From: Tritonibacter multivorans
GTDB taxonomy: Bacteria; Pseudomonadota; Alphaproteobacteria; Rhodobacterales; Rhodobacteraceae
Reading direction: 5' to 3'
Length of the DNA stretch: 64,000 bases
Assembly (NCBI RefSeq): GCF_001458415.1
Contig: NZ_CYSD01000020.1
Location: forward strand, 62,001-126,000
Position 1 is the stretch's first letter, and each line of letters starts with the position of its first letter. Below the pieces are notes generated by a model. That model saw nothing but the letters and a program-made list of their open reading frames with translations, did not search any database and was not told the DNA's origin. Below are positions 1-64,000 of this stretch, piece by piece. A program made the translations under genes and the position numbers.

Positions 1-939
1 GAAACCCTGTGGGAGCTGCGCGAACAGCCCAAACACCTGCTGATCATTGGTGGCGGCCCCATTGGCATGGAGATGGCGCAGGCGCATCGGCGTTTGGGGT
101 CCGAGGTCACGGTGATCGAGGCCGACAAAGCGCTGGGCCGGGATGACCCGGAAGCTGCAAGCCTTGTCATCGAGGCGCTGCGCGGCGAAGGCATATCGAT
201 CCGCGAGAAGACCTTTGCCGATGAGGTGCGCCAGGAGGGCGACGATATTATTGTGCAGACCCGCGACGGCGAAGCCCTTCGGGGCAGTCATCTGCTGGTC
301 GCCGTGGGCCGTGCCCCCAATACCGAAGGGCTGGACCTGAGCCGCGCGGGGGTGGAGACCACGCCGCAGGGCATTCGGGTCGATGCCAGCCTGCGCACCT
401 CCAATTCCCGCGTCTATGCCATTGGCGATGTGGCAGGGCAGGGGCAGTTCACCCATATGGCGGGCTATCATGCGGGTGTCATTATCCGGTCGATCCTGTT
501 TGGCCTGCCCGCCAAGGCCAAGACCGCCCATATCCCCCGTGCCACCTATACCGACCCGGAACTGGCACAGGTTGGCCTGACCGAGGCAGAAGCCCGCGAT
601 GCGCATGGCGATGCGCTGGAGATCGCGCGCTTTGATTATTCCCATAATGACCGCGCCATTGCGACACGCCAGACGCGCGGGTTTATTAAGGTGATGGTGG
701 TCAAAGGACGCCCCGTGGGGGCAACGATTGTGGGCCATCAGGCGGGGGAATTGATCGCCACCTGGTCCCTTGCCATCGCCAACCGCTTGAAGATGGGACA
801 AATTGCCGGCATGGTTGCGCCATATCCGACCATAGCAGAGCTTAACAAACGGGTTGCGGGCGCGTATTTCACGCCTAGGCTCTTTGAGAGTGACCGGGTC
901 AAACGGGTGGTACGCTTTGTTCAGAAGTGGCTGCCCTAG
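1..939 (+). CDS. FAD-dependent pyridine nucleotide-disulfide oxidoreductase, 5' end outside window
   Basis: The frame is open from base 1, so the N-terminal FAD domain lies outside the window. The visible 312 residues start with a dinucleotide-binding fold (LLIIGGGPIGMEMAQ, about residues 14-28). The second FAD motif follows (VYAIGDVAGQGQFTHMA, about 138), then the C-terminal dimerisation domain. The fold is that of dihydrolipoyl dehydrogenase and mercuric reductase. In lipoamide dehydrogenases the C-terminal catalytic motif is HPT; here it reads APYPTIAEL, so the usual His is missing and a lipoamide dehydrogenase role is unlikely. Whether a redox CxxxxC pair exists cannot be seen. The substrate is unknown. 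The histidine kinase gene starts 15 bp after the stop and is probably co-transcribed. Confidence 0.85.
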   Translation, partial: ETLWELREQPKHLLIIGGGPIGMEMAQAHRRLGSEVTVIEADKALGRDDPEAASLVIEALRGEGISIREKTFADEVRQEGDDIIVQTRDGEALRGSHLLVAVGRAPNTEGLDLSRAGVETTPQGIRVDASLRTSNSRVYAIGDVAGQGQFTHMAGYHAGVIIRSILFGLPAKAKTAHIPRATYTDPELAQVGLTEAEARDAHGDALEIARFDYSHNDRAIATRQTRGFIKVMVVKGRPVGATIVGHQAGELIATWSLAIANRLKMGQIAGMVAPYPTIAELNKRVAGAYFTPRLFESDRVKRVVRFVQKWLP

Positions 940-954
940 AGGGGGCGACGCCAC

Positions 955-2340
955 ATGCTGAACACGCTTTCGGGCCGTTTCCTGATTCTGACCACGGTTT
1001 TCGTGATGTTGGCCGAGATCCTGATCTTTGTGCCTTCGGTGTCGCGGTTCCGGCTGGATTACCTCAACAACCGGCTGGAACGGGCGCAGCTTGCGTCGCT
1101 GGCCCTGCTGGCGGATGACATGTTGGAGACCGAGCTGGAAGCCGAGCTTCTGGCCAATGCGGGCGTCTTTAACGTGGTCTTGCGCCGCGATGAGATGCGC
1201 CAGCTGGTGCTGTCCTCGCCCATCCCGAAACCCATTGGGGACACGTTTGACTTGCGTATGGGCAGCGCCATGATGCTGATCCGCGATGCGATGATGCGGC
1301 TGGTCACGCCCGAAGAGCAGGTGATCCGGGTGATTGGCGCACCGGTACGCGAGGCGGGTCTGTTGATCGAGGTCACAATGGAAACCGGCCCGCTGAGGGC
1401 GGCGATGATCGATTATGGTCTGCGTATTCTGTTCCTCTCGGCGGTGATCTCGGTCCTGACGGCGCTGTTGCTGTTTGGGGCGGTGCGAATGGTGCTGGTA
1501 AAACCAATCAAAGGCGTGGTGGGCCATATGCAGCGCTATGCCCGCGCGCCCGAAGACGCCCGTGGGATCATCACTCCCAATGCAGGCGTGCGCGAGCTGC
1601 GCGAAGCCGAAGAGGCACTGCTGAGCCTGCAGACCGAACTGACTCAGGCGCTCAAACAAAAAGAACGTCTGGCGCAGCTGGGCGGAGCCGTGGCCAAGAT
1701 CAGCCATGACCTGCGCAATATCCTGACCTCGGCCCAGCTGTTCACCGACCGCATTGAAATGTCCGAGGACCCGCTGGTGCGGCGGCTGGCGCCGAAGCTG
1801 GTGAATTCCATCACCCGCGCGGTGTCGCTGTGCGAGGGCACGCTGGCCTTTGGCCGCGCCGAAGAACCCGCGCCGACCTTCTCTTTGGTGGCCTTGCATG
1901 AGGTCATTGATGACATCGCCGAAAGCGAAACACTGGCCGCCAAAGATGCGCCCGTTGAGATCCTCAATCAGGTGCCTGCCGGATCGACCCTGCGCGGCGA
2001 CAAGGAACAGATCTTCCGCATTGTGATGAATCTTGTGCGCAATGCCCGGCAAGCCATAGCGGCAACGGGCAAAGAGGGGCGCATTGCGGTGTCCTTGCGC
2101 GAAGACGACAGCGCCTGGTGGATTTTGGTCACCGACAATGGGCCGGGCCTGCCGAAGAAAGCACAGGATAATCTGTTCACCCCGTTTCAGGGGGGCGCGC
2201 GCAAAGGGGGCTCTGGTCTGGGGCTGGCCATCGCGGCAGAGCTGGCGCGCGGCCACGGCGGGTCGCTGGCGCTGGGCTGTACGGGGGCTGAGGGCACGGT
2301 GTTTGAGGTCTGCCTGCCCAAAGGCGACGGCACGCTCTGA
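955..2340 (+). CDS. Membrane sensor histidine kinase (orphan)
   Basis: 461 residues. A first membrane segment at about 8-28 and a second at about 156-180 enclose a periplasmic sensor of about 125 residues, followed by a HAMP-like linker. The dimerisation/phosphoacceptor helix carries KISHDLRN with the predicted phospho-His at 251. The ATPase domain shows the N box (NLVRNARQA), G1 (DNGPGLP) and G2 (GSGLGLAI), so the kinase should be active. No response regulator lies within the window next to it, so the partner must be elsewhere. It follows the oxidoreductase gene by 15 bp with GAGGGGGCG as a possible ribosome-binding site. The signal sensed is unknown. Confidence 0.88.
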   Translation: MLNTLSGRFLILTTVFVMLAEILIFVPSVSRFRLDYLNNRLERAQLASLALLADDMLETELEAELLANAGVFNVVLRRDEMRQLVLSSPIPKPIGDTFDLRMGSAMMLIRDAMMRLVTPEEQVIRVIGAPVREAGLLIEVTMETGPLRAAMIDYGLRILFLSAVISVLTALLLFGAVRMVLVKPIKGVVGHMQRYARAPEDARGIITPNAGVRELREAEEALLSLQTELTQALKQKERLAQLGGAVAKISHDLRNILTSAQLFTDRIEMSEDPLVRRLAPKLVNSITRAVSLCEGTLAFGRAEEPAPTFSLVALHEVIDDIAESETLAAKDAPVEILNQVPAGSTLRGDKEQIFRIVMNLVRNARQAIAATGKEGRIAVSLREDDSAWWILVTDNGPGLPKKAQDNLFTPFQGGARKGGSGLGLAIAAELARGHGGSLALGCTGAEGTVFEVCLPKGDGTL

Positions 2341-2441
2341 GGCTTGAAGAAAAGACAAATGCGCGGAGCCATAAAAATAAGGGGTTTGCGGGGGATTTGG
2401 AATTTATCTTCGAGAAACTACAGAAAACTGCGTTTTGGGGG

Positions 2442-2469
2442 TTGCGACTCCTCCGGACTAGCCTTAGAC
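2442..2469 (+). promoter_or_regulatory. Sigma-70-type promoter of tRNA-Arg
   Basis: TTGCGA at 2442-2447, a 16-bp spacer, and TTAGAC at 2464-2469, ending 14 bp before the tRNA. The tRNA-Met gene at 30 kb has the same arrangement (TTGACC, 16 bp, TTAGAA), which supports the call. Confidence 0.65.
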
Positions 2470-2483
2470 ACCGGCTCCACAGT

Positions 2484-2560
2484 GGACCGATAGCTCAGCT
2501 GGATAGAGTACTTGACTACGAATCAAGGGGTCGGGGGTTCGAATCCTCCTCGGTCCGCCA
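2484..2560 (+). tRNA. tRNA-Arg (anticodon ACG)
   Basis: 77 nt with a complete cloverleaf. The acceptor stem GGACCGA pairs with TCGGTCC, followed by discriminator G and an encoded CCA. The D-loop is AGCTCAGCTGGATAGAG, the anticodon stem CTTGA/TCAAG holds loop CTACGAA, and the T-arm loop is TTCGAAT. Anticodon ACG (read as ICG after deamination) decodes the CGN arginine codons. Confidence 0.97.
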
Positions 2561-2564
2561 CTGT

Positions 2565-2629
2565 CCTCCCTCCGGGGTAAGCACGACAGAACAGGCCTAA
2601 GGGCCGCATCTTACAAATCTCATCCAGCG
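2565..2629 (+). repeat. 65-bp repeat, copy 1 (tRNA-Arg 3' flank)
   Basis: Read base by base, 2565-2629 is the perfect reverse complement of 56015-56079. This copy starts 5 bp after the tRNA CCA end and does not include tRNA sequence. It contains the short palindrome-like core GGCCTAAGGGCC. No coding potential is convincing. Its nature is unknown: it may be a dispersed intergenic element or a conserved tRNA trailer. Confidence 0.85.
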
Positions 2630-3132
2630 ACGCACATTTCCAATATGTGGAATGAATGTCCAGTTTGCTTTTCTATGTCAGTCTGTGTCAGCGCAGAGGC
2701 TGCCTTGCTGTCTGGGCAAGCAGAGCATGGATCCTTCGAGTGGTCGTGTCCTTCCCGGTCTCACAAAGCCGATGGGGCGCTCTGCGCCGCGCAGAAGATG
2801 GCCCCGAGCGCAGCAGAACGTAAGCTTGCTGATGACTGTTCCTACGTTTCGAATGCGCTTTGATCCAGCTGTGTCGCCACCTTTTGGTCGCTCTGTGGGG
2901 CGGATTTGGCGGATTTTACCGATAAGGTTCCGCCAGCGCGCGCAAAATTACACCGCCGTCCCAACGGTAGGGTTTCAGCAAGGCGGTTAAACGTATAATC
3001 TTGAGCGCGAAGATATTGCCTCTCCTTCCGGTTTGGCATACTACGGCATACAAATAGCTTGGCCCTGACTCGCCAGACCTCCTCTGTCCCGCCGCGTTCA
3101 AGCTGTGTTCACGCTAAACTTTCGAGGCCGTC
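2630..3132. other. Noncoding leader upstream of acnB, nothing recognised
   Basis: About 500 bp between the repeat and the aconitase start. Several 60-110 codon frames on both strands overlap one another, have unlike codon use and match nothing I recognise. The acnB promoter is presumably here, but I could not pick one with confidence. Confidence 0.5.
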
Positions 3133-5922
3133 ATGACATTGTATACTGACTACCTAGCAGAAATCGAAACACGCAAAGAGCAGGGGCTTCACGCAAAGCC
3201 GATTGAAGATGCTGCTCTGGTCAGCGAGCTGATCGCCCAGATCAAGGACACCGGCAACGCAGAGCGCGAAGCGTCCTTGAACTTCTTCATCTACAACACG
3301 CTGCCCGGCACCACGAGCGCGGCGGGTGTAAAGGCGAAGTTCCTGAAAGAGATCATTCTGGGCGCAGAAGAAGTTGCGGAAATCACCCCGACCTTTGCGT
3401 TCGAGCTGCTGTCCCACATGAAGGGCGGCCCCTCGGTTGAGGTTCTCTTGGATCTGGCGCTGGGCGATGATGCGGCAACTGCTGCCAGCGCAGCCGAGGT
3501 TCTGAAGACCCAAGTCTTCCTCTATGAGGCCGACACCGACCGCCTGGACGCGGCCTACAAAGCCGGCAACGCAATTGCCAAGGAGCTGCTGGAAAGCTAC
3601 GCCAAGGCAGAATTCTTCACCAAGCTGCCCGAGGTCGAAGAAGAAATCAAAGTTGTCACCTTTATCGCTGGCATTGGTGATATTTCAACCGATCTGCTGT
3701 CGCCGGGTGCCGAAGCGCACTCCCGCGCGGACCGCGAACTGCATGGCAAATGCATGTGCTCTCCGGAAGATCAGGTTGCCATCCAAGAGCTGCAGAAACA
3801 GCACCCTGATGCGCGCGTCATGCTGATTGCGGAAAAAGGCACCATGGGTGTGGGCTCGTCCCGTATGTCCGGCGTGAACAACGTCGCACTGTGGACCGGT
3901 AAGAAAGCATCGCCTTACGTTCCCTTCGTCAATATCGCGCCTGTTGTTGCGGGCACAAACGGCATTTCGCCGATCTTCCTGACCACCGTTGGCGTGACCG
4001 GCGGCATCGGTATCGATCTGGACAACTGGGTCAAAAAGACCGATGCGGACGGCAATGTGGTTGTGGATGAAGACGGCGAAGCGGTTCTGGAAGAGGCCTA
4101 TTCTGTTGCCACCGGCACCGTGCTGACCATCAACACCAAAGACAAAACCCTGCTGGATGCAGACGGCAACGTGTTGAAAGACGTCTCTGCTGCCTTCACC
4201 CCGCAAAAGGTCGAGTTCATGAAGGCCGGCGGCTCTTACGCTGTGGTCTTTGGTAAGAAACTGCAGACATTTGCTGCCGCCGCATTGGGTCAGGACCTGA
4301 AATCCGCCTACGCGCCGTCCAAAGAAGTCTCCGTGGAAGGCCAAGGCCTGACCGCCGTTGAAAAGATCTTCAACCGCAATGCGCTGGGCACCACCCCGGG
4401 CGTGACCCTGCACGCGGGCTCTGATGTGCGCGTCAAAGTGAACGTTGTTGGCTCGCAAGACACCACCGGCCCGATGACCGCGCAGGAACTCGAGGCGATG
4501 GCGGCGACCGTGATCTCCCCGTCCGTGGACGTGGGCTATCAGTCCGGCTGTCACACCGCGTCTGTTTGGGACAAGAAGGCACAGGCCAATATCCCGAAAC
4601 TGATGAAGTTCATGAATGATTTCGGCCTCGTCACCGCGCGTGACCCGAAGGGCGAATACCATTCCATGACCGACGTGATCCACAAGGTGCTGAACGACAT
4701 CACCGTGGATGACTGGGACATCATTGTGGGCGGCGACAGCCACACCCGCATGTCCAAAGGCGTGGCCTTTGGTGCGGACTCTGGCACTGTGGCACTGGCA
4801 CTGGCAACCGGTGAAGCGGCGATGCCGATCCCGGAATCTGTCAAAGTGACCTTCAAGGGCCAAATGGCAGAGCACATGGATTTCCGCGATGTGGTGCACG
4901 CCACCCAAGCGCAGATGCTGAAGCAACACGGCGACAACGTCTTCCAGGGCCGCGTCATCGAAGTTCACATCGGCACCCTGCTGGCGGATCAGGCCTTCAC
5001 CTTCACCGACTGGACCGCAGAAATGAAGGCGAAAGCCTCTGTCTGTATTTCCAACGATGAAACGCTGATCGGGTCTCTGGAACTGGCCAAGAGCCGTATT
5101 CAGATCATGATCGACAAAGGCATGGAAAACGCCGCTGGCACGCTGCAGGGTCTGATCGACAAAGCAGATGCACGCATTGCCGAAATCCAGTCTGGTGAGA
5201 AAACAGCGCTGGTGCCGGATGCCAACGCCAAATACTTTGCCGAAGTGGTTGTTGATCTGGACGAAATCGTTGAGCCGATGATCGCTGACCCGGACGTCAA
5301 CAACGAAGACGTGTCCAAGCGCTATACCCACGACACCATCCGCCCTGTGTCTTACTACAAGGCCGAGAAGAAGGTTGATCTGGGCTTTGTGGGCTCCTGC
5401 ATGGTGCACAAGGGTGACATCAAGATCGTCGCGCAGATGCTGAAGAACCTCGAAAAGCTGAATGGCAAAGTCGAGTTCAAAGCACCGCTGGTTGTGGCTG
5501 CGCCGACCTACAACATCATTGATGAGCTGAAAGAAGAGGGCGACTGGGACATCCTGCAGCGCTACTCTGGCTTCACCTTTGATGACATGTTCCCGAAAAC
5601 TCAGGCCCGTACCGAGTATGAGAACATTCTCTATCTCGAGCGTCCGGGTTGCAGCCTCTGCATGGGCAACCAGGAAAAAGCGGCCAAGGGTGATACGGTT
5701 CTTGCCACCTCGACCCGCCTGTTCCAGGGCCGCGTTGTGGGGGATCTGCCCGAGAAGAAAGGCGAAAGCCTGCTCGGCTCTACCCCGCTTGTGGTGCTGG
5801 CCGCCATTCTGGGCCGCACGCCGACGCTGGAAGAGTACAAGGCCGCTGTTGAAGGCATCAACCTGACCAAATTCGCGCCGCCGCTGCAGGCGCCGTCGAC
5901 CACGAAGTCTGCGCATTTCTAA
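3133..5922 (+). CDS. acnB: Aconitate hydratase B
   Basis: 929 residues. It interconverts citrate and isocitrate in the cytosolic TCA cycle, and enterobacterial AcnB also handles 2-methylisocitrate. The first ~155 residues form the HEAT-like domain specific to AcnB (the N-terminus resembles E. coli AcnB, including the MKGGPSVEVLLDLAL helix). The swivel domain and catalytic domains follow. The three 4Fe-4S cysteines are visible as GSCMVHKG (C756) and PGCSLCMGNQ (C840, C843). The protein is about 60 residues longer than the E. coli enzyme; one insertion of about 25 residues lies between the first and second cysteine. It is a single gene with its own terminator. Codon use is strongly biased, as expected for a highly expressed gene. 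Confidence 0.96.
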   Translation: MTLYTDYLAEIETRKEQGLHAKPIEDAALVSELIAQIKDTGNAEREASLNFFIYNTLPGTTSAAGVKAKFLKEIILGAEEVAEITPTFAFELLSHMKGGPSVEVLLDLALGDDAATAASAAEVLKTQVFLYEADTDRLDAAYKAGNAIAKELLESYAKAEFFTKLPEVEEEIKVVTFIAGIGDISTDLLSPGAEAHSRADRELHGKCMCSPEDQVAIQELQKQHPDARVMLIAEKGTMGVGSSRMSGVNNVALWTGKKASPYVPFVNIAPVVAGTNGISPIFLTTVGVTGGIGIDLDNWVKKTDADGNVVVDEDGEAVLEEAYSVATGTVLTINTKDKTLLDADGNVLKDVSAAFTPQKVEFMKAGGSYAVVFGKKLQTFAAAALGQDLKSAYAPSKEVSVEGQGLTAVEKIFNRNALGTTPGVTLHAGSDVRVKVNVVGSQDTTGPMTAQELEAMAATVISPSVDVGYQSGCHTASVWDKKAQANIPKLMKFMNDFGLVTARDPKGEYHSMTDVIHKVLNDITVDDWDIIVGGDSHTRMSKGVAFGADSGTVALALATGEAAMPIPESVKVTFKGQMAEHMDFRDVVHATQAQMLKQHGDNVFQGRVIEVHIGTLLADQAFTFTDWTAEMKAKASVCISNDETLIGSLELAKSRIQIMIDKGMENAAGTLQGLIDKADARIAEIQSGEKTALVPDANAKYFAEVVVDLDEIVEPMIADPDVNNEDVSKRYTHDTIRPVSYYKAEKKVDLGFVGSCMVHKGDIKIVAQMLKNLEKLNGKVEFKAPLVVAAPTYNIIDELKEEGDWDILQRYSGFTFDDMFPKTQARTEYENILYLERPGCSLCMGNQEKAAKGDTVLATSTRLFQGRVVGDLPEKKGESLLGSTPLVVLAAILGRTPTLEEYKAAVEGINLTKFAPPLQAPSTTKSAHF

Positions 5923-5943
5923 GTCGAACGACATAAAGAACAG

Positions 5944-5977
5944 AGGCCGCGTAGGGACACCGTCGCGGCCTTTTTTA
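5944..5977 (+). terminator. Rho-independent terminator of acnB
   Basis: AGGCCGCG (5944-5951) pairs with CGCGGCCT (5964-5971) across a 12-nt loop and runs into a T tract. It lies 22 bp after the acnB stop. Confidence 0.88.
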
Positions 5978-6014
5978 TTGGGGCTGGTGTTTTGGGGGCT
6001 GGACGGGCGTCAGG

Positions 6015-6893
6015 TCAGACCAGCGTCTGGACCCAATTGCAGAACTGGCGGACCTCTTCGGTCTGACTGGAGCGCTCGCTCAGCACAACATAATGCGCGC
6101 GGCGTTTGGGCAGGCGCAGGGTGGTTGGGGCCACCACACGCCCTTGGTCCAGAAACGGGCGGGCAAAGCTTTCCAGCACCATGGTCAGCCCGCGTTCGGC
6201 GGCAACGATCTGCAGCGCGATCATAGAGCTGTCGACTTTGAACCAGTCAGGGCCGGGCACCAGATCCAGCTCGTGCAGTTCGGCAAGGCGGCTCCAGTCG
6301 GTTTCTGATCCAATGATCTGCACCACATCGCTGGTGGTCAGATCCTCAAGCGTGGGCTCGGTCCCAAATCGGGCGGCGTAATCCGCACGGCAGACGGGGA
6401 TTGCGAACTCGTGCCCGAGATGCACCACATGGCCGTCTGCCCAATCGCCCTGACCATAGCGAATGTCCACATCCAGTGCCTCATCATCAAAGCGATCCGC
6501 CCAGACCGAGGTGGTCATCTGCACCTGAATGTCGGGGTGCTGCGCTTTAAATTCGCTCAGGCGGGGGGCAATCACCAGTGCCGCAAAGGAGATCGAGGCC
6601 CGCACCCGCACCAGCCGCTTCCGCCCTTTGCCGAACAGACCGCTGGTGGCAATCGCCATATCTTCAAAGGATTTGCGCACCACCTGACTGTAGGCGACGC
6701 CGTTTTCGGTCAGCTGCACGCCGCGCGGCAGGCGGCGGAAAAGCTGCGTGTCCAGATGTTTTTCCAGATGGCGGATCTGTTGGCTGACGGCGGCCGAGGT
6801 CAGCCCCAGCTCATCTGCGGCTGTGGCGAAGCTTGAATGGCGGGCGGCGGCCTCAAAGGCGCGCAGCCAGGTGACATGGGGCAGGTCTTTCAT
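6015..6893 (-). CDS. LysR-family transcriptional regulator, GcvA-like
   Basis: 292 residues. The N-terminal winged helix-turn-helix (about 8-65) contains FATAADELGLTSAAVSQQIR and LEKHLDTQLFRR. The C-terminal part is the two-lobed LysR substrate-binding domain. The N-terminal wording (LPHVTWLRAFEAAARH) is typical of the GcvA-like subgroup. It is divergent from the GMC oxidoreductase gene with a 104-bp gap, so it probably controls that gene and itself. The effector is unknown. Confidence 0.88.
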   Translation of the reverse strand: MKDLPHVTWLRAFEAAARHSSFATAADELGLTSAAVSQQIRHLEKHLDTQLFRRLPRGVQLTENGVAYSQVVRKSFEDMAIATSGLFGKGRKRLVRVRASISFAALVIAPRLSEFKAQHPDIQVQMTTSVWADRFDDEALDVDIRYGQGDWADGHVVHLGHEFAIPVCRADYAARFGTEPTLEDLTTSDVVQIIGSETDWSRLAELHELDLVPGPDWFKVDSSMIALQIVAAERGLTMVLESFARPFLDQGRVVAPTTLRLPKRRAHYVVLSERSSQTEEVRQFCNWVQTLV

Positions 6894-6997
6894 AGGTAAG
6901 ACCTAATCAGATTTAGGTCTTAGGGTCAAAAAGCATTGTTTGAACAACCCCTGCAAAAAGCAGAAATCTGGGGTGTTTCCCAAAGGCAGCATCCCTC

Positions 6998-8647
6998 ATG
7001 ACACAGACATACGATTTCATCATCATTGGCGCCGGTTCCGCCGGCTGCGTTCTGGCCGACCGACTGTCCGCAAATGGCCGGTTTGAGGTGCTGCTGATCG
7101 AGGCAGGCGGCAGCGATCTGCACCCCTGGATCAAGGTGCCGCTGGGCTATGGGATGACCTTTTCCGACCCCAAGGTAAACTGGCGCTATAACGCCGCCTC
7201 GGATCCGGGCCTGAAAGGGCGCGAGGCCTATTGGCCGCGCGGCAAGGTGATTGGCGGGTCCAGCTCGATCAATGCGATGGCATACGTGCGCGGTCTGCCG
7301 CATGACTTTGATGACTGGGAAGCTGCGGGTGCGACGGGCTGGAACTGGGACAATGTGCGCGCCACCTATGATGCGCTGGAAACCACGGACGAACCGGCAG
7401 AGGACGGCAGCCGCCGCCTGCGGGGCAAGGGCCCAATCCACGTCAGCGACCTGACCCACGAGATGAACCCCTTTAGCGAACATTTCCTGAGCGCGGCTGA
7501 AGATATGGGCTGGCGTGTGCTGGAAGATATGAACGGTGCCGCGCCGCAGGGCAGCAACCTCGTGCCGGGCGAAGGCCTGGGCTATGTGCGATCGACCGTG
7601 AAAAACGGGATGCGCTGGTCGTCGGCGGATGCTTTCCTGCGCCCGGCGCTGAAGCGCAAGAATCTGACCGTGGCCAAAGGCGCGCTGGTCGAAAAGGTGC
7701 TGACCGAAAACGGTGCGGCGACCGGTGTCCGCTTTACCCAGCGGGGCGCGCAGGTCGAGGCCCGCGCGGGCCGCGAGGTGATCCTGTCCGCAGGCGCGAT
7801 CAATTCGCCGCAGCTGCTGCAACTGTCGGGCATTGGCCCGTCGGACCTGCTGAAAGCCAAGGGGATTGAGGTGGTCCAAGACCTGAGCCAGGTTGGGCGC
7901 GGTCTGCAGGACCATCTGGCGGTCTGTCATTTCTACTGGGCCAACGAGAAGACCCTGAACGCCAAGCTGGGATCGCTGTGGGGGCAGGGGCTGGCGGCGC
8001 TGCGCTATGCGCTCACGCGTGGTGGGCCGCTGAGCGTTCCGGTGAACCAGACCAGTGGCTTTGTCCGCACCGAAGGCGCGGCGCAACCGGATGTGCAGGT
8101 CTATGCCAATCCCGCATCCTACTACACCACACCGGGTGGCAAGCCGCATATCGACAAGGGCAATGGGTTCCTTTTGTGCATGCAGCCTTGCCGTCCGACC
8201 AGCCGGGGCGAGATTTCGATCCAATCCGCCGATCCGCGGGAAGCGCCGGTTATTCAGCCTAATTCGCTGGCCACCGAGGAAGACCGCGCCATTGCGATCA
8301 AATCGAGCCACCTGTTGCAGCAGATGGCCATGACGCCGTCGATGCAGGCCGTGACCACCGAGCGGCGCAGCCCGGATATTGTGCCAATGGATGACGATGC
8401 GCTGCTGGAAAACTTCCGCGCGCGGTCCGGGTCGGTTTTCCACGCGTCCTGCACCGCGCGTATGGGCCAGACGGCCCGCGATTCTGTTCTGGATTCGCGT
8501 CTGCGGGTGCATGGGGTGCGGGGGCTGCGGGTGATTGATGCCTCGGCCTTCCCGAATGTGACCTCTGGCAATACCAATGCGCCGACCATGATGCTGGCGG
8601 CGCGTGGGGCAGAGCTGGTGCTGGAGGATCACGCGCTGGCCAGCTGA
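6998..8647 (+). CDS. GMC-family FAD-dependent oxidoreductase (choline dehydrogenase-like)
   Basis: 549 residues. The ADP-binding motif is at the N-terminus ([17 protein letters not shown]). Both GMC signatures are present: [21 protein letters not shown] broken over about residues 79-99, and [17 protein letters not shown] at about 264-280. The C-terminal FAD/catalytic region has [10 protein letters not shown] and [18 protein letters not shown]. Family members oxidise primary alcohols such as choline, glucose or long-chain alcohols. No betaine aldehyde dehydrogenase, BetI or choline transporter is adjacent, so naming it betA is not justified. The divergent LysR gene is the likely regulator. Confidence 0.88.
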
Positions 8648-8673
8648 GTGCTGAAATCTGCCGTGGACGATTC

Positions 8674-8714
8674 GAGTCGCACCGTCGTTTTGAACGATTG
8701 TGCGGCTCTTTTTT
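8674..8714 (+). terminator. Rho-independent terminator after the GMC oxidoreductase
   Basis: An imperfect stem (GAGTCGCACCGTCG with CGATTGTGCGGCTC, using G-T pairs) is followed by a T-rich tract, 27 bp after the stop codon. Confidence 0.7.
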
Positions 8715-8944
8715 GTGCATCGGCCGACGGACCTTTGGGCGGAGCAGGTTGCAGAATTGCGCCGAAGACCCCATCTTAAGGTGTAAGGAATGCGGCGCAG
8801 ACAAGGCCGCAATACCCCTGATACATGGCGGTTGAGGGCGGGGCTTGCACCCAATCTGCCATCCGCGTATTGCCGGACGTCTTGCGGCGCGGCATCTGCG
8901 CCAGGGTGAAATTGTCCACAGGTAAGCGGCGCTTCTGTTGGTAA

Positions 8945-8985
8945 CTATATGTTGACAATTTTGCCATCAATGCGTCTATATAGTG
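8945..8985 (+). promoter_or_regulatory. nrd promoter with two NrdR-like boxes
   Basis: Two box cores, CTATATGTTG (8945-8954) and CTATATAGTG (8976-8985), each match 9 of 10 positions of the published NrdR core CwATATaTwG. Their starts are 31 bp apart, three helical turns, the usual NrdR spacing. A strong promoter overlaps them: TTGACA (8952-8957), a 17-bp spacer and TCTATA (8975-8980). NrdR, the ATP/dATP-sensing repressor of ribonucleotide reductase genes, is therefore predicted to block this promoter. The nrdR gene is not in the window. Confidence 0.72.
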
Positions 8986-9150
8986 GTGCTTCGGTTCTTC
9001 CGGGATGCCCTGGGAGCTGAGAGGGAAGCCGGTGAAAATCCGGCGCTGCCCCCGCAACTGTTAGTGGTGAGCAATGCCGGAAAAGCCACTGGGACAAGGG
9101 TCCTGGGAAGGTCGGCGGCGCGTGAAGCCACGAGTCAGGAGACCTGCCGC
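8984..9150 (+). ncRNA. Cobalamin riboswitch upstream of nrdHIEF
   Basis: The conserved parts of the AdoCbl riboswitch appear in order: GGTGCTTCGG at the 5' end, GGGAAGCCGGTGAAAATCC, GCTGCCCCCGCAACTGT, AGCCACTGGG, and the B12 box GAGTCAGGAGACCTGCC at 9132-9148. The leader runs about 110 nt further to nrdH. Such switches in front of B12-independent reductases lower expression when cobalamin is plentiful, which implies a B12-dependent class II enzyme (NrdJ) elsewhere in the genome. Confidence 0.95.
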
Positions 9151-9257
9151 AAGCATGGAATAACCACGAACGGTGGGTTCGGGGATCTGGGTTCGGCAAG
9201 AAGGCTGCTCTTCTGTCGGAACGGTGCCCTTACCCCAAGACAAAGGATAGAGGACCA

Positions 9258-9482
9258 ATGAGCGTCATCGTGTATTCGAAACCCGCATGTGTGCAGTGCA
9301 CCGCAACCACCCGCGCCATGGATGCAAAGGGGATCGCTTATGACGTCGTCGACCTCACCGAGGACGCGAACGCAATGACACGCGTCACCGAGCTGGGCTA
9401 CCGTCAGGCCCCCGTTGTGATCGCAGGCGAAGACCACTGGTCCGGCTTCCGTCCTGACATGATCGCGCGACTGGCGTCCTAA
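9258..9482 (+). CDS. nrdH: Glutaredoxin-like protein NrdH
   Basis: 74 residues, a thioredoxin-fold electron donor for class Ib ribonucleotide reductase. The redox motif is CVQC (residues 11-14), the cis-Pro region is RQAPVVI, and the C-terminal WSGFRPD motif is typical of NrdH. The start has the leader AGGATAGAGGACC. It is the first gene of nrdHIEF, directly behind the cobalamin riboswitch. Confidence 0.95.
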   Translation: MSVIVYSKPACVQCTATTRAMDAKGIAYDVVDLTEDANAMTRVTELGYRQAPVVIAGEDHWSGFRPDMIARLAS

Positions 9483-9485
9483 GCC

Positions 9486-9953
9486 ATGTGCGCTGTGGAC
9501 GCCTTGGGGGGCGGACATAGCACGGCGGCGGCCACCACATTGGAGCTGGTCTATTTCTCCTCGCGCTCGGGCAATACCCATCGGTTTGTCGAACGTCTGG
9601 ACCGGACCGCTCACCGCATTCCCATCGAACTGGAAGAAGAGCTCGCCCCGCAGGGTGGGCCCTTTGTTCTGATCTGCCCCACATATGCAGATGGCGAAGG
9701 GAAGGGTGCTGTGCCCAAACAGGTGATCCGTTTCCTGAACGTCCCAGCCAACCGCGAGGCCCTTGTGGGTGTCATCGCCACCGGCAATCGAAATTTTGGT
9801 GCGACCTATGCCCTTGCCGGCCGCATCGTTGCAGATAAATGCAAAGTGCCGCTGCTCTATACCTTCGAGCTGGCGGGAACCGACACTGACATTGCCCGCA
9901 CCCGGGAAGGGCTGGCAAAACTGGAGAGAGAGCTATGCTCGACAGCGATCTGA
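9486..9953 (+). CDS. nrdI: Flavodoxin-like NrdI
   Basis: 155 residues. NrdI is the flavodoxin that supplies superoxide or oxidant to NrdF so that its dimanganese-tyrosyl radical can form. The FMN phosphate loop is [10 protein letters not shown], and later flavin contacts are [11 protein letters not shown] and IATGNRNFG. The start chosen gives about 17 extra residues before the conserved [12 protein letters not shown], so translation may begin slightly later. Its end overlaps nrdE by 19 bp, which suggests translational coupling. Confidence 0.94.
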
Positions 9954-12058
9954 ACGGTCTCGACTATCACGCGCTCAATGCGATGCTGAACCTGTATGAT
10001 GCGGATGGGAACATTCGCTTTGATGCCGACCGTATGGCGGCGCGGCAGTATTTCCTGCAGCACGTGAATCAGAACACCGTGTTCTTTCACTCGCTGGATG
10101 AAAAGCTGCGCTATCTGGTGAGCGAAGGCTATTACGAAGAAGAGGTTCTGGATCAGTATTCCATGAACTTCCAGCGCGCCATCTGGGACGCGGCCTATGC
10201 CAAGAAATTCCGCTTCCCGACCTTCCTCGGCGCGTTCAAATACTACACCTCTTACACGCTGAAGACCCGCGACGGGAAACGCTTCCTCGAACGCTACGAG
10301 GACCGCGTGGTGATGACCGCGCTGACGCTGGCGCGCGGCGACGAGACACAGGCGATGGCCTTTATGGAAGAGATCCTTGAGGGTCGTTTCCAGCCTGCAA
10401 CGCCGACCTTCCTGAACGCCGGTAAGAAATCCCGTGGCGAGCTGATCTCGTGCTTCCTCTTGCGTCTGGAAGACAACATGGAAAGCATCGGCCGCGGCAT
10501 CAACTCTGCCCTGCAGCTGTCCAAGCGCGGCGGTGGTGTGGCGCTTCTGCTGACCAACATCCGCGAGCACGGCGCGCCGATCAAAGGCATTGAGAACCAG
10601 TCCTCGGGCGTGATCCCCGTGATGAAACTGCTGGAAGACAGCTTTTCTTATGCAAACCAGCTGGGCGCGCGTCAGGGCGCCGGTGCGGTTTATCTGAACG
10701 CCCACCACCCCGACATTATGCGGTTCCTCGACACCAAGCGTGAAAACGCAGACGAGAAGATCCGCATCAAGACCCTGTCCTTGGGCGTTGTCATTCCCGA
10801 CATCACGTTCGAGCTGGCAAAGAAAAACGCCGACATGTACCTGTTCTCTCCGCATGATGTGGAGAAGGTCTATGGCGTGCCGTTCTCGGAGATTTCCGTC
10901 ACCGAGAAATACGACGAAATGGTCGACGACAAGCGCATCCGCAAGTCCAAGGTCAATGCGCGTGAGTTCTTCCAGACCATCGCCGAGATCCAGTTTGAAT
11001 CTGGCTATCCTTATGTGATGTTTGAAGACACCGTGAACCGGATGAACCCGATCGACGGCCGCATCAACATGTCGAACCTGTGTTCGGAAATCCTGCAGGT
11101 GAACACTGCGTCCAAGTTCAACGAAGACCTGGGTTATGCGGAAATGGGCAACGACATTTCCTGCAATCTGGGTTCGCTGAACATCGCCAAAACCATGGAC
11201 GGCAACGACCTGAGCCGCACCGTAGGCGCCGCGATCCGGGCGCTGACGGCTGTGTCTGAAATGTCCGCCATCGACTCGGTTCCTTCCGTGCGCAAGGGCA
11301 ACGACGAAAGCCGCGCGATTGGTCTGGGCCAGATGAACCTGCACGGGTTCCTGGCGCGTGAGCACATCCATTACGGCAGCGCAGACGGGGTGGAGTTCAC
11401 CTCTGTCTACTTTGCAGCCATTGCTTATCACGCGATCAAGACGTCCTGCGAGCTGGCCAAAGAACACGGCAAGACCTTTGTTGATTTCGACAAGTCCGAC
11501 TATGCCTCGGGCATTTTCTTCGACAAATACACCACCCGCGACTGGCTGCCGGAAAGCGATGTGGTCGCAAAGCTGTTTGAAGGCCACGACCTGCCGACCC
11601 GTGACGATTGGGAGGCGCTGAAGGCCGATGTGATGAAGCACGGTCTTTATAACCGCAACCTGCAGGCGGTGCCGCCGACCGGTTCGATTTCCTACATCAA
11701 CAACTCCACCTCCTCGATCCACCCGATCGTGTCCAAGATCGAGATCCGCAAGGAAGGCAAAATCGGCCGCGTGTATTACCCGGCTGCCTTTATGTCGAAC
11801 GAGAACCTGGAGTATTACCGCGATGCCTACGAGATCGGCCCCGAGGCGCTGATCGACACCTATGCGGCGGCGACCGAACACGTGGATCAGGGCCTGTCGC
11901 TGACCCTGTTCTTCCCGGCCGAGGCCACGACTCGTGACATCAACCGCGCCCAGATCTATGCTTGGAAAAAGGGCATCAAGACCATCTACTATGTGCGTCT
12001 GCGCCAGGAGGCCCTTGAGGGCACCGAGGTTCAGGGCTGCGTGTCCTGCTCCCTCTAA
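9935..12058 (+). CDS. nrdE: Class Ib ribonucleoside-diphosphate reductase, alpha subunit
   Basis: 707 residues, the usual length for NrdE. It reduces ribonucleoside diphosphates to deoxyribonucleotides together with NrdF. The active-site disulfide partner is in [13 protein letters not shown], the radical cysteine region is NMSNLCSEI, and the second disulfide Cys is in [10 protein letters not shown]. The Tyr-containing loop region is [18 protein letters not shown]. The C-terminal reducible pair is GCVSCSL. There is no N-terminal ATP cone, as is normal for class Ib. Expression should follow the NrdR boxes and the B12 riboswitch. Confidence 0.97.
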
Positions 12059-13057
<999 letters not shown>

Positions 13058-13090
13058 GGGCTTAGCCCGCAAATGCCAAAAAACGACACG

Positions 13091-13119
13091 CAGAGGGGCC
13101 CTGGCCCCTCTGTTTGCGT
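13091..13119 (+). terminator. Rho-independent terminator of nrdHIEF
   Basis: A 10-bp perfect stem, CAGAGGGGCC (13091-13100) and GGCCCCTCTG (13103-13112), with a 2-nt centre followed by TTTGCGTTT. It lies 33 bp after the nrdF stop. Confidence 0.85.
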
Positions 13120-13185
13120 TTGGGGATCTGGTGGGGATCTGGTTTCTCAAACGTTGACCGAACGTCTTTGCGCCCCTATGACGGT

Positions 13186-13261
13186 CAGAACCGGGGGCGC
13201 CCAGATGGGCTGAGACGTACCCTTTGAACCTGAACCAGATAATGCTGGCGGAGGGAAGGTA
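13186..13261 (+). ncRNA. TPP riboswitch upstream of thiD
   Basis: The THI element is clear: GGGGGCGCCC, GGCTGAGA, then CCTTTGAACCTGAACCAGAT and AATGCTGGCGGAGGGAAGG. Thiamine pyrophosphate binding should shut off the operon that follows. The aptamer ends 134 bp before the thiD ATG. I see no convincing terminator in that gap, so control may act on translation or through another structure. Confidence 0.93.
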
Positions 13262-13395
13262 TCAGCGCAAGGTCGCAATCTGCCTTTTTACCGCCGGTCG
13301 GAGACCGAGACCGTGAAGCCAGATCAGCCGCTTGTCTTTGTGCGCGCCGCGATCCCTTCCGTGTTGGTTTTCCAGTACCAAACGGGAGCGGTAAA

Positions 13396-14196
13396 ATGAT
13401 CGCCAATGTCCTTTCCATTGCAGGCTCTGACCCGTCGGGCGGGGCGGGTATTCAGGCGGATCTGAAGTCGATTTCGGCCAATGGCGCCTTTGCCATGGCG
13501 GCAATCACGGCGCTGACGGCGCAGAACACCCAAGGGGTGACCGGCATTCAGCTGGTGCCGGGCGATTTCGTGGAAAACCAGATCAAGACCGTGTTTGACG
13601 ATGTGCGCGTCGATGGTGTGAAAATCGGCATGATCGCCACTGCTGAAATTGCACAGGCCGTGGCAAACGCGCTGCAGCCCCACAAGAATGTGCCGATCGT
13701 GTTGGACCCCGTGATGATCGCCAAAGGCGGCGCGCCGCTGCTGGCCGATGACGCGATTGAGACCCTGCGCAGCGCGCTGCTGCCGCTGGCGCATGTGCTG
13801 ACCCCGAACCTGCCCGAAGCCGCCCATCTGCTGGGTCTGGAACCTGCCACCACCCGTGACGAGATGGTGTCGCAGGGCCGTGCGCTGTGCGCGCTTGGCC
13901 CGCGTGCGGTGCTGATGAAGGGTGGGCATCTGGAACAAGACGACAGCCCCGATGCGCTGGTGACGGCGGATGACGTGCATTGGTTCGAGGCCGCGCGTAC
14001 CCAGACCAAAAACACCCATGGCACCGGCTGCACGCTGTCGTCGGCGCTGGCGGCGCAGATCGCCCAAGGCCAGCCGCTGCCCGAGGCCGTGCAGGCCGCG
14101 AAATCCTATGTCGCCCAGGCCATTGCCCAGGCCGATCAGCTGACCGTCGGCTCTGGCCACGGTCCGACCCACCACTTTTGCAAGTTTTACTCCTAA
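13396..14196 (+). CDS. thiD: Hydroxymethylpyrimidine/phosphomethylpyrimidine kinase
   Basis: 266 residues, ribokinase fold. ThiD phosphorylates HMP to HMP-P and then HMP-PP for thiamine synthesis. The N-terminal substrate motif is IAGSDPSGGAGIQADLK; the catalytic region is KNTHGTGCTLSSALAA with the anion-hole Gly residues and Cys. The start has GGGAGCGG upstream. It heads an operon with ThiY, TenA, ThiZ and ThiX, placing it in the salvage of degraded thiamine pyrimidines rather than only in de novo synthesis. Confidence 0.96.
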   Translation: MIANVLSIAGSDPSGGAGIQADLKSISANGAFAMAAITALTAQNTQGVTGIQLVPGDFVENQIKTVFDDVRVDGVKIGMIATAEIAQAVANALQPHKNVPIVLDPVMIAKGGAPLLADDAIETLRSALLPLAHVLTPNLPEAAHLLGLEPATTRDEMVSQGRALCALGPRAVLMKGGHLEQDDSPDALVTADDVHWFEAARTQTKNTHGTGCTLSSALAAQIAQGQPLPEAVQAAKSYVAQAIAQADQLTVGSGHGPTHHFCKFYS

Positions 14197-14208
14197 GGAA
14201 ACGCTCTG

Positions 14209-15159
14209 ATGAAACAGTTTATCCGCAACACTGCCTTGGCCTCGGCCCTGTCGCTGATCGCCGCGCCGCTGATGGCGGCGGACAAAGTGACCCTGATGCT
14301 GGATTGGTTCGTGAACCCCGACCATGGCCCCATCATCATCGCGCAGGAAAAAGGCTACTTTGCCGCGCAGGATCTGGAAGTTGAGATCATCGCCCCGGCG
14401 GATCCGTCGGACCCGCCGAAAATGGTGGCTGCCGGTCAGGCCGATCTGGCGATCTCCTACCAACCGCAACTGCACCTGCAGATCCACGAAGGCCTGCCGC
14501 TGCAGCGCGTGGGCACGCTGGTTGCAACCCCGCTGAATTGCCTGCTGGCGCTGGAAGACGGCCCGATCAAGACCCCTGCGGACCTGAAAGGCAAGAAGAT
14601 CGGCTTCTCTGTCGGCGGTGTGGAAGAGGCGGTTCTGACCTCGGTTCTGAAAACCCACGGCGTCGCGCTGGACGAGGTGGAACTGGTCAATGTGAACTGG
14701 TCCCTGTCGCCGTCGCTGATGTCCGGTCAGGTCGACGCCGTGATTGGTGCTTTCCGTAACTTTGAACTGAACCAGATGGACATCGAAGGTGTCGCGGGGC
14801 GTTGTTTCTATGTCGAAGAAGAAGGTCTGCCGCCGTACGATGAGCTGATCTATGTCGCCAACACCAATTCGATGGACCGTGACATGATCACCCGCTTCCT
14901 CGCCGCGACCGAGCAGGCGACCCAGTTCATGGTCAACCATTCGGAAGAAAGCTGGGAAATCTTTGCGGGCTATTCGTCCGAGCTGAACGACGAGCTGAAC
15001 GCCCGCGCCTGGGTCGATACCCTGCCGCGCTTTGCCCTGCGTCCGACCGCGATGGACGAAGGCCGCTACGCACGTTTTGAAAGCTTCCTGCACGAGGCAG
15101 GCCTGATCGACAGCATCAATCCGGTGTCCGCGATCACCATCGACGTGACCGCCGAATGA
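14209..15159 (+). CDS. thiY: Pyrimidine-precursor ABC transporter, substrate-binding protein ThiY
   Basis: 316 residues, NMT1/THI5-like family. A Sec signal peptide ends at about residue 23 (LSLIAAPLMAADK). The mature part starts VTLMLDWFVNPDHGPIIIAQ, the signature of pyrimidine-binding members of the family. The Bacillus halodurans ThiY binds N-formyl-aminomethylpyrimidine, a thiamine breakdown product. Operon neighbours TenA, ThiZ and ThiX make the same role very likely here. The stop overlaps the tenA start by 4 bp (ATGA). Confidence 0.93.
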   Translation: MKQFIRNTALASALSLIAAPLMAADKVTLMLDWFVNPDHGPIIIAQEKGYFAAQDLEVEIIAPADPSDPPKMVAAGQADLAISYQPQLHLQIHEGLPLQRVGTLVATPLNCLLALEDGPIKTPADLKGKKIGFSVGGVEEAVLTSVLKTHGVALDEVELVNVNWSLSPSLMSGQVDAVIGAFRNFELNQMDIEGVAGRCFYVEEEGLPPYDELIYVANTNSMDRDMITRFLAATEQATQFMVNHSEESWEIFAGYSSELNDELNARAWVDTLPRFALRPTAMDEGRYARFESFLHEAGLIDSINPVSAITIDVTAE

Positions 15160-15842
15160 GCGGCGCACACTATGGCCGCGCCTTTGCGGCGCTGCAGGAA
15201 GGCTGCCCAAGCGATTGGGCGGCCTACACGCGCCACGCCTTTGTCGAAGGGCTGCGCAGTGGTGATCTGCCCCGCGAGGCGTTTCTGCATTATTTGAAGC
15301 AGGACTATGTGTTCCTTGTTCATTTCTCCCGCGCGTGGTCGCTGGGGGTGGTGAAGTCGGAAACGCTGGACGAGATGAAGGTCTGCGCAGGCACGGTGGA
15401 TGCGCTGGTCAACCACGAGATGGCGCTGCATGTGCAGACCTGCGCTGAGGCTGGCATTGACGAAGAAGCCCTGTTCGCCACCCGCGAAGAGATCGAGAAC
15501 CTCGCCTATACCCGCTTTGTGCTGGATGCCGGTCTTCAGGGCGATTTTCTGGACCTGATCGCGGCGCTTGCGCCCTGCTGTTTTGGCTATGGTGAAATCG
15601 GCCTGCGTCTGGCGGACGAAGCAGCCGAGGGCACGCAATATGCGGATTGGATTGCCACCTATTCAGGGGCGGACTACCAAGAAGCGATGCAGGCGGTGGG
15701 CACCATGTTTGACGCCGCGATTGAGCGCCGTCTGGGTCCCGATTTTCTGAACAGTCCGCGTTGGGCTGCGTTGCAGGACCGGTTCACCACCGCAACCCGG
15801 CTTGAGGTCGGTTTCTGGGACATGGGCCTGCGGCCTGCTTGA
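15156..15842 (+). CDS. tenA: Aminopyrimidine aminohydrolase / thiaminase II
   Basis: 228 residues, all-helical TenA fold. It hydrolyses aminomethyl-HMP to HMP, which ThiD then phosphorylates. The catalytic Cys lies in LAPCCFGYGEIG (about 135-146). Other family marks are YLKQDYVFL and the C-terminal FTTATRLEVGFWDM. ATGA overlap with thiY and an 10-bp gap to thiZ indicate one transcript. Confidence 0.94.
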   Translation: MSGAHYGRAFAALQEGCPSDWAAYTRHAFVEGLRSGDLPREAFLHYLKQDYVFLVHFSRAWSLGVVKSETLDEMKVCAGTVDALVNHEMALHVQTCAEAGIDEEALFATREEIENLAYTRFVLDAGLQGDFLDLIAALAPCCFGYGEIGLRLADEAAEGTQYADWIATYSGADYQEAMQAVGTMFDAAIERRLGPDFLNSPRWAALQDRFTTATRLEVGFWDMGLRPA

Positions 15843-15852
15843 GTAAGTAAAC

Positions 15853-16581
15853 ATGACAAATGCCCCCGCAATCACACTGTCCGGCAGCTATAGGCTGGAT
15901 CAGATCCCGCTGTTTTCCGATGTGAACCTCCATCTGCAGGCGGGGGAATGGACCTGCCTTCTGGGGAAGTCGGGGATGGGGAAATCCACCATCCTGCGGC
16001 TGATCCTTGGGCTGGAGGTGGCAGGGGCGTTCACCGGAGACATCACCGCTGGTGACGGTGCGCCGATTGACGGGCGCGCAAGTTACATGGCGCAGACCGA
16101 TCTGCTGCTGCCGTGGCTGACATTACGCGAAAATGTGGTGCTGGGCGCGCGACTGCGGGGTGACACTGCTGACCTGGGCCGTGCCGATCAGCTGATCGAC
16201 CGGGTGGGTCTGCGCGACTACCGCGACGCAAAACCGGCGGCGCTCTCTGGCGGCATGCGTCAACGCGCGGCCCTTGCGCGCTGCTTGATGGAGGACCGCC
16301 CGGTGGTCTTGCTGGACGAACCCTTCTCGGCGCTGGATGCAGGCACGCGCGCGGATATGCAGGACCTCGCCGCCGAGGTGCTGGCCGGGCGCACGGTGCT
16401 CTTGGTGACCCATGACCCGGCAGAGGCCTGCCGCCTGGGCCACCGGATCATCCTGCTGACGGCCGAGGGCACGCAAAACTGGCCTGTACCAGACAGCGCC
16501 CCCATTCGTCGCGCCGATGACCCGCAAGTGTTGCAGGGGCAGGCGGCGCTGCTGGCCCATCTGCGGGGGGCTGCGGCATGA
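15853..16581 (+). CDS. thiZ: Pyrimidine-precursor ABC transporter, ATPase ThiZ
   Basis: 242 residues. Walker A is GKSGMGKST (about 38-46), the signature is LSGGMRQRAALARCL, Walker B is PVVLLDEPFSALD, and the H-loop is VTHDP. The protein belongs to the NitT/TauT/SsuB subgroup that pairs with NMT1/THI5 binding proteins. Its end overlaps thiX by 4 bp. Confidence 0.92.
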   Translation: MTNAPAITLSGSYRLDQIPLFSDVNLHLQAGEWTCLLGKSGMGKSTILRLILGLEVAGAFTGDITAGDGAPIDGRASYMAQTDLLLPWLTLRENVVLGARLRGDTADLGRADQLIDRVGLRDYRDAKPAALSGGMRQRAALARCLMEDRPVVLLDEPFSALDAGTRADMQDLAAEVLAGRTVLLVTHDPAEACRLGHRIILLTAEGTQNWPVPDSAPIRRADDPQVLQGQAALLAHLRGAAA

Positions 16582-17351
16582 TGAACCTGTTGAAACGCCT
16601 GCAATACCCCATCCTGGCGCCGCTGATCGGCCTCAGCCTGTGGCAGGCGGTTGTCTGGCTGACCAATGCGCCGCATTTCATTCTGCCCGGCCCGCTGCGC
16701 GTGGCGCAGGCAGGCTATAAAAACTGGGAGAGCATCAGCGGCCATGCGCTGGTCACCGCGACCGAGATCGGTCTGGGGCTGGTGATTGGCATCCTGCTGG
16801 GGGTGGCGACGGCGATCAATCTGGCGACCTCGCCGCGTTTGGCGCGGTTGTCGCTGCCGTTGCTGGTCTTTACCCAGGCAGTGCCGGTCTTCGCGCTCGC
16901 CCCGATCCTGACGCTGTGGTTCGGCTATGGCATGGGCTCCAAGATCATTATGGCGGTGCTGATCATCTATTTCCCTGTGACGTCGGCCTTTTATGACGGG
17001 CTGTCGCGGACGCCGTCGGGGCTGCTGGATCTGGCCCGCACCATGGGGGCAAGACCGAGCCAAGTCATGTGGCGCATCAAGATCCCCCATGCGCTGCCGT
17101 CGCTGGCTTCGGGTCTGAAGCTCGCCGCCGTTTATGCACCGATTGGCGCGGTGATTGGCGAATGGGTGGGGTCGTCAAACGGGCTTGGCTATCTAATGCT
17201 GCTGGCCAATGGCCGGGCAAAGACGGACCTGATGTTTGCCAGCGTCTTTGTGCTGGCGATCATGACGGTGGTGCTGCACCGGCTGATCTCTATGCTGGCG
17301 AACCGGGTGTCGGCCATGGCTGCCTCGGGTGAGGCCCCCCCGAAGATCTGA
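16578..17351 (+). CDS. thiX: Pyrimidine-precursor ABC transporter, permease ThiX
   Basis: 257 residues, about six membrane helices, BPD_transp_1 family. The cytoplasmic EAA-like loop that contacts the ATPase is ARTMGARPSQVMWRIKIPHA. It ends the thi operon. A GC-rich hairpin spans the stop codon and the gap to the convergent methyltransferase gene. Confidence 0.92.
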   Translation: MMNLLKRLQYPILAPLIGLSLWQAVVWLTNAPHFILPGPLRVAQAGYKNWESISGHALVTATEIGLGLVIGILLGVATAINLATSPRLARLSLPLLVFTQAVPVFALAPILTLWFGYGMGSKIIMAVLIIYFPVTSAFYDGLSRTPSGLLDLARTMGARPSQVMWRIKIPHALPSLASGLKLAAVYAPIGAVIGEWVGSSNGLGYLMLLANGRAKTDLMFASVFVLAIMTVVLHRLISMLANRVSAMAASGEAPPKI

Positions 17352-17369
17352 ACCTTCGGGAGGGGTGCC
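17333..17369. terminator. Possible bidirectional terminator between thiX and the methyltransferase
   Basis: CCCGAAG (17339-17345) pairs with CTTCGGG (17354-17360), extended by GGC/CCCC against GGGG/GCC with one-base bulges. Only a weak T run follows (GTTTAG), so the call is tentative. Confidence 0.4.
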
Positions 17370-17372
17370 TGT

Positions 17373-18449
17373 TTAGTGCATGTGAGGGGTGTTCACGGAC
17401 AGGCTGAGCTGCGCGCTGTCGTGCTGCGCGGTGACGGTCAGCGCCCCGCCCGGAACCCCATCCAGCGGCTGGTCCATCAGATAGGCCGTGCGCCCCCAGT
17501 GGCCATCCGAGGTGACATCATTGGTCAGGACAATGCCGGGTGCGAGCTGCATTTCAAAGCTCACGAACACCGCATGCACACTGCCCGGTTCGTCACAGAC
17601 CAGCTCGGCCGTGGTGCGCGCGGGTCTGGTGTTGGGGCGGGTAAAGTCAAAGGTGAACAGATCCGCCTTGGGGCCCAGCGTGCGCAGGCCGCAGGTGGCA
17701 AAATCATTGGGGGTGATCTGTGCGACCTGTGCGAATTTGTGGAAGGCGCTGAGGTCAAACCCTTCGGCCTGGGCGGGCCGCCAGAGGTTCAAAAGTTTAT
17801 CACTTTCAACCAGTTGCGCCTTCAGGATGCCATGTTCCGGCACCGCGCGCGCGCCGGGTTTGGCCAAGGCACCCATCGCATGGGTCAGCGTTGCCAGCGC
17901 GCCTTCGCCCAGAAGAACGGTGTCGACGATTTCGGAAATCACCACATCGGCAGGCTCTGGCATATCCACGCCGATCTCAATGGTATGGGACCATTTGCGC
18001 AGCACGGTGATCCGGTCGCTAAGGCCATTTTCGGCGATCACGCGTTCGGCGGCTTCGGCGATCAGCGGTTGCTGTTCGCAGGCATAGACATGTTTGGCCC
18101 CGGCGCGCGCGGCCAGCATGGCGGTCAGCCCGGCACCGCAGCCAATGTCCAGAACGATGTCGCCCGGTTTGACCTTGGCGGCAATGGCTTCGGCATAGGC
18201 GCGGTTGCGCGCGGTGTCGGCCAGCATCGGGAAATGCCAGCGCGGTACAAACATCTGATGCAGCTTATTGCGCAGCAGTTGTGCGTCGTGCTGATGGGGG
18301 TCGTGACGCAGGGCCTCGTCCAGCAGTTGAGACGTGCGCAGCCCGCCGTCGGACAGCGGTTGGGCCTTGGCCATATTGACAAGCGTTTCCGCCTCTTGGA
18401 CCGATTGAAATTGATCCAGAGCTTGTTCAATGGAACGAAAATGGAGCAC
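17373..18449 (-). CDS. PRMT7/9-like SAM-dependent methyltransferase
   Basis: 358 residues from a GTG start preceded by GAGGAAATCAG. The N-terminal ~75 residues are helical, possibly repeat-like. The Rossmann methyltransferase domain has motif I VLDIGCGAGLTAMLAARAG (about 99-117) and the acidic end of strand 2 (YACEQ). The loop SEIVDTVLLGEG (172-183) has two glutamates placed like the double-E loop of arginine methyltransferases and is closest to the PRMT7/PRMT9 form. A late HW pair (DGHWGRTAYLM) resembles the THW loop. I infer protein-arginine methylation as the likely activity, but the substrate is unknown and small-molecule methylation cannot be excluded. Confidence 0.75.
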   Translation of the reverse strand: MLHFRSIEQALDQFQSVQEAETLVNMAKAQPLSDGGLRTSQLLDEALRHDPHQHDAQLLRNKLHQMFVPRWHFPMLADTARNRAYAEAIAAKVKPGDIVLDIGCGAGLTAMLAARAGAKHVYACEQQPLIAEAAERVIAENGLSDRITVLRKWSHTIEIGVDMPEPADVVISEIVDTVLLGEGALATLTHAMGALAKPGARAVPEHGILKAQLVESDKLLNLWRPAQAEGFDLSAFHKFAQVAQITPNDFATCGLRTLGPKADLFTFDFTRPNTRPARTTAELVCDEPGSVHAVFVSFEMQLAPGIVLTNDVTSDGHWGRTAYLMDQPLDGVPGGALTVTAQHDSAQLSLSVNTPHMH

Positions 18450-18788
18450 CTGATTTCCTCATTTCTTGATGAATGACACAAAGGCGTGCCGCGGCGCTTT
18501 ACGCATGTGTTGCCAATGCGTTGGTGAAAGGCGCCGCACCCGCCAAGCTAGAGCGAGGCGCTGAAAGGAGGGTTAATAAGGCAGCGCATTTCAAAGATTC
18601 TGACCCAGGCGAAAGCCCCTATTTTTGCGGTGCTATATTGCAGCCGTCTGCGGGGCTAAATCCGCTGTTAACGGGCCGTGTTTAGTATCGAGACGCGCCA
18701 AAGGACCTGTTGGTCGTAAGTATGCTTTTGATGCGCCATTGTTCGGGCGTCGGCGTTTTGTGTTTGTTTCTGGGTACAGGGTTAAAAG
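18450..18788. other. Noncoding gap upstream of the FIST gene
   Basis: 339 bp between the divergent methyltransferase and FIST genes. It should hold promoters for both. I see no repeat, RNA gene or convincing small ORF; a frame at 18473-18685 has neither a ribosome-binding site nor recognisable content. Confidence 0.45.
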
Positions 18789-19985
18789 ATGAAGGCAGTC
18801 ACCATTCAAACCGATCAATCGGAAACAGATCAGGCGCTGGCGGATCTGGAAGCGCAGCTTCGCACTGTGCCGGGACAGCCGGACATGGCTTTTGTGTTCT
18901 ACGGCTGTGATCACGATGCAGATCTGCTGAACAGCTGGTTTCAAAGGCACCTGCCGGAGGTGCCGGTGATGGGGGGCTCTTCGTCTGGCGGCATGATGGG
19001 CGCACAGGCAATGGGCGGCGTTCATTCGATTGGTGTGATGCTGTTTTTTGACCCGGACGGGGATTTTGGCACCGGTGCAGCGGACAAGGGCGGCGACCCT
19101 GCAGTGGCGGCGCTGTCTGCGCTGGATCAGGCGCTTATCGATGCCGATTGCGAGGGGTTGTTGCCGGATTTGATCTGGGTCTATCAGTCACCCGGCGCGG
19201 AAGAGGCGGTGATTGACGCCCTGGTCGAACGGGTGGGGGCTGACTGCCCGATCTTTGGCGGCAGCGCGGCCGATAATGATGTGTCCGGCGCCTGGAGCCA
19301 GATCGCCGCGGGGCAGGTGCTGACCAATGGTGTTGCGGTTGGTGTTTTCTTCCCGTCAGGGGAAATCGGGTTTTCGTTCCAAGGCGGTTATGAGCCGACG
19401 GGTCAGAAGGGCGTCATTGAAACCGGAGCGGGCAATGGATCTGACCCGGCGCGTTTGATTGCACAGATTGACGGGCAATCTGCGGCGCGGCTCTATAATG
19501 ACTGGACAGACGGGGCGATTGCGGCCCCGCTGGCCACGGGCGGCAGCGTCCTTGCCGAGACCACGATGTATCCGCTCGGGGTCGAAATGGGACTGGTCAA
19601 TGGGGTGCAGCAATACAAGCTGGTGCATCCTGAAACGGTCACAGACGGCGGTGCGCTGACCCTTTTTGCCAATCTGGAAAACGGCACCGAGGTGCATTGC
19701 ATGACGGGCGAAAGAGACAAGCTAACCACGCGGGCCGGGCGCGTGGTGGCGCAGGCGGCCGCGAACCTGACTTGCGACAGGCCGACGGCGGCTCTGATCG
19801 TCTATTGTGGTGGCTGTCGTCTTGCCGTGGGAGAGGCCGTTTCGGATGTGCATGATGCCGTCGCAGAAGCGCTGCCGTCACAAACCGCGTTCCTTGGCAC
19901 GTTTACCTTTGGCGAACAGGGAATGTTGGTGAATCGGAACCTGCATGCCAACCTCATGATCTCGGCCGTTGTCTTCGGCGGCTAA
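18789..19985 (+). CDS. FIST-domain sensory protein (NosP-like candidate)
   Basis: 398 residues with FIST_N (about 25-215) followed by FIST_C (about 220-375). Marks are VPVMGGSSSGGMMG, CPIFGGSAADND, FLGTFTFGEQG and the closing HANLMISAVVFGG. There is no signal peptide or membrane segment. FIST proteins are cytosolic ligand sensors; the NosP group binds haem and nitric oxide and is encoded beside kinases or cyclic-di-GMP enzymes. The GGDEF/EAL gene follows after 17 bp, so the pair is probably one sensor-output unit. Several His residues could ligate haem, but none can be assigned from sequence alone. Confidence 0.85.
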   Translation: MKAVTIQTDQSETDQALADLEAQLRTVPGQPDMAFVFYGCDHDADLLNSWFQRHLPEVPVMGGSSSGGMMGAQAMGGVHSIGVMLFFDPDGDFGTGAADKGGDPAVAALSALDQALIDADCEGLLPDLIWVYQSPGAEEAVIDALVERVGADCPIFGGSAADNDVSGAWSQIAAGQVLTNGVAVGVFFPSGEIGFSFQGGYEPTGQKGVIETGAGNGSDPARLIAQIDGQSAARLYNDWTDGAIAAPLATGGSVLAETTMYPLGVEMGLVNGVQQYKLVHPETVTDGGALTLFANLENGTEVHCMTGERDKLTTRAGRVVAQAAANLTCDRPTAALIVYCGGCRLAVGEAVSDVHDAVAEALPSQTAFLGTFTFGEQGMLVNRNLHANLMISAVVFGG

Positions 19986-20002
19986 TCTAGGGAGCGCGCT
20001 GG

Positions 20003-21910
20003 ATGCAGTCCGTCGAGGAACTTCGCGACATCCTTTCGCAATTGCAGGAAGAACTGAAAAGCCGGCGCGAGCAGGCGGCCCAGTCGGAGCTGCTGTTGTC
20101 CGGTATTGAGAGCCTCTTGTCGACCGAGGCGGGGTCAGACCCTTTTGCCATTGCCTTCCAGTCGCTTGGTTGCATTTTGCAACATGACGATGCCCTGGCC
20201 CTGGTGGCCGAGCGGCGGACCGAGGCAAGAGGCAAGTCCGGTGACGATCTTCTGTGTGTGTCGGCCACCCAAAAGTCGGCTCTGGGGCGTCGGGTTCAGC
20301 CCGACAAAATCTTGAAAAAGGTGCTTGCGGGGCGCGTTGCGTCGGGTTTGGCGGGGGCGGCCAGTCCGATTGTGACGGGCGAAGATCGGGCCGCGCTGTA
20401 CCTGCCCATCAATTTTGGGGAAACGCGCGGGATCGTCGTGCTGTGGCGCAATGCAGACAAAGATGGGTTTGGTCGTCAGGACATTGCCTTGGGGCGCCGG
20501 TTTGCGCCCCTGACCAATCAGGCCCTCTCTATGCGCGATCGTGCGCGCACCGAGGAAACCAACCGCATGTTGCGTGTCCAGTCACGGGAACTGGAAAAAC
20601 AGGCGCATTTCGACACGCTGACCGGGCTGCCCAACCGGATCAAGATCGACATGATCTTGGAGGACGCGATTGCCAATGGTGGGGCCGACGACCGGTTTGC
20701 CCTGGCGTTTTTGGATGTGAACAAGTTCAAACGGGTCAATGACTACTACGGGCACGAAATCGGCGATGCATTGTTGCTGTCGGTGGCCGAGCGGCTCAAT
20801 ACGCATTTGGGCGAGGGCGATGTCGCAGCCCGGATCAGCGGGGATGAGTTTCTGCTGCTGATCCGCTCGGTTCCGGATCGCGCTGAACTGGGGTTTTTCA
20901 TCGACCATCTGGCCGAGGTTCTGAGCAACACTCACAGCCTCAGGGGGTTTTTGATCGACGCCTCTTCGGCAATCGGCGTCAGCAGGTTTCCCGAAGATGG
21001 CACCGATCAAGTGCAGCTGCGCCGGGCGGCGGATATGGCAATGTATCGCTCCAAAGCATCTGGTGGCGCTTTGCCGGTGATTTTTGACGCTGGTATGGCC
21101 CATGAGCTGACGGCAAAAATGGAGCTGGAGACGCGGCTGCACGACGCGATTGAGCGCGAAGATTTCGTCCCCTTTTTCCAGCCCAAGATCGACATTCGAA
21201 ATGGGGCGCTGCATGGGTTTGAAGTGCTGCTGCGCTGGCGCACCGGGGAGGCCGAATATACGGCCCCCGGCGCGTTCCTCTCAACAGCCGAGGAACAGGG
21301 ATTGCTGGACAGGATCATGTTTCAGGCGGTGCGCAAATTGGTGGATGACCTGCCGTTGCTGACCGGCCGTTTCGGCCGAAAGGTCAAGCTGTCGATCAAT
21401 GTGACCCCGACGCAATTGAAGGACCGCGAGTTTATGAAACGGCTTTTGGCGTTGCTGTCATCGGCAGAACTGCGCGGGCGCTTGGTTCTTGAAATCACCG
21501 AAGACGAAGCTTTGGATGTGGAGCTGTTTCGCACCCATATTCAACCCGAACTGGCACGGAACGAGATTTTGGTCTCCATTGATGATTTTGGAACCGGATA
21601 CTCCAATCTGGCGCAGCTGGCCGCCCTGGAGGCCTATGAGCTGAAAATCGATCGTGCTTTGATCGCTGGGATCCACCGTGATCCGGCCAAACAGCAGATC
21701 GTGTCGATGATCTGCGCGATTGCGAGGAATGCAGGAGAGAAAACCGTTGCGGAGGGCGTTGAAGATCCGGAGGACCTGGATTTCCTGCGCCACCATACGG
21801 CGGTGGACATGGTGCAGGGCTATATTTTTGCGCGGCCCATGCCCCTGGCGGACCTGCTGGTCTACAGGTTTCCGGATGCCGCTTGGGACAAACCCGCGCA
21901 CTCCGCCTAG
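20003..21910 (+). CDS. Cytosolic GGDEF/EAL cyclic-di-GMP protein
   Basis: 635 residues. An N-terminal coiled coil (1-35) leads to a GAF-like region (about 45-175), a second short coiled coil, GGDEF (about 200-355) and EAL (about 375-620). The cyclase signature is RISGDEF (Ser for the first Gly) and there is no RxxD inhibitory site in place. The EAL domain reads EVL, keeping the catalytic Glu, and the other metal and catalytic marks are present: SINVTPTQL, LEITEDE, DDFGTGYSN, LKID, AEGVED, QGY. I predict an active phosphodiesterase and a doubtful cyclase. It is co-transcribed with the FIST sensor. Its stop codon overlaps that of the convergent GGDEF/EAL gene in a shared CTAG. Confidence 0.92.
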   Translation: MQSVEELRDILSQLQEELKSRREQAAQSELLLSGIESLLSTEAGSDPFAIAFQSLGCILQHDDALALVAERRTEARGKSGDDLLCVSATQKSALGRRVQPDKILKKVLAGRVASGLAGAASPIVTGEDRAALYLPINFGETRGIVVLWRNADKDGFGRQDIALGRRFAPLTNQALSMRDRARTEETNRMLRVQSRELEKQAHFDTLTGLPNRIKIDMILEDAIANGGADDRFALAFLDVNKFKRVNDYYGHEIGDALLLSVAERLNTHLGEGDVAARISGDEFLLLIRSVPDRAELGFFIDHLAEVLSNTHSLRGFLIDASSAIGVSRFPEDGTDQVQLRRAADMAMYRSKASGGALPVIFDAGMAHELTAKMELETRLHDAIEREDFVPFFQPKIDIRNGALHGFEVLLRWRTGEAEYTAPGAFLSTAEEQGLLDRIMFQAVRKLVDDLPLLTGRFGRKVKLSINVTPTQLKDREFMKRLLALLSSAELRGRLVLEITEDEALDVELFRTHIQPELARNEILVSIDDFGTGYSNLAQLAALEAYELKIDRALIAGIHRDPAKQQIVSMICAIARNAGEKTVAEGVEDPEDLDFLRHHTAVDMVQGYIFARPMPLADLLVYRFPDAAWDKPAHSA

Positions 21911-23991
21911 CCGGCAGAGGACTGACGTGCGGTGCCATGCACGTCAGCAACCTCGCCGCGGCGCAAGACGGATTTCAGGGATTCGGCGTCCATAGGGCGG
22001 AAATAGCGAAAGCCCTGCAGCATGGTGCACCCAAGGCTGCGCACCAGTTCGGCCTGTTCATCGGTTTCAACCCCTTCGCACACGGTTTCGATTCCGAAGG
22101 TTTTGGCAATGCCAAGCATGGATTCAATCAAGGCGCGCTCTTTGCGGGAATGGGGGGCGGCGGCGACGAACCGCCGGTCGATTTTCATCACATCCGGCGA
22201 CACCCGCAGCAAACCTGCAAGCGAAGAATGTCCGGTGCCGAAATCGTCAATGTGAATGCCAACGCCCAGTTCGCGCAATTCGTCGATGCGCCATATGACA
22301 CGTTCGCCAAGATCATCCAGGTAAGCCGATTCCAGAAGTTCCACCACCAGGCGAACGGGGCTGTCCTGCATCGATTTCACCACCTCCATCAGATCGGTTT
22401 CCATCAGCCGTTCGACAGAGACATTGACCGCAAGATGCGGCAACTCAGGCAGGTCTGCGACCTCCAAAATGACCTCTATTGCTTGGGTCAGAATGGTCCG
22501 GTCGATAAAACGCATCAGCTTGAGTTCTTTTGCCAGCGCGAGGAAATGATCGGGGCCGACAAGGCCGCGGACGGGATGCTGCCAGCGCGACAGGACCTCG
22601 ATCCCGCGGATCTTGCCGGTTTGCGCATCGACGATCGGTTGGAAAAAGGGAACAAACTCTGCGCGTTCCAAACCCTGTTGAATTTGGTCGGTCAAGTCCT
22701 TGCGTTCGATGACGGCGCGGCGCTGGGCTTCGTCAAATTCGATCCACTGGTTTTTGCCGTTTCCCTTCGCCTTATAAAGCGCAATATCCGCCTGAACGAG
22801 GGTCTCCAAAAGATCGCGATTGTTCCTGTCGTGATAGGCAATCCCGATGGAACAGCCGACGCGGACGGTTTGCCCTTCGAATTCGCTGGGCGCGCGCAGG
22901 GCCGGAATCAGCGCGTCCGCCAGCTGTTTGGCCGAGGCCGCAACATCGGTGTCTGCGACAAGAACGGCGACAAATTCATCCCCACCGATGCGTGCAATGC
23001 CCCGGCAGGCCCCGCCCACCGCGCGCAGTCGCGTGGCCACAACCCAAAGCACATGATCGCCTGCTTTGTGGCCCAAGGTGTCATTGATCTGTTTGAACCC
23101 ATCAAGATCCATATGCAGCAGGGCCACCCGGCGTGGCGTATCGAGCCTGTTTTCCCGATCCAGTTCCTCAAATAGGTTCATCAAGGCCCGGCGGTTCGGC
23201 AGGCCTGTCAGCTCATCAAGGACCGCCTGTTTGGCAATGCGTCGGCTGGCCTCTGCCTCGGCCTCAACAGAGATCAAAGTCCTGGCGTTCTTTTTCAGGA
23301 AGGCGACCGCTGTGGCCAGTCGCCCGACCTCGTCTTCGCGGGATAGAAACGGCACGTCACGGTCCAGATCCCCGCCGGTGACGTCATCGATCACCTGCGT
23401 GATGTCGTGCAAGGGGCGGATCACGCTGCGCAGCACAAAGGCAATCATCAGCCCCAGCAGGCTGAAGCTGATCACCTGCAGCAAAACGGTCTCGCGGCGG
23501 GTGGTCTGCAACAGGGCCTGGGTCGGCGCAATAGAGAAGCCCGTGACCAAAACGCCGATCTGATTGGTGTCGTTATAGACAATGGTCTGTTTGAACAGCA
23601 CGCTGCCGCCAAGTTCCAGAACCGGGCTTTCGCCGGACGCGGCGAAGGTGTTGGCAATACGGGACAGATCCGCGTCGGTGGCGAGGGCCGGGGTTTCGGC
23701 AAAAGGCATATCGTCGGCAAGGATCAGGCCAAATGTGAACCCCTCGATATGGGCGAAACCCGTCATGATTTCGCGGGCCTGTTCGCTGTCAAAGGTCCAG
23801 ACAGCCTTGGCCACCGCGTCGGCGATCACAACAGTGGTTTCTTCACCGCGCAAATAAAAACTGCTTTCGATTTCAGTTTGGAAGCGGGCCAGCCAGCTGC
23901 CTGTGTTTGCTGCGGCAACGGCAATCAGGCCCAGCATGCAGGGCACGATCAAACGCCAAAGCAATGATCCACGAAACGTCCGGATTGGCAT
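21907..23991 (-). CDS. Membrane GGDEF/EAL cyclic-di-GMP protein with HAMP
   Basis: Start placed at MPIRTFRGSLLWRL (GGGGGC upstream), giving about 694 residues; an upstream ATG at 24099 would add 36 residues before the membrane helix and is less likely. Two membrane helices (about 10-30 and 165-190) enclose a periplasmic sensor. HAMP follows, then GGDEF with intact IGGDEF and EAL as EVL with NVSVERL, VELLES, DDFGTGHSS, MKID, CEGVET and LQGF. Both enzyme halves look competent. Convergent with the FIST-linked GGDEF/EAL gene; the two stops share CTAG. Confidence 0.9.
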   Translation of the reverse strand: MPIRTFRGSLLWRLIVPCMLGLIAVAAANTGSWLARFQTEIESSFYLRGEETTVVIADAVAKAVWTFDSEQAREIMTGFAHIEGFTFGLILADDMPFAETPALATDADLSRIANTFAASGESPVLELGGSVLFKQTIVYNDTNQIGVLVTGFSIAPTQALLQTTRRETVLLQVISFSLLGLMIAFVLRSVIRPLHDITQVIDDVTGGDLDRDVPFLSREDEVGRLATAVAFLKKNARTLISVEAEAEASRRIAKQAVLDELTGLPNRRALMNLFEELDRENRLDTPRRVALLHMDLDGFKQINDTLGHKAGDHVLWVVATRLRAVGGACRGIARIGGDEFVAVLVADTDVAASAKQLADALIPALRAPSEFEGQTVRVGCSIGIAYHDRNNRDLLETLVQADIALYKAKGNGKNQWIEFDEAQRRAVIERKDLTDQIQQGLERAEFVPFFQPIVDAQTGKIRGIEVLSRWQHPVRGLVGPDHFLALAKELKLMRFIDRTILTQAIEVILEVADLPELPHLAVNVSVERLMETDLMEVVKSMQDSPVRLVVELLESAYLDDLGERVIWRIDELRELGVGIHIDDFGTGHSSLAGLLRVSPDVMKIDRRFVAAAPHSRKERALIESMLGIAKTFGIETVCEGVETDEQAELVRSLGCTMLQGFRYFRPMDAESLKSVLRRGEVADVHGTARQSSAG

Positions 23992-24415
23992 TACGCCCCC
24001 AGTCTCGCATCGCAGGATGCAGATCTGTCGGGCGGGACCGAGGGGGCGGATGCACCCCAAAGGAGGAGGGGCCGAAGCACATCCATGGGCAACCTTCACA
24101 ATTTAACACACAGGTTTCAGCCTAGTCGCTCCGGGTTTCGAAGCCCTTAAAACGCCTGCCCAACGGCTTCGAATTCGTCGGATGCAGGCGCAAGGACCAA
24201 CGATGTCGCCTGACACTGGCCTGCAGAACCGATCCGGCAGAAAACCATGACATCGGTCTGTTCAGGCCGTGTTGGGCGCAGTGGACGACCTGGCGGCGGG
24301 GGTGTTTTCCCCATGCTGACCTTTCGACAGGACTTGGTCTGCGGGCGATGATTTAACCGTTTGCTTTGCCATTTTACGGTCAGATTGCTACTCTGTCCGG
24401 CAGGAGTGTTTCGAG
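23992..24415. other. Noncoding gap upstream of the SiaABC-cyclase operon
   Basis: About 420 bp between divergent genes, expected to hold the promoters of both the membrane GGDEF/EAL gene and the sensory operon. I see no RNA gene, repeat or assured promoter. Confidence 0.4.
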
Positions 24416-25192
24416 TTGTTTGTTTCGCGTATCCAAATTACAGCGGCCGTGCTGGCCGTTCTGCCTAGTGTTGCACCGGCTGAAGAGGCGCCGGTGGACC
24501 TTGTTGTGTCCACTTTGGAATGGCCCCCCTATACCGGATCGCACCTGCCCGGTGAGGGTGCCGCGAGCGAAGTCTTGCGGGCGGCGATTGCAGCAGAGAC
24601 CCCCGAGGCGGAGGTGGAAATCCGGTTTCTTCCCTGGAACCGTGCGGTGGCTTTGGCGCGGGATTCAGAGGCGGTTCACGCCTATTTCCCCGGCTACGAC
24701 TGCACCCATGAAGAGGGGTTTGTATCTTCTGCCCCGTTTGGGGCCAGTGTCCTTGGCTTTGCCGAACCCAGACCACACCCTTTGAACTGGCGTGTGCTGG
24801 AAGATCTTAGCGGGTTACCGCTCAAATTCGGCACTGTCCTTGGTTATCGCAATACAAAAGCCTTCGACGACATGGTGGCGCAGGGAGCGCTGCAGGTGCT
24901 GTCTGCGAAGGATGATGTCACCAATCTGCGCCGCCTGCTGGCCGGGCGCGTGGATGCCGTCGTGATTGACCAGCGGGTGATGCGGTATTTGGTGCGCACG
25001 GAACCCAGCCTGTGGGCCCAGAAAATCCGGATTGGTTTCAACGCAAAACCCTTGGCCGAGCAACCCCTGCACGTCTGCTTCAAAGACGATGCCAAGGGAC
25101 GGGAATTGCGCGATCGTTTTGATCGCGGCTTGGCCTCACTCGACCAGAAAGGAGCGATGATCGACGCCTATATCCAACGCGAATTCCAATAA
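24416..25192 (+). CDS. Periplasmic solute-binding protein, SBP family 3-like (first copy)
   Basis: 258 residues from a TTG start with AGGAG nine bases upstream; no suitable ATG precedes the signal peptide. The Sec signal is short (ITAAVLAVLPSVAPAEE). The mature fold resembles polar amino acid binding proteins: LEWPPYTGSHLPGEGAASEV, then FLPWNRAVALA, VLGYRNTKAF and RLLAGRVDAVVIDQRV. No ABC permease or ATPase is nearby. A similar protein and a SiaA-like phosphatase follow, so a ligand-presenting role for the membrane sensor is my inference. Confidence 0.82.
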   Translation: MFVSRIQITAAVLAVLPSVAPAEEAPVDLVVSTLEWPPYTGSHLPGEGAASEVLRAAIAAETPEAEVEIRFLPWNRAVALARDSEAVHAYFPGYDCTHEEGFVSSAPFGASVLGFAEPRPHPLNWRVLEDLSGLPLKFGTVLGYRNTKAFDDMVAQGALQVLSAKDDVTNLRRLLAGRVDAVVIDQRVMRYLVRTEPSLWAQKIRIGFNAKPLAEQPLHVCFKDDAKGRELRDRFDRGLASLDQKGAMIDAYIQREFQ

Positions 25193-25238
25193 GACCTCGC
25201 GGGCCTAGGTCACGCAGAGGCGAGAGGAGGGAAAGACA

Positions 25239-25985
25239 ATGCGCAAGATCCGTTTGGTGATTGCACTCAGTGTCGCGCCTTTTGTGATCCCGTTTTGGGC
25301 GGCAGCCGAAGGGGTTACGGTGTTGACGGGGAACGACTATCCGCCGTTTGCAGATGAAACATTGCCCGAAGGGGGGCTGGCCACCGAAGTGGTGCGCCGC
25401 GCGTTTCTTCAGATGTCAGAGCCAGTGGAAATCCTGTTTCGCCCGTGGGAACGCGGAATGGTGGAAACGCAGGCTGGCAAATATCTGGCAACCTTTCCCT
25501 GGAGCTACAACGCAGAGCGGGAAAAGACGCTGGCCTACTCCGAGCCGCTTTATACCTTCAGCCAGTATTTCTTTACCCGCGCTGAGGCGCCGTTCCGGGG
25601 GATAACCGAAGCCGACCTGCAGGGCGCGCGGCTGTGTCTGGCGCTGAGCTATAACACCTCTGGGCTTGAGCAATTGGTGGAGGCCGGGGTGATAACCCTT
25701 GTGCGGCCGCAGACGCTGTCAAATTGCTTTCAGATGATTGCTGCAAACCGTGCCGATGTGGTGCGGGTCAATGACCGGATCGGCTGGACCACAGTGGACA
25801 ATCTTGGTCTGGAGCGCAGCGCCTTTCGTATGATCGAAGAGCCCGTGCGCACCTCTGTCCAGCATGTTCTGTTCAGCCGGGCCCATCCCGAAACCGAGCG
25901 ACTGTTGGCCGGGTTCAACGCGGCGTTGGAGGCCCTGAAGGCCAGTGGTGCCATCGACGAGGTCATGTCCAAGCATCTGAAATAA
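25239..25985 (+). CDS. Periplasmic solute-binding protein, SBP family 3-like (second copy)
   Basis: 248 residues. Signal peptide to about residue 23 (FVIPFWAAAEG). The mature start VLTGNDYPPFADETLPEGG and the motif FRPWERGMVETQ align with the same elements in the preceding gene, so the two are distant paralogues arising by duplication. GAGAGGAGG lies before the ATG. The gap to the SiaA-like gene is 22 bp. The ligand is unknown. Confidence 0.84.
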   Translation: MRKIRLVIALSVAPFVIPFWAAAEGVTVLTGNDYPPFADETLPEGGLATEVVRRAFLQMSEPVEILFRPWERGMVETQAGKYLATFPWSYNAEREKTLAYSEPLYTFSQYFFTRAEAPFRGITEADLQGARLCLALSYNTSGLEQLVEAGVITLVRPQTLSNCFQMIAANRADVVRVNDRIGWTTVDNLGLERSAFRMIEEPVRTSVQHVLFSRAHPETERLLAGFNAALEALKASGAIDEVMSKHLK

Positions 25986-26007
25986 CAACCAAGGGAAGGG
26001 GGGCATT

Positions 26008-27609
26008 ATGGTCAGACCGATCCCCAAGGGATACCGCAAGAGCATCAGCACCGACTTCAGCCTCGCGCTGATGGCGGTGATCGCCACGCTGCTGATCGGC
26101 TTTGCAGTGGTTGCGGGGATTCTGGCGGTGGGCAAGGCAGAGCGGCGCTTGCAGGCCTCGCTGGCCTCTTACCAGGCGCTGGCCGGATCGGCGCTGGCCT
26201 CTTCGGTCTGGAATTTTGACACCCGCACCGTGCAGGGCTTTGTCGCGGCCCTGTTGCTCGACGAAGAGGTGGTGCTGGCCAGGGTGTCATCCGAAGGCAG
26301 CGTGCTGGCACAAGGGGGGCAAGACGCCTTGTTGGCGCGGCCGCTGGACGCGGTCTTGGCAGATACCAGCCTGCTGAGCGGCGGTCTGGATCTGGTGCAC
26401 GAGGGCGAAACCATTGGCCGCTTTACCATCGTGCTGAGCCGGGCAGGTATCCGCGAGAGCGCCTGGGCGCAGATCTGGCAGATTGCCACCGTCACCGTGT
26501 TGATCCTGATGGCCATCGCGGTGGTGTCCTTCATGGTGGCGGGGCATTTCGTGGCAAAACCCCTGCGGCGGTTGCAGGCGCTTGCGGCGCGGATCGCCGA
26601 GGGCAAACTTGACCGTCCGGTCGCGGCCTATCGCGATGACGAACTGGGCGCGTTGTCCGGCAGTCTGGAACGCATGCGCCGGTCTCTCAAGACGGTTCTG
26701 AATGACCTGCGCCATGCCAATGATGATCTGGCCGAAGCCAATCGCACATTGGAGGCCCGTGTCGAGGCGCGCACCGAAGAGCTGACGCAGGCCAATTCAG
26801 AACTGCAGGACGCCAATCGCATGATTGTGGACAGCATCCGCTATGCCAGCCGCATTCAAGACGCGGTCTTGCCCAGTCCCGAGGTGTTGGGCCGGGCCGT
26901 CGACAGCTATTTTCTGATGTGGGAACCCCGCGATCTGGTCGGTGGGGATTTTGTCTGGTTCCACAATGGCACGACGCAGGATGTGATCATTGTGGGGGAT
27001 TGCACCGGGCACGGCGTGCCGGGAGCCTTTATGACGCTGATCGCGGGCACGCTTCTGGACCGGATGTTCACCGCGCAACCGGACAGCGGCCCGGCAGAGG
27101 TTCTTGGAACCCTGAACTCTGGGTTGAAGCGCATCCTCAGTCAGGAAGAACCCACCTCCACGCCGCTGGCCACGGATATGACCGATGATGGCATGGACGC
27201 CGCCGTTTGCATGGTGGACCGGGCCGCGGGGCGGATGCGCTATGCGGGGGCACGCCTGTCGCTCTGGCGGTCCTGTGACGGCGAAATTGACGAGATCAAA
27301 GGCGATAAACTGGGGCTTGGCTACCGCCGCTCACCGATGGAGGCCCGCTTTACCGAACACGAGCTGTCTCTGGACCGGGCGCAGGCGTTTTACCTTGCCA
27401 CGGATGGGATCATTGATCAGGTCGGCGGCGCGCGGTCGCTGTCGTTCGGGCGCAAGCGGTTCCGGCGTGCGCTGGCCGCGCAGCACAACCGCGACATGGC
27501 CGCTCAGGGCGCGCATCTGCAGCAGATTTTCAAAGACTATCAGGGCGGCCAGATCCGCCGCGATGACGTGACGGTACTGGGGTTTTCGACAGCGGGAGCA
27601 GCGATGTGA
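26008..27609 (+). CDS. SiaA-like membrane PP2C/SpoIIE phosphatase with HAMP
   Basis: 533 residues. Membrane helices at about 18-41 and 158-179 enclose a periplasmic domain of about 115 residues. HAMP is at about 180-232, a coiled coil at about 233-275, and the SpoIIE-type PP2C phosphatase at about 290-527. Metal-binding acids sit in VGGDFVW (D314), VGDCTGHGVPGAF (D331), YLATDGIIDQ (D466) and RRDDVTVL (D519/D520). In Pseudomonas SiaA removes phosphate from SiaC in answer to an outside signal. Gene order and 4-bp overlap with the kinase gene support the same role. Confidence 0.9.
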   Translation: MVRPIPKGYRKSISTDFSLALMAVIATLLIGFAVVAGILAVGKAERRLQASLASYQALAGSALASSVWNFDTRTVQGFVAALLLDEEVVLARVSSEGSVLAQGGQDALLARPLDAVLADTSLLSGGLDLVHEGETIGRFTIVLSRAGIRESAWAQIWQIATVTVLILMAIAVVSFMVAGHFVAKPLRRLQALAARIAEGKLDRPVAAYRDDELGALSGSLERMRRSLKTVLNDLRHANDDLAEANRTLEARVEARTEELTQANSELQDANRMIVDSIRYASRIQDAVLPSPEVLGRAVDSYFLMWEPRDLVGGDFVWFHNGTTQDVIIVGDCTGHGVPGAFMTLIAGTLLDRMFTAQPDSGPAEVLGTLNSGLKRILSQEEPTSTPLATDMTDDGMDAAVCMVDRAAGRMRYAGARLSLWRSCDGEIDEIKGDKLGLGYRRSPMEARFTEHELSLDRAQAFYLATDGIIDQVGGARSLSFGRKRFRRALAAQHNRDMAAQGAHLQQIFKDYQGGQIRRDDVTVLGFSTAGAAM

Positions 27610-28175
27610 CAGACAATATGGGAATAGACGCAAAAGAGCTTTACCAGCTGCGCAGCTATCTGCGGGACCGGGGCATCCTGTTTGCCTATAGCGGCTATGT
27701 GACGGAAACCGTGCTCAGCGGTGTTGGCGAAGCGCTGCGCCAGAAACTGGCCCTAGAGGCCACGGACACAAAGACGGTGCGCAGTGTGTTCGCCATATTT
27801 GTGGAGCAGATGCAGAACATCATCCGCTATTCGGCCGAGACAGAGCACAAGGACGCAGGCAACGCGCGCGAGCTGCGCTATGGCGTGCTGACGGTGGCGC
27901 AGACCGGCGAGCGTTACGCGGTGCACGCAGGCAATGTCATCCATCGCGCCGATCAGCCACGGCTGGAAACCCGGCTGGCGGCTCTGGTGGCGATGGACCG
28001 CGATGCGTTGAAAAGCGCGTACAAAACCCAGCTGAAGGCCGGGCCCGAACCGGACAGCAAAGGCGCCAGTGTCGGGCTCATTGAAATCGCGCGCCGCGCC
28101 TCTGCCCCGTTGGGATATGGGTTCACGGCGGTGGATGAAGATCATGTGTTTTTTGCAATCGAGGCGCGGATATGA
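27606..28175 (+). CDS. SiaB-like protein kinase
   Basis: 189 residues of the SiaB family (GHKL-type ATPase fold). The N box is FVEQMQNIIRYS (E67, N71) and the glycine motif is SKGASVGLIEIARRAS (152-166). The family phosphorylates SiaC on a Ser/Thr, opposing SiaA. Overlaps of 4 bp with the genes on both sides show tight translational coupling. Confidence 0.88.
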   Translation: MTDNMGIDAKELYQLRSYLRDRGILFAYSGYVTETVLSGVGEALRQKLALEATDTKTVRSVFAIFVEQMQNIIRYSAETEHKDAGNARELRYGVLTVAQTGERYAVHAGNVIHRADQPRLETRLAALVAMDRDALKSAYKTQLKAGPEPDSKGASVGLIEIARRASAPLGYGFTAVDEDHVFFAIEARI

Positions 28176-28588
28176 GTACGAACCCTTTAAACCTGCCCGC
28201 ATTTCAGATCGCCGCCACGGATCGGTCCCCACATGTGGATTTCGATTTCGACGCAGGCCGCCTGCGGATGCGCGGGGAATCCTACCCGGAGGATGTGACC
28301 AGTTTTTACCGCCCCGTCCTAGACGCCTTGGACAAGTATTTTGGCGCGCTGGGCACAGGAGACTGCCGGTTCGAACTGTCGCTGATCTATTTCAACAGCG
28401 CCTCGGCCAAGGTGATCATGTTCCTGATGGAAATGCTGGATGCGGCTGCCGCCAAAGGCGCAGCTGTGGACCTGTTTTGGTACTATGACCCCGAAGACGA
28501 CACCATGCAGGAGCTTGGGGAAGAATTCGGCGAAGATCTGGAGCACGCGCGTTTTCACCTGGAGGCCATGGTGCGCGATGCAGAGTAA
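28172..28588 (+). CDS. SiaC-like regulatory phosphoprotein
   Basis: 138 residues, SiaC (DUF1987) family, STAS-like fold. The conserved region FELSLIYFNSASAKVI (about 67-82) carries the likely phospho-acceptor; by analogy with Thr68 of Pseudomonas SiaC it should be Ser76 or Ser78. The unphosphorylated form of SiaC activates the diguanylate cyclase SiaD. Here the next gene is a class III nucleotidyl cyclase, overlapping by 11 bp, so that enzyme is the probable target. Confidence 0.9.
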   Translation: MSTNPLNLPAFQIAATDRSPHVDFDFDAGRLRMRGESYPEDVTSFYRPVLDALDKYFGALGTGDCRFELSLIYFNSASAKVIMFLMEMLDAAAAKGAAVDLFWYYDPEDDTMQELGEEFGEDLEHARFHLEAMVRDAE

Positions 28589-29624
28589 GGAACTGTTTGC
28601 CCGTGAAGAGGCCGTTATCACCGCTGCCCGCAACCGGCTGGCCGAACCCTTTGCCTCCGAGGAGGCACAGGCGCAGTTTGCTCAGCTGCTGGCGGATTAT
28701 GAGAAGCTGTTGAAAATCACCTGGCGGTTCATGCGTCTGTCGGACCGCAATGAACGGGAAATGGCCGCTGCCAATGACCGCGCCCACCGCAGCAGCGCGG
28801 AGCTGCGGCAGAAAAATCAGGAACTTGAGTCCATTTCTGCAAAGCTGTCGAAATATCTGTCCCCGCAGGTCTATGCCTCGATTTTCTCGGGCAAGCAGCG
28901 GGTGGAGTTGGCCAGCCAACGCAAGAAGCTCACGGTGTTCTTCTCGGACATTCACGGGTTCACGCAGATCACCGATCAGATGGAATCCGAGGACCTGACC
29001 GAGCTGATCAACCACTACCTGACCGAGATGGCCGAGGTCGCGCTGGAACATGGGGCGACGATCGACAAATACATGGGCGATGCGGTTATGGCGTTCTTTG
29101 GCGACCCCGAAAGCCGCGGCCTGCAAGAGGACGCCTGTGCCTGCGTGCGCATGGCGCTGGCGATGCAGGAACGGCTGTCGAAACTCTCTGAGGTCTGGCG
29201 CAATCAGGGGATCGACCAGCCGCTGACCTGCCGGATTGGCATCCACACCGGCTATTGTACGGTGGGCAATTTCGGCAGCGCAGAGCGGATGGATTACACC
29301 ATTGTCGGCGGCAATGTGAACCTTGCCTCGCGGCTGGAAAAAGACGCCCCGCCGGGGGGCGTGCTGATATCGCATGACACCTTTGCCCTGGTGCGCGACG
29401 AAATCCCCTGCGAACATCGCGGCCCGATCCGCCCGCGTGGGCTGGCCTATCCGGTTGAAACCTATCTCGCGCTTAGCCCACGCGACGCGGCCGCACGGGG
29501 TGATGGGAAGCTGTCGCTGCAACTGGCCCATCTTGCGCTGGATGCGGATCTGAACGCCATGACACCACAGGAACGCAGCGAGGCCCGCCTCGCCTTGGGG
29601 CGGGTGCTGGATCAGTTCGGCTGA
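28578..29624 (+). CDS. Class III adenylate cyclase, output of the SiaABC module
   Basis: 348 residues from the ATG at 28578, inside the end of the siaC-like gene. A helical N-terminal part with coiled coil (about 55-95) precedes a class III cyclase domain (about 115-295). Both metal Asp residues are present (FFSDIHGFT, D124; KYMGDAVMAFFG, D168). Purine-selecting residues are Lys164 and Asp239 (MDYTIVGG), which predicts ATP, and the transition-state pair is Asn248/Arg252 (NVNLASRLE). There is no membrane segment. I infer that dephosphorylated SiaC-like protein controls cAMP synthesis through the N-terminal helices. Confidence 0.9.
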   Translation: MQSKELFAREEAVITAARNRLAEPFASEEAQAQFAQLLADYEKLLKITWRFMRLSDRNEREMAAANDRAHRSSAELRQKNQELESISAKLSKYLSPQVYASIFSGKQRVELASQRKKLTVFFSDIHGFTQITDQMESEDLTELINHYLTEMAEVALEHGATIDKYMGDAVMAFFGDPESRGLQEDACACVRMALAMQERLSKLSEVWRNQGIDQPLTCRIGIHTGYCTVGNFGSAERMDYTIVGGNVNLASRLEKDAPPGGVLISHDTFALVRDEIPCEHRGPIRPRGLAYPVETYLALSPRDAAARGDGKLSLQLAHLALDADLNAMTPQERSEARLALGRVLDQFG

Positions 29625-30022
29625 CGCTCGGGGTCATGTTCCTTTGGTCACGGTTTCCATAATCCGCGCCGTTGCCATGCTGCACTGGGTTGGAAAAGAC
29701 CTGTCGTTTTTGAAAAGGAAAGGGGCATCGGCGACCCCTCGGGGAGGCACGCAACGGTGCAGGTCCAGACCGTGACAATCTGGAGTGTGGGCTCAAGAAA
29801 GCAGCCAAATCAGAGCGCAAAGTGTTGGAACCACACGCGGAACACCAGAAGTTCCACCCGGCTTCAGGAGCAGCATGTATGGCGGCGCTGTATCAGGAAA
29901 TCATTATGTCCCCAGCCCAAGATGACGGCGTGCCTGTTGAGGTCAAAGCCCGTCTCAGTGTGCTTGTTCTGGGTGTGCTTACACAGCGTTTTTCAAACCG
30001 CTCCGAAGATGTCGGGGTTTGG
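29625..30022. other. Gap between the cyclase gene and tRNA-Met
   Basis: About 400 bp. Small frames at 29757-30044 and 29822-30028 have no recognisable content. No clear terminator for the sensory operon was found. Confidence 0.4.
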
Positions 30023-30099
30023 TGGTAGCGGAGGAGGGACTTGAACCCCCGACACGCGGATTATGATTCCGCTGCTCTAACCAACTGAGCTACTCCGCC
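30023..30099 (-). tRNA. tRNA-Met, elongator (anticodon CAT)
   Basis: 77 nt on the minus strand. Acceptor GGCGGAG pairs with CTCCGCT using one mispaired end, CCA is encoded, the anticodon stem GCGGA/TCCGC holds loop ATCATAA, and the T-loop is TTCAAGT. The body matches the usual alphaproteobacterial elongator Met tRNA rather than initiator or the lysidine-modified Ile tRNA. Confidence 0.94.
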
Positions 30100-30118
30100 G
30101 CTCGCTGTGTGAGGGGCG

Positions 30119-30146
30119 TTCTAAGGAATGTGGCCGGGGGGGTCAA
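30119..30146 (-). promoter_or_regulatory. Sigma-70-type promoter of tRNA-Met
   Basis: Minus strand: TTGACC (30146-30141), 16-bp spacer, TTAGAA (30124-30119), 19 bp before the tRNA. It is the same form as the tRNA-Arg promoter. Confidence 0.65.
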
Positions 30147-30262
30147 GCGGGAAATTTGATATTTCTGCCTTTTGGTTGATTTTTTTCTTGGATCGCCATT
30201 ATTCGTTTAAAATCATGGGGTAAGCGGGCGTCGGGACGCGCTTTTGGTGGTTGGGAAAAGGA

Positions 30263-30286
30263 AAAGCCGCCCCAAGGGGCGGCTTT
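30263..30286 (-). terminator. Rho-independent terminator of trpS
   Basis: On the minus strand AAAGCCGCCCC and GGGGCGGCTTT form an 11-bp stem followed by TCCTTTTCC, 31 bp after the trpS stop. Confidence 0.82.
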
Positions 30287-30317
30287 GCTCGTTTCTGGTG
30301 GCTCCGAGGGCTGAGCC

Positions 30318-31346
30318 TTAGATTTGAACCGGGGGCACCATGCCGATGATGTCATAGGTCTGGCGCAGGATCGGTGCGGTGATCGCACGCGCGCGTTCGG
30401 CACCACGGGCGAGGATCTTGTCGATCTCGTCCTGATGTTCCATCAGCCGGGCCATTTCCGTGGTGATCGGCGACATTTTGGCGACTGCCAACTCTGCCAG
30501 CATCGGTTTGAATTCCGAGAACTGCTTGCCGCCCACGTCAGCCAGAACCTCTTCGACGGACTGGTTGTTCAGCGCGGCAAAGATGTTCACTAGGTTTTTG
30601 GCCTCGGCGCGGTCGGACAGACCTGCGACCTCGGACGGCAGCGCGTCGGGGTCGGTTTTGGCCTTGCGGATCTTCTTGGCAATGGTGTCAGCATCATCGG
30701 TCAGATTAATGCGCGAGGCATCAGAGACGTCTGATTTGGACATTTTCTTGGAGCCATCACGCAAGCTCATCACGCGGGTGCCAGCCCCTTCGATCACCGG
30801 TTCGGTGATGGGGAAGAAATCGACGCCATAGTCGTGGTTGAACTTGGTGGCAATGTCGCGGGTCAGCTCGAGGTGCTGTTTCTGATCTTCGCCCACAGGC
30901 ACATGGGTGGCGTGGTAAACCAGAATGTCTGCCGCCATCAGCGCCGGATAGGCAAAGAGACCAAGCGACGCGTTCTGGGCGTTCTTGCCTGCCTTGTCCT
31001 TGAACTGGGTCATGCGCTGCATCCAGCCCATACGGGCGACACAGTTAAACACCCAGGCCAGCTGCGCGTGTTCGGGCACCTGGCTCTGATTGATCAGGAT
31101 CGAGTTTTCAGGGTCGAGACCGGCGGCGATAAAGCCCGCGCAGAGTTCGCGCGTGGATTTCTGCAGGTCTGCGGGGTCCTGCCAGACGGTGATCGCGTGC
31201 AGGTCGACCATGCAATAGATCGTCTCGGCGTCGCGGGCTTGCCAGTCCACAAAGCGCTTCAGTGCACCAAGATAGTTGCCGAGGTGCAGGTTGCCCGTCG
31301 GCTGGATGCCCGAGAAGACACGCGGGGTGAAGCTGGTTTCGCTCAT
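30318..31346 (-). CDS. trpS: Tryptophan--tRNA ligase
   Basis: 342 residues from [11 protein letters not shown], which has GGGAG upstream; an ATG ten codons earlier is less likely. Class I synthetase: the HIGH-like motif is [10 protein letters not shown] (about 15-24), the tryptophan pocket includes [12 protein letters not shown] and [10 protein letters not shown], and the KMSKS loop is KKMSKSD. It charges tRNA-Trp. It is divergent from the rhomboid-like gene. Confidence 0.96.
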
Positions 31347-31455
31347 GGTCGGAAACTCCCGTCTGGAATTAATCACCCATGTCGCTTACCCATGAGCCAA
31401 AGCATCGTCAACAGATGCGCGCACAATGGTAGCAGTCTAGAGCGAGGGAACCCCC

Positions 31456-32151
31456 ATGAGCAGCCCCGAAAGCAGTCAACCGCAGATGCCTTTCAATACG
31501 CTGCCGCCCGTCGTGGTGGCGATGTGCCTGCTGATTATGGGAATCGAGATTGCCTTTAACCTTGGCGCGCGGGGTATTCTGGGGGGCGCACAGGGCGTTG
31601 GCTGGCGGCTGAGCGCGTTGCAGCAGTTTGCCTTTGCCCCGCAGCAGCTGTGGTGGATGATCGAGACATGGCAGTTTCCCTTTGATCTGGCGAAACGCCC
31701 TTTGACCTATGCCTTTGTGCAGGGGAATTTCACCCAAGCCATCTTTGTCTGCGTGTTCCTTCTGGCGATGGGCAAGATGGTGTGTGAGGCCATGGGCGAG
31801 GTCGCAATGCTGTTGATCTTTGTGGCCTCGGCCATTGGGGGGGCGCTGGTCTATGGCTTTGTGGTCAGTGGTGAGACCCCGCTGATTGGGGGCTTTCCGG
31901 CGGTTTATGGGCTGATCGGCGGGTTCACCCATATCCTGTGGCGCAAGCTGGGGCAGGTCGGCGCGCAGCAGTCGCGGGCGTTTTCGATGATCGCCTTCCT
32001 GATGGGGTTCCAGCTGCTGTTTGGGCTGTTGTTTGGCGGAAATTACGATTGGATCGCGGATCTGGCGGGCTTTGCCACCGGGTTCCTGTTGTCGTTTTTT
32101 GTGGCGCCGGGGGGCTGGCGGCGCATCCGCGATCGGATGCGCCACGAGTAA
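31456..32151 (+). CDS. Rhomboid-family membrane protein lacking catalytic residues
   Basis: 231 residues with about six membrane helices and rhomboid layout (RPLTYAFVQGN in the loop after the first helices). The serine motif GxSG of active rhomboids is here GGFPAVYGLIGGF, with no Ser at the nucleophile position. The helix that should give the His reads DWIADLAGFATG, Asp where AHLGG is normal. I therefore call it a pseudo-protease, like iRhoms and derlins. Convergent with murJ, 4 bp apart. Confidence 0.78.
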   Translation: MSSPESSQPQMPFNTLPPVVVAMCLLIMGIEIAFNLGARGILGGAQGVGWRLSALQQFAFAPQQLWWMIETWQFPFDLAKRPLTYAFVQGNFTQAIFVCVFLLAMGKMVCEAMGEVAMLLIFVASAIGGALVYGFVVSGETPLIGGFPAVYGLIGGFTHILWRKLGQVGAQQSRAFSMIAFLMGFQLLFGLLFGGNYDWIADLAGFATGFLLSFFVAPGGWRRIRDRMRHE

Positions 32152-32155
32152 GTGC

Positions 32156-33700
32156 TTAGGCGCCGCGGCGCAGGGCGGATTTGAACTCTGCCAGGCGGAA
32201 GGCCCCCAGCAGACGGCCAGCGGCGAAATAGACAGCTGCCCCAAACAGGATCAGCGCCAGCAGCGCGAGGTAGCGCCAGTAGGGCAGGCCAAAGGCCGGA
32301 GCCGCAAGCTGCCAGACCACCAGCAGGGCTGCGCCCATCACAAGGCTTGCGGCTGATATGCGCAAGGCGCGCGTGTGGAACCGGGCGTCGAACTGTGCGG
32401 CCGGGCCCATGCTGCGGGTGCCCCACCAGAGGCAGCCCACCATCACCCAGCCCGCAGCACTGGCGGCAATGGCCGGGGAAATCCAGCCAAAGACCGGCAG
32501 CAATCCAATGGCAAGGCTCGCGTTTACCACCATGGCGACAAGGGCAAAACGGAAGGGGCTGCGGGTGTCTTCGCGGGCGAAGTACAGCGGTTGCAGAACC
32601 TTCTGCAGCACAAAGGCGGGCAGCCCTGCGCCATAAATGGCCACAGCAAGCGCGATGGCGGCTGTGTCCTCAGGGCCGGTCGCGCCGCGTTCGTACATAA
32701 CCGATACCAACGGCACGGGGATGGCAAGGAAAGCAATGGCCGAAGGAACGGTGAGCAGCAGGGAGAACTCTCCCGCGCGCGACAGAGCTGCTTGCGCGCC
32801 ACTGTCATCCCCCGCCCGCAGGCGGCGGGACAGATCCGGCAGCAGCACGATCCCAACGGCAATGCCCACAACGCCCAAGGGCAGCTGATACAGGCGATCT
32901 GCAATGAACAGCCAGCTGACCGCGTTTTCGTATCCCGAGGCCGCCAGCTGGCCGACCACCAGGTTCACCTGTGTCACCCCCATGGCAAGCCCGGCGGGCA
33001 GGGCCACGGCCAGCATGTGCCGCATCTCTGGGGTCCAGCGGGGGAGGCCAAGGCGCAGGCGGATACCTGCCTTGGCGGCAGCGACCCAGACAAGCGCCAG
33101 TTGCGCGACGCCGGCCACCGGTATCACCCAGACCAGCCATTGCACGACCTCACCGCCCAATATGGCGGCAAGGCCCATGGTGAGGCAGGCAAAGATATTC
33201 AGCAGCACCGGCGCGGCGGCGGCGGCGGCAAACCGTCCTGTGGCGTTCAGAATGCCGGAAAACAGCGCCGCCAATGACATGCACAGGATGTAGGGAAACA
33301 TCACGCGGCCAAAGTCGACAGTCACGTCAAACCGCGCATCCCCGACAAAACCACCCGCCGTGGCCCAGACCAGCGCGGGCATAAAGATCATCCCCAGCGC
33401 AGTCAGGCCCAGCACCGCAGTGGCCAGCAGGTTCAGCGCGTCCTGGGCAAAGCCCTGCGGGTTGTCATCCCCTTCGAGCCGTTTGGAAAACATCGGCACA
33501 AAGGCCGCGTTAAATGCCCCTTCGGCAAAGAACCGGCGAAACAGATTGGGCAGACGGAAGGCCGCAACAAAGGCATCCAGCACCGGGCCGGGGCCGATCA
33601 GCGCGGCAATCAGGATCTCGCGGGCAAAGCCAAGGATCCGGCTTGCCAGCGTCCAGAACCCCACCGTCATGAAGCCCGACAACAATTTGATCGGCTTCAT
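32156..33700 (-). CDS. murJ: Lipid II flippase MurJ
   Basis: 514 residues with about 14 membrane helices. The N-terminus (LLSGFMTVGFWTLASRILGF) and RRFFAEGAFNAAFVPMF are signatures of MurJ, which moves the peptidoglycan precursor lipid II to the periplasmic face. The ATG overlaps the glnD stop by 4 bp (33697-33700), an arrangement common in Rhodobacterales. Confidence 0.95.
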   Translation of the reverse strand: MKPIKLLSGFMTVGFWTLASRILGFAREILIAALIGPGPVLDAFVAAFRLPNLFRRFFAEGAFNAAFVPMFSKRLEGDDNPQGFAQDALNLLATAVLGLTALGMIFMPALVWATAGGFVGDARFDVTVDFGRVMFPYILCMSLAALFSGILNATGRFAAAAAAPVLLNIFACLTMGLAAILGGEVVQWLVWVIPVAGVAQLALVWVAAAKAGIRLRLGLPRWTPEMRHMLAVALPAGLAMGVTQVNLVVGQLAASGYENAVSWLFIADRLYQLPLGVVGIAVGIVLLPDLSRRLRAGDDSGAQAALSRAGEFSLLLTVPSAIAFLAIPVPLVSVMYERGATGPEDTAAIALAVAIYGAGLPAFVLQKVLQPLYFAREDTRSPFRFALVAMVVNASLAIGLLPVFGWISPAIAASAAGWVMVGCLWWGTRSMGPAAQFDARFHTRALRISAASLVMGAALLVVWQLAAPAFGLPYWRYLALLALILFGAAVYFAAGRLLGAFRLAEFKSALRRGA

Positions 33701-36501
33701 GTGTCCGCGCGCTCCGCGCCGTCTTTGATTGCCTTGCGCAACTTCGTCTCGAGAGATTTCTGTTTGGATTCAGAGTGATACTTTAGTCCAAACATGTCTT
33801 TGACATAGAAGGCATCAACCACCTGTTCGCCATAGGTCGCAATCACCGCATTTGCCACATAGACATTATTGGCCGCAAAGGTGCGCGCCAGATCATGCAA
33901 CAGGCCGGGACGGTCGCGGGTGTCGACCTCGATAATGGTGTAGATATCGGATCCTTCGTTATCAAAGGTGATATGGGTCGGCACGCGGAAGGCGCGTTCG
34001 CGTTTCTTGATCTTGTCCTTGGATTTAAACGCCTCGCGGGCAATGACCTTGCCCTGCAGCGTTTTCAGGATCATGTCGCGCAGGCGCGGCAGACGGGCGG
34101 CCTCGAATGGGTGGCCCTCGGCGTCCTGAATCCAGAACGTATCCGTCACATAGCCGTCTTTGGTGGTGTAGGATCGCGCATCGACCACATTCGCCCCCAC
34201 CAGCGCCAGTGCACCGACGATCCGGGCAAAGATACCGGGGTGGTCGGTGGTGGCAAAGCAGATGCGGGTGGCATCGCGCACCTCGTCGGGGTGCAGATTC
34301 AGCTGCACCTCGGAGGGGTCTTTCGCCTTATCAAGATCACGCAGCATCTGCGCAAATTCCACATGCGCGGTCACATGCAGACCCTGCCAGTAAGGCGGGT
34401 AGTGACGCGCCTTTTCCCGCTTGAGATCGGCCTTGGGCCAGTCGGGCAGGGCCTGGGCCAGGTTGGCTTTGGCCTGCGTGCCGCGGTGGGCGCGGGTCAG
34501 GCTTTCCATGCCGTTTTCCAACGCTTCGCGGGTCTGCGAATGGAGCGCCCGCAGCAGCGCTGCTTTCCAGTTGTTCCATGTGGTCGGGCCAACGCCGCGA
34601 ATGTCACAGACGGTCAGCAACAACAGCAGGTCCAGCCGTTCCACCGTGCCCACAGCCTTGGCAAAGTCGCGCACGGTTCGCGGGTCAGCAATATCGCGTT
34701 TCTGTGCGGTATCGGACATCAGCAGGTGGTAGCGCACCAGCCATTCGATGGTTTCAACCTCTTGCTTCTTAAAGCCAAGGCGCGGCGCCACCTTGCGGGC
34801 GATCTGCGCGCCAAGGATCGAATGATCCTGCGGACGGCCTTTGCCGATGTCATGCAGCAGCATGGCGATCATCAGGACATTGCGGTTGACGCCCTTCTTG
34901 ATCAGCGAGGACGACAGCGGCAGCTCGTCCTCCAGCTCCCCTTTCTCAATCGCCGAGAAGTTGGAGATCACCTGAATCGTGTGCTCGTCCACTGTGTAGG
35001 AGTGATACATATTGAACTGCATCATCGCCACAATGGTCTCAAACTCTGGGATAAAGGCCGCAAGCAGGCCAAGTTCGTTCATCCGGCGCAGGGCGCGTTC
35101 CGGGTTGCCGTGTTTCAGCAGCAGGTCCAGGAAAATGCGTCGCGCTTCGCGGTCTTTGCGTACCTCATCATTGATCAGATGCAGGTTTGCCCGCACCAGC
35201 CGCATGGCGTCCGGGTGGATCAGCATGCCGGTGCGCAGGGCTTCTTCAAACAGACGCAGCAGGTTCAGCGGGTCGGCCACAAAGGCCTGCGGGTCGAGAA
35301 CCCCAAGGCGGTTGTGGGTGACCTCATAGCCGGCCTTCACCCGAGGGCGGCGGCGAAAGATGCGCTCCAGCAGCGGTTCGTTTTTGCGCTGTTCGTCTTC
35401 CAGTTTGGTCAGCAGGATGCGGGTCACATCGCCAACTTCGGTGGCGTGGATGAAATAATCCTGCATAAAGACTTCGACGGCGCGGCGCCCGGCCTTGTCC
35501 TCATAGCCCATGCGTTCGGCCACCTGGACCTGCATGTCAAAGGTCAGCTGTTCCGTGGCGCGATTGGCGGCCAGATGCAGATGCGCGCGGGTGGCCCAGA
35601 GGAAGTTTTCGGCCTTGGCAAAGAAATCAAATTCTTCGGGTTTGAACACCCCCAGCGGCACCAGCTCTGCGACATCGCGGACCTGATAGATGTATTTCGC
35701 GATCCAGAACAACGATTGCAGATCGCGCAGACCGCCTTTGCCTTCTTTGACGTTCGGCTCCACCACATAGCGTTCGCCTTGTTTCAGGTGCCGCGAATCC
35801 CGTTCTGCCAGTTTGGCGTCGACAAATTCCTTTGCATCCTTCGAGAACAGATCGGCCTGCAGCCGGTCCGCCAGCTGTTCGGCAAGGGGGGCGTGGCCGA
35901 CCAGAAACCGGTGCTCCAGCATGGCGGTTCGGATGGTGTAGTCTTCGGCGCCCAGTCGCACACAGTCCTTGATGGTGCGGCTGGAATGGCCGACCTTCAG
36001 ACGCAGATCCCAGAGGATATAGAGCGTGCTTTCAATCACGCTCTCTGCCCAGGCGGTGATCTTGTAGGGTGTCAGAAACAGCAGGTCGACATCGGAAAAC
36101 GGTGCCATTTCGCCCCGGCCATAGCCGCCAACGGCAATCACCGCAATGCGTTCGCTCTTGGTCGGCGTGGCCAGCGGATGCAGGATCTCGGATGCGGCCA
36201 TGACGGCGCATTCCACCAGGCAATCGGTCAGATAAGTATAGGATCGCGTCAGCCGCCGCGCTGCAAAGGGCGAGGTCGCAAAGCTGTCTGCGATGGCCGC
36301 ACGGCCCGCCTTATTGGCGTCGCGCAGCAAGGCAACCACCTTGCTGCGAAAGTCCGGGCCTGCGTTTTCCGCGCCAAAGGCGCGAATCTGGGCAAGCAGG
36401 CCATCACGGTCAAAAATCTGATCTGGCGGACAGATCAAAGTTCCCAGATCGGTCGGGCGTGACGGTTGAGAGGCGGGGGCCGGTTCAGAAACCGGCGCCA
36501 C
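33697..36501 (-). CDS. glnD: PII uridylyltransferase / uridylyl-removing enzyme
   Basis: About 934 residues. The nucleotidyltransferase domain has GGYGRGEMAPFSDVDLLFL, the HD domain that removes UMP has LLHDIGKGRPQDH, and two ACT domains for glutamine sensing close the protein (TTDHPGIFARIVGAL and DTRDRPGLLHDLART). It modifies PII proteins in nitrogen control. The start is uncertain: the GTG at 36501 is used because it overlaps the upstream gene by only 17 bp; a TTG at 36525 or ATGs at 36576, 36585 and 36618 are also in frame. Confidence 0.93.
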   Translation of the reverse strand: MAPVSEPAPASQPSRPTDLGTLICPPDQIFDRDGLLAQIRAFGAENAGPDFRSKVVALLRDANKAGRAAIADSFATSPFAARRLTRSYTYLTDCLVECAVMAASEILHPLATPTKSERIAVIAVGGYGRGEMAPFSDVDLLFLTPYKITAWAESVIESTLYILWDLRLKVGHSSRTIKDCVRLGAEDYTIRTAMLEHRFLVGHAPLAEQLADRLQADLFSKDAKEFVDAKLAERDSRHLKQGERYVVEPNVKEGKGGLRDLQSLFWIAKYIYQVRDVAELVPLGVFKPEEFDFFAKAENFLWATRAHLHLAANRATEQLTFDMQVQVAERMGYEDKAGRRAVEVFMQDYFIHATEVGDVTRILLTKLEDEQRKNEPLLERIFRRRPRVKAGYEVTHNRLGVLDPQAFVADPLNLLRLFEEALRTGMLIHPDAMRLVRANLHLINDEVRKDREARRIFLDLLLKHGNPERALRRMNELGLLAAFIPEFETIVAMMQFNMYHSYTVDEHTIQVISNFSAIEKGELEDELPLSSSLIKKGVNRNVLMIAMLLHDIGKGRPQDHSILGAQIARKVAPRLGFKKQEVETIEWLVRYHLLMSDTAQKRDIADPRTVRDFAKAVGTVERLDLLLLLTVCDIRGVGPTTWNNWKAALLRALHSQTREALENGMESLTRAHRGTQAKANLAQALPDWPKADLKREKARHYPPYWQGLHVTAHVEFAQMLRDLDKAKDPSEVQLNLHPDEVRDATRICFATTDHPGIFARIVGALALVGANVVDARSYTTKDGYVTDTFWIQDAEGHPFEAARLPRLRDMILKTLQGKVIAREAFKSKDKIKKRERAFRVPTHITFDNEGSDIYTIIEVDTRDRPGLLHDLARTFAANNVYVANAVIATYGEQVVDAFYVKDMFGLKYHSESKQKSLETKLRKAIKDGAERADT

Positions 36502-37684
36502 CGAAGGATTGGGGTGCTGGGTCAAGGACGATGACCTTCTGTTCTTGGATCGTTGCAATAGCGAGCCCGCGTTCATTGGTCCCATCAGGGCGCAGGCGGA
36601 AGACGCCGCTTGCGCCACGGAACCCTGCGGACTGGGTCAGGGCGGCAGAGGTCAGCGCGTCGGATTGCCCGGCTGCGACCAGCGCGCCAATGGCGGCAAT
36701 CCCGTCATAGGCCAGACCGCCAATCGCGTGCGGCGCGGTGCCATATGTGGCCTGATAGCGGCTGCGGAACTGTGCGGTGGTGCCCGGATCCGGCAAGGCA
36801 AACCAGCCGCCCTGAACCCCCGGAAGCGCAAGGGTCTGGGCGGGGATGTCCCAACGGGTCAGGCCCATGTACTGCACATCTGCCGGGCGCACGCCTGCTT
36901 CGGGCAGCAGCTGCGTCAGCAGCGGCAGGGCGCCAGCGGAATTGGCGGTCAGGACCACGCCCTCTGCACCAGAGCGGCGCACCGCATCCGAAATCGACGG
37001 GATCGCATTGATCACACCCTGCTGCGACAGGTCATAGCTGATGCTGCCCGCGATATTGGAACCTGCACCTACAGCGGCCTGTTGAATGGCATCGCGGCCA
37101 ACCGCGCCGGCTGCATTGTTGTCGGACACCACAACAAGGTCATCTTTGCCCTGTCGTTTGGCATAGGTCACAATGCGGTTCGCTGTGTTCGAGAACGTCG
37201 GGCCCAGAACAAACACATTGCCACCGGCAATAGAGCTGTTGTTGGAGAAGGCCAGAACATTCACATTGCGCTTTGACGCCTCAAGACCTGCGGCATTGGC
37301 AGCTTCGGCATAAACCGGACCAAGAATAATGCGCGCGCCTTCGGTGATTGCCTGCGCAGCAGCAGAGGTCGCGCGGGCCGGGTCGCCTGCGGTGTCATAA
37401 ACCCGCAGGTCGATTTGCACGCCATCCAGATCCGCGATCGCAAGGCGGGCTGCGTTTTCAAGGCTTTGCGCCAGAACGGCATCGCCATGCTGCGCCGATC
37501 CACGCGGCACCAGCAGCGCCACAGGCACCGGTTTGCTGGTGTTGATCGACGGGCCGCTGTTGGTGCCAAGGGTGACGGGATCACAGGCGGCGAGGACCAC
37601 AGCCGCCGCGACAGCAGAGGCGGACAATGCGAATTTGTGACCCAGTTTCCGGGCCTGATTGAAAACGGCAAACATAAAGCGCAT
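36485..37684 (-). CDS. LpoA-like lipoprotein (penicillin-binding protein activator, periplasmic-binding fold)
   Basis: 399 residues. A signal peptide ends in the lipobox VVLAAC (Cys about 34), so the protein should be lipidated. The rest is a type I periplasmic-binding fold like Leu/Ile/Val-binding proteins (PVPVALLVPRGSAQHGDAVL, then GARIILGPVYAEA). In gammaproteobacteria LpoA is encoded next to rsmI and yraN, exactly the neighbours here, so a role in peptidoglycan synthesis is the best inference. Divergent from rsmI. Confidence 0.83.
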   Translation of the reverse strand: MRFMFAVFNQARKLGHKFALSASAVAAAVVLAACDPVTLGTNSGPSINTSKPVPVALLVPRGSAQHGDAVLAQSLENAARLAIADLDGVQIDLRVYDTAGDPARATSAAAQAITEGARIILGPVYAEAANAAGLEASKRNVNVLAFSNNSSIAGGNVFVLGPTFSNTANRIVTYAKRQGKDDLVVVSDNNAAGAVGRDAIQQAAVGAGSNIAGSISYDLSQQGVINAIPSISDAVRRSGAEGVVLTANSAGALPLLTQLLPEAGVRPADVQYMGLTRWDIPAQTLALPGVQGGWFALPDPGTTAQFRSRYQATYGTAPHAIGGLAYDGIAAIGALVAAGQSDALTSAALTQSAGFRGASGVFRLRPDGTNERGLAIATIQEQKVIVLDPAPQSFGGAGF

Positions 37685-37806
37685 AAACTCCCTAGTTCCG
37701 GGCTGGTGTAACAGACGGTCCTGAAAGATGCGTTGATGCGCAGCCTGGCCGTTCTGACCCGTTTCGGTTCAGCGCGATCATAGACGACCAAAGGGATGAA
37801 TCCAGC

Positions 37807-38664
37807 TTGAATCACAAACTCCTAAGCCTAACGCCGGGGCTCTACTTTGTTGCCACACCCATTGGCACCGCACGCGACATTACCCTGCGCGCGCTGGACG
37901 TGTTGGCCTCTGCCGATGTGATCGCAGCTGAAGACACGCGCTCTATGCGTAAGTTATTGGAAATACACGGCGTTCCGCTGGGCGAGCGGTCTGTGATTGC
38001 CTATCACGATCACTCTGGCGAAGGCACGCAAGGGCGGCTTTTGCAGGCGCTCGCGGATGGGAAATCCGTGGCCTATGCCTCCGAGGCCGGTATGCCGCTT
38101 ATTGCCGATCCGGGCTATGAGCTGTCGCGCGCGGCGGCGGAAGCGGGCCATCAGGTGACCTGCGCGCCGGGGCCGTCGGCGGTATTGACGGCCCTCACGC
38201 TGGGCGGGTTGGCCACGGATGCGTTCTTTTTTGCCGGATTCTTACCCAATGCATCTGGTGCGCGCCGCAAACGGCTGGAGGATCTGGCCGCGGTGCCGGG
38301 GACGCTGATTTTCTACGAAAGCCCCAAACGCATTGCCGCCTCGCTTGCGGATATGGCCGCCGTGCTGGGCGATCGTCCCGCCGCCATGTGCCGCGAGTTG
38401 ACCAAAAAATTCGAAGAGGTCCGACGCGCACCCCTGTCTGAATTGGCCACGCAACTGGAAGAGGCAGGCGTCAAAGGCGAGATCGTGGTGCTGGTGGATC
38501 GCCAGCGCGAGGTCAAAGTGACCGAGGCCGATCTGGAAAGCGATCTGCGCGCCGCGCTCAAGGACAATTCCATCAAAGACGCCGCCGCGATTGTGTCAGA
38601 AAGCCACGGGATGCCGCGCCGCAAGGTCTATCAGATGGCCCTGCAGATCGCGAAAGAGGACTGA
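37807..38664 (+). CDS. rsmI: 16S rRNA (cytidine1402-2'-O)-methyltransferase
   Basis: 285 residues, tetrapyrrole-methylase fold. TTG start with AAAGGGATGAA upstream; the earlier ATG at 37798 meets a stop at once. Signatures: GLYFVATPIGTARDITLRAL, AAEDTRSMRKLL, YHDHSGEG and CAPGPSAVLTALTLGGL. It 2'-O-methylates C1402 in the ribosomal P site. yraN follows after 3 bp. Confidence 0.95.
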   Translation: MNHKLLSLTPGLYFVATPIGTARDITLRALDVLASADVIAAEDTRSMRKLLEIHGVPLGERSVIAYHDHSGEGTQGRLLQALADGKSVAYASEAGMPLIADPGYELSRAAAEAGHQVTCAPGPSAVLTALTLGGLATDAFFFAGFLPNASGARRKRLEDLAAVPGTLIFYESPKRIAASLADMAAVLGDRPAAMCRELTKKFEEVRRAPLSELATQLEEAGVKGEIVVLVDRQREVKVTEADLESDLRAALKDNSIKDAAAIVSESHGMPRRKVYQMALQIAKED

Positions 38665-38667
38665 TCC

Positions 38668-39042
38668 ATGGCGGATGCGCGCAAAGTGACGGGACTGCGT
38701 GCGCATCTGGCGGGCCAAGCGGCGGAAGACGCCGTGTTGCGTGCGTATGAGGCGCAGGGCTACAGCCGCGCCGCCAGCCGCTGGCGCAGCCCTGCGGGCG
38801 AGATTGATCTGATCCTGCGCAAGGGTGAAATGGTGGTCTTTGTGGAGGTCAAGCAGGCCCGCAGCCATGGCCGGGCAGCAACGTCCTTGTCCGCACGCCA
38901 AGCAGAGCGGATCCTTACCGCCGCCGCCCTGTTTCTGGACGGCGAACCCAAAGGGCAGCTGACCGAGACCCGCCTTGATCTCGCGCTTGTGAACGGCGAA
39001 GGCGCGGTCGAGATCGTGGAAAATGCTTTTGCAGCCTTCTGA
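38668..39042 (+). CDS. yraN: YraN family (UPF0102) endonuclease-like protein
   Basis: 124 residues. GLRAHLAGQAAEDAVLRAYE, then the nuclease-like core RWRSPAGEIDLILRKGEMVVFVEVK with the D...E-K pattern of PD-(D/E)XK enzymes. The cellular role is not settled. It is linked to rsmI as in many genomes. Confidence 0.92.
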   Translation: MADARKVTGLRAHLAGQAAEDAVLRAYEAQGYSRAASRWRSPAGEIDLILRKGEMVVFVEVKQARSHGRAATSLSARQAERILTAAALFLDGEPKGQLTETRLDLALVNGEGAVEIVENAFAAF

Positions 39043-39112
39043 TCGGTGCGGACCCCATTGAACCAAGGGGCAGCTTTCGCCATGTAGGTCAGCGAACAAG
39101 AGGGAACTTGCC

Positions 39113-40045
39113 ATGAAAATCGCCTTCCAGATGGACCCGATCATGGGCGTTGATATCAACGCCGACAGCTCTTTCCGCCTTGCGGAAGAGGCGCAGAAAC
39201 GCGGTCATTCGCTGTTTTACTACAGCCCCGACCAGCTGGCCTACGAGGAGGGGCGGATTACCGCGCGCGGTCATGATATGACTGTGCAGCGCGTGGCGGG
39301 CGAGCCTGCGGTTCTGGGCGCGCTGCGGTCGGTGGATCTGGCCGAGTTCGACGTGATCTGGCTGCGGCAGGACCCGCCGTTTGACATGCATTATATCACT
39401 TCGACCCACCTGCTGGACCGTCTGAAGGATGATGTTCTGGTGGTGAATGACCCGTTCTGGGTGCGCAACTACCCGGAAAAGCTGCTGGTGCTTGATTTCC
39501 CCGAGCTGACGCCGCCGACCGCGATTGCACGGGATCTGGACGTGATCAAAGCGTTCAAGGAAAAGCATGGCGATGTGATCCTGAAGCCGCTGTACGGCAA
39601 TGGCGGTGCGGGTGTCTTCAAACTGGACGCCAATGATCGCAATCTGACCTCGCTGCACGAGCTGTTCACCGGCTTCAGCCGCGAGCCGCTGATTGTGCAG
39701 AAGTTCCTGCCGGACGTCAGCAATGGCGACAAGCGCGTGATCCTTGTCGATGGCGAGCCGGTTGGCGCGATCAACCGTGTCCCTGCGGCGGGCGAGACCC
39801 GCTCGAACATGCATGTGGGTGGTCGCCCCGAGAAAATCGGCCTCACCGACCGCGATCTTGAGATCTGCGCTGCCATTGGGCCGCTGCTGCGCGAAAAGGG
39901 CCAGATCTTTGTCGGCATCGACGTGATTGGCGACTACCTGACGGAAATTAATGTGACGTCTCCCACCGGGATTCAGGAACTGGAGCGCTTTGATCAGGTG
40001 AATATCGCAGAGAAAGTCTGGGAAGCGATCGAAGCCAAGCTCTAG
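39113..40045 (+). CDS. gshB: Glutathione synthetase
   Basis: 310 residues, ATP-grasp ligase that adds glycine to gamma-glutamylcysteine. N-terminal domain [22 protein letters not shown]-grasp region [17 protein letters not shown]; metal-binding end [21 protein letters not shown]. Ribosome-binding site GAGGGAA. It follows yraN by 70 bp. Confidence 0.96.
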
Positions 40046-40103
40046 GTGCCGGTGTTTCGCCTGCTTGCGCAGGCGACGGAGGGGCTCCCGCAGCCGCGCA
40101 TGC

Positions 40104-40303
40104 CTTGCCTGCGGCAAGACCCACTGGCGGCTTTTGGGCATGGCAGCCCGCCAAAGGGCGGGCTGCGGTTGCATCCAGACGTCTTTGTGCCGCGATACAG
40201 AAAAGGTCGGCGCTGCCTTTTCCGGAACGTTTCCCTCGGACGCAACCGCAGCGCACCGCAGGTGCGCTGCGTGGCCCAACGGGAGGCGCTGCCTTTGGCA
40301 GCG
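40104..40303. repeat. Cluster of four strong hairpins in the gshB-comM gap
   Basis: Perfect stems: CTTGCC/GGCAAG (40104-40118), GCAGCCCGCC/GGCGGGCTGC (40143-40166), CGCAGCGCACC/GGTGCGCTGCG (40247-40271) and CGCTGCC/GGCAGCG (40287-40303). The 12-mer GGCGCTGCCTTT occurs twice, at 40209 and 40285. No T tracts follow, so these are not standard terminators. Frames of 97-158 codons cross the region on both strands but look like GC-rich noise. Confidence 0.6.
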
Positions 40304-40347
40304 GCGACGGGCGGGAGCGCGTGCGATGCCTGCACCGCGGGATTGGC

Positions 40348-41853
40348 CTAGAGCTGCAGGCGGAAATGCAGGGCCTCCAGAATATGGTCGCGATTGACAT
40401 GTTCGTCCCCATCCAGATCGGCAATCGTCCGAGAAACCCGCAACACGCGGTGATAGCCGCGCGCGGTGAGGTTGAATTTGTCGGCGGCCTTCAAAAGGGT
40501 CTCTCGGCCGGCGTCATTGGGGCGAGCGACGTGTTCCAGCAGTTGCCCTTCAGCATCTGAATTGAGCCGTGCGGTGGGGTGGTCCAGGTATCGCTCTGCT
40601 TGGATGCTGCGGGCCGCCGCAACGCGGGCGGCCACCACAGCCGAGCTTTCGCCGGGGGTCAGGTCGTCCAACTCGCGCAAAGACAGGGCGGGCACATGGA
40701 CCCGCAGATCGAAACGATCCATCAATGGGCCTGAAATACGCCCCATATAATCCGCCCCGCACTGTGGCGCGCGCGCGCAGGCGCGCTGGGCGTCGCCCAT
40801 GTAGCCGCATTTGCAGGGGTTAGCTGCCGCCACCAGCATAAAGCGGCAGGGGTAGGTCACATGGGCATTGGCGCGGGCCACCATGACTTCGCCGGTTTCG
40901 ACCGGCTGACGCAGGGTTTCCAACACGGGGCGGGCAAATTCTGGCAGTTCATCCAGAAACAACACGCCGTTGTGGGCCAGGCTGATTTCGCCGGGATGCG
41001 CGCGGCGTCCGCCGCCCACAACCGCCGCCATTGAGGCCGTGTGATGCGGCGACCGATAGGGGCGGATCCGGTCAATTCCGCCATCTTCTATCATGCCATG
41101 GATCGATTGGATCATCGCGGTTTCCAGCGCTTCGCGCGGGTCGAGCGGTGGCAGGATCGACGGCATGCGCGCCGCCAGCATGGATTTTCCGGATCCCGGC
41201 GGCCCGGTCATCAGCAAATGATGCCGCCCGGCAGCGGCGATTTCGAGCGCGCGTTTGGGAATTTCTTGTCCTTTGACGTCTGCCAGATCCTGCAGGCCAA
41301 GGTCTGATTGCACCTCACCGGGGCGGGCGGCTTCGATCACGGTTTGTCCGATAAAGTGGCGGATGACCTCGGTCAGGGTGTTTGCGCCAATCACGCGCGT
41401 GCCATCGACCCAGGCCGCTTCGGCACTGGAGGCCTGCGGGCACAGCAGCGCCCGGTTCTGTTCTGCGGCGGTCAGGGCGGCAGGCAGGGCCCCGGCCACG
41501 GGCATCAAACGCCCATCAAGGGACAATTCCCCAAGGACCAGGGTTTCCTGTGCAGCCTCGGGGGGCAGGATTTCCAGCGCGCTGAGCAGGGCAAAGGCAA
41601 GCGCGAGGTCAAAATGGCTGCCCTCTTTGGGCAGGTCGGCAGGCGAGAGGTTGATGGTGATGCGTTTGGCGGGCAGGGCGATGGACATTTCCGCAAGCGA
41701 CGCGCGCACGCGGTCACGCGCTTCGCTCACTGCTTTGTCGGGCAGGCCCACGATGGAAAACGCAGGCAGGCCGGGGGCGAGAGCGCATTGTACCTCGACC
41801 GGTTTGGCTTCGATCCCAAGAAAGGCGACTGTTTGTACTTTGGCTATGGCCAC
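40348..41853 (-). CDS. YifB/ComM-family Mg chelatase-like AAA+ ATPase
   Basis: About 501 residues from the GTG at 41853 (GGGGGCG upstream), where homology begins (VAIAKVQTVAFLGIEAKPVEVQ in two pieces); an ATG at 41916 and one at 42015 would give longer, poorer N-termini. Lon-like N-terminal domain, Walker A MTGPPGSGKSMLA, Walker B GVLFLDELPEF, zinc-type cysteines NPCKCGYMG. ComM in naturally competent bacteria is a branch-migration helicase for integrating DNA. Confidence 0.92.
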   Translation of the reverse strand: MAIAKVQTVAFLGIEAKPVEVQCALAPGLPAFSIVGLPDKAVSEARDRVRASLAEMSIALPAKRITINLSPADLPKEGSHFDLALAFALLSALEILPPEAAQETLVLGELSLDGRLMPVAGALPAALTAAEQNRALLCPQASSAEAAWVDGTRVIGANTLTEVIRHFIGQTVIEAARPGEVQSDLGLQDLADVKGQEIPKRALEIAAAGRHHLLMTGPPGSGKSMLAARMPSILPPLDPREALETAMIQSIHGMIEDGGIDRIRPYRSPHHTASMAAVVGGGRRAHPGEISLAHNGVLFLDELPEFARPVLETLRQPVETGEVMVARANAHVTYPCRFMLVAAANPCKCGYMGDAQRACARAPQCGADYMGRISGPLMDRFDLRVHVPALSLRELDDLTPGESSAVVAARVAAARSIQAERYLDHPTARLNSDAEGQLLEHVARPNDAGRETLLKAADKFNLTARGYHRVLRVSRTIADLDGDEHVNRDHILEALHFRLQL

Positions 41854-41962
41854 ATTGCGCCCCCGTTGCCCGCCATGATGCCGGTGCCCTGTTTCAGACA
41901 AGGCTCCGGCACTCATGGTTAGCGGGGGGTTAATGCGCCCGTAAGTTCTGCGCGAATTCGCC

Positions 41963-42643
41963 TCAAAGCTGCCAGTCGCGCCGGTCCAGTGGCAGGGCGT
42001 AAGGCTCTGGCGCATAGGTCACTTTGCGGGCTTCTTCCTGCCAGGCAAGCACAGCCGGGTCGGACAGAAGAAGGCGGCAATAGGCGCGTGTCTCGGAACT
42101 CACCGGCAGGTCATAGCCCCAGATGCGGGCCGCAACCGGGGTGTAGAACACATCCGCAAGGCTGTAGTCGCCAAAAAGATAGCCATCTTTTGCGCCGCTC
42201 ATCTGGCGGGCATGAGCAAACAGGGTCTCGATCCGTGCAAGGTCTTTGCGCACGGCCTCGGAAGGGTCAAACCCCTGCCAGATATGGCTCAGCTGCATGG
42301 GGCAGTCGCCGCGCAGCGCGCCAAAGCCGCAAGCCATTTCCGACACCAGCCAACGGGCCGTTGCGCGCTGGGCGGCGGCCGCAGGCCAGAGCCCTGCACC
42401 GGGGTTTTCTTCGGCCAGCGTTTCCGCCATCGCAAGGCTTTCGCCTATGACGGTGCCAGCAGGTGTGACCAAAGTTGGCACCAGACGCGCTGGCGCCAAA
42501 TGCGCCAGATCTTGCGCCATCGTGCCGGAATAGAGCCCCACAAGCTTGACTTTATGAGGGATTTTGAATTTCTCTAACATCAGCCATCCGCGCAGGGACC
42601 AGCTGGAATAGAGGCGATCGCCGATATACAATGTGTAAGCCAT
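41963..42643 (-). CDS. Glutathione S-transferase family protein
   Basis: 226 residues, thioredoxin-fold N-terminal domain (YTLYIGDRLYSSWSLRGWL, Ser-type active site) and helical C-terminal domain. The family includes detoxifying transferases and maleylacetoacetate isomerase-like enzymes; the substrate is unknown. It stands between comM and the cobC-like gene on the same strand with 58 bp before the latter's stop. Confidence 0.88.
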   Translation of the reverse strand: MAYTLYIGDRLYSSWSLRGWLMLEKFKIPHKVKLVGLYSGTMAQDLAHLAPARLVPTLVTPAGTVIGESLAMAETLAEENPGAGLWPAAAAQRATARWLVSEMACGFGALRGDCPMQLSHIWQGFDPSEAVRKDLARIETLFAHARQMSGAKDGYLFGDYSLADVFYTPVAARIWGYDLPVSSETRAYCRLLLSDPAVLAWQEEARKVTYAPEPYALPLDRRDWQL

Positions 42644-42701
42644 ACACAGAGCCTAGCGGGGAAGCTTTAATCACTAAAGAGAATATTTTTGAACGAACTC
42701 A

Positions 42702-43283
42702 TCACGGATTGTGATTGATTTCGGTCAGCCCCCATCCTTCAGGGCCATGGTGAATGCGGCTGAGTGACAGGTTGTCGATCTTTTGGCCAAAGGCCTCTGT
42801 TGTTGTCATGCCGCCGGCGCGTTCGATCTGGCATAGGATCTGACCAAAATGCCCTACAACAATCACGTCGCGACCTGCATGAGCTTGCGCCAGATGGTCC
42901 ATCTGCGCATTGACGCGCGCGGAGAGCATGTTCCAGCTCTCCCCACCGGGCGCTGCATTGTCGCCGGGCTCTTCCCAAAACGCCCGAATGCGGTCGGGAT
43001 CTTCGGCATCAATGTCTTTCCAGCGGCGCAATTCCCAATCGCCAAAGTGCATTTCGCGCAGGGCCTGCGTATGCGGCAGGCGGGGGCGGTCGCCCTGAAT
43101 GGCGTCGGCGGTGGCCACAGCCCGGATCAGGTCGGACGAAATCACCACCGCCTCGCGGGGCAGGGCGGCCTCGAGCCGTGCGATGGCGGCGATGTCGCTG
43201 AGGTCGGCTGGCAGGTCTGACCAGCCCACCATGGATTTGGCGTGGGTAGGTCCGTGGCGGATCAGGTGAAACCGGGTGATCAT
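42702..43283 (-). CDS. Histidine phosphatase, probable alpha-ribazole phosphatase
   Basis: 193 residues of the phosphoglycerate mutase-like superfamily. The phospho-His motif is FHLIRHGPTHAKS, and the second catalytic His is in VIVVGHFGQ. The ATG overlaps the cobU stop by 4 bp, so a cobalamin role (CobC, removal of phosphate from alpha-ribazole phosphate or cobalamin phosphate) is a reasonable inference from context. Confidence 0.82.
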   Translation of the reverse strand: MITRFHLIRHGPTHAKSMVGWSDLPADLSDIAAIARLEAALPREAVVISSDLIRAVATADAIQGDRPRLPHTQALREMHFGDWELRRWKDIDAEDPDRIRAFWEEPGDNAAPGGESWNMLSARVNAQMDHLAQAHAGRDVIVVGHFGQILCQIERAGGMTTTEAFGQKIDNLSLSRIHHGPEGWGLTEINHNP

Positions 43284-43798
43284 AGGGAACCTTTCAGCAC
43301 ATTCGGCAGGCCTGCAACCACCTGCACCACGCGATCTGCGCGGGCGGCCAAGGTGATGTTCAAACGCCCCTGTGCCTCGCGGAACCGACGGGCGAGCGCG
43401 TTTTCAGGTACAATGCCCATGCCGGTTTCATTGGACACCACGATGATCTCTGCCGAGCAGGCTGCAAAAGCCGCCATCAGCTGATCCGTGGCCGCCGTCA
43501 GATCGTTTTCCGCCAGAAGATGGTTCGTCAGCCACATGGTCGCACAGTCCATCAGCAGGATGTCCCCCGCGTCAATACCAACAAGGGCGGCTGCGGCGTC
43601 CTGCGGTTCCTCCACGGTGGTCCAGTCCGCCCCGCGTTGCGCCAGATGCAGCCGGACTTTTTCAGCCATTTCGGCGTCAAAAACCTGCGACGTGGCCCAA
43701 TAGTGGCGGGGTTTTCCGCTTTGAAACACCAGATTCTCTGCAAAAGCCGACTTGCCAGAGGCCGCGCCGCCCAGAACCAGGGTTATCTTCGGCTCCAT
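43280..43798 (-). CDS. cobU: Adenosylcobinamide kinase / adenosylcobinamide-phosphate guanylyltransferase
   Basis: 172 residues from MEPKITLVLGG, which has GGAGG upstream; an ATG 25 codons earlier is unlikely. P-loop LGGAASGKSAFAE, then YWATSQVFDAEMAEKVRLH and the Walker B-like LLMDCATMWLTN. It phosphorylates and then guanylylates adenosylcobinamide in nucleotide-loop assembly (also named cobP). Presence of B12 genes fits the cobalamin riboswitch at 9 kb. Confidence 0.94.
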   Translation of the reverse strand: MEPKITLVLGGAASGKSAFAENLVFQSGKPRHYWATSQVFDAEMAEKVRLHLAQRGADWTTVEEPQDAAAALVGIDAGDILLMDCATMWLTNHLLAENDLTAATDQLMAAFAACSAEIIVVSNETGMGIVPENALARRFREAQGRLNITLAARADRVVQVVAGLPNVLKGSL

Positions 43799-43972
43799 CT
43801 CAATGTCCTCCGCATGTGGCCTAAGGTGTTGATTACAGGCTGCTTGCCCACTTGAACAGGGGGAGTACGCCAAATGGATCAGGCCCTCTCACCCGTTTTT
43901 GACTTGCCAGACCCAGTGGTCAGACGTTCCAATGGATGTACGGGCCGGAGGGAAGACACGTGTAGGTTATTG

Positions 43973-44001
43973 TGATCCATCCTCTCGCCGCCACCGTAAT
44001 C
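43973..44001 (+). promoter_or_regulatory. RpoE-type promoter of rpoHII
   Basis: TGATCC (43973-43978), an 18-bp spacer and TAATC (43997-44001). This agrees with the RpoE promoter form known from Rhodobacter sphaeroides (TGATCC, about 18 bp, TAAGA-like). RpoE of that species drives rpoHII in the singlet-oxygen response. Confidence 0.68.
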
Positions 44002-44032
44002 GGGGTGTATCTGACCGAGGAGGGACTATCCA

Positions 44033-44911
44033 ATGCCACTGGATGAAACCACCAAGAATCCACTGCCAAAACGCGCCATGCAGGCCGAACTGCTGGATGC
44101 AGAGACTGAACTCGCGCTGGCTTATGCCTGGCGCGATGAACGGGACGAAGCTGCGCTGCATCGTCTGGTGACGGCTTATATGCGGCTGGCGATTTCCATG
44201 GCCTCGAAGTTTCGCCGCTATGGCGCGCCGATGAGCGATCTGATCCAGGAAGCAGGCCTCGGCCTGATGAAAGCAGCGGACAAGTTTGACCCCGACCGCG
44301 GTGTGCGCTTTTCGACCTATGCGGTGTGGTGGATCAAGGCCTCGATCCAGGATTACGTCATGCGCAACTGGTCGATGGTGCGCACCGGGTCGACCTCTTC
44401 CCAGAAGTCGCTGTTTTTCAATATGCGCCGGATCCAAGCCCAGCTGGAACGCGAAGCCCAAAGTGATGGGGTCGAGATGAGCCGCCCCGAGCTTCAGGCG
44501 AAAATCGCCAAAGAGGCCGGCGTGCCGCTGCGCGATGTGGAGATGATGGAGGGGCGGCTTGCGGGATCTGACTTTTCGTTGAATGCGGTGCAATCCGCAG
44601 ATGAAGACGGCCGCGAATGGATTGATGCGCTGGAAGACGAAGGCCAGCAGGCGGCCGAGCTTGTGGCAGATGATCTGGACCGTCAGCAGCTGCGCGAATG
44701 GCTGCTGGCCGCGCTGAAAGGGTTGAATGAACGCGAGCGTTTTATTGTCCGGGAACGGAAACTGCGCCCAGAGCCGCGGACTCTGGAAAGCCTTGGCAAT
44801 GAGCTGGGCCTGTCCAAGGAACGTGTGCGCCAGCTGGAGGCAGGCGCTTTTGTCAAAATGCGCAAACGGCTGGAAAGCCAGTCCGGCGAAGTGCAGATGT
44901 TCCTGAACTGA
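44033..44911 (+). CDS. rpoH2: RNA polymerase sigma factor RpoH, RpoHII type
   Basis: 292 residues. Region 2 has YMRLAISMASKFRRYG, DLIQEAGLGLMKAADKFD and RFSTYAVWWIKASIQDYV; the RpoH box is QKSLFFNMRRIQ; region 4 has TLESLGNELGLSKERVRQLE. The N-terminus matches RpoHII, not the longer RpoHI. In Rhodobacterales it governs oxidative and singlet-oxygen stress genes. The upstream RpoE-like promoter supports this. Confidence 0.94.
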   Translation: MPLDETTKNPLPKRAMQAELLDAETELALAYAWRDERDEAALHRLVTAYMRLAISMASKFRRYGAPMSDLIQEAGLGLMKAADKFDPDRGVRFSTYAVWWIKASIQDYVMRNWSMVRTGSTSSQKSLFFNMRRIQAQLEREAQSDGVEMSRPELQAKIAKEAGVPLRDVEMMEGRLAGSDFSLNAVQSADEDGREWIDALEDEGQQAAELVADDLDRQQLREWLLAALKGLNERERFIVRERKLRPEPRTLESLGNELGLSKERVRQLEAGAFVKMRKRLESQSGEVQMFLN

Positions 44912-44924
44912 CCCCGTGATTTGC

Positions 44925-45839
44925 TCAGGCCTGCTGCAAGGTGGTCCGGGCAATCGACAACAGGCGTTTTGCGCCAGATTCCAGCTGCGTGCTGGCACTG
45001 TGGCTGAAGCCAATCTGGTATTGGCCCAACTCAAATTCGGTGTCCAGCACGCAGATACCCGCATCCCGCGCGAATTCTGCCAGCAACGAACTGCCGTACA
45101 TCAAATGTCGCCCCTGCTGCAGCACGTCAAGTGCAGGTGAGAGCAGATCCACCTCTAGTGCGATCTGCGGTGGGTTCAGCATAGCAAGGCGAAACAGCCG
45201 GTCCAAATCCCGCATCTGATGGCGGTCCGGGGCAAAGGACACAAACGGATGCGCTGCCAGATCCGATGCAGAGGCAGGTGTTTCCAACCCCATCAGTGGA
45301 TGATCCGGCGCACATAGGATCGAACGGCGGGCCCGGTGGATCGGCTGGGTGATCAACGCGCCGGACGCATTTGCCGGGATGCCGTGAATGCACAGATCCA
45401 CGCTGCGGTTGGACAGCACCTCTTCGATGGTTTCAAACGGCACCGTTTTCACGGTCACCTGATAGCCCGGCATGGCTGCATCAAAGGCAGGCAGAATGCG
45501 CGGCAGCACGGCGTGCGCAAAGACCGCACCAGCGCCAATCCGCAGTTCGTTTCGCGCGATGCCCGCTGTTTTGCGTGCGTCTTCCAGGCCGTGCTCCAGC
45601 TCCAGCAAAATTCGCGAAGCATGTTTCAGAAAGCTCTGGCCTGCTGCCGTCAGATCGGTGCCCCGGCTGTGCCGGTCCAGCAACGGTGCGCCGATGATCG
45701 CCTCTAGCTTTTTGATATTGCGCGACAGGGCAGGCTGCGTCAGCCCCAGATGCCGCGCCGCCCGTGCCATGCCGCCCGCGTTGTGGATCTCTACGAACTG
45801 GCGCAGGGTGGTCAGATTTGGATAGCTCTCTTGGGTCAT
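44925..45839 (-). CDS. LysR-family transcriptional regulator
   Basis: 304 residues from MTQESYPNLTTLRQF; an ATG 70 codons upstream would cross the divergent promoter. Helix-turn-helix GGMARAARHLGLTQPALSRNI at about 22-42 in two motifs, then the substrate-binding domain. It is divergent from the sugar transporter operon with a 142-bp gap and probably regulates it. Convergent with rpoHII, 13 bp apart. Confidence 0.9.
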   Translation of the reverse strand: MTQESYPNLTTLRQFVEIHNAGGMARAARHLGLTQPALSRNIKKLEAIIGAPLLDRHSRGTDLTAAGQSFLKHASRILLELEHGLEDARKTAGIARNELRIGAGAVFAHAVLPRILPAFDAAMPGYQVTVKTVPFETIEEVLSNRSVDLCIHGIPANASGALITQPIHRARRSILCAPDHPLMGLETPASASDLAAHPFVSFAPDRHQMRDLDRLFRLAMLNPPQIALEVDLLSPALDVLQQGRHLMYGSSLLAEFARDAGICVLDTEFELGQYQIGFSHSASTQLESGAKRLLSIARTTLQQA

Positions 45840-45981
45840 GGGTGCATATAACCATCTGGCATAGCTTTGCGCAATTTTTAGCAGTTCAGGAACCACAAAG
45901 CTGCATCTAGGCTTCAACTTCATGCCGGGCTTGGCCCGGCGACGGCCTGACGTGGAGATCGGGTCGCAAGGGAGGAAAAAC

Positions 45982-47247
45982 ATGCAGATGAAGACACTGA
46001 CCACCCCGGCGGTGGCTCTGACCCTGTCGGCACTGGCGCAGACCGCCACCGCCGATGAGATCGATTTCCTGTGCTACCAGGACGGCACCGAATGCGATGT
46101 GATCGCGGAACTGAGCGCGCGGTTCACGGAGGAGACCGGCCATGTGGTGAACACCAATATCGTGAGCTACGAGGTCATCCGGGATCAGCTGCTGAAGCAA
46201 CTGCAGGCCGGTGATACGGTGCCAGATCTGGCGCGTGTGACCGACCTTGGCGGCATGGCACCCTATTTCCTTGATATCGCACCCTATGTGGACAGCGCTT
46301 ATTACGAGGCGAATTTTGCTGCCACCCTGCCGTGGATGCGCCCCGCAGGCGACACGGCCGGTATCTATGGCTGGCCGGGCATGGGGGCCACGGGGCCCTT
46401 TGTGAACCTGACCATGTTTGAAGATGCAGGCGTGGATGTGCCCGAAGCAGGCGCGACATGGGATGACTGGGTCACAGCCCTGACCGAGGTGAAGGACACG
46501 CTGGGGCTGGACGCGGCCTTTGCATTGGACCGCACCGCGCATCGCTGGGCGGGGCCGGCGTTTTCCTTTGGCGCTAAGTTCATGGATGACACGGGCGAGC
46601 CGATCCTTGTGGACGACGGCTTCCGCACCATTGCAGAACTGTTCATTGACTGGCACAAGTCGGGCTTCATGCCGGTCGAGGGCTGGCCTGCGGGGGCGGG
46701 TACCAGCTTCCGCAATGCAGCGCCCTTGTTCCTGAACGGTCAGGTGGCGATGCATTTTGGCGGCTCCTGGCTGATCAATTCCTACGACAGCAATATCACC
46801 GACTTTGACTGGAAAGCCGTGCCGGTGCCCTGTGGCGAAGGCGGCTGTGGTGCCATGGTCGGCGGCCCGGCTGTTGCGGGGTTCAAATCCACCGATCACC
46901 CCGAAGCCGTGGCCAAGTTCATCGACTTCATGGCGCGCGAAGACATTGGCGCGGAATACCACGCCAAGACCCAGTCGATCCCGGCGCATGCGGGTCTGCA
47001 ACAGACAGGGATTGAGTATCAGGGGGCTTCGGCCCGTGTGGCAGATGCGCTGAATGTCTTTGCCGACAATGCGCTGAAGGCGGCAACCACCACCCCGCAG
47101 GCCTTTGCCTTCCAGGGCTATCCCAAGAACTTTGTCATCTATGGCGTGGTGCCCGATTACCTGACCAAGGCGATCAATGGCGAAGTGTCGCTGGACGAGG
47201 CGCTCGCTGCAATTGATGCCGATGTAAAAGCCAAGATCGCGGAATAA
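45982..47247 (+). CDS. Sugar ABC transporter, substrate-binding protein (family 1)
   Basis: 421 residues from the ATG at 45982, preceded by GGGAGGA. Signal peptide to about residue 24 (LSALAQTATADE). The mature protein is a family 1 binding protein of the CUT1 class (TEETGHVVNTNIVSYEVIRD, LKQLQAGDTVPDLARV). The sugar is unknown. A hairpin follows before the first permease gene. Confidence 0.9.
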   Translation: MQMKTLTTPAVALTLSALAQTATADEIDFLCYQDGTECDVIAELSARFTEETGHVVNTNIVSYEVIRDQLLKQLQAGDTVPDLARVTDLGGMAPYFLDIAPYVDSAYYEANFAATLPWMRPAGDTAGIYGWPGMGATGPFVNLTMFEDAGVDVPEAGATWDDWVTALTEVKDTLGLDAAFALDRTAHRWAGPAFSFGAKFMDDTGEPILVDDGFRTIAELFIDWHKSGFMPVEGWPAGAGTSFRNAAPLFLNGQVAMHFGGSWLINSYDSNITDFDWKAVPVPCGEGGCGAMVGGPAVAGFKSTDHPEAVAKFIDFMAREDIGAEYHAKTQSIPAHAGLQQTGIEYQGASARVADALNVFADNALKAATTTPQAFAFQGYPKNFVIYGVVPDYLTKAINGEVSLDEALAAIDADVKAKIAE

Positions 47248-47257
47248 TCGCTTTCCT

Positions 47258-47277
47258 CCCCAAGTGGCCTTTTGGGG
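47258..47277 (+). promoter_or_regulatory. Intercistronic hairpin after the binding-protein gene
   Basis: CCCCAA (47258-47263) pairs with TTGGGG (47272-47277). Such hairpins between binding-protein and permease genes usually protect the 5' message and raise binding-protein yield. Confidence 0.45.
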
Positions 47278-47383
47278 CCGCTGGGCGCGCCGCACCGGCC
47301 AAGACGTGATGCAGGCCGGAGCGGTAAGAAACAGAAGCGGCCAAAGGCCCGACCGAAGACAGGCATCAGGACAGGACACCCCG

Positions 47384-48442
47384 ATGATAGCAGAGATGGC
47401 AGCCGCGCTTTTGCAGGCGCAATGGCTTTACTTGGCGATTGGCTATATTGCCATTGGCGCGGCGCTGACCCGTGCGCAGGGGACAGGGGCCTGGCTTATG
47501 GGCGTCCTTGGCTGGCCGATGGAGCTGGCACAACGCTTTGCGGGCCAGGGGCCGCAGCCCTATCTGTTCCTGCTGCCGAACGTGTTGGTCTTTGGCCTGT
47601 TCACCTTTGCGCCGCTGTTCATGAACATGGGGTTTTCCGCAACCGAAGGGTCCAGCATCCTATTTCAGGATCGCGACTGGGCGGGCACCGATAACCTTGT
47701 GCGATTGCTGGGCGAAACCCAGCCCGACACCGGGGCGGAAAACCGCGAGGATGACAAATTCCTGCGCGCCGTCACCGATACTGCCGTCTTTGTGGTGTTT
47801 CAGGTGCCGATCATGGTGCTGTTCGCGCTGATCACCGCGCTTGTTTTGAACCGGGACATCGCAGGCCGTGGCTTTTGGCGGTCGATCTTTTTCTACCCCG
47901 TCATGCTGTCGCCTGTGGTGGTTGGCTTCCTATGGACCCTGATCCTGAAGCGTCAGGGGGTTCTGTCCGTCACGCTGATGCAATGGGGCTGGATTGATGC
48001 GCCGATCCAATGGCTGACCGATCCCGGCTGGACCATGTTCTGGTCCGTCTTTGTCTATACCTGGGCGCATCTGGGGTTTTATATGCTGATCCTTCTGGCC
48101 GGACTGCAGGCGATCCCTGCCGATCTGTACGAGGCGGCCGAAATGGACGGCACCTCACCCTGGCGGGCGCTCACCCATATTACCATTCCGCTCCTGATGC
48201 CGACCCTGCTGGTGGTTTTTGTCCTGTCGCTGATCAAAGCGTTTCAGGCCTTTGAGGAGCTTTTTGCCATGCAGGTCAGCTGGATTTCCGTTGTGGCCTA
48301 TATCTTTGAAACGTCCGGTCTGCGCGGCACGCCGACCACACATGGTCTGGGCATTGCCGCCACCGCATCGCTTTTGATTGCCGCATTCCTTGGGCTTTTG
48401 TCTGTGTTGCAGATCGCCCTTTCCGGTAAGGGAGCGCGCTAA
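47384..48442 (+). CDS. Sugar ABC transporter permease (MalF/UgpA-like)
   Basis: 352 residues from the ATG at 47384. An extra N-terminal membrane helix (about 8-30) precedes the usual six. Core motifs: FVVFQVPIMVLFALITALVL and the EAA loop EAAEMDGTSPWRALTHITIPLL. The stop overlaps the next permease start (TAATG). Confidence 0.9.
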   Translation: MIAEMAAALLQAQWLYLAIGYIAIGAALTRAQGTGAWLMGVLGWPMELAQRFAGQGPQPYLFLLPNVLVFGLFTFAPLFMNMGFSATEGSSILFQDRDWAGTDNLVRLLGETQPDTGAENREDDKFLRAVTDTAVFVVFQVPIMVLFALITALVLNRDIAGRGFWRSIFFYPVMLSPVVVGFLWTLILKRQGVLSVTLMQWGWIDAPIQWLTDPGWTMFWSVFVYTWAHLGFYMLILLAGLQAIPADLYEAAEMDGTSPWRALTHITIPLLMPTLLVVFVLSLIKAFQAFEELFAMQVSWISVVAYIFETSGLRGTPTTHGLGIAATASLLIAAFLGLLSVLQIALSGKGAR

Positions 48443-49863
48443 TGTGGGCCTTTCTGACACGCACCCAAGGCCGGGGTCGGCTGACACTGGTGGACTGGCT
48501 GTCCTATGGTTACCTCGCCTTCGGGTTTCTGCTGATCTTTATCCCCGTGGTCTGGCTGGGGCTGAATTCGGTCAAAACCGCCTTTCAGATCGAACGGCAG
48601 GACATTTCGCTGATCCCCGGGGATTATACCCGTGTGGCCCGCGCCACCGTGCAGGGACCGGACGGCAAACGGATCTTCTTTATCACCGATCTGCCCGACT
48701 GGGTGCTGAACTGGCGCGATCTGAGCGCCGCGGACCAAGCCGCCCAAGACGTGGCAGGGTTCTTAAGTGCCCAAACGGGCGACGCCGCGCTTGCCCTGCG
48801 CAGCCATCTGGGCCAGACCGAACCGCAGGCGCTTGCGGTGATTGCGGCCCAGGGCCTGCCTGACTGGCTGCCCCGCTACCGCACCATGAGCGCCAGCGCC
48901 AAGGCCGAGGTTAATATTGAGGCCGCGCTTGCGGGCCTGAGCCCGGCCAATGACCGCTTGCTGCGCGAATTCACCGGTCTGTATCCGGGCGCGCGGCTGA
49001 CCAGTCAGATCCTTGTGTCGGCCCCTGATCCCCAGACCGGAGAGATCCGCCAATGGGGTGTCTCCAACATCGACATCAAACGCGCCTTTACGCCGGCACG
49101 TCCCGTGGACGCGGTCAACGCCAAGGTCACCAAATTGCCCACCGCCAGCCTGCAGGCCGACCGGAATGTGCAGATCGCCTGGGAGAATTATATCGATCCG
49201 CTGTCAGGCAGCTCCTATGGCGTGACCGTCGATTTTACCCGCTGTCTGACCAATTCGGTGATCGTGACCATTGTCGGCACGGCGATCACGCTGCTGATCA
49301 ACTCCATGGCGGCCTTTGCCCTGTCGAAATACAAGTTCCGGGGGCAGGTGATGTTCCTTGCGCTGATCCTTGCGACCCTCATGGTGCCGCCAACGATCAC
49401 GCTGGTCGGGGTGTTCAAGGCCATTCAAGCGACGGGGATTTCCGGCTCGCTTTGGGGGATTATCATTCCGGGATCGGCCACGCCTGCGGGGGTGTTTATG
49501 CTGCGGCAATACATGCTGACCCTGCCGGATGAGCTGATCGAGGCCGCGCGGATGGACAGCGCCAGTGAATGGAAAATCTTCTGGAAGATCGTCGCCCCCC
49601 TTGCGCTGCCTGCCATTGCGGCGCTGGGCATCCTGTCCATCGTCTGGCGCTGGAACGACCTGATTGTGCCGCTGGTTGCGGTGGCGACCGTCAAAGAAGC
49701 CTACACCATCCAGCTGTGTCTTCTGGAATTTCGCGGCGAACACACCAGTCAGGAACATTACCGTCTGGCGATGACCATGGTCAGCCTGATCCCGACCACT
49801 TTGGTCTTTGTTTTCCTGCAACGTTACATCACCACCGGCATTGCAAATTCCGGCATGAAATAA
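48442..49863 (+). CDS. Sugar ABC transporter permease (MalG/UgpE-like) with large periplasmic insert
   Basis: 473 residues against about 280 for a typical MalG-type permease. The first helix (about 20-42) is followed by a hydrophilic stretch to about residue 265, then five helices. The EAA loop is EAARMDSASEWKIFWKIVAPL. The insert of about 190 residues should face the periplasm and may contact the binding protein, like the MalF P2 loop. Confidence 0.9.
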   Translation: MWAFLTRTQGRGRLTLVDWLSYGYLAFGFLLIFIPVVWLGLNSVKTAFQIERQDISLIPGDYTRVARATVQGPDGKRIFFITDLPDWVLNWRDLSAADQAAQDVAGFLSAQTGDAALALRSHLGQTEPQALAVIAAQGLPDWLPRYRTMSASAKAEVNIEAALAGLSPANDRLLREFTGLYPGARLTSQILVSAPDPQTGEIRQWGVSNIDIKRAFTPARPVDAVNAKVTKLPTASLQADRNVQIAWENYIDPLSGSSYGVTVDFTRCLTNSVIVTIVGTAITLLINSMAAFALSKYKFRGQVMFLALILATLMVPPTITLVGVFKAIQATGISGSLWGIIIPGSATPAGVFMLRQYMLTLPDELIEAARMDSASEWKIFWKIVAPLALPAIAALGILSIVWRWNDLIVPLVAVATVKEAYTIQLCLLEFRGEHTSQEHYRLAMTMVSLIPTTLVFVFLQRYITTGIANSGMK

Positions 49864-49881
49864 GGCTCCATAGTTCCAAAC

Positions 49882-50967
49882 ATGACAAGCATTCAGCTGA
49901 AAAACATCAAGAAATCCTATGGCAAGACCGAGGTGATCCACGGCATCGACCTCGACATTCCATCGGGTGAGTTCTGCGTCTTTGTTGGCCCATCGGGCTG
50001 TGGCAAATCCACCCTGCTGCGAATGATCGCGGGGCTCGAAGACGTCACCGCTGGCGATCTGCTGATCGACGGCGCGCGGGTCAATGGCATCTCGGCGGCC
50101 AAGCGGGGGCTCGCCATGGTGTTCCAGTCTTACGCGCTTTATCCGCATATGTCGGTGCGCAAGAACCTGTCGTTTGGGCTTGAGAACATCAACCTCCCCA
50201 AGGCCGAGATCAAATCCCGCGTCGAGGATGCCGCGCGGATGCTGCAGATCGATGGCTATCTGGACCGCAAACCGGGCCAGCTGTCGGGGGGGCAGCGTCA
50301 GCGGGTCGCTATTGGCCGCGCCGTGGTGCGTGAACCGCGTGCTTTTCTGTTTGATGAGCCGCTGTCAAACCTTGATGCCGAACTGCGGGTTGCCACACGC
50401 GGCGAGATTTCCGCCCTGCATCAACGGCTGGGCAATACGATGATCTATGTGACCCATGATCAGGTCGAGGCGATGACAATGGCCGACAAGATCGCAGTGC
50501 TGCGCGCGGGCCGCTTGGAACAATTCGGGGCCCCGCTCGAACTGTACAATGCGCCCGCCAATATGTTTGTCGCGGGTTTTATCGGCTCGCCCCGGATGAA
50601 CTTCCTCAAGGCGGGGTTGATCGCGGGCGCGGGACAGACGATCCTGCGTCTGCAGGACGGGCAGGATATTGCACTGTCCACCGACCGTTTTGGTCGCCCC
50701 GCCAGTCGTCCGGCGGTGATGGGCATTCGCCCCGGCGATCTGGAGATCACTGACAGTGACGCGCCGCTGCACATGCAGGTCACGGCCGTTGAACAGTTGG
50801 GATCTGAATCTATCCTCTTTGGCACATCGCCCTGTGACGAAGAACTGGTGGTCACTGCAAGGGGACAGACCGCGGTGCGCGTTGGTGACCGCCTGAACCT
50901 GCGCCCGAACCCAGACGCGATCCATGTCTTTGACGCGCAAAGTGAAGAAAGCTTGGCGCTGCAATGA
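49882..50967 (+). CDS. Sugar ABC transporter ATPase (UgpC/MalK-like)
   Basis: 361 residues. Walker A GPSGCGKST, Q-loop VFQSYALYPHMSVRKN, signature LSGGQRQRVAIGRA, Walker B AFLFDEPLSNLD, H-loop YVTHDQVEAMTMADK, and a C-terminal TOBE domain (PAVMGIRPGDLEI). It powers the transporter encoded just upstream. ATGA overlap with the GDSL hydrolase gene. Confidence 0.94.
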   Translation: MTSIQLKNIKKSYGKTEVIHGIDLDIPSGEFCVFVGPSGCGKSTLLRMIAGLEDVTAGDLLIDGARVNGISAAKRGLAMVFQSYALYPHMSVRKNLSFGLENINLPKAEIKSRVEDAARMLQIDGYLDRKPGQLSGGQRQRVAIGRAVVREPRAFLFDEPLSNLDAELRVATRGEISALHQRLGNTMIYVTHDQVEAMTMADKIAVLRAGRLEQFGAPLELYNAPANMFVAGFIGSPRMNFLKAGLIAGAGQTILRLQDGQDIALSTDRFGRPASRPAVMGIRPGDLEITDSDAPLHMQVTAVEQLGSESILFGTSPCDEELVVTARGQTAVRVGDRLNLRPNPDAIHVFDAQSEESLALQ

Positions 50968-51599
50968 CTGACGACGTTCATCAGTTGACGGGGGACGCCC
51001 CCCTGTTGATCCTGGGTGACAGCCTTGTGGCGGGCGAAGGCGCGGAGGGGGATTTCGGCTGGGCCAAACAGATCGCGGCCCAAACACCTGCCGATATTGT
51101 GGGCGTCTGCGGGGCGACGTCTGCGGATATCCTGACCCACCTGCCCAACCGCGCCTATGACCGCGTGCTGATCCAGATCGGCACCAATGACGCCCGCTTT
51201 CGCCATGGGCGCAATGCGACCGAGACGACGCTTGCGCAATACCGCGACAACCTGTGTCAGATCGTGCGGCATTTTCGAGGTCTCAATCGCCATGTGATGA
51301 TCCGCTTTGTGGATCTGTTGTTTGTCGATGAAACCCGCACGGTGCTGTTCAAACCGGACCGGTCTTACTTCAACGCCGACCTGCAGCGCGTCTCAGGAGA
51401 GCTGTCCGCATTCTGCGCCGAGCATGGGTTTGACCGTATTTCAACCGGTGACCTTGGGCAGGAGCCGGGCGCGCTGACCGATGGGCTTCATCCCACAACG
51501 GCCAGCCACGCAAGGTTGGCGACGATCATTCAGGAGGCGCTGAGCTCTGTTCTGGCAGAGGAATGCCGCGCGGTCGCGGTGTCAGGCCGCCCAGGGTGA
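50964..51599 (+). CDS. SGNH/GDSL-family hydrolase
   Basis: 211 residues, no signal peptide. Block I LLILGDSLVAGEG holds the catalytic Ser (about 18), block III is IQIGTNDARF, and block V DGLHPTTASHARLA holds the Asp/His pair. It is coupled to the sugar transporter operon, which suggests de-acylation of an imported acyl-sugar; that is inference. Its last 18 bp overlap the convergent aminotransferase gene. Confidence 0.88.
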   Translation: MTDDVHQLTGDAPLLILGDSLVAGEGAEGDFGWAKQIAAQTPADIVGVCGATSADILTHLPNRAYDRVLIQIGTNDARFRHGRNATETTLAQYRDNLCQIVRHFRGLNRHVMIRFVDLLFVDETRTVLFKPDRSYFNADLQRVSGELSAFCAEHGFDRISTGDLGQEPGALTDGLHPTTASHARLATIIQEALSSVLAEECRAVAVSGRPG

Positions 51600-53036
51600 A
51601 AACCGCGCGGTGCCTTCGTCCACGCGGTAGCTGGCCAGAACCTCGGGTGTTGTGCCGGCAATGCTGGCGACGGCTTCAATGATCCGATCCGCTTTTTCGT
51701 CGCACATCAGGGCAGAGAACCCAAGGCGCGTCCAGCCGGGTTTTTCAATCTCCTGACCGTTCAGAATGGCCTGCCGAAAAGTGTCGGACTGGGCTGCATC
51801 GATCCCAAGCAGCCGGTGCCCATAGGGACCTGCGCAGGCGCAGCCGCCTCGTGCCTGGACGCCGTGCAGGTCCGTCAACATCCGTGTGACCAGTTGCTGG
51901 TGAATGGGCCGCCCCTCAAGATCTTTGACGACAAAGGAAAAAATGGGCACCCGCGTGGCCCGGAGGTTCCCAAGCAGGGTCAGGCCCGGCGTTTTGAGCC
52001 AGACAGCCTCTGCGCGGTCCCGAAAGGTGGCGAGGCGCTTCTGCATGAAATCAGATCCGATTGCATCCTTAACCATGAAACACAGCGCCGCGCGCAGATC
52101 GCCGATCACATTGGGGGTGCCTGCCTCTTCGCGGGCGACCACGTCGTCCGAATAATCATGCGCCCAGGGGGAAACAAAAGAAACGGTGCCACCGCCGGGC
52201 AGGGTCGGTGTTTTGCGCGATACAGCATCCCGGCGCAGGATCAAGACACCAGAGGCACCGGGCCCGCCAATGAATTTATGTGCAGACAGCACAATCGCGT
52301 CGATTTCCGCATCGGTGCCACCCGACATGTCGATGTCCAGATAGGGCGCACCGCCGGCATAGTCCCAGATGCTGAGCGCGCCATAGCGTTTCAGCAGGCG
52401 TGTGACAGCAGGCACATCGGTGACGATCCCGGTGACATTGGACATGGCGGAAAATGCGCCAATCATGTGCCGCCCGTGATTGGCTTGCAGGATTTCTTCA
52501 AGGGCGTCGAGGTCAGGCCCACCAAGCGGGGATTCGGGGGTCTCAACCACCTCCGCGCCGCTTTCGCGCCACGGCAGGATATTGGAGTGATGCTCGTAGG
52601 GGCCAAGGATCACCAGAGGCGGCTGCGCCCCTTGGTCGGAGCAGGCCCCAAACAGCCCCACCAGCCGGTTCAAACCAGCCGTGGCGCCCGACCCGGTAAA
52701 GACCAGCGCATAGCGGTCGTCGGCTTTGCAGCTCTTCAGAATGATCTGGCGCGCCTGTTTGCGCAGCCGGGTCATCATCTGCCCGCAGAAGGAGGCCTCT
52801 GTGTGGCTGTTGGCGTAATAGGGCAGGATGTCCCGGGTCACACAGTCTTCGATCTGCTGCAAGGCGCGCCCCGAGGCCACGTAGTCGGCATAGATCAGGG
52901 GCTGCGCACCAGTGGGAGAGGGCACCGAAGCGCCGTCGCCGATAAGGCCCTGCTGCAACCAGGCGATCAGATCCGGGCGCTCCACTGACTGTGCAAAGCG
53001 GTGAAACTGCGTGGGTTCTGATGGATCGGTGTGCAT
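51582..53036 (-). CDS. Class V aminotransferase-fold PLP enzyme (cysteine desulfurase-like)
   Basis: 484 residues. The PLP Lys is in VLSAHKFIGGPGASGVLILRR; the phosphate-binding region is FTGSGATAGLNRLVG. Near the C-terminus RGGCACAGPYGHR carries two Cys where desulfurase-like members keep the conserved RGGC motif. The true reaction (desulfurase, selenocysteine lyase or aminotransferase) is open. Divergent from an Lrp-type regulator with a 97-bp gap, which points to amino-acid-responsive control. Confidence 0.87.
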   Translation of the reverse strand: MHTDPSEPTQFHRFAQSVERPDLIAWLQQGLIGDGASVPSPTGAQPLIYADYVASGRALQQIEDCVTRDILPYYANSHTEASFCGQMMTRLRKQARQIILKSCKADDRYALVFTGSGATAGLNRLVGLFGACSDQGAQPPLVILGPYEHHSNILPWRESGAEVVETPESPLGGPDLDALEEILQANHGRHMIGAFSAMSNVTGIVTDVPAVTRLLKRYGALSIWDYAGGAPYLDIDMSGGTDAEIDAIVLSAHKFIGGPGASGVLILRRDAVSRKTPTLPGGGTVSFVSPWAHDYSDDVVAREEAGTPNVIGDLRAALCFMVKDAIGSDFMQKRLATFRDRAEAVWLKTPGLTLLGNLRATRVPIFSFVVKDLEGRPIHQQLVTRMLTDLHGVQARGGCACAGPYGHRLLGIDAAQSDTFRQAILNGQEIEKPGWTRLGFSALMCDEKADRIIEAVASIAGTTPEVLASYRVDEGTARFSPWAA

Positions 53037-53133
53037 GGCGGCTCTCCTTCGGTTGCGTCATGCAATTGATTACCCCACAGTTGATGGGTAAACTTCACCA
53101 AGTTATTCGTTGGATAAGAGATGGTTCTATCAC

Positions 53134-53598
53134 ATGACCACAAGGCAGCTCGATAATATTGATAAATCCATCCTGCGCGCCTTGCAGCAGGATGCGTCGC
53201 TGTCTCAACGTGAACTGGCCGACAAAGTGGGGTTGTCGCAGAATTCCTGCTGGCGCCGTCTCACCCGCCTGCGCGAGGATGGGGTGATCACGGGGCAAAC
53301 GGTCCGCCTTGATATGCAGGCGGTGGGGCTTGATCTGACGGTGTTTGCCATGGTGCGCACCCGGCACCATTCGGCCGAGTGGCTGGAGCGGTTTCGCAAA
53401 TCCGTTTTGGCGATCGACAATGTGATCGACTTTTTCCGGATCGCGGGCGACTACGACTACATGATCAAGATCGTGGCGCGGGACATGAATGACTTTGACC
53501 GCGTCTACCAACGGCTGATCAAAGAAAACGAACTGGAAGCCGTGACGTCCTACATCGCCATGGAAGCGATTGCAGACAGCCGGAATGTGCCCGCCTAG
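53134..53598 (+). CDS. Lrp/AsnC-family transcriptional regulator
   Basis: 154 residues from the ATG at 53134; a TTG at 53110 would add eight residues. Helix-turn-helix LSQRELADKVGLSQNSCWRR (about 22-41), then the RAM/AsnC ligand-binding domain (DYDYMIKIVARDMNDFDRVY). It is divergent from the class V aminotransferase and is likely its amino-acid-sensing regulator. Confidence 0.92.
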   Translation: MTTRQLDNIDKSILRALQQDASLSQRELADKVGLSQNSCWRRLTRLREDGVITGQTVRLDMQAVGLDLTVFAMVRTRHHSAEWLERFRKSVLAIDNVIDFFRIAGDYDYMIKIVARDMNDFDRVYQRLIKENELEAVTSYIAMEAIADSRNVPA

Positions 53599-53611
53599 AA
53601 CCTTGCCCCGC

Positions 53612-54487
53612 TTAGGTCGGCGACAAATGCTGGACAAGCGCCTGTAGCTCTGGCCGCTTATCGTGCTGTTTCCAGATCAGGAAGTATTGATAGCCCGTGT
53701 ACAGTGGCGCGGCCTGAAGTCGTCGCAAACGACCCGAGGTCAGCTCGTCCTGCAACAGGGAACAGCTGGCCAGCGCAATGCCAGCGCCATCCAGCGCTTG
53801 TCCGATGGAATGGCTGTAGTTCTGGCACATCACCTTGGTGGCGCTGTGCAGCGGGCTGTCGGGCTGGCGTTGCAGCCAGACCTCCCAGTTGATCCAGTCC
53901 GGGGCATGGCGCCGGTAATCCAGCAAGGGCATATTGTGCGGGTCCTGTCTGAACCGCGCAAGGCCAGCGGGAGACGCGACAGGGGCAAGTTCTTCCTTCA
54001 TCAGGGGCTGTCCTGTCCATCCGTCGGGCAGCTGGTTTGCATAGATAATAGAGAGGTCATTGTCTGCGCTCAGCAGATCGCGGGGGTCATCCATCGTGAC
54101 CGTTTCAAGCGGACAGGCGGCCGGGCTGAGCGCAAAGGATTTGAGCCGTTTAAACAGCCAGAACACGGCGACAGCAGAGTTTGCAGCAATCCGAACCGAA
54201 GGGGAGGTCGGCGATTTGACCCGGTCAATTGCGGTCTGCAGATAGTCCAGCGCCATGGTGGCCGGTTCGGCAAGCTGCTGGCCCGCCGGGCTGAGCGTCA
54301 GGCTGCGCGCACCGCGTTCAAACAGATCCGCCCCCAGCCAGTCTTCCAATTGGCGCACCCGCTTGCTGACCGCGGCCTGCGACACATACAGCTCGGCTGC
54401 GGCGGCGCTGAAGCTGCCTGCGCGAACGGCGGCTTCAAAGAACACCAAAGTGTCCAGTGGGGGCAGGCTTTTCCGACGGCTATCCAT
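53612..54487 (-). CDS. LysR-family transcriptional regulator, GcvA-like
   Basis: 291 residues. Helix-turn-helix FSAAAAELYVSQAAVSKRVR and LEDWLGADLFERG. Divergent from the DddP-like M24 gene across 91 bp, so regulation of that gene is the simplest inference. Convergent with the Lrp gene. Confidence 0.9.
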   Translation of the reverse strand: MDSRRKSLPPLDTLVFFEAAVRAGSFSAAAAELYVSQAAVSKRVRQLEDWLGADLFERGARSLTLSPAGQQLAEPATMALDYLQTAIDRVKSPTSPSVRIAANSAVAVFWLFKRLKSFALSPAACPLETVTMDDPRDLLSADNDLSIIYANQLPDGWTGQPLMKEELAPVASPAGLARFRQDPHNMPLLDYRRHAPDWINWEVWLQRQPDSPLHSATKVMCQNYSHSIGQALDGAGIALASCSLLQDELTSGRLRRLQAAPLYTGYQYFLIWKQHDKRPELQALVQHLSPT

Positions 54488-54578
54488 TCCAAATGGTTAT
54501 GGCGGTGCGCGACTATTTTCAACGTTCTTTCGATTTTGGCCAAGCATTAGATATGCCACCAAGACAGGAGAATATCTT

Positions 54579-55835
54579 ATGGCTAACTTTGACTGGCACG
54601 CCGAACGCAGCGATTTGGCAGGCATTGCCCTATTGGATCGCGCCCCCGAAAGCGAAGGCATCGACCTGAAGGCCGTGCGCCTTTACCGCCGTGACCGTGT
54701 GCGCGCACAGATGGCGCGCTTTGGTGTGGAAGCGGTGATCCTTTCCGATCCGATCAACATCCGCTACGCAACGGGTGCGCGCAATATGCAGATCTTCTGC
54801 CAGCGCAATGCGCCGTCGCGTTATCTGCTGCTGACGGCGAATAAATCCATCTTGTTCGAATTCACCGGCTGTCTGCATCTGGGTGAGGGCTACGAGACCA
54901 TCGACGAGGTCCGCCCCTCGAAAACCGCCAGCTTTGTTGCGGCCGGACCGGACATTGCCGCCCGCGAAAAAGAATGGGCCGCCGAGATGGGGGACCTGAT
55001 CGCTGAGCTGGTTGGCAAGGGGGCCACCGTTGGTCTGGAGCGCTTGAATGCGGGCACTGCGATTGCGCTGAAAGACTGTGGCTTCAACATTGTGGATGCG
55101 CAGGAAGCCGTTGAAATGGCGCGGTCGGTGAAATCCAGCGAAGAGATGAAATGCATCAACGCGTCGCTGCGGGCCACTGAAAACGGTGTTGCCAAGCTGC
55201 GCGCAGCGATCCGTCCCGGCATGACCGAAAACGAACTTTGGTCGGTGCTGCACCAGTCGGTGATCGCGGAGAACGCGGATTACTGCGAAACCCGTCTTCT
55301 GAACGCAGGTGCCCGTTCGAACCCCTGGTTTCAGGAAACCTCCAGCAATGTGATCGGTGAAAACGAACTGATCGCGCTGGACACCGATGTTGTCGGCTGC
55401 CACGGCTACTATTCCGACTTCTCGCGCACCTTCCACGCAGGTCCGGGTAAACCCACCGATACCCAGCGCGAACTGTACAAGGTGGCCTATGAGCAGGTCC
55501 ACGCCAATATGGAAATCCTGCGCGCTGGCATGAGCTTTCGCGACTATGCAGACCGGGCCTGGGACATCCCCGAGAAATACTACGAGAACCGCTATTACCT
55601 CTCGGCCCACGGCTGCGGCATGACCGGCGAATACCCCTATCTGTATCACAAGGGCGATTTCCCGGATGCAGGCTACGACGGAGAAATCGTGGCGGGCATG
55701 ACCATCTGCGTTGAAAGCTATATCGGTGAAACCAGTGGTCACGAGGGCGTCAAACTAGAGCAGCAGGTGCTGATCACCGACACCGGGATTGAGCTTTTGT
55801 CGCAATTCCCGTTCGAAGAGGAACTCCTGCGCTGA
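54579..55835 (+). CDS. M24 metallopeptidase-fold protein, DddP family, catalytic Asp replaced
   Basis: 418 residues from MANFDW, with ACAGGAG upstream; a longer frame reading back into the LysR gene is not used. Two-domain creatinase/prolidase layout. Metal ligands D268, D270, D280 (LDTDVVGCHGYYSD), H344 (AHGCGM), E379 (CVESY) and E394 (KLEQQ) have exactly the spacing of D295, D297, D307, H371, E406 and E421 of Ruegeria DddP. DPINIRYATGARNMQ and ETRLLNAGARSNPWFQE also match DddP. The DMSP-lyase general base D377 corresponds to G350 here, so lyase activity is doubtful. True substrate unknown. Confidence 0.88.
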   Translation: MANFDWHAERSDLAGIALLDRAPESEGIDLKAVRLYRRDRVRAQMARFGVEAVILSDPINIRYATGARNMQIFCQRNAPSRYLLLTANKSILFEFTGCLHLGEGYETIDEVRPSKTASFVAAGPDIAAREKEWAAEMGDLIAELVGKGATVGLERLNAGTAIALKDCGFNIVDAQEAVEMARSVKSSEEMKCINASLRATENGVAKLRAAIRPGMTENELWSVLHQSVIAENADYCETRLLNAGARSNPWFQETSSNVIGENELIALDTDVVGCHGYYSDFSRTFHAGPGKPTDTQRELYKVAYEQVHANMEILRAGMSFRDYADRAWDIPEKYYENRYYLSAHGCGMTGEYPYLYHKGDFPDAGYDGEIVAGMTICVESYIGETSGHEGVKLEQQVLITDTGIELLSQFPFEEELLR

Positions 55836-55986
55836 GGGGTGGGCGTGCTCATCAAGGCCGGAACCGTTAAAAGATACAGTGACCCGGTTTTGACCGGCAT
55901 CAGTTAGCTGATAGCGATCCTTGGGAATCTTGTGCCCTTGGATCATCGCGTTCGCCTAAGCCAATGACGGTGCATTGACAGATACG

Positions 55987-56093
55987 TGTGACGTTCCCAA
56001 AAGATGGTGCGCTGCGCTGGATGAGATTTGTAAGATGCGGCCCTTAGGCCTGTTCTGTCGTGCTTACCCCGGAGGGAGGTGTGGAACGTCACA
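55987..56093. repeat. 107-bp unit bounded by an 11-bp inverted repeat
   Basis: TGTGACGTTCC (55987-55997) and GGAACGTCACA (56083-56093) are perfect inverted repeats. Between them lies the 65-bp repeat copy. The size and ends recall a MITE-like element, but no target duplication was verified. Confidence 0.55.
56015..56079 (-). repeat. 65-bp repeat, copy 2 (inverted relative to the tRNA-Arg copy)
   Basis: Perfect reverse complement of 2565-2629. Similarity fades on both sides; the tRNA 3' end is not duplicated here. Confidence 0.85.
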
Positions 56094-56576
56094 GATCTTT
56101 GACTCAATCGACGATCAAAACCTCAATAAAATGGTGAGTTGCGTCATTCAATTCTGACCCAAACATCAAGCATTTCTGACCCAAGGGCGATAGCGGTCCT
56201 TGACCTTTGTTGCAGCGAAGGCCTCAATTGAGCCCAACCTGTGAATTCGGTTTTCGTGCTGCGCGCGCTCGCAGCACCAAAATTGCCGCAGAGGCTCGAT
56301 CCAGGACGCTGCGCAGCGGCAGAGATCGATGCCATTCGTTCATGGTGCAGCGAGATTTTAGACGGCAATTCACGGGTCGCGGGACAAAGCAGAACTCGCC
56401 GCATTTCGAACTAATGGCAGTTATGATACGATGTAAGCCGCAACCAGATTGCGATTTGATTGGGGCAGAACCTCAAAAGGACCAGGTTGAAATTGTTGCT
56501 TAGAGCGACGCCAATCCAATTCAGAATGAGGTTGGACGCCGAAAGGTGCATTCAGAAATCAGGTGACAATCCGAAA

Positions 56577-56584
56577 CTGAATCA
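56577..56584. repeat. 8-bp target duplication, left
   Basis: CTGAATCA, repeated exactly at 57945-57952 on the other side of the IS element. An 8-bp duplication is usual for the IS256 family. Confidence 0.85.
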
Positions 56585-56619
56585 GAGACTGTCAGATATT
56601 TTGTGCTCTGGCGCTTTGA

Positions 56620-57886
56620 TTACGCCATTGGGAAGCGGTCTTCGAACATGATTGCCAGCTGGCTCTTTACAGCGTGCCATTCGCGCACTGAACGCTTCCA
56701 TTCCTGAGACGTAGCATTGAGCGCGAGATAGATCAATTTCGCGGCGGCCTCATCGCTGGGGAAGTGCCCTCGGGTTCGAACGGCGCGTCGGATTTTCGAG
56801 TTCAGCGCCTCGATGGCATTGGTGGTGTAGATCAGCCTGCGGACCTCGGGTGGATAGTCCAGAAACGGGATGACTTCGTTCCAGGCCCGGCGCCAGCTTG
56901 GGGCGATGGCCGGATACTTGGCGGCGAGATCGCACTGTTCAAATTCAGCCAGCGCGGCTTCGGCGGCGGCAACATCGACAGCGGTGTAGACCGCCTTGAG
57001 CGCCTTCGCCACGGCTTTGCGGTCCTTGTAACTGGCAAAGCTCATCGAGTGCCGCAGGAGGTGCACGATACAGGTCTGGACCTGGGTCTTGGGAAAGGCC
57101 GCTTCAATGGCCTGGGGAAAGCCCTTGAGGCCATCCACGACGGCGATGAGGATGTCCTGGACCCCGCGATTGCGCAGGTCATTCAGCACCTTGGCCCAGA
57201 ACTTGGCGCCCTCATTTGCCTGGAACCACAGGCCCAGAACGTCGCGGGTGCCGTCAGGCAGGATGGCCAGCGCCACGAAGACAGCCTTATTGCTGACCGC
57301 GCCGTCGCTGCGGATATTGACCCGGATCGCATCCATGAACACGACCGGATAGCATGGTTCCAGCGGGCGGTTCTGCCAGGCAGTAACCTCGTCCATGACC
57401 GCATCAGTGATCGCCGAGATCAGGCTGGGCGAGGCCTCAACGCCGTAGATTTCCTCGATATGCCCCTGGATTTCCCGGGTCGTCATGCCGCGTGCGTACA
57501 TGCTCCCTCTCGTGACATTTCGTGCCGAAATGCACTGCCGGGCAGTGGATGATCTTGGTATCGAACTCGGGAAACCGCCGCTGATATTTGGCGATCAGCA
57601 CCGGATCAAAGCTGCCGTTGCGGTCACGGGGAATGTCCAGAACGACCTTGCCGCTCTCCATTGTCACCGTCTTCTGGCTGCTGCCATTACGCCTGTTCGG
57701 TGGCTGGTTCGCGCCTTTAGGCGGCGGATCGGCCCGTTCCTCGGTCAGATGCGCATCCAGTTCGGTGCTCAAGGCACGCTCAGCCAACGCCTTCGTCAGC
57801 TCCTGCAAAATCCCGTCCTTGCCGAACAGGTCGCCGGGATTCCGGCCCTCCATAAGTTGGTCCAAAAGGTCTTTGTCGATGCTCAT
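56620..57886 (-). pseudogene. IS256-family transposase, split by a 43-bp insertion
   Basis: The N-terminal part (57886 down to about 57548) reads MSIDKDLLDQLMEGRNPGDL through FPEFDTKII. The C-terminal part (57501 down to 56620) reads from MYARGMTTREIQGH to RFPMA. In intact relatives FDTKII runs directly into SMYARGMT. Here 43 extra bases shift the frame, so a single polypeptide cannot be made. The C-terminal half keeps the DDE residues D57 (VFMDAIRV), D123 (VVDGLKGFP) and E231 (TTNAIEALN). A GAGAGGGAG stretch before the ATG at 57501 could start the second half separately. Without frameshift or bypass the enzyme should be inactive. Confidence 0.9.
57505..57547. repeat. 43-bp double-hairpin insertion in the transposase gene
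   Basis: Two adjacent perfect palindromic hairpins: CATTTCG-TGC-CGAAATG (57516-57532) and CACTGCC-G-GGCAGTG (57533-57547), plus 11 further bases. The borders follow from the family reading FDTKII/SMYARG. Confidence 0.8.
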
Positions 57887-57944
57887 ACGTGGGTCTCCTC
57901 ATCTCAGAGCTACCACGCCAGAGCACAAAATTCAGGATAGTCCC

Positions 57945-57952
57945 CTGAATCA
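57945..57952. repeat. 8-bp target duplication, right
   Basis: CTGAATCA, partner of 56577-56584. Confidence 0.85.
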
Positions 57953-57974
57953 TCACCTGCTTTTTCGCGCCAGC

Positions 57975-58820
57975 TTAGTCTGCTGCTTCCAATGCATCTG
58001 TTTTCAAAGGGATTTGCATCAGGTCTTCACCGAGAACCATTGGACCGTCATAGATATCGAACATCTCGGTCACCATACGTTCTTTGACACCTGTCTTGTC
58101 CAACATTGGCAGGAAATGTGTCAGTACAAGCATACCAACCTCTGCCTGTTTCGCGGTTTCTGCGTTGTCTAGATGAGAGACTGACATTTGGCGGTACTCC
58201 GGCGTAAGCTCGGTGCCCGACAGGAAATGGTTCATGTGGATTAGCACATCCGCGCCCTTGGCAAAATCGATGAAAGGCTGATAGACACCGCCATTGTCCC
58301 CGGAATAGACAACCACGCCTTCGTCCGTTTCCACACGGTAAGAGAGGCAATTCAAGCTGGGTTGCACATGGCGCGCGGGGCCGACCTTGATCACCCAATC
58401 TTTGCCTTCGATGACTTCACCAGGGGCGAACTGGGTCAAATCCGGGTTGGGACGTGGGCGATCCCCGACACCACCGCGCGCGCAGTAGACGGCAATCGAT
58501 GCCGGGCTTTCGGTGCGCGCTGCGATATCGAGCGCAAACACTCCGCTTTCTCCAATGAAACCTTCGTTGATCTCGTGCAGCGGATCAGGTCCATAGACCT
58601 TCAGCGGAGACACTTTGTCCCCGCCTTGGTCCCACCGGGTCAGAACAGGCCGTGGATAGTCCATGATGTGATCATAGTGATAATGGCTTGCCAGAAAATG
58701 GGTCACATCGGTGGCCTGATACCCCGCTTCGTGCAGGCGATGGTGCGCGCCGGGGCCATGGTCCATGACAACCACATCATCTCCCAGCTCGAATAAATAG
58801 CCTGAACTTGCCCGTTTCAA
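57975..58820 (-). CDS. Metallo-beta-lactamase-fold hydrolase, 5' end probably frameshifted
   Basis: 281 residues from a TTG. The zinc motif is ASHYHYDHIMDY (HxHxDH), followed by GPARHVQPSL, VVYSGDNGG and HLDNAETA with VLTHFLP. In frame just before the TTG the DNA encodes GTPAPS, the usual start of the first strand in this family, but a TGA lies eight codons upstream. The adjacent frame reads NLIEL from an ATG at 58889, so loss of one base in the GGGTACGCC area seems to have split the N-terminus. It ends next to the IS and begins the minus-strand catabolic cluster's far end. Confidence 0.78.
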   Translation of the reverse strand: MKRASSGYLFELGDDVVVMDHGPGAHHRLHEAGYQATDVTHFLASHYHYDHIMDYPRPVLTRWDQGGDKVSPLKVYGPDPLHEINEGFIGESGVFALDIAARTESPASIAVYCARGGVGDRPRPNPDLTQFAPGEVIEGKDWVIKVGPARHVQPSLNCLSYRVETDEGVVVYSGDNGGVYQPFIDFAKGADVLIHMNHFLSGTELTPEYRQMSVSHLDNAETAKQAEVGMLVLTHFLPMLDKTGVKERMVTEMFDIYDGPMVLGEDLMQIPLKTDALEAAD

Positions 58821-59038
58821 TGACGGGGCTGGCGTACCGTTTCAACTCTATGAGGTTGCAGTTCCCACGTCGGAAATGCGCAGCACACATCAAATCAAGC
58901 TAAAGACAACTCACGTAATACGAGTGAAGTCATAACTTGCTTCCAGTGTTGAAGATTGCCTCTAATCGGAGGTGTTGGAATCGAATAGTGTTCAGGCACA
59001 GAAGCCCTTTCTAGTGACCTCTAGGAAAACCGCTACCG

Positions 59039-59815
59039 CTAAGTCTGTTTGATTTCGAAGCTCGCGATCTCCGAAAGTACAGCCGTCAAACGTTCCACGA
59101 GCGGCCCTAAACGAGCTTGCCCGCGCTCAAGCGACGCCGCCGTGGCGTCACCCCAAGTGCCCGAAGTCATGAAATCGGACGTCACCCATCCAATGGTGGC
59201 CCCGGTCAGTTCCAAAGCCAAAGTTTCTGACTGAAAATCTGGGAAAGCGCAGTCGCGTTTGTCGTCGCGCACGCGGTCCGGGGACACGGCCATCATCATC
59301 GAGGTTTCCCATTCCCCGGCGTGAATGCCGTAATCTGGTTCGCGCGGGTCGAGAGGCTCCAATGGGTCGGGCATGGCGCCGGAGGCGAAAATCTGGAAGG
59401 TCATCAGACCGGTCTCGATCCGAATGTCACGGGCAAGCACTTCAAGCAAAGCCCGGTTGCCTCCGTGGCAGTTCCAAAGCACTAGTCGTCGAAATCCATT
59501 CGCCTTAGCGCTCAATGCGATGTCTTTGATCACCGCCATGAGCGTCGTTGCCGACAGAGCCCAAGTTCCTTGAAATCCAACGTGTTCGTTGGATTTGGAA
59601 ATCGGCATCATCGGAAGCCGCCAGATTTTCACCTCTGGCGCAAGTTGCGCCAGAGCCATTTCCAGGAACTTTTCAGAGAAAACCAGATCGCAATCCGTGG
59701 ACAGGTGTGGGCCATGTTGCTCGATCGATCCAATGGGCAACACGATAGCCCCATCTTTGGAAAGATCCAGCGCGGCCACTTCCTGCCAGGTCAGCTCGTT
59801 GATATTGCGGTTCAT
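59039..59815 (-). CDS. Creatininase-family amidohydrolase
   Basis: 258 residues. Signatures: VLPIGSIEQHGPHLSTDCD (metal Glu, His, Asp), LVLWNCHGGNRALLE and IHAGEWETSMMM (metal His, Glu). The family opens cyclic amides such as creatinine or cleaves small formamides; the exact substrate is unknown. The ATG overlaps the stop of the acyl-CoA ligase gene by 4 bp, so the two are translated together. Confidence 0.92.
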   Translation of the reverse strand: MNRNINELTWQEVAALDLSKDGAIVLPIGSIEQHGPHLSTDCDLVFSEKFLEMALAQLAPEVKIWRLPMMPISKSNEHVGFQGTWALSATTLMAVIKDIALSAKANGFRRLVLWNCHGGNRALLEVLARDIRIETGLMTFQIFASGAMPDPLEPLDPREPDYGIHAGEWETSMMMAVSPDRVRDDKRDCAFPDFQSETLALELTGATIGWVTSDFMTSGTWGDATAASLERGQARLGPLVERLTAVLSEIASFEIKQT

Positions 59816-61323
59816 GCTGCCTCCATGGCCTGTGCTTTAAGCGTCGCTTTAGCAATTTTTCCGGTTGGCGTCATCGGAAACTCGCCAATCGCGCGCACAG
59901 TCAGACCCTTTAGCGTATAGGGTGTCTTGCCTTCAATCGCTGCGATTGCAGCCTCCGTATCAATGCCTTCGCCAGTGACAAAAGCGACCGGCTGGTGCGA
60001 GCCATCCGCCTGATCCAGCCCAATGACTGCCGCTTCGCGGATGCCCTCAACCAGCATCAAGGCTTCTTCGACATCCCGCGGGAACCAAGTCTCGCCACCC
60101 ACGTTCAGAAGCTCTTTTACCCGGCCCCGCATTGTCAGGTATCCATCTTCGGACATCTGGCCCACATCGCCAGAGTGCAACCAACCATCCGCTGTAGCTT
60201 CAGCAGTTTTTTCGGGTTTCTCCCAGTAGCCGGTCATGAATCCACCGCGCAAACAGACTTCGCCAACTTGGCCTTGGGGAAGCTCTTTCCCATCAGTGCC
60301 CAAGATACGCACTTCTTTGTCGGGGAGAGGACGGCCTACCGCGCCAAAATGTTCGTCTGTTGGAAGGGTCGGGTCGCCAAGGGCGAAGAACCCCCCGATT
60401 TCGCTTTGGCCATAGCTTTCAACCAAGGGCAGTTTCAGTTCGTCGCGCCAAGCTTGTTTCAGAGTCGGCGGAACGGGTCCACCACCAGAGGTGCCAAGGC
60501 GCAGGTTCTCTGGCGCGCCGCCATGTAGCCGCGATTGTTCCAGAACGTCGGTCAGCACTGGCGGATTGCCAACAAAGATCGTTGCTTTGGTATCCTTCAG
60601 GGCTTGAAAGCCGGTATCCGCAGCCCAGTCTTTCATGACGATACAGGTGGCCAGGTTTTTCAAAGGCGGCAGGATGTTGGCGACCAACTGGTAGGACGAT
60701 GACAAGGCAGAAGGGCCAAAAGAGATGTCGTCGCGAGAATAGCGCAAGCGCTCACCGATGCAGGACGATGCCACCATCGTCGGTTCGTGCGCCAGACACG
60801 CGCCCTTTGGCTGACCCGTTGTACCAGACGTGTAGGACAGGTGCGCGATGGCGCTTTCATCACCCGGGTCGGCAGGTGCCGGAAGGTTGGCTTCCAATAG
60901 TTCAGGGAAGCTCAACGCGCCCTCTTGTTTGCCGTCCATGCAAATCAGGTGTTTCACAGTGCCGACCTTCTGCGCAGCGGCGACGGTCTCGGCCAATTTG
61001 TCATGAGTGTACACGACCAAAGTTGGTTTGTGGTCGTTGAAATAGTAGTCCAGATCGTCTGCCAGCTTTACGTTTACCAGCGACGAGATCGCGCCAATTC
61101 GCCAGGCAGCGAACATCGACAATAAATAGTCCATACCATTGTGCGCAAAGATCGTGATCCGATCCCCTTTGCGAGCGCCAAGGTCGTGAAATGCGCCAGC
61201 GGTCGCCTCGATTTGTTCGTGTGCCTGCGCGTATGTAAGGGATTTATCACGCTCGACCCAGTGAAAGGCAGTGTGGTCGGGACGGCGGTTGGCGCCATCG
61301 GTGATGAGCTGATGCAAAAGCAT
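59812..61323 (-). CDS. AMP-binding acyl-CoA synthetase
   Basis: 503 residues of the ANL superfamily. P-loop LSYTSGTTGQPKGACLAHE, A5 region VESYGQSEIGG, the hinge and A8 GWLHSGDVGQMSEDGYLTMRG in two motifs, and the catalytic Lys near the end in TPTGKIAKATLK. It activates a carboxylate as acyl-AMP and then acyl-CoA. Linked with creatininase-family and ABC importer genes, so the acid is probably a product of the imported compound. Confidence 0.92.
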   Translation of the reverse strand: MLLHQLITDGANRRPDHTAFHWVERDKSLTYAQAHEQIEATAGAFHDLGARKGDRITIFAHNGMDYLLSMFAAWRIGAISSLVNVKLADDLDYYFNDHKPTLVVYTHDKLAETVAAAQKVGTVKHLICMDGKQEGALSFPELLEANLPAPADPGDESAIAHLSYTSGTTGQPKGACLAHEPTMVASSCIGERLRYSRDDISFGPSALSSSYQLVANILPPLKNLATCIVMKDWAADTGFQALKDTKATIFVGNPPVLTDVLEQSRLHGGAPENLRLGTSGGGPVPPTLKQAWRDELKLPLVESYGQSEIGGFFALGDPTLPTDEHFGAVGRPLPDKEVRILGTDGKELPQGQVGEVCLRGGFMTGYWEKPEKTAEATADGWLHSGDVGQMSEDGYLTMRGRVKELLNVGGETWFPRDVEEALMLVEGIREAAVIGLDQADGSHQPVAFVTGEGIDTEAAIAAIEGKTPYTLKGLTVRAIGEFPMTPTGKIAKATLKAQAMEAA

Positions 61324-61358
61324 GGTATGTCTCCTTGGAAGGTGTAAGAGATTTTTCG

Positions 61359-62294
61359 TTAACGATCGGCGTGATAGGGGGTCATCAGCGCCGCCGGATT
61401 TCGGGACCTTCCGAACACACCCGACACAGCCAAAACTGTCAGCAGATAGGGCAGCGCAACCAACGCCTGGGTCGGGATCGGCAAGTCAAAGAGTTGCAGG
61501 GACAGGGCCAGCGCATCCATCGACGCAAAGCCAAAGGCCGCAAGGATGGCCAGGTAGGGGTTCCAGCGCGCCAGGATGACGATACCCAGTGCTATGAAGC
61601 CCCGCCCTTGAACAATCGTGTCACGGAACAGGCCGATCTGGACAAGCACAAAGTAGGCTCCGGCCAGACCTCCACCCAGCCCGCAGGCCAACACGGCGAT
61701 GATCCGCATCCGTACCACATTGATACCTGCAGCTGCAGCTGCCTTGGGGTATTCCCCAACGGCCCGCAGGTTCAGCCCAAGGCGGGTGCGGTACATCAGC
61801 CAGCCGGTCCCCAGCGCGATCAGGATTGTGATGTAGAACATAACAGACTGTCCAAAGAGTGCGGGTCCGATCAGCGGCAGATCCTTCAAACCGGGTACGG
61901 AAATTTCAGGCATCATCGGCGCCGTCTGAATGCGCGGGATATCCCCCATGATCGTGCGAAACGCATAGCTTGCGATGCCCATGGCCAGCACATTGAAGAT
62001 AATGCCGACAACCACCTGACTGGCCTTGACCACGACGTACATCCAAGCAAGGAAAACGTTGACCAACATGCCCATTCCGGCGGCAGCCAGCGCCCCGATC
62101 CAGGGCGAGCCGCTCCAGATCGCGCCCAGATAGGCGGCCAAAGCACCCAGCAAAACAGTGCCTTCAATCCCGACGTTCAAAACGCCCGCGCGCTCGCTGA
62201 TCAACTCGCCGATGCTCGCCAAGAGCAACGGGCCGGTCAGACGGACCGACGCAGCGATCCATGTGGTCAGAAAGGCAAGCTCAGGGATATCCAT
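61359..62294 (-). CDS. Nucleoside-type ABC transporter permease (NupQ/YufQ-like)
   Basis: 311 residues from MDIPELAFLTTW, which begins directly after the upstream permease's stop. About eight membrane helices. The run SIGELISERAGVLNVGIEG and SQVVVGIIFNVLA are typical of BmpA-linked importers of purine nucleosides. The substrate need not be a nucleoside. Confidence 0.9.
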   Translation of the reverse strand: MDIPELAFLTTWIAASVRLTGPLLLASIGELISERAGVLNVGIEGTVLLGALAAYLGAIWSGSPWIGALAAAGMGMLVNVFLAWMYVVVKASQVVVGIIFNVLAMGIASYAFRTIMGDIPRIQTAPMMPEISVPGLKDLPLIGPALFGQSVMFYITILIALGTGWLMYRTRLGLNLRAVGEYPKAAAAAGINVVRMRIIAVLACGLGGGLAGAYFVLVQIGLFRDTIVQGRGFIALGIVILARWNPYLAILAAFGFASMDALALSLQLFDLPIPTQALVALPYLLTVLAVSGVFGRSRNPAALMTPYHADR

Positions 62295-62295
62295 T

Positions 62296-63384
62296 TCAAA
62301 CCTTCCTTCTGCCAGAGAGAACAATGCGATGGGTGCGCAACACTTCGGTCGCCAAAAGCAGCAGCACGATGCTGGCCTGCACGATCAAAACGATGGAGGA
62401 TGGCAATCCGGTCTGGCGCTGCATTGCGTCTCCGCCCACCGACAAGCCACCGTAAAGAACAGAAGCGATCGCAGTGCCCGGAACGGTCATACGCCCCAGC
62501 AGCGCTGTCACGATGCCCACGAAGCCCGTGCCATCCGACAGCCCATCAAGCAGACGGTGATGAACCCCGTAGATCGTGATGGCGCCCGCCAGGCCTGCCA
62601 GACCTCCGGCGATCAGAGCCGCCTGGCGCTGACGTATCCCAACCAAAATGCCGCCATAGCGCGCAGACCGTGGGTTTAGTCCGCTGGCGATCATCTCGAA
62701 CCCCACCCGGGATTTGGCCATCACCACCCAGATCGCAACGCCCGACGCAAGCGCGATCAAAAATCCGGCGTGCAGACGTGTCCCGCTGAGAATGTAGGGC
62801 AGCCAAAGGTCTTTCGGCAGACGCTCGGTCTGGGGCATGTCGCCCACCACGCGCCAAGGTCCGGCGACAAGGTATTGCACCAGATAAATCGCCAGAAAGT
62901 TCATCATCAGTGCAATCAGCACTTCGTTGCCGCCAAAACGGGTTTTCAGCTCGCCAACGAGCCCCGCCCAAAGCGCCCCTAAAGTCGCCCCCCAGATTAG
63001 GGCCAGCGTAACAACAAGAGCCGGGGCCGAGGTGCTTAGTATACCGCCCTCAAGCGCGCCTAGGCCCACCATGGTGCCGCCCATCGCCCCAATCAACAAA
63101 CAGCCTTCAAAGCCAAGAAAGATAAAGCCGCAGCGCCAGGCCACAATGGTCCCAAATCCAACCATCATCAGCGGTGTTGCGGTCACCAACGTGTAGCCAA
63201 ATCCGCGTTTCGAAAAGAACGCGTTCCCAATCAGCGACTGATATCCCTCCCAGGGGCTGGCCTCGAACGGCAAGAACAACACCCCGCCCAAGACCATCCC
63301 GATCAGGACGGCCAGCACGGACATAGCCACAACCGACCAACCGCTGATCAGCGGCGTGTCGCGTTTCTCTAATGAAACTCTCAT
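62296..63384 (-). CDS. Nucleoside-type ABC transporter permease (NupP/YufP-like)
   Basis: 362 residues, about nine membrane helices. Marks: RCGFIFLGFEGCLLIGAMGG, FGGNEVLIALMMNFLAIYLV and GFVGIVTALLGRMTVPGTA. It pairs with the other permease as the heterodimeric channel. Its ATG overlaps the ATPase stop by 4 bp. Confidence 0.9.
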   Translation of the reverse strand: MRVSLEKRDTPLISGWSVVAMSVLAVLIGMVLGGVLFLPFEASPWEGYQSLIGNAFFSKRGFGYTLVTATPLMMVGFGTIVAWRCGFIFLGFEGCLLIGAMGGTMVGLGALEGGILSTSAPALVVTLALIWGATLGALWAGLVGELKTRFGGNEVLIALMMNFLAIYLVQYLVAGPWRVVGDMPQTERLPKDLWLPYILSGTRLHAGFLIALASGVAIWVVMAKSRVGFEMIASGLNPRSARYGGILVGIRQRQAALIAGGLAGLAGAITIYGVHHRLLDGLSDGTGFVGIVTALLGRMTVPGTAIASVLYGGLSVGGDAMQRQTGLPSSIVLIVQASIVLLLLATEVLRTHRIVLSGRRKV

Positions 63385-64000
63385 AGCGCCACCTCTTCAA
63401 GGCGACGCCCGGCCATCATCGCGCCCAAGAGCGCGGTTGTTGCTTTGTCACGGGGGATGACGCCCATGATTTCACCCTCGAACATCACTGCGATCCGATC
63501 CGAGAGGGCCAAGATCTCCTCAAGCTCGGTAGAGGCCATCAGCACAGCGGCGCCCTGGTTTCGTTGCTCGATGATCTCACCCCAGACCAGTTCGATGGCG
63601 CCGACGTCCAATCCGCGCGTCGGTTGTTCGATCAGCAGCACCTTGGGATCACGCGATACCTCGCGCCCCAGGACCAGTTTTTGCAGATTGCCGCCCGACA
63701 GATTGCCAGAGGCAAAATCTGCATCCGGGGTTTTAACGCCAAACCGGGAAATGACATCGTCGGCCGCGACACGGGCGAGCGAGCGGTTGAGAAGGCCAAA
63801 CTGGGTAAAATCCTTGGAGGCGCCCAAGATTACATTGTCTTCGATCGACAGCGTCACCAGGGCCCCAACGCCACGCCGGTCAGGCGGGACATATCCGATC
63901 CCGGCCGCGCGTCGTTCTGCGGTGCTTAGCGCAGTGATATCACGACCTTCGAGCGTTATTGATCCGCTTACGGCGTCTTTCAAACCAAAGATCGTTTCGA
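63381..64000 (-). CDS. Nucleoside-type ABC transporter ATPase, second ATPase domain (partial)
   Basis: The frame stays open to the window edge (ETIFGL before the apparent TTG at 63983), so only the C-terminal ~205 residues are seen. Signature NLSGGNLQKLVLGREVSRD, Walker B KVLLIEQPTRGLD, H-loop region LMASTELEEILALSDR. The degenerate, double-domain type (NupO/RbsA-like) is indicated by YVPPDRRGVG and LSGGNLQK. Confidence 0.92.
   Translation of the reverse strand, partial: ETIFGLKDAVSGSITLEGRDITALSTAERRAAGIGYVPPDRRGVGALVTLSIEDNVILGASKDFTQFGLLNRSLARVAADDVISRFGVKTPDADFASGNLSGGNLQKLVLGREVSRDPKVLLIEQPTRGLDVGAIELVWGEIIEQRNQGAAVLMASTELEEILALSDRIAVMFEGEIMGVIPRDKATTALLGAMMAGRRLEEVAL

Follow-up and report, generated by a model that had tools for sequence, protein, structure and literature searches.

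A probable SiaABC-type partner-switching operon with a putative SiaC-docking stalk on a class III cyclase

Gene organization of the locus

The window, a stretch of 64,000 nucleotides of Tritonibacter multivorans DNA, contains between positions 24416 and 29624 six head-to-tail genes. They encode two solute-binding protein (SBP)-like proteins and a HAMP-SpoIIE protein, followed by a kinase of the SiaB family, a phosphoprotein of the SiaC family and a class III cyclase. The locus raises the question of whether a SiaABC-type switch, known for the control of the diguanylate cyclase SiaD in Pseudomonas, has a cyclase of another class as its output. The last four genes overlap by 4, 4 and 11 bp. These four overlapping genes had been described in an earlier sequence-only reading, and all genes were found where it placed them. 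The features of the locus are as follows.

24416–25192, + strand: SBP-like gene 1, TTG start, possible input (iterated neighbour profile)
25239–25985, + strand: SBP_bac_3 solute-binding protein 2, probable input (PF00497, E 2.7e-11)
26008–27609, + strand: SiaA-like HAMP-SpoIIE (PP2C) phosphatase (PF07228, 74 bits; PF00672, 47 bits; PDB 6k4e)
27606–28175, + strand: SiaB-family kinase (NF038262, 190 bits; PDB 6kko chain A, E 2.4e-21)
28172–28588, + strand: SiaC-family phosphoprotein (PF09345, 133 bits, E 6.9e-39; PDB 6kko chain C, E 1.3e-19)
28397–28399, + strand: SiaC Ser76 codon, equivalent to phosphosite T68 (alignment)
28578–29624, + strand: class III (K/T pair) cyclase with putative SiaC-docking stalk, 348 residues, ATG start (PF00211; CyaB 3r5g)
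28698–28763, + strand: putative SiaC-docking motif, stalk residues 41–62 (GGDEF-stalk profile, SiaD contact residues)
28734–28754, + strand: putative docking core RLSDRNE, residues 53–59 (SiaD contact residues)
28755–28853, + strand: heptad-spaced linker from the docking motif to the KYLSPQ anchor, residues 60–92, probably a coiled coil (Ser-to-KYLSPQ spacing 37)
28920–29477, + strand: cyclase catalytic domain with D124, D168, K164, T241, N248 and R252 (alignments, PDB match)

The switch proteins and their possible input

The phosphatase matches the SiaA structure (PDB 6k4e) with an E-value of 1.4e-40. The kinase clears the SiaB-family cut-off of NF038262 (190 bits versus 85), and its FVEQMQNI segment aligns with YIEMTQNI of SiaB. 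The NCBI equivalog cut-offs for SiaA, SiaB and SiaC were not reached by the window proteins (297 of 700 bits with NF038263, 121 of 225 bits and 94 of 150 bits, respectively). In the window SiaC, a serine (N75-S76) occupies the T68 position and follows an invariant asparagine. Of the two phosphorylation sites proposed previously, Ser76 thus aligns with the T68 phosphosite, and Ser78 aligns with S70 instead. The T68 position is Ser or Thr in all 120 SiaC rows and Ser in all 41 cyclase-linked rows, and the interface residues Y65 and N67 are likewise kept in 120 of 120. Compared with Pseudomonas SiaC, the window protein has Ala for S69 and I71, and Thr for R103. A SiaC tree, built from few columns, left 53 of its 114 inner branches open.

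SBP-like gene 1 (24416–25192) has no Pfam match and was recognized solely by iterative profile searching that started from the adjacent SBP; it scored 162 bits with a profile that by then included gene 1 itself. In four other loci (L183, L190, L201 and L208), the SiaA encoded beside a stalk cyclase carries SBP domains as a fusion, which suggests that a periplasmic ligand may be the input of the switch and makes a search for that ligand worthwhile.

Catalytic part of the cyclase

PF00211 is the sole Pfam domain matched by the window effector (94 bits, scored on a longer frame from 28440), and a GGDEF domain is absent. The best PDB match is CyaB (3r5g, E 4e-69), and the five best solved relatives are all named adenylate cyclases or CyaB. 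The metal-binding residues D124 and D168, the Asn-Arg pair N248 and R252, and K164 are present, as the sequence-only reading had proposed. Its assignment of D239 as the second purine-selecting residue had to be revised: counting back from N248 and R252 places T241 at this position, which is invariant in 30 of 30 alignment rows, and the alignments give K164/T241 as the pair. The adenine-selecting pair of class III adenylate cyclases is a lysine with Thr or Asp, and K/T is the substrate pair of class IIIb adenylate cyclases. The enzyme is predicted to make cAMP.

The catalytic domain and K/T pair are shared with CyaB-type class III adenylate cyclases (3r5g); the window protein differs in its N-terminal part, which is the putative SiaC-docking stalk. 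Relatives in the scan that lack SiaC have other, mostly longer N-terminal parts. The stalk cyclases do not form one clade in a tree of 92 rows (L094 omitted as a copy of L139), the starred branches of which force at least two changes; the window cyclase has no firm placement in it.

A putative SiaC-docking stalk

The cyclase N-terminus contains RLSDRNE, which corresponds to RISDRYQ in the SiaC-binding stalk of Pseudomonas SiaD. The SiaD contact residues R80, S82, D83 and R84 are identical in the window stalk, which differs from SiaD in having Ile at the position of R74, Asn at Y85, Glu at both Q86 and M88, and Ala at both R90 and D91. Across 97 rows, D83 is conserved in all, S82 in 88 and R84 in 90. 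The second SiaC-binding motif of SiaD was not seen in the window stalk. A phmmer search of the PDB sequences with the stalk alone returned three weak matches and missed SiaD, so that a profile was required. Built from 26 diguanylate cyclase N-termini alone and used with a threshold of E<1e-3, this profile scores the window stalk region at 41.4 bits. A plain motif expression matched 20 of 28 SiaC-linked cyclases, the rest having motif variants.

With this stalk on the cyclase, the link to SiaC does not depend on gene overlap alone, and from the shared interface residues we infer a direct contact between the two proteins. When all 97 pairs were taken together, SiaC and stalk residues covaried more strongly than relabelled columns did (p 0.006 and 0.008). 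No such excess was seen in the subsets (cyclases 0.08, non-GGDEF 0.14, GGDEF 0.37, HD 0.56), and the signal, suggestive overall but not by class, is not taken as proof.

Association of stalk and SiaC across genomes

In 28 of the 80 named cyclase loci, siaC is no more than about 2 kb away from the cyclase gene; a further locus (L197) contains siaB, and its contig ends where siaC would lie. These loci come from Alpha- and Gammaproteobacteria, Magnetococcia and Desulfovibrionia. With the GGDEF-only profile at E<1e-3, the stalk was found in all 28 SiaC-linked scan cyclases, in the L197 cyclase and in 12 of 12 survey cyclases (two of these proteins also occur in the scan), and in none of 51 related cyclases without SiaC. 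Two of the 51 are N-terminally cut by the contig (L150 to 60 residues and L200 to 28), leaving 49 fair controls. The 80 scan loci hold 87 cyclase frames; the 29 with a stalk are all in loci with SiaC or SiaB, where four further cyclases have no stalk. The linkage is kept despite gene rearrangement in six loci.

In a draw of 398 genomes, 58 had both stalk and SiaC, three the stalk only and 328 neither; 9 of the 67 SiaC genomes had no stalk match. No stalk protein was present within the fetched stretch in 22 of 91 SiaC loci, and SpoIIE proteins directly after siaC carried no stalk (0 of 5). The genome of the window encodes eight class III cyclases and one SiaC, and its single stalk match, even at E<=1, is on the SiaC-linked cyclase.

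The neighbouring of siaC and the cyclase gene is thus conserved, and a chance neighbourhood, thought unlikely by the sequence-only reading, is made unlikely on this ground and on that of the stalk. The proposal that the switch had been re-plugged to cAMP gains support from stalk and adjacency. The arrangement is widespread and not a local one.

Proposed mechanism and alternatives

We consider it quite probable, judging from sequence comparison, that the six genes form an operon in which SiaC, set by SiaA and SiaB, docks in its unphosphorylated form on the stalk and activates a cAMP-making cyclase. Periplasmic binding proteins loaded with ligand would control how active the membrane phosphatase SiaA is, and by homology SiaA would determine, together with the kinase SiaB, the phosphorylation of SiaC Ser76. 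The active site of class III enzymes is formed between two catalytic domains. Unphosphorylated SiaC, docked on the RLSDRNE stalk, would keep the two parallel stalks of a dimer in the coiled-coil phase that corresponds to activity, such that the catalytic domains pair and cAMP is made; phosphorylation of Ser76 would free SiaC and turn the cyclase off.

Class III catalytic domains can self-dimerize, and a clamp could therefore also hold them in the wrong phase. SiaC might thus dock and inhibit, or merely tether the cyclase to the SiaA membrane complex, with phosphorylation activating or moving the enzyme, and the sign of SiaC control has been established for SiaD only (PMC8457831). We regard this as unlikely, as the heptad spacing to the catalytic part, common to GGDEF and HD effectors (see below), fits an activating dimer.

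It is still less probable that the stalk is a generic dimerizing coiled coil and siaC a mere operon neighbour with its true target elsewhere in the genome. Helical linkers do precede many cyclases, and the Pseudomonas SiaC target is a diguanylate cyclase. However, this explanation is made unlikely by the 51 stalk-less controls, many of which nevertheless have KNxxLExLSxKL before the catalytic part; the location of the sole stalk detected in the genome on this cyclase and a siaC linkage that outlasts rearrangement also argue against it. A product such as cGMP or something other than cAMP would be conceivable, specificity having been read from sequence, but is very unlikely given K164 with the invariant T241 and the names of the closest solved relatives. 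Activation of a cAMP-making cyclase by docked SiaC thus remains our preferred explanation.

Stalks on other effectors and spacing of the linker

The same stalk is also found on GGDEF, HD and histidine-kinase effectors, giving at least four enzyme kinds including the cyclases. All 38 cyclases of the window type have a distance of 23, 30 or 37 residues from motif to catalytic anchor, values that differ by whole heptads; the distance is 34 in four survey cyclases of another lineage (these 42 include two repeats, L094=L139 and L104=L214). It is 21, 28, 35 or 49 in all 26 measured GGDEF proteins and 49 or 56 in all 13 measured HD proteins; 2 of 28 GGDEF and 7 of 20 HD rows have no spacer value. The four histidine kinases show no common phase, with spacings of 23, 44, 53 and 53. 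Stalk proteins outnumber SiaC proteins in 10 of 61 stalk-positive genomes (G682, G691, G694, G709, G728, G748, G752, G774, G777 and G829).

We lean towards the view that SiaC is the switch of a general plug-and-socket system, in which one homologous N-terminal stalk would be carried by class III adenylate cyclases, diguanylate cyclases and GAF-HD proteins, these three in heptad phase, and by histidine kinases; one SiaC could set several outputs where stalks are in excess. If these proposals hold, phospho-partner switching, known for c-di-GMP control, would be tied to cAMP, and one crystal structure would become a rule by which a sequence-recognizable stalk predicts SiaC-obeying enzymes. The role of SiaC-family proteins would become testable where the adjoining enzyme is no diguanylate cyclase, and the heptad-spaced modules would be a natural set for studying how a helix-pair clamp switches unrelated catalytic domains.

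Comparison with known systems

P. aeruginosa SiaABCD agrees with the window system in its phosphatase, kinase and phosphoprotein families and their gene order, in an equivalent site at T68 and in the identical stalk residues. In the window system, the output is a class III cyclase in place of GGDEF, a single docking motif stands against two in SiaD, the phosphosite is Ser and not Thr, and two binding-protein-like genes lie ahead. HsbR-HsbA-HsbD and Bgr, partner switches on diguanylate cyclases as cited in PMC8457831, also have a STAS-like switch protein that acts on a second-messenger enzyme, but with a STAS rather than a SiaC-family protein and with c-di-GMP rather than cAMP.

Operon organization

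The interval given in the sequence-only reading, 24416-29624, holds six genes, all on the same strand. The 4-11 bp overlaps that it claimed were also found (4 bp for siaA-siaB, 4 bp for siaB-siaC and 11 bp for siaC-cyclase), and its gene names agree with Pfam, NCBIfam and PDB sequence searches. Of the purine-selecting pair that it proposed for the cyclase, K164 and D239, the lysine stands; the alignments put T241, seven residues before N248, at the second position, giving K164/T241. The following features were added to the map:

21907-24099 (-), GGDEF-EAL protein gene, divergent from the operon, named by translation alone
24416-25192 (+), probable solute-binding protein, recognized solely by a profile started from the neighboring gene product (25239-25985); passed over in the earlier reading
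25239-25985 (+), solute-binding protein with a Pfam match; likewise passed over
30023-30099 (-), tRNA-Met gene, just past the operon

Pfam gave no match for the product of 24416-25192. For the second solute-binding protein (25239-25985), the closest relatives of known structure are amino-acid binding proteins, with E-values of 1e-6 or weaker.

With a local profile, solute-binding domains were found fused to the SiaA phosphatase in loci L069, L072, L110 and L117, and such fusions adjoin stalk cyclases in L183, L190, L201 and L208. Pfam analysis of six of them (L072, L110, L183, L190, L201 and L208) identified two to four SBP_bac_3 stretches together with SpoIIE in all six, and PAS domains in most. 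In the window, the two solute-binding proteins (one clear, the other probable) are encoded by separate genes directly 5' of siaA. Since these domains are fused in other loci and adjacent here, the arrangement suggests that the solute-binding proteins of the window feed SiaA.

A stalk shared by several effector classes

The survey comprised 91 SiaC stretches (the window and 90 further ones). Local profiles, applied to both strands, detected a protein with a SiaD-like stalk in 69 of them and none in the other 22. By local profiles, with a Pfam check on ten downstream proteins, these stalk proteins are 28 GGDEF proteins, 23 HD proteins, 13 class III cyclases and five histidine kinases.

For a test on held-out classes, a stalk profile was made from no other sequences than 26 GGDEF N-termini (cut-off E<1e-3 at Z=10000). 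This profile matches all 28 SiaC-linked cyclases of an independent genome scan and none of the 51 scan cyclases without SiaC, two of which have a cut N-terminus. The scan loci are the best 80 of at least 548 confirmed candidates, and are therefore a sample of the closest relatives of the window enzyme. The motif itself served as one of the two search patterns of the scan; this favors the recovery of stalk cyclases, but not of SiaC as their neighbor. The same profile matches 12/12 survey cyclases (two of them identical to scan proteins) plus L120, 19/20 HD proteins and 4/4 histidine kinases, but 0/5 SpoIIE proteins. Four additional cyclases inside stalk-cyclase loci lack the stalk by the stalk profile.

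The 29 stalk cyclases among these best 80 of at least 548 candidates belong to Alphaproteobacteria (16), Gammaproteobacteria (9), Desulfovibrionia (3) and Magnetococcia (1). Six loci, five from Porticoccaceae and one from elsewhere in Cellvibrionales, have siaB and siaC on the opposite strand, yet the cyclase keeps its stalk. L197 is one of these six; its contig carries siaB but stops before siaC, and its cyclase is matched by the GGDEF-only profile.

SiaC-family (DUF1987) proteins have been suggested in general terms to modulate adjacent proteins (PMC8457831, eLife). SiaD is the sole effector named in PMC7278518 and in passages of PMC7647112 and PMC12834913. The sequence-only reading knew of no experimental description of a SiaC-cyclase pairing, and no paper on one was listed in the open-access literature searched. 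The window system represents a conserved line of SiaABC partner switches that ends in a cyclase and has a portable stalk for the predicted docking of SiaC; the mechanism predicted by homology, control of the cyclase by SiaC, is likely.

Several loci show other arrangements. In L046 (7109-8374), from the same family as the window, siaB and a very divergent siaC are followed by a gene for a small cyclic-nucleotide-binding protein (PF00027), and no stalk protein was found in the stretch; this protein may read out cAMP, or the switch may serve a different purpose there. In L099, L113 and L133 (one family, f188), a stalk-less SpoIIE gene lies directly 3' of siaC, so that the phosphatase gene is downstream. 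A second-lineage stalk cyclase in L122 (6063-7760) has an additional C-terminal PilZ domain, joining nucleotide synthesis to putative c-di-GMP sensing. A hemerythrin-domain protein 3' of siaC in L062 (1416-2024) has first residues resembling the start of stalk proteins. The SiaC and SpoIIE matches of L174 are each divided between two frames, possibly through frameshifts or assembly errors.

SiaC contacts and the predicted docking motif

In the SiaC-SiaD crystal structure, T68 of SiaC is placed between the two helices of the stalk, where it bonds with S82 and Q86; Y65, N67 and S69 contact Q86 and D83, E110 touches R84, and D114 reaches basic residues at a higher position on the stalk (PMC8457831). 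The corresponding segment of the window cyclase (residues 41-59) is YEKLLKITWRFMRLSDRNE. Compared with SiaD (7e6g sequence), R80, S82, D83 and R84 are identical; among the remaining contacts, R74 is replaced by Ile, Y85 by Asn, Q86 by Glu, M88 by Glu, R90 by Ala and D91 by Ala. The window SiaC differs from Pseudomonas SiaC at the contacts S69 (Ala), I71 (Ala) and R103 (Thr). In the SiaC alignment, Y65 and N67 are invariant and the T68 position is Ser or Thr in 120/120 rows; in the stalk, D83 is conserved in 97/97 rows, R84 in 90 and S82 in 88.

When all pairs are used, the known contact pairs show more mutual information than relabelled columns do (two runs, p 0.006 and 0.008). No such excess is seen within single effector classes (cyclases, p 0.08), so this measure adds little.

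Spacing between motif and catalytic domain

The motif serine is separated from the catalytic anchor by 23, 30 or 37 residues, equal modulo 7, in 38 of 42 stalk cyclases; the remaining four form one distinct lineage, with a spacing of 34 in all. Spacings are 21, 28, 35 and 49 in GGDEF proteins (26 measured of 28) and 49 and 56 in HD proteins (13 of 20). Histidine kinases, four in all, have no common phase (23, 44, 53 and 53). The modulo-7 agreement has a chance probability of about (1/7)^6, counting each distinct length as one event and ignoring kinship. Distances on the opposite flank of the motif are 50 in most proteins (range 41-68 where the start motif was found; one value, -65, is misassigned) and vary in non-heptad steps. 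Heptad spacing is what a parallel coiled coil passing on the effect of a clamp would require.

Co-occurrence of stalk and SiaC

Among 398 genomes, SiaC is present in 67, the stalk in at least 61 and both in at least 58; the stalk counts are lower bounds because at most 14 candidates were scored per genome. Three genomes have only the stalk (G169 and G558 near threshold, G738 at 1e-6) and nine only SiaC, including G462, G730 and G793 with weak or cut SiaC matches. In the window's genome, which has eight class III cyclases, the window cyclase is the sole stalk match up to E=1 (all 33 candidates scored). SiaC itself is patchy, occurring in 3/295 genomes of the family draw and 14/385 of the class draw, both including the window's genome.

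Stalk proteins outnumber SiaC proteins in G694, G752, G777 and seven more genomes, some with incomplete assemblies, and several of the stalk proteins are on contigs other than that of siaC. An excess of this kind is what a hub would show.

Evolution of the pairing

The window SiaC falls inside a 19-row branch that is cyclase-linked throughout (SH-aLRT 95). The SiaC tree requires at least three changes of the cyclase label on starred branches, and a minimum of two is needed on the tree of catalytic domains. Repeated gain of the pairing between this switch and class III cyclases is thus quite plausible, although the two trees were built by quick methods and leave many forks unresolved, and these changes do not separate gain from loss.
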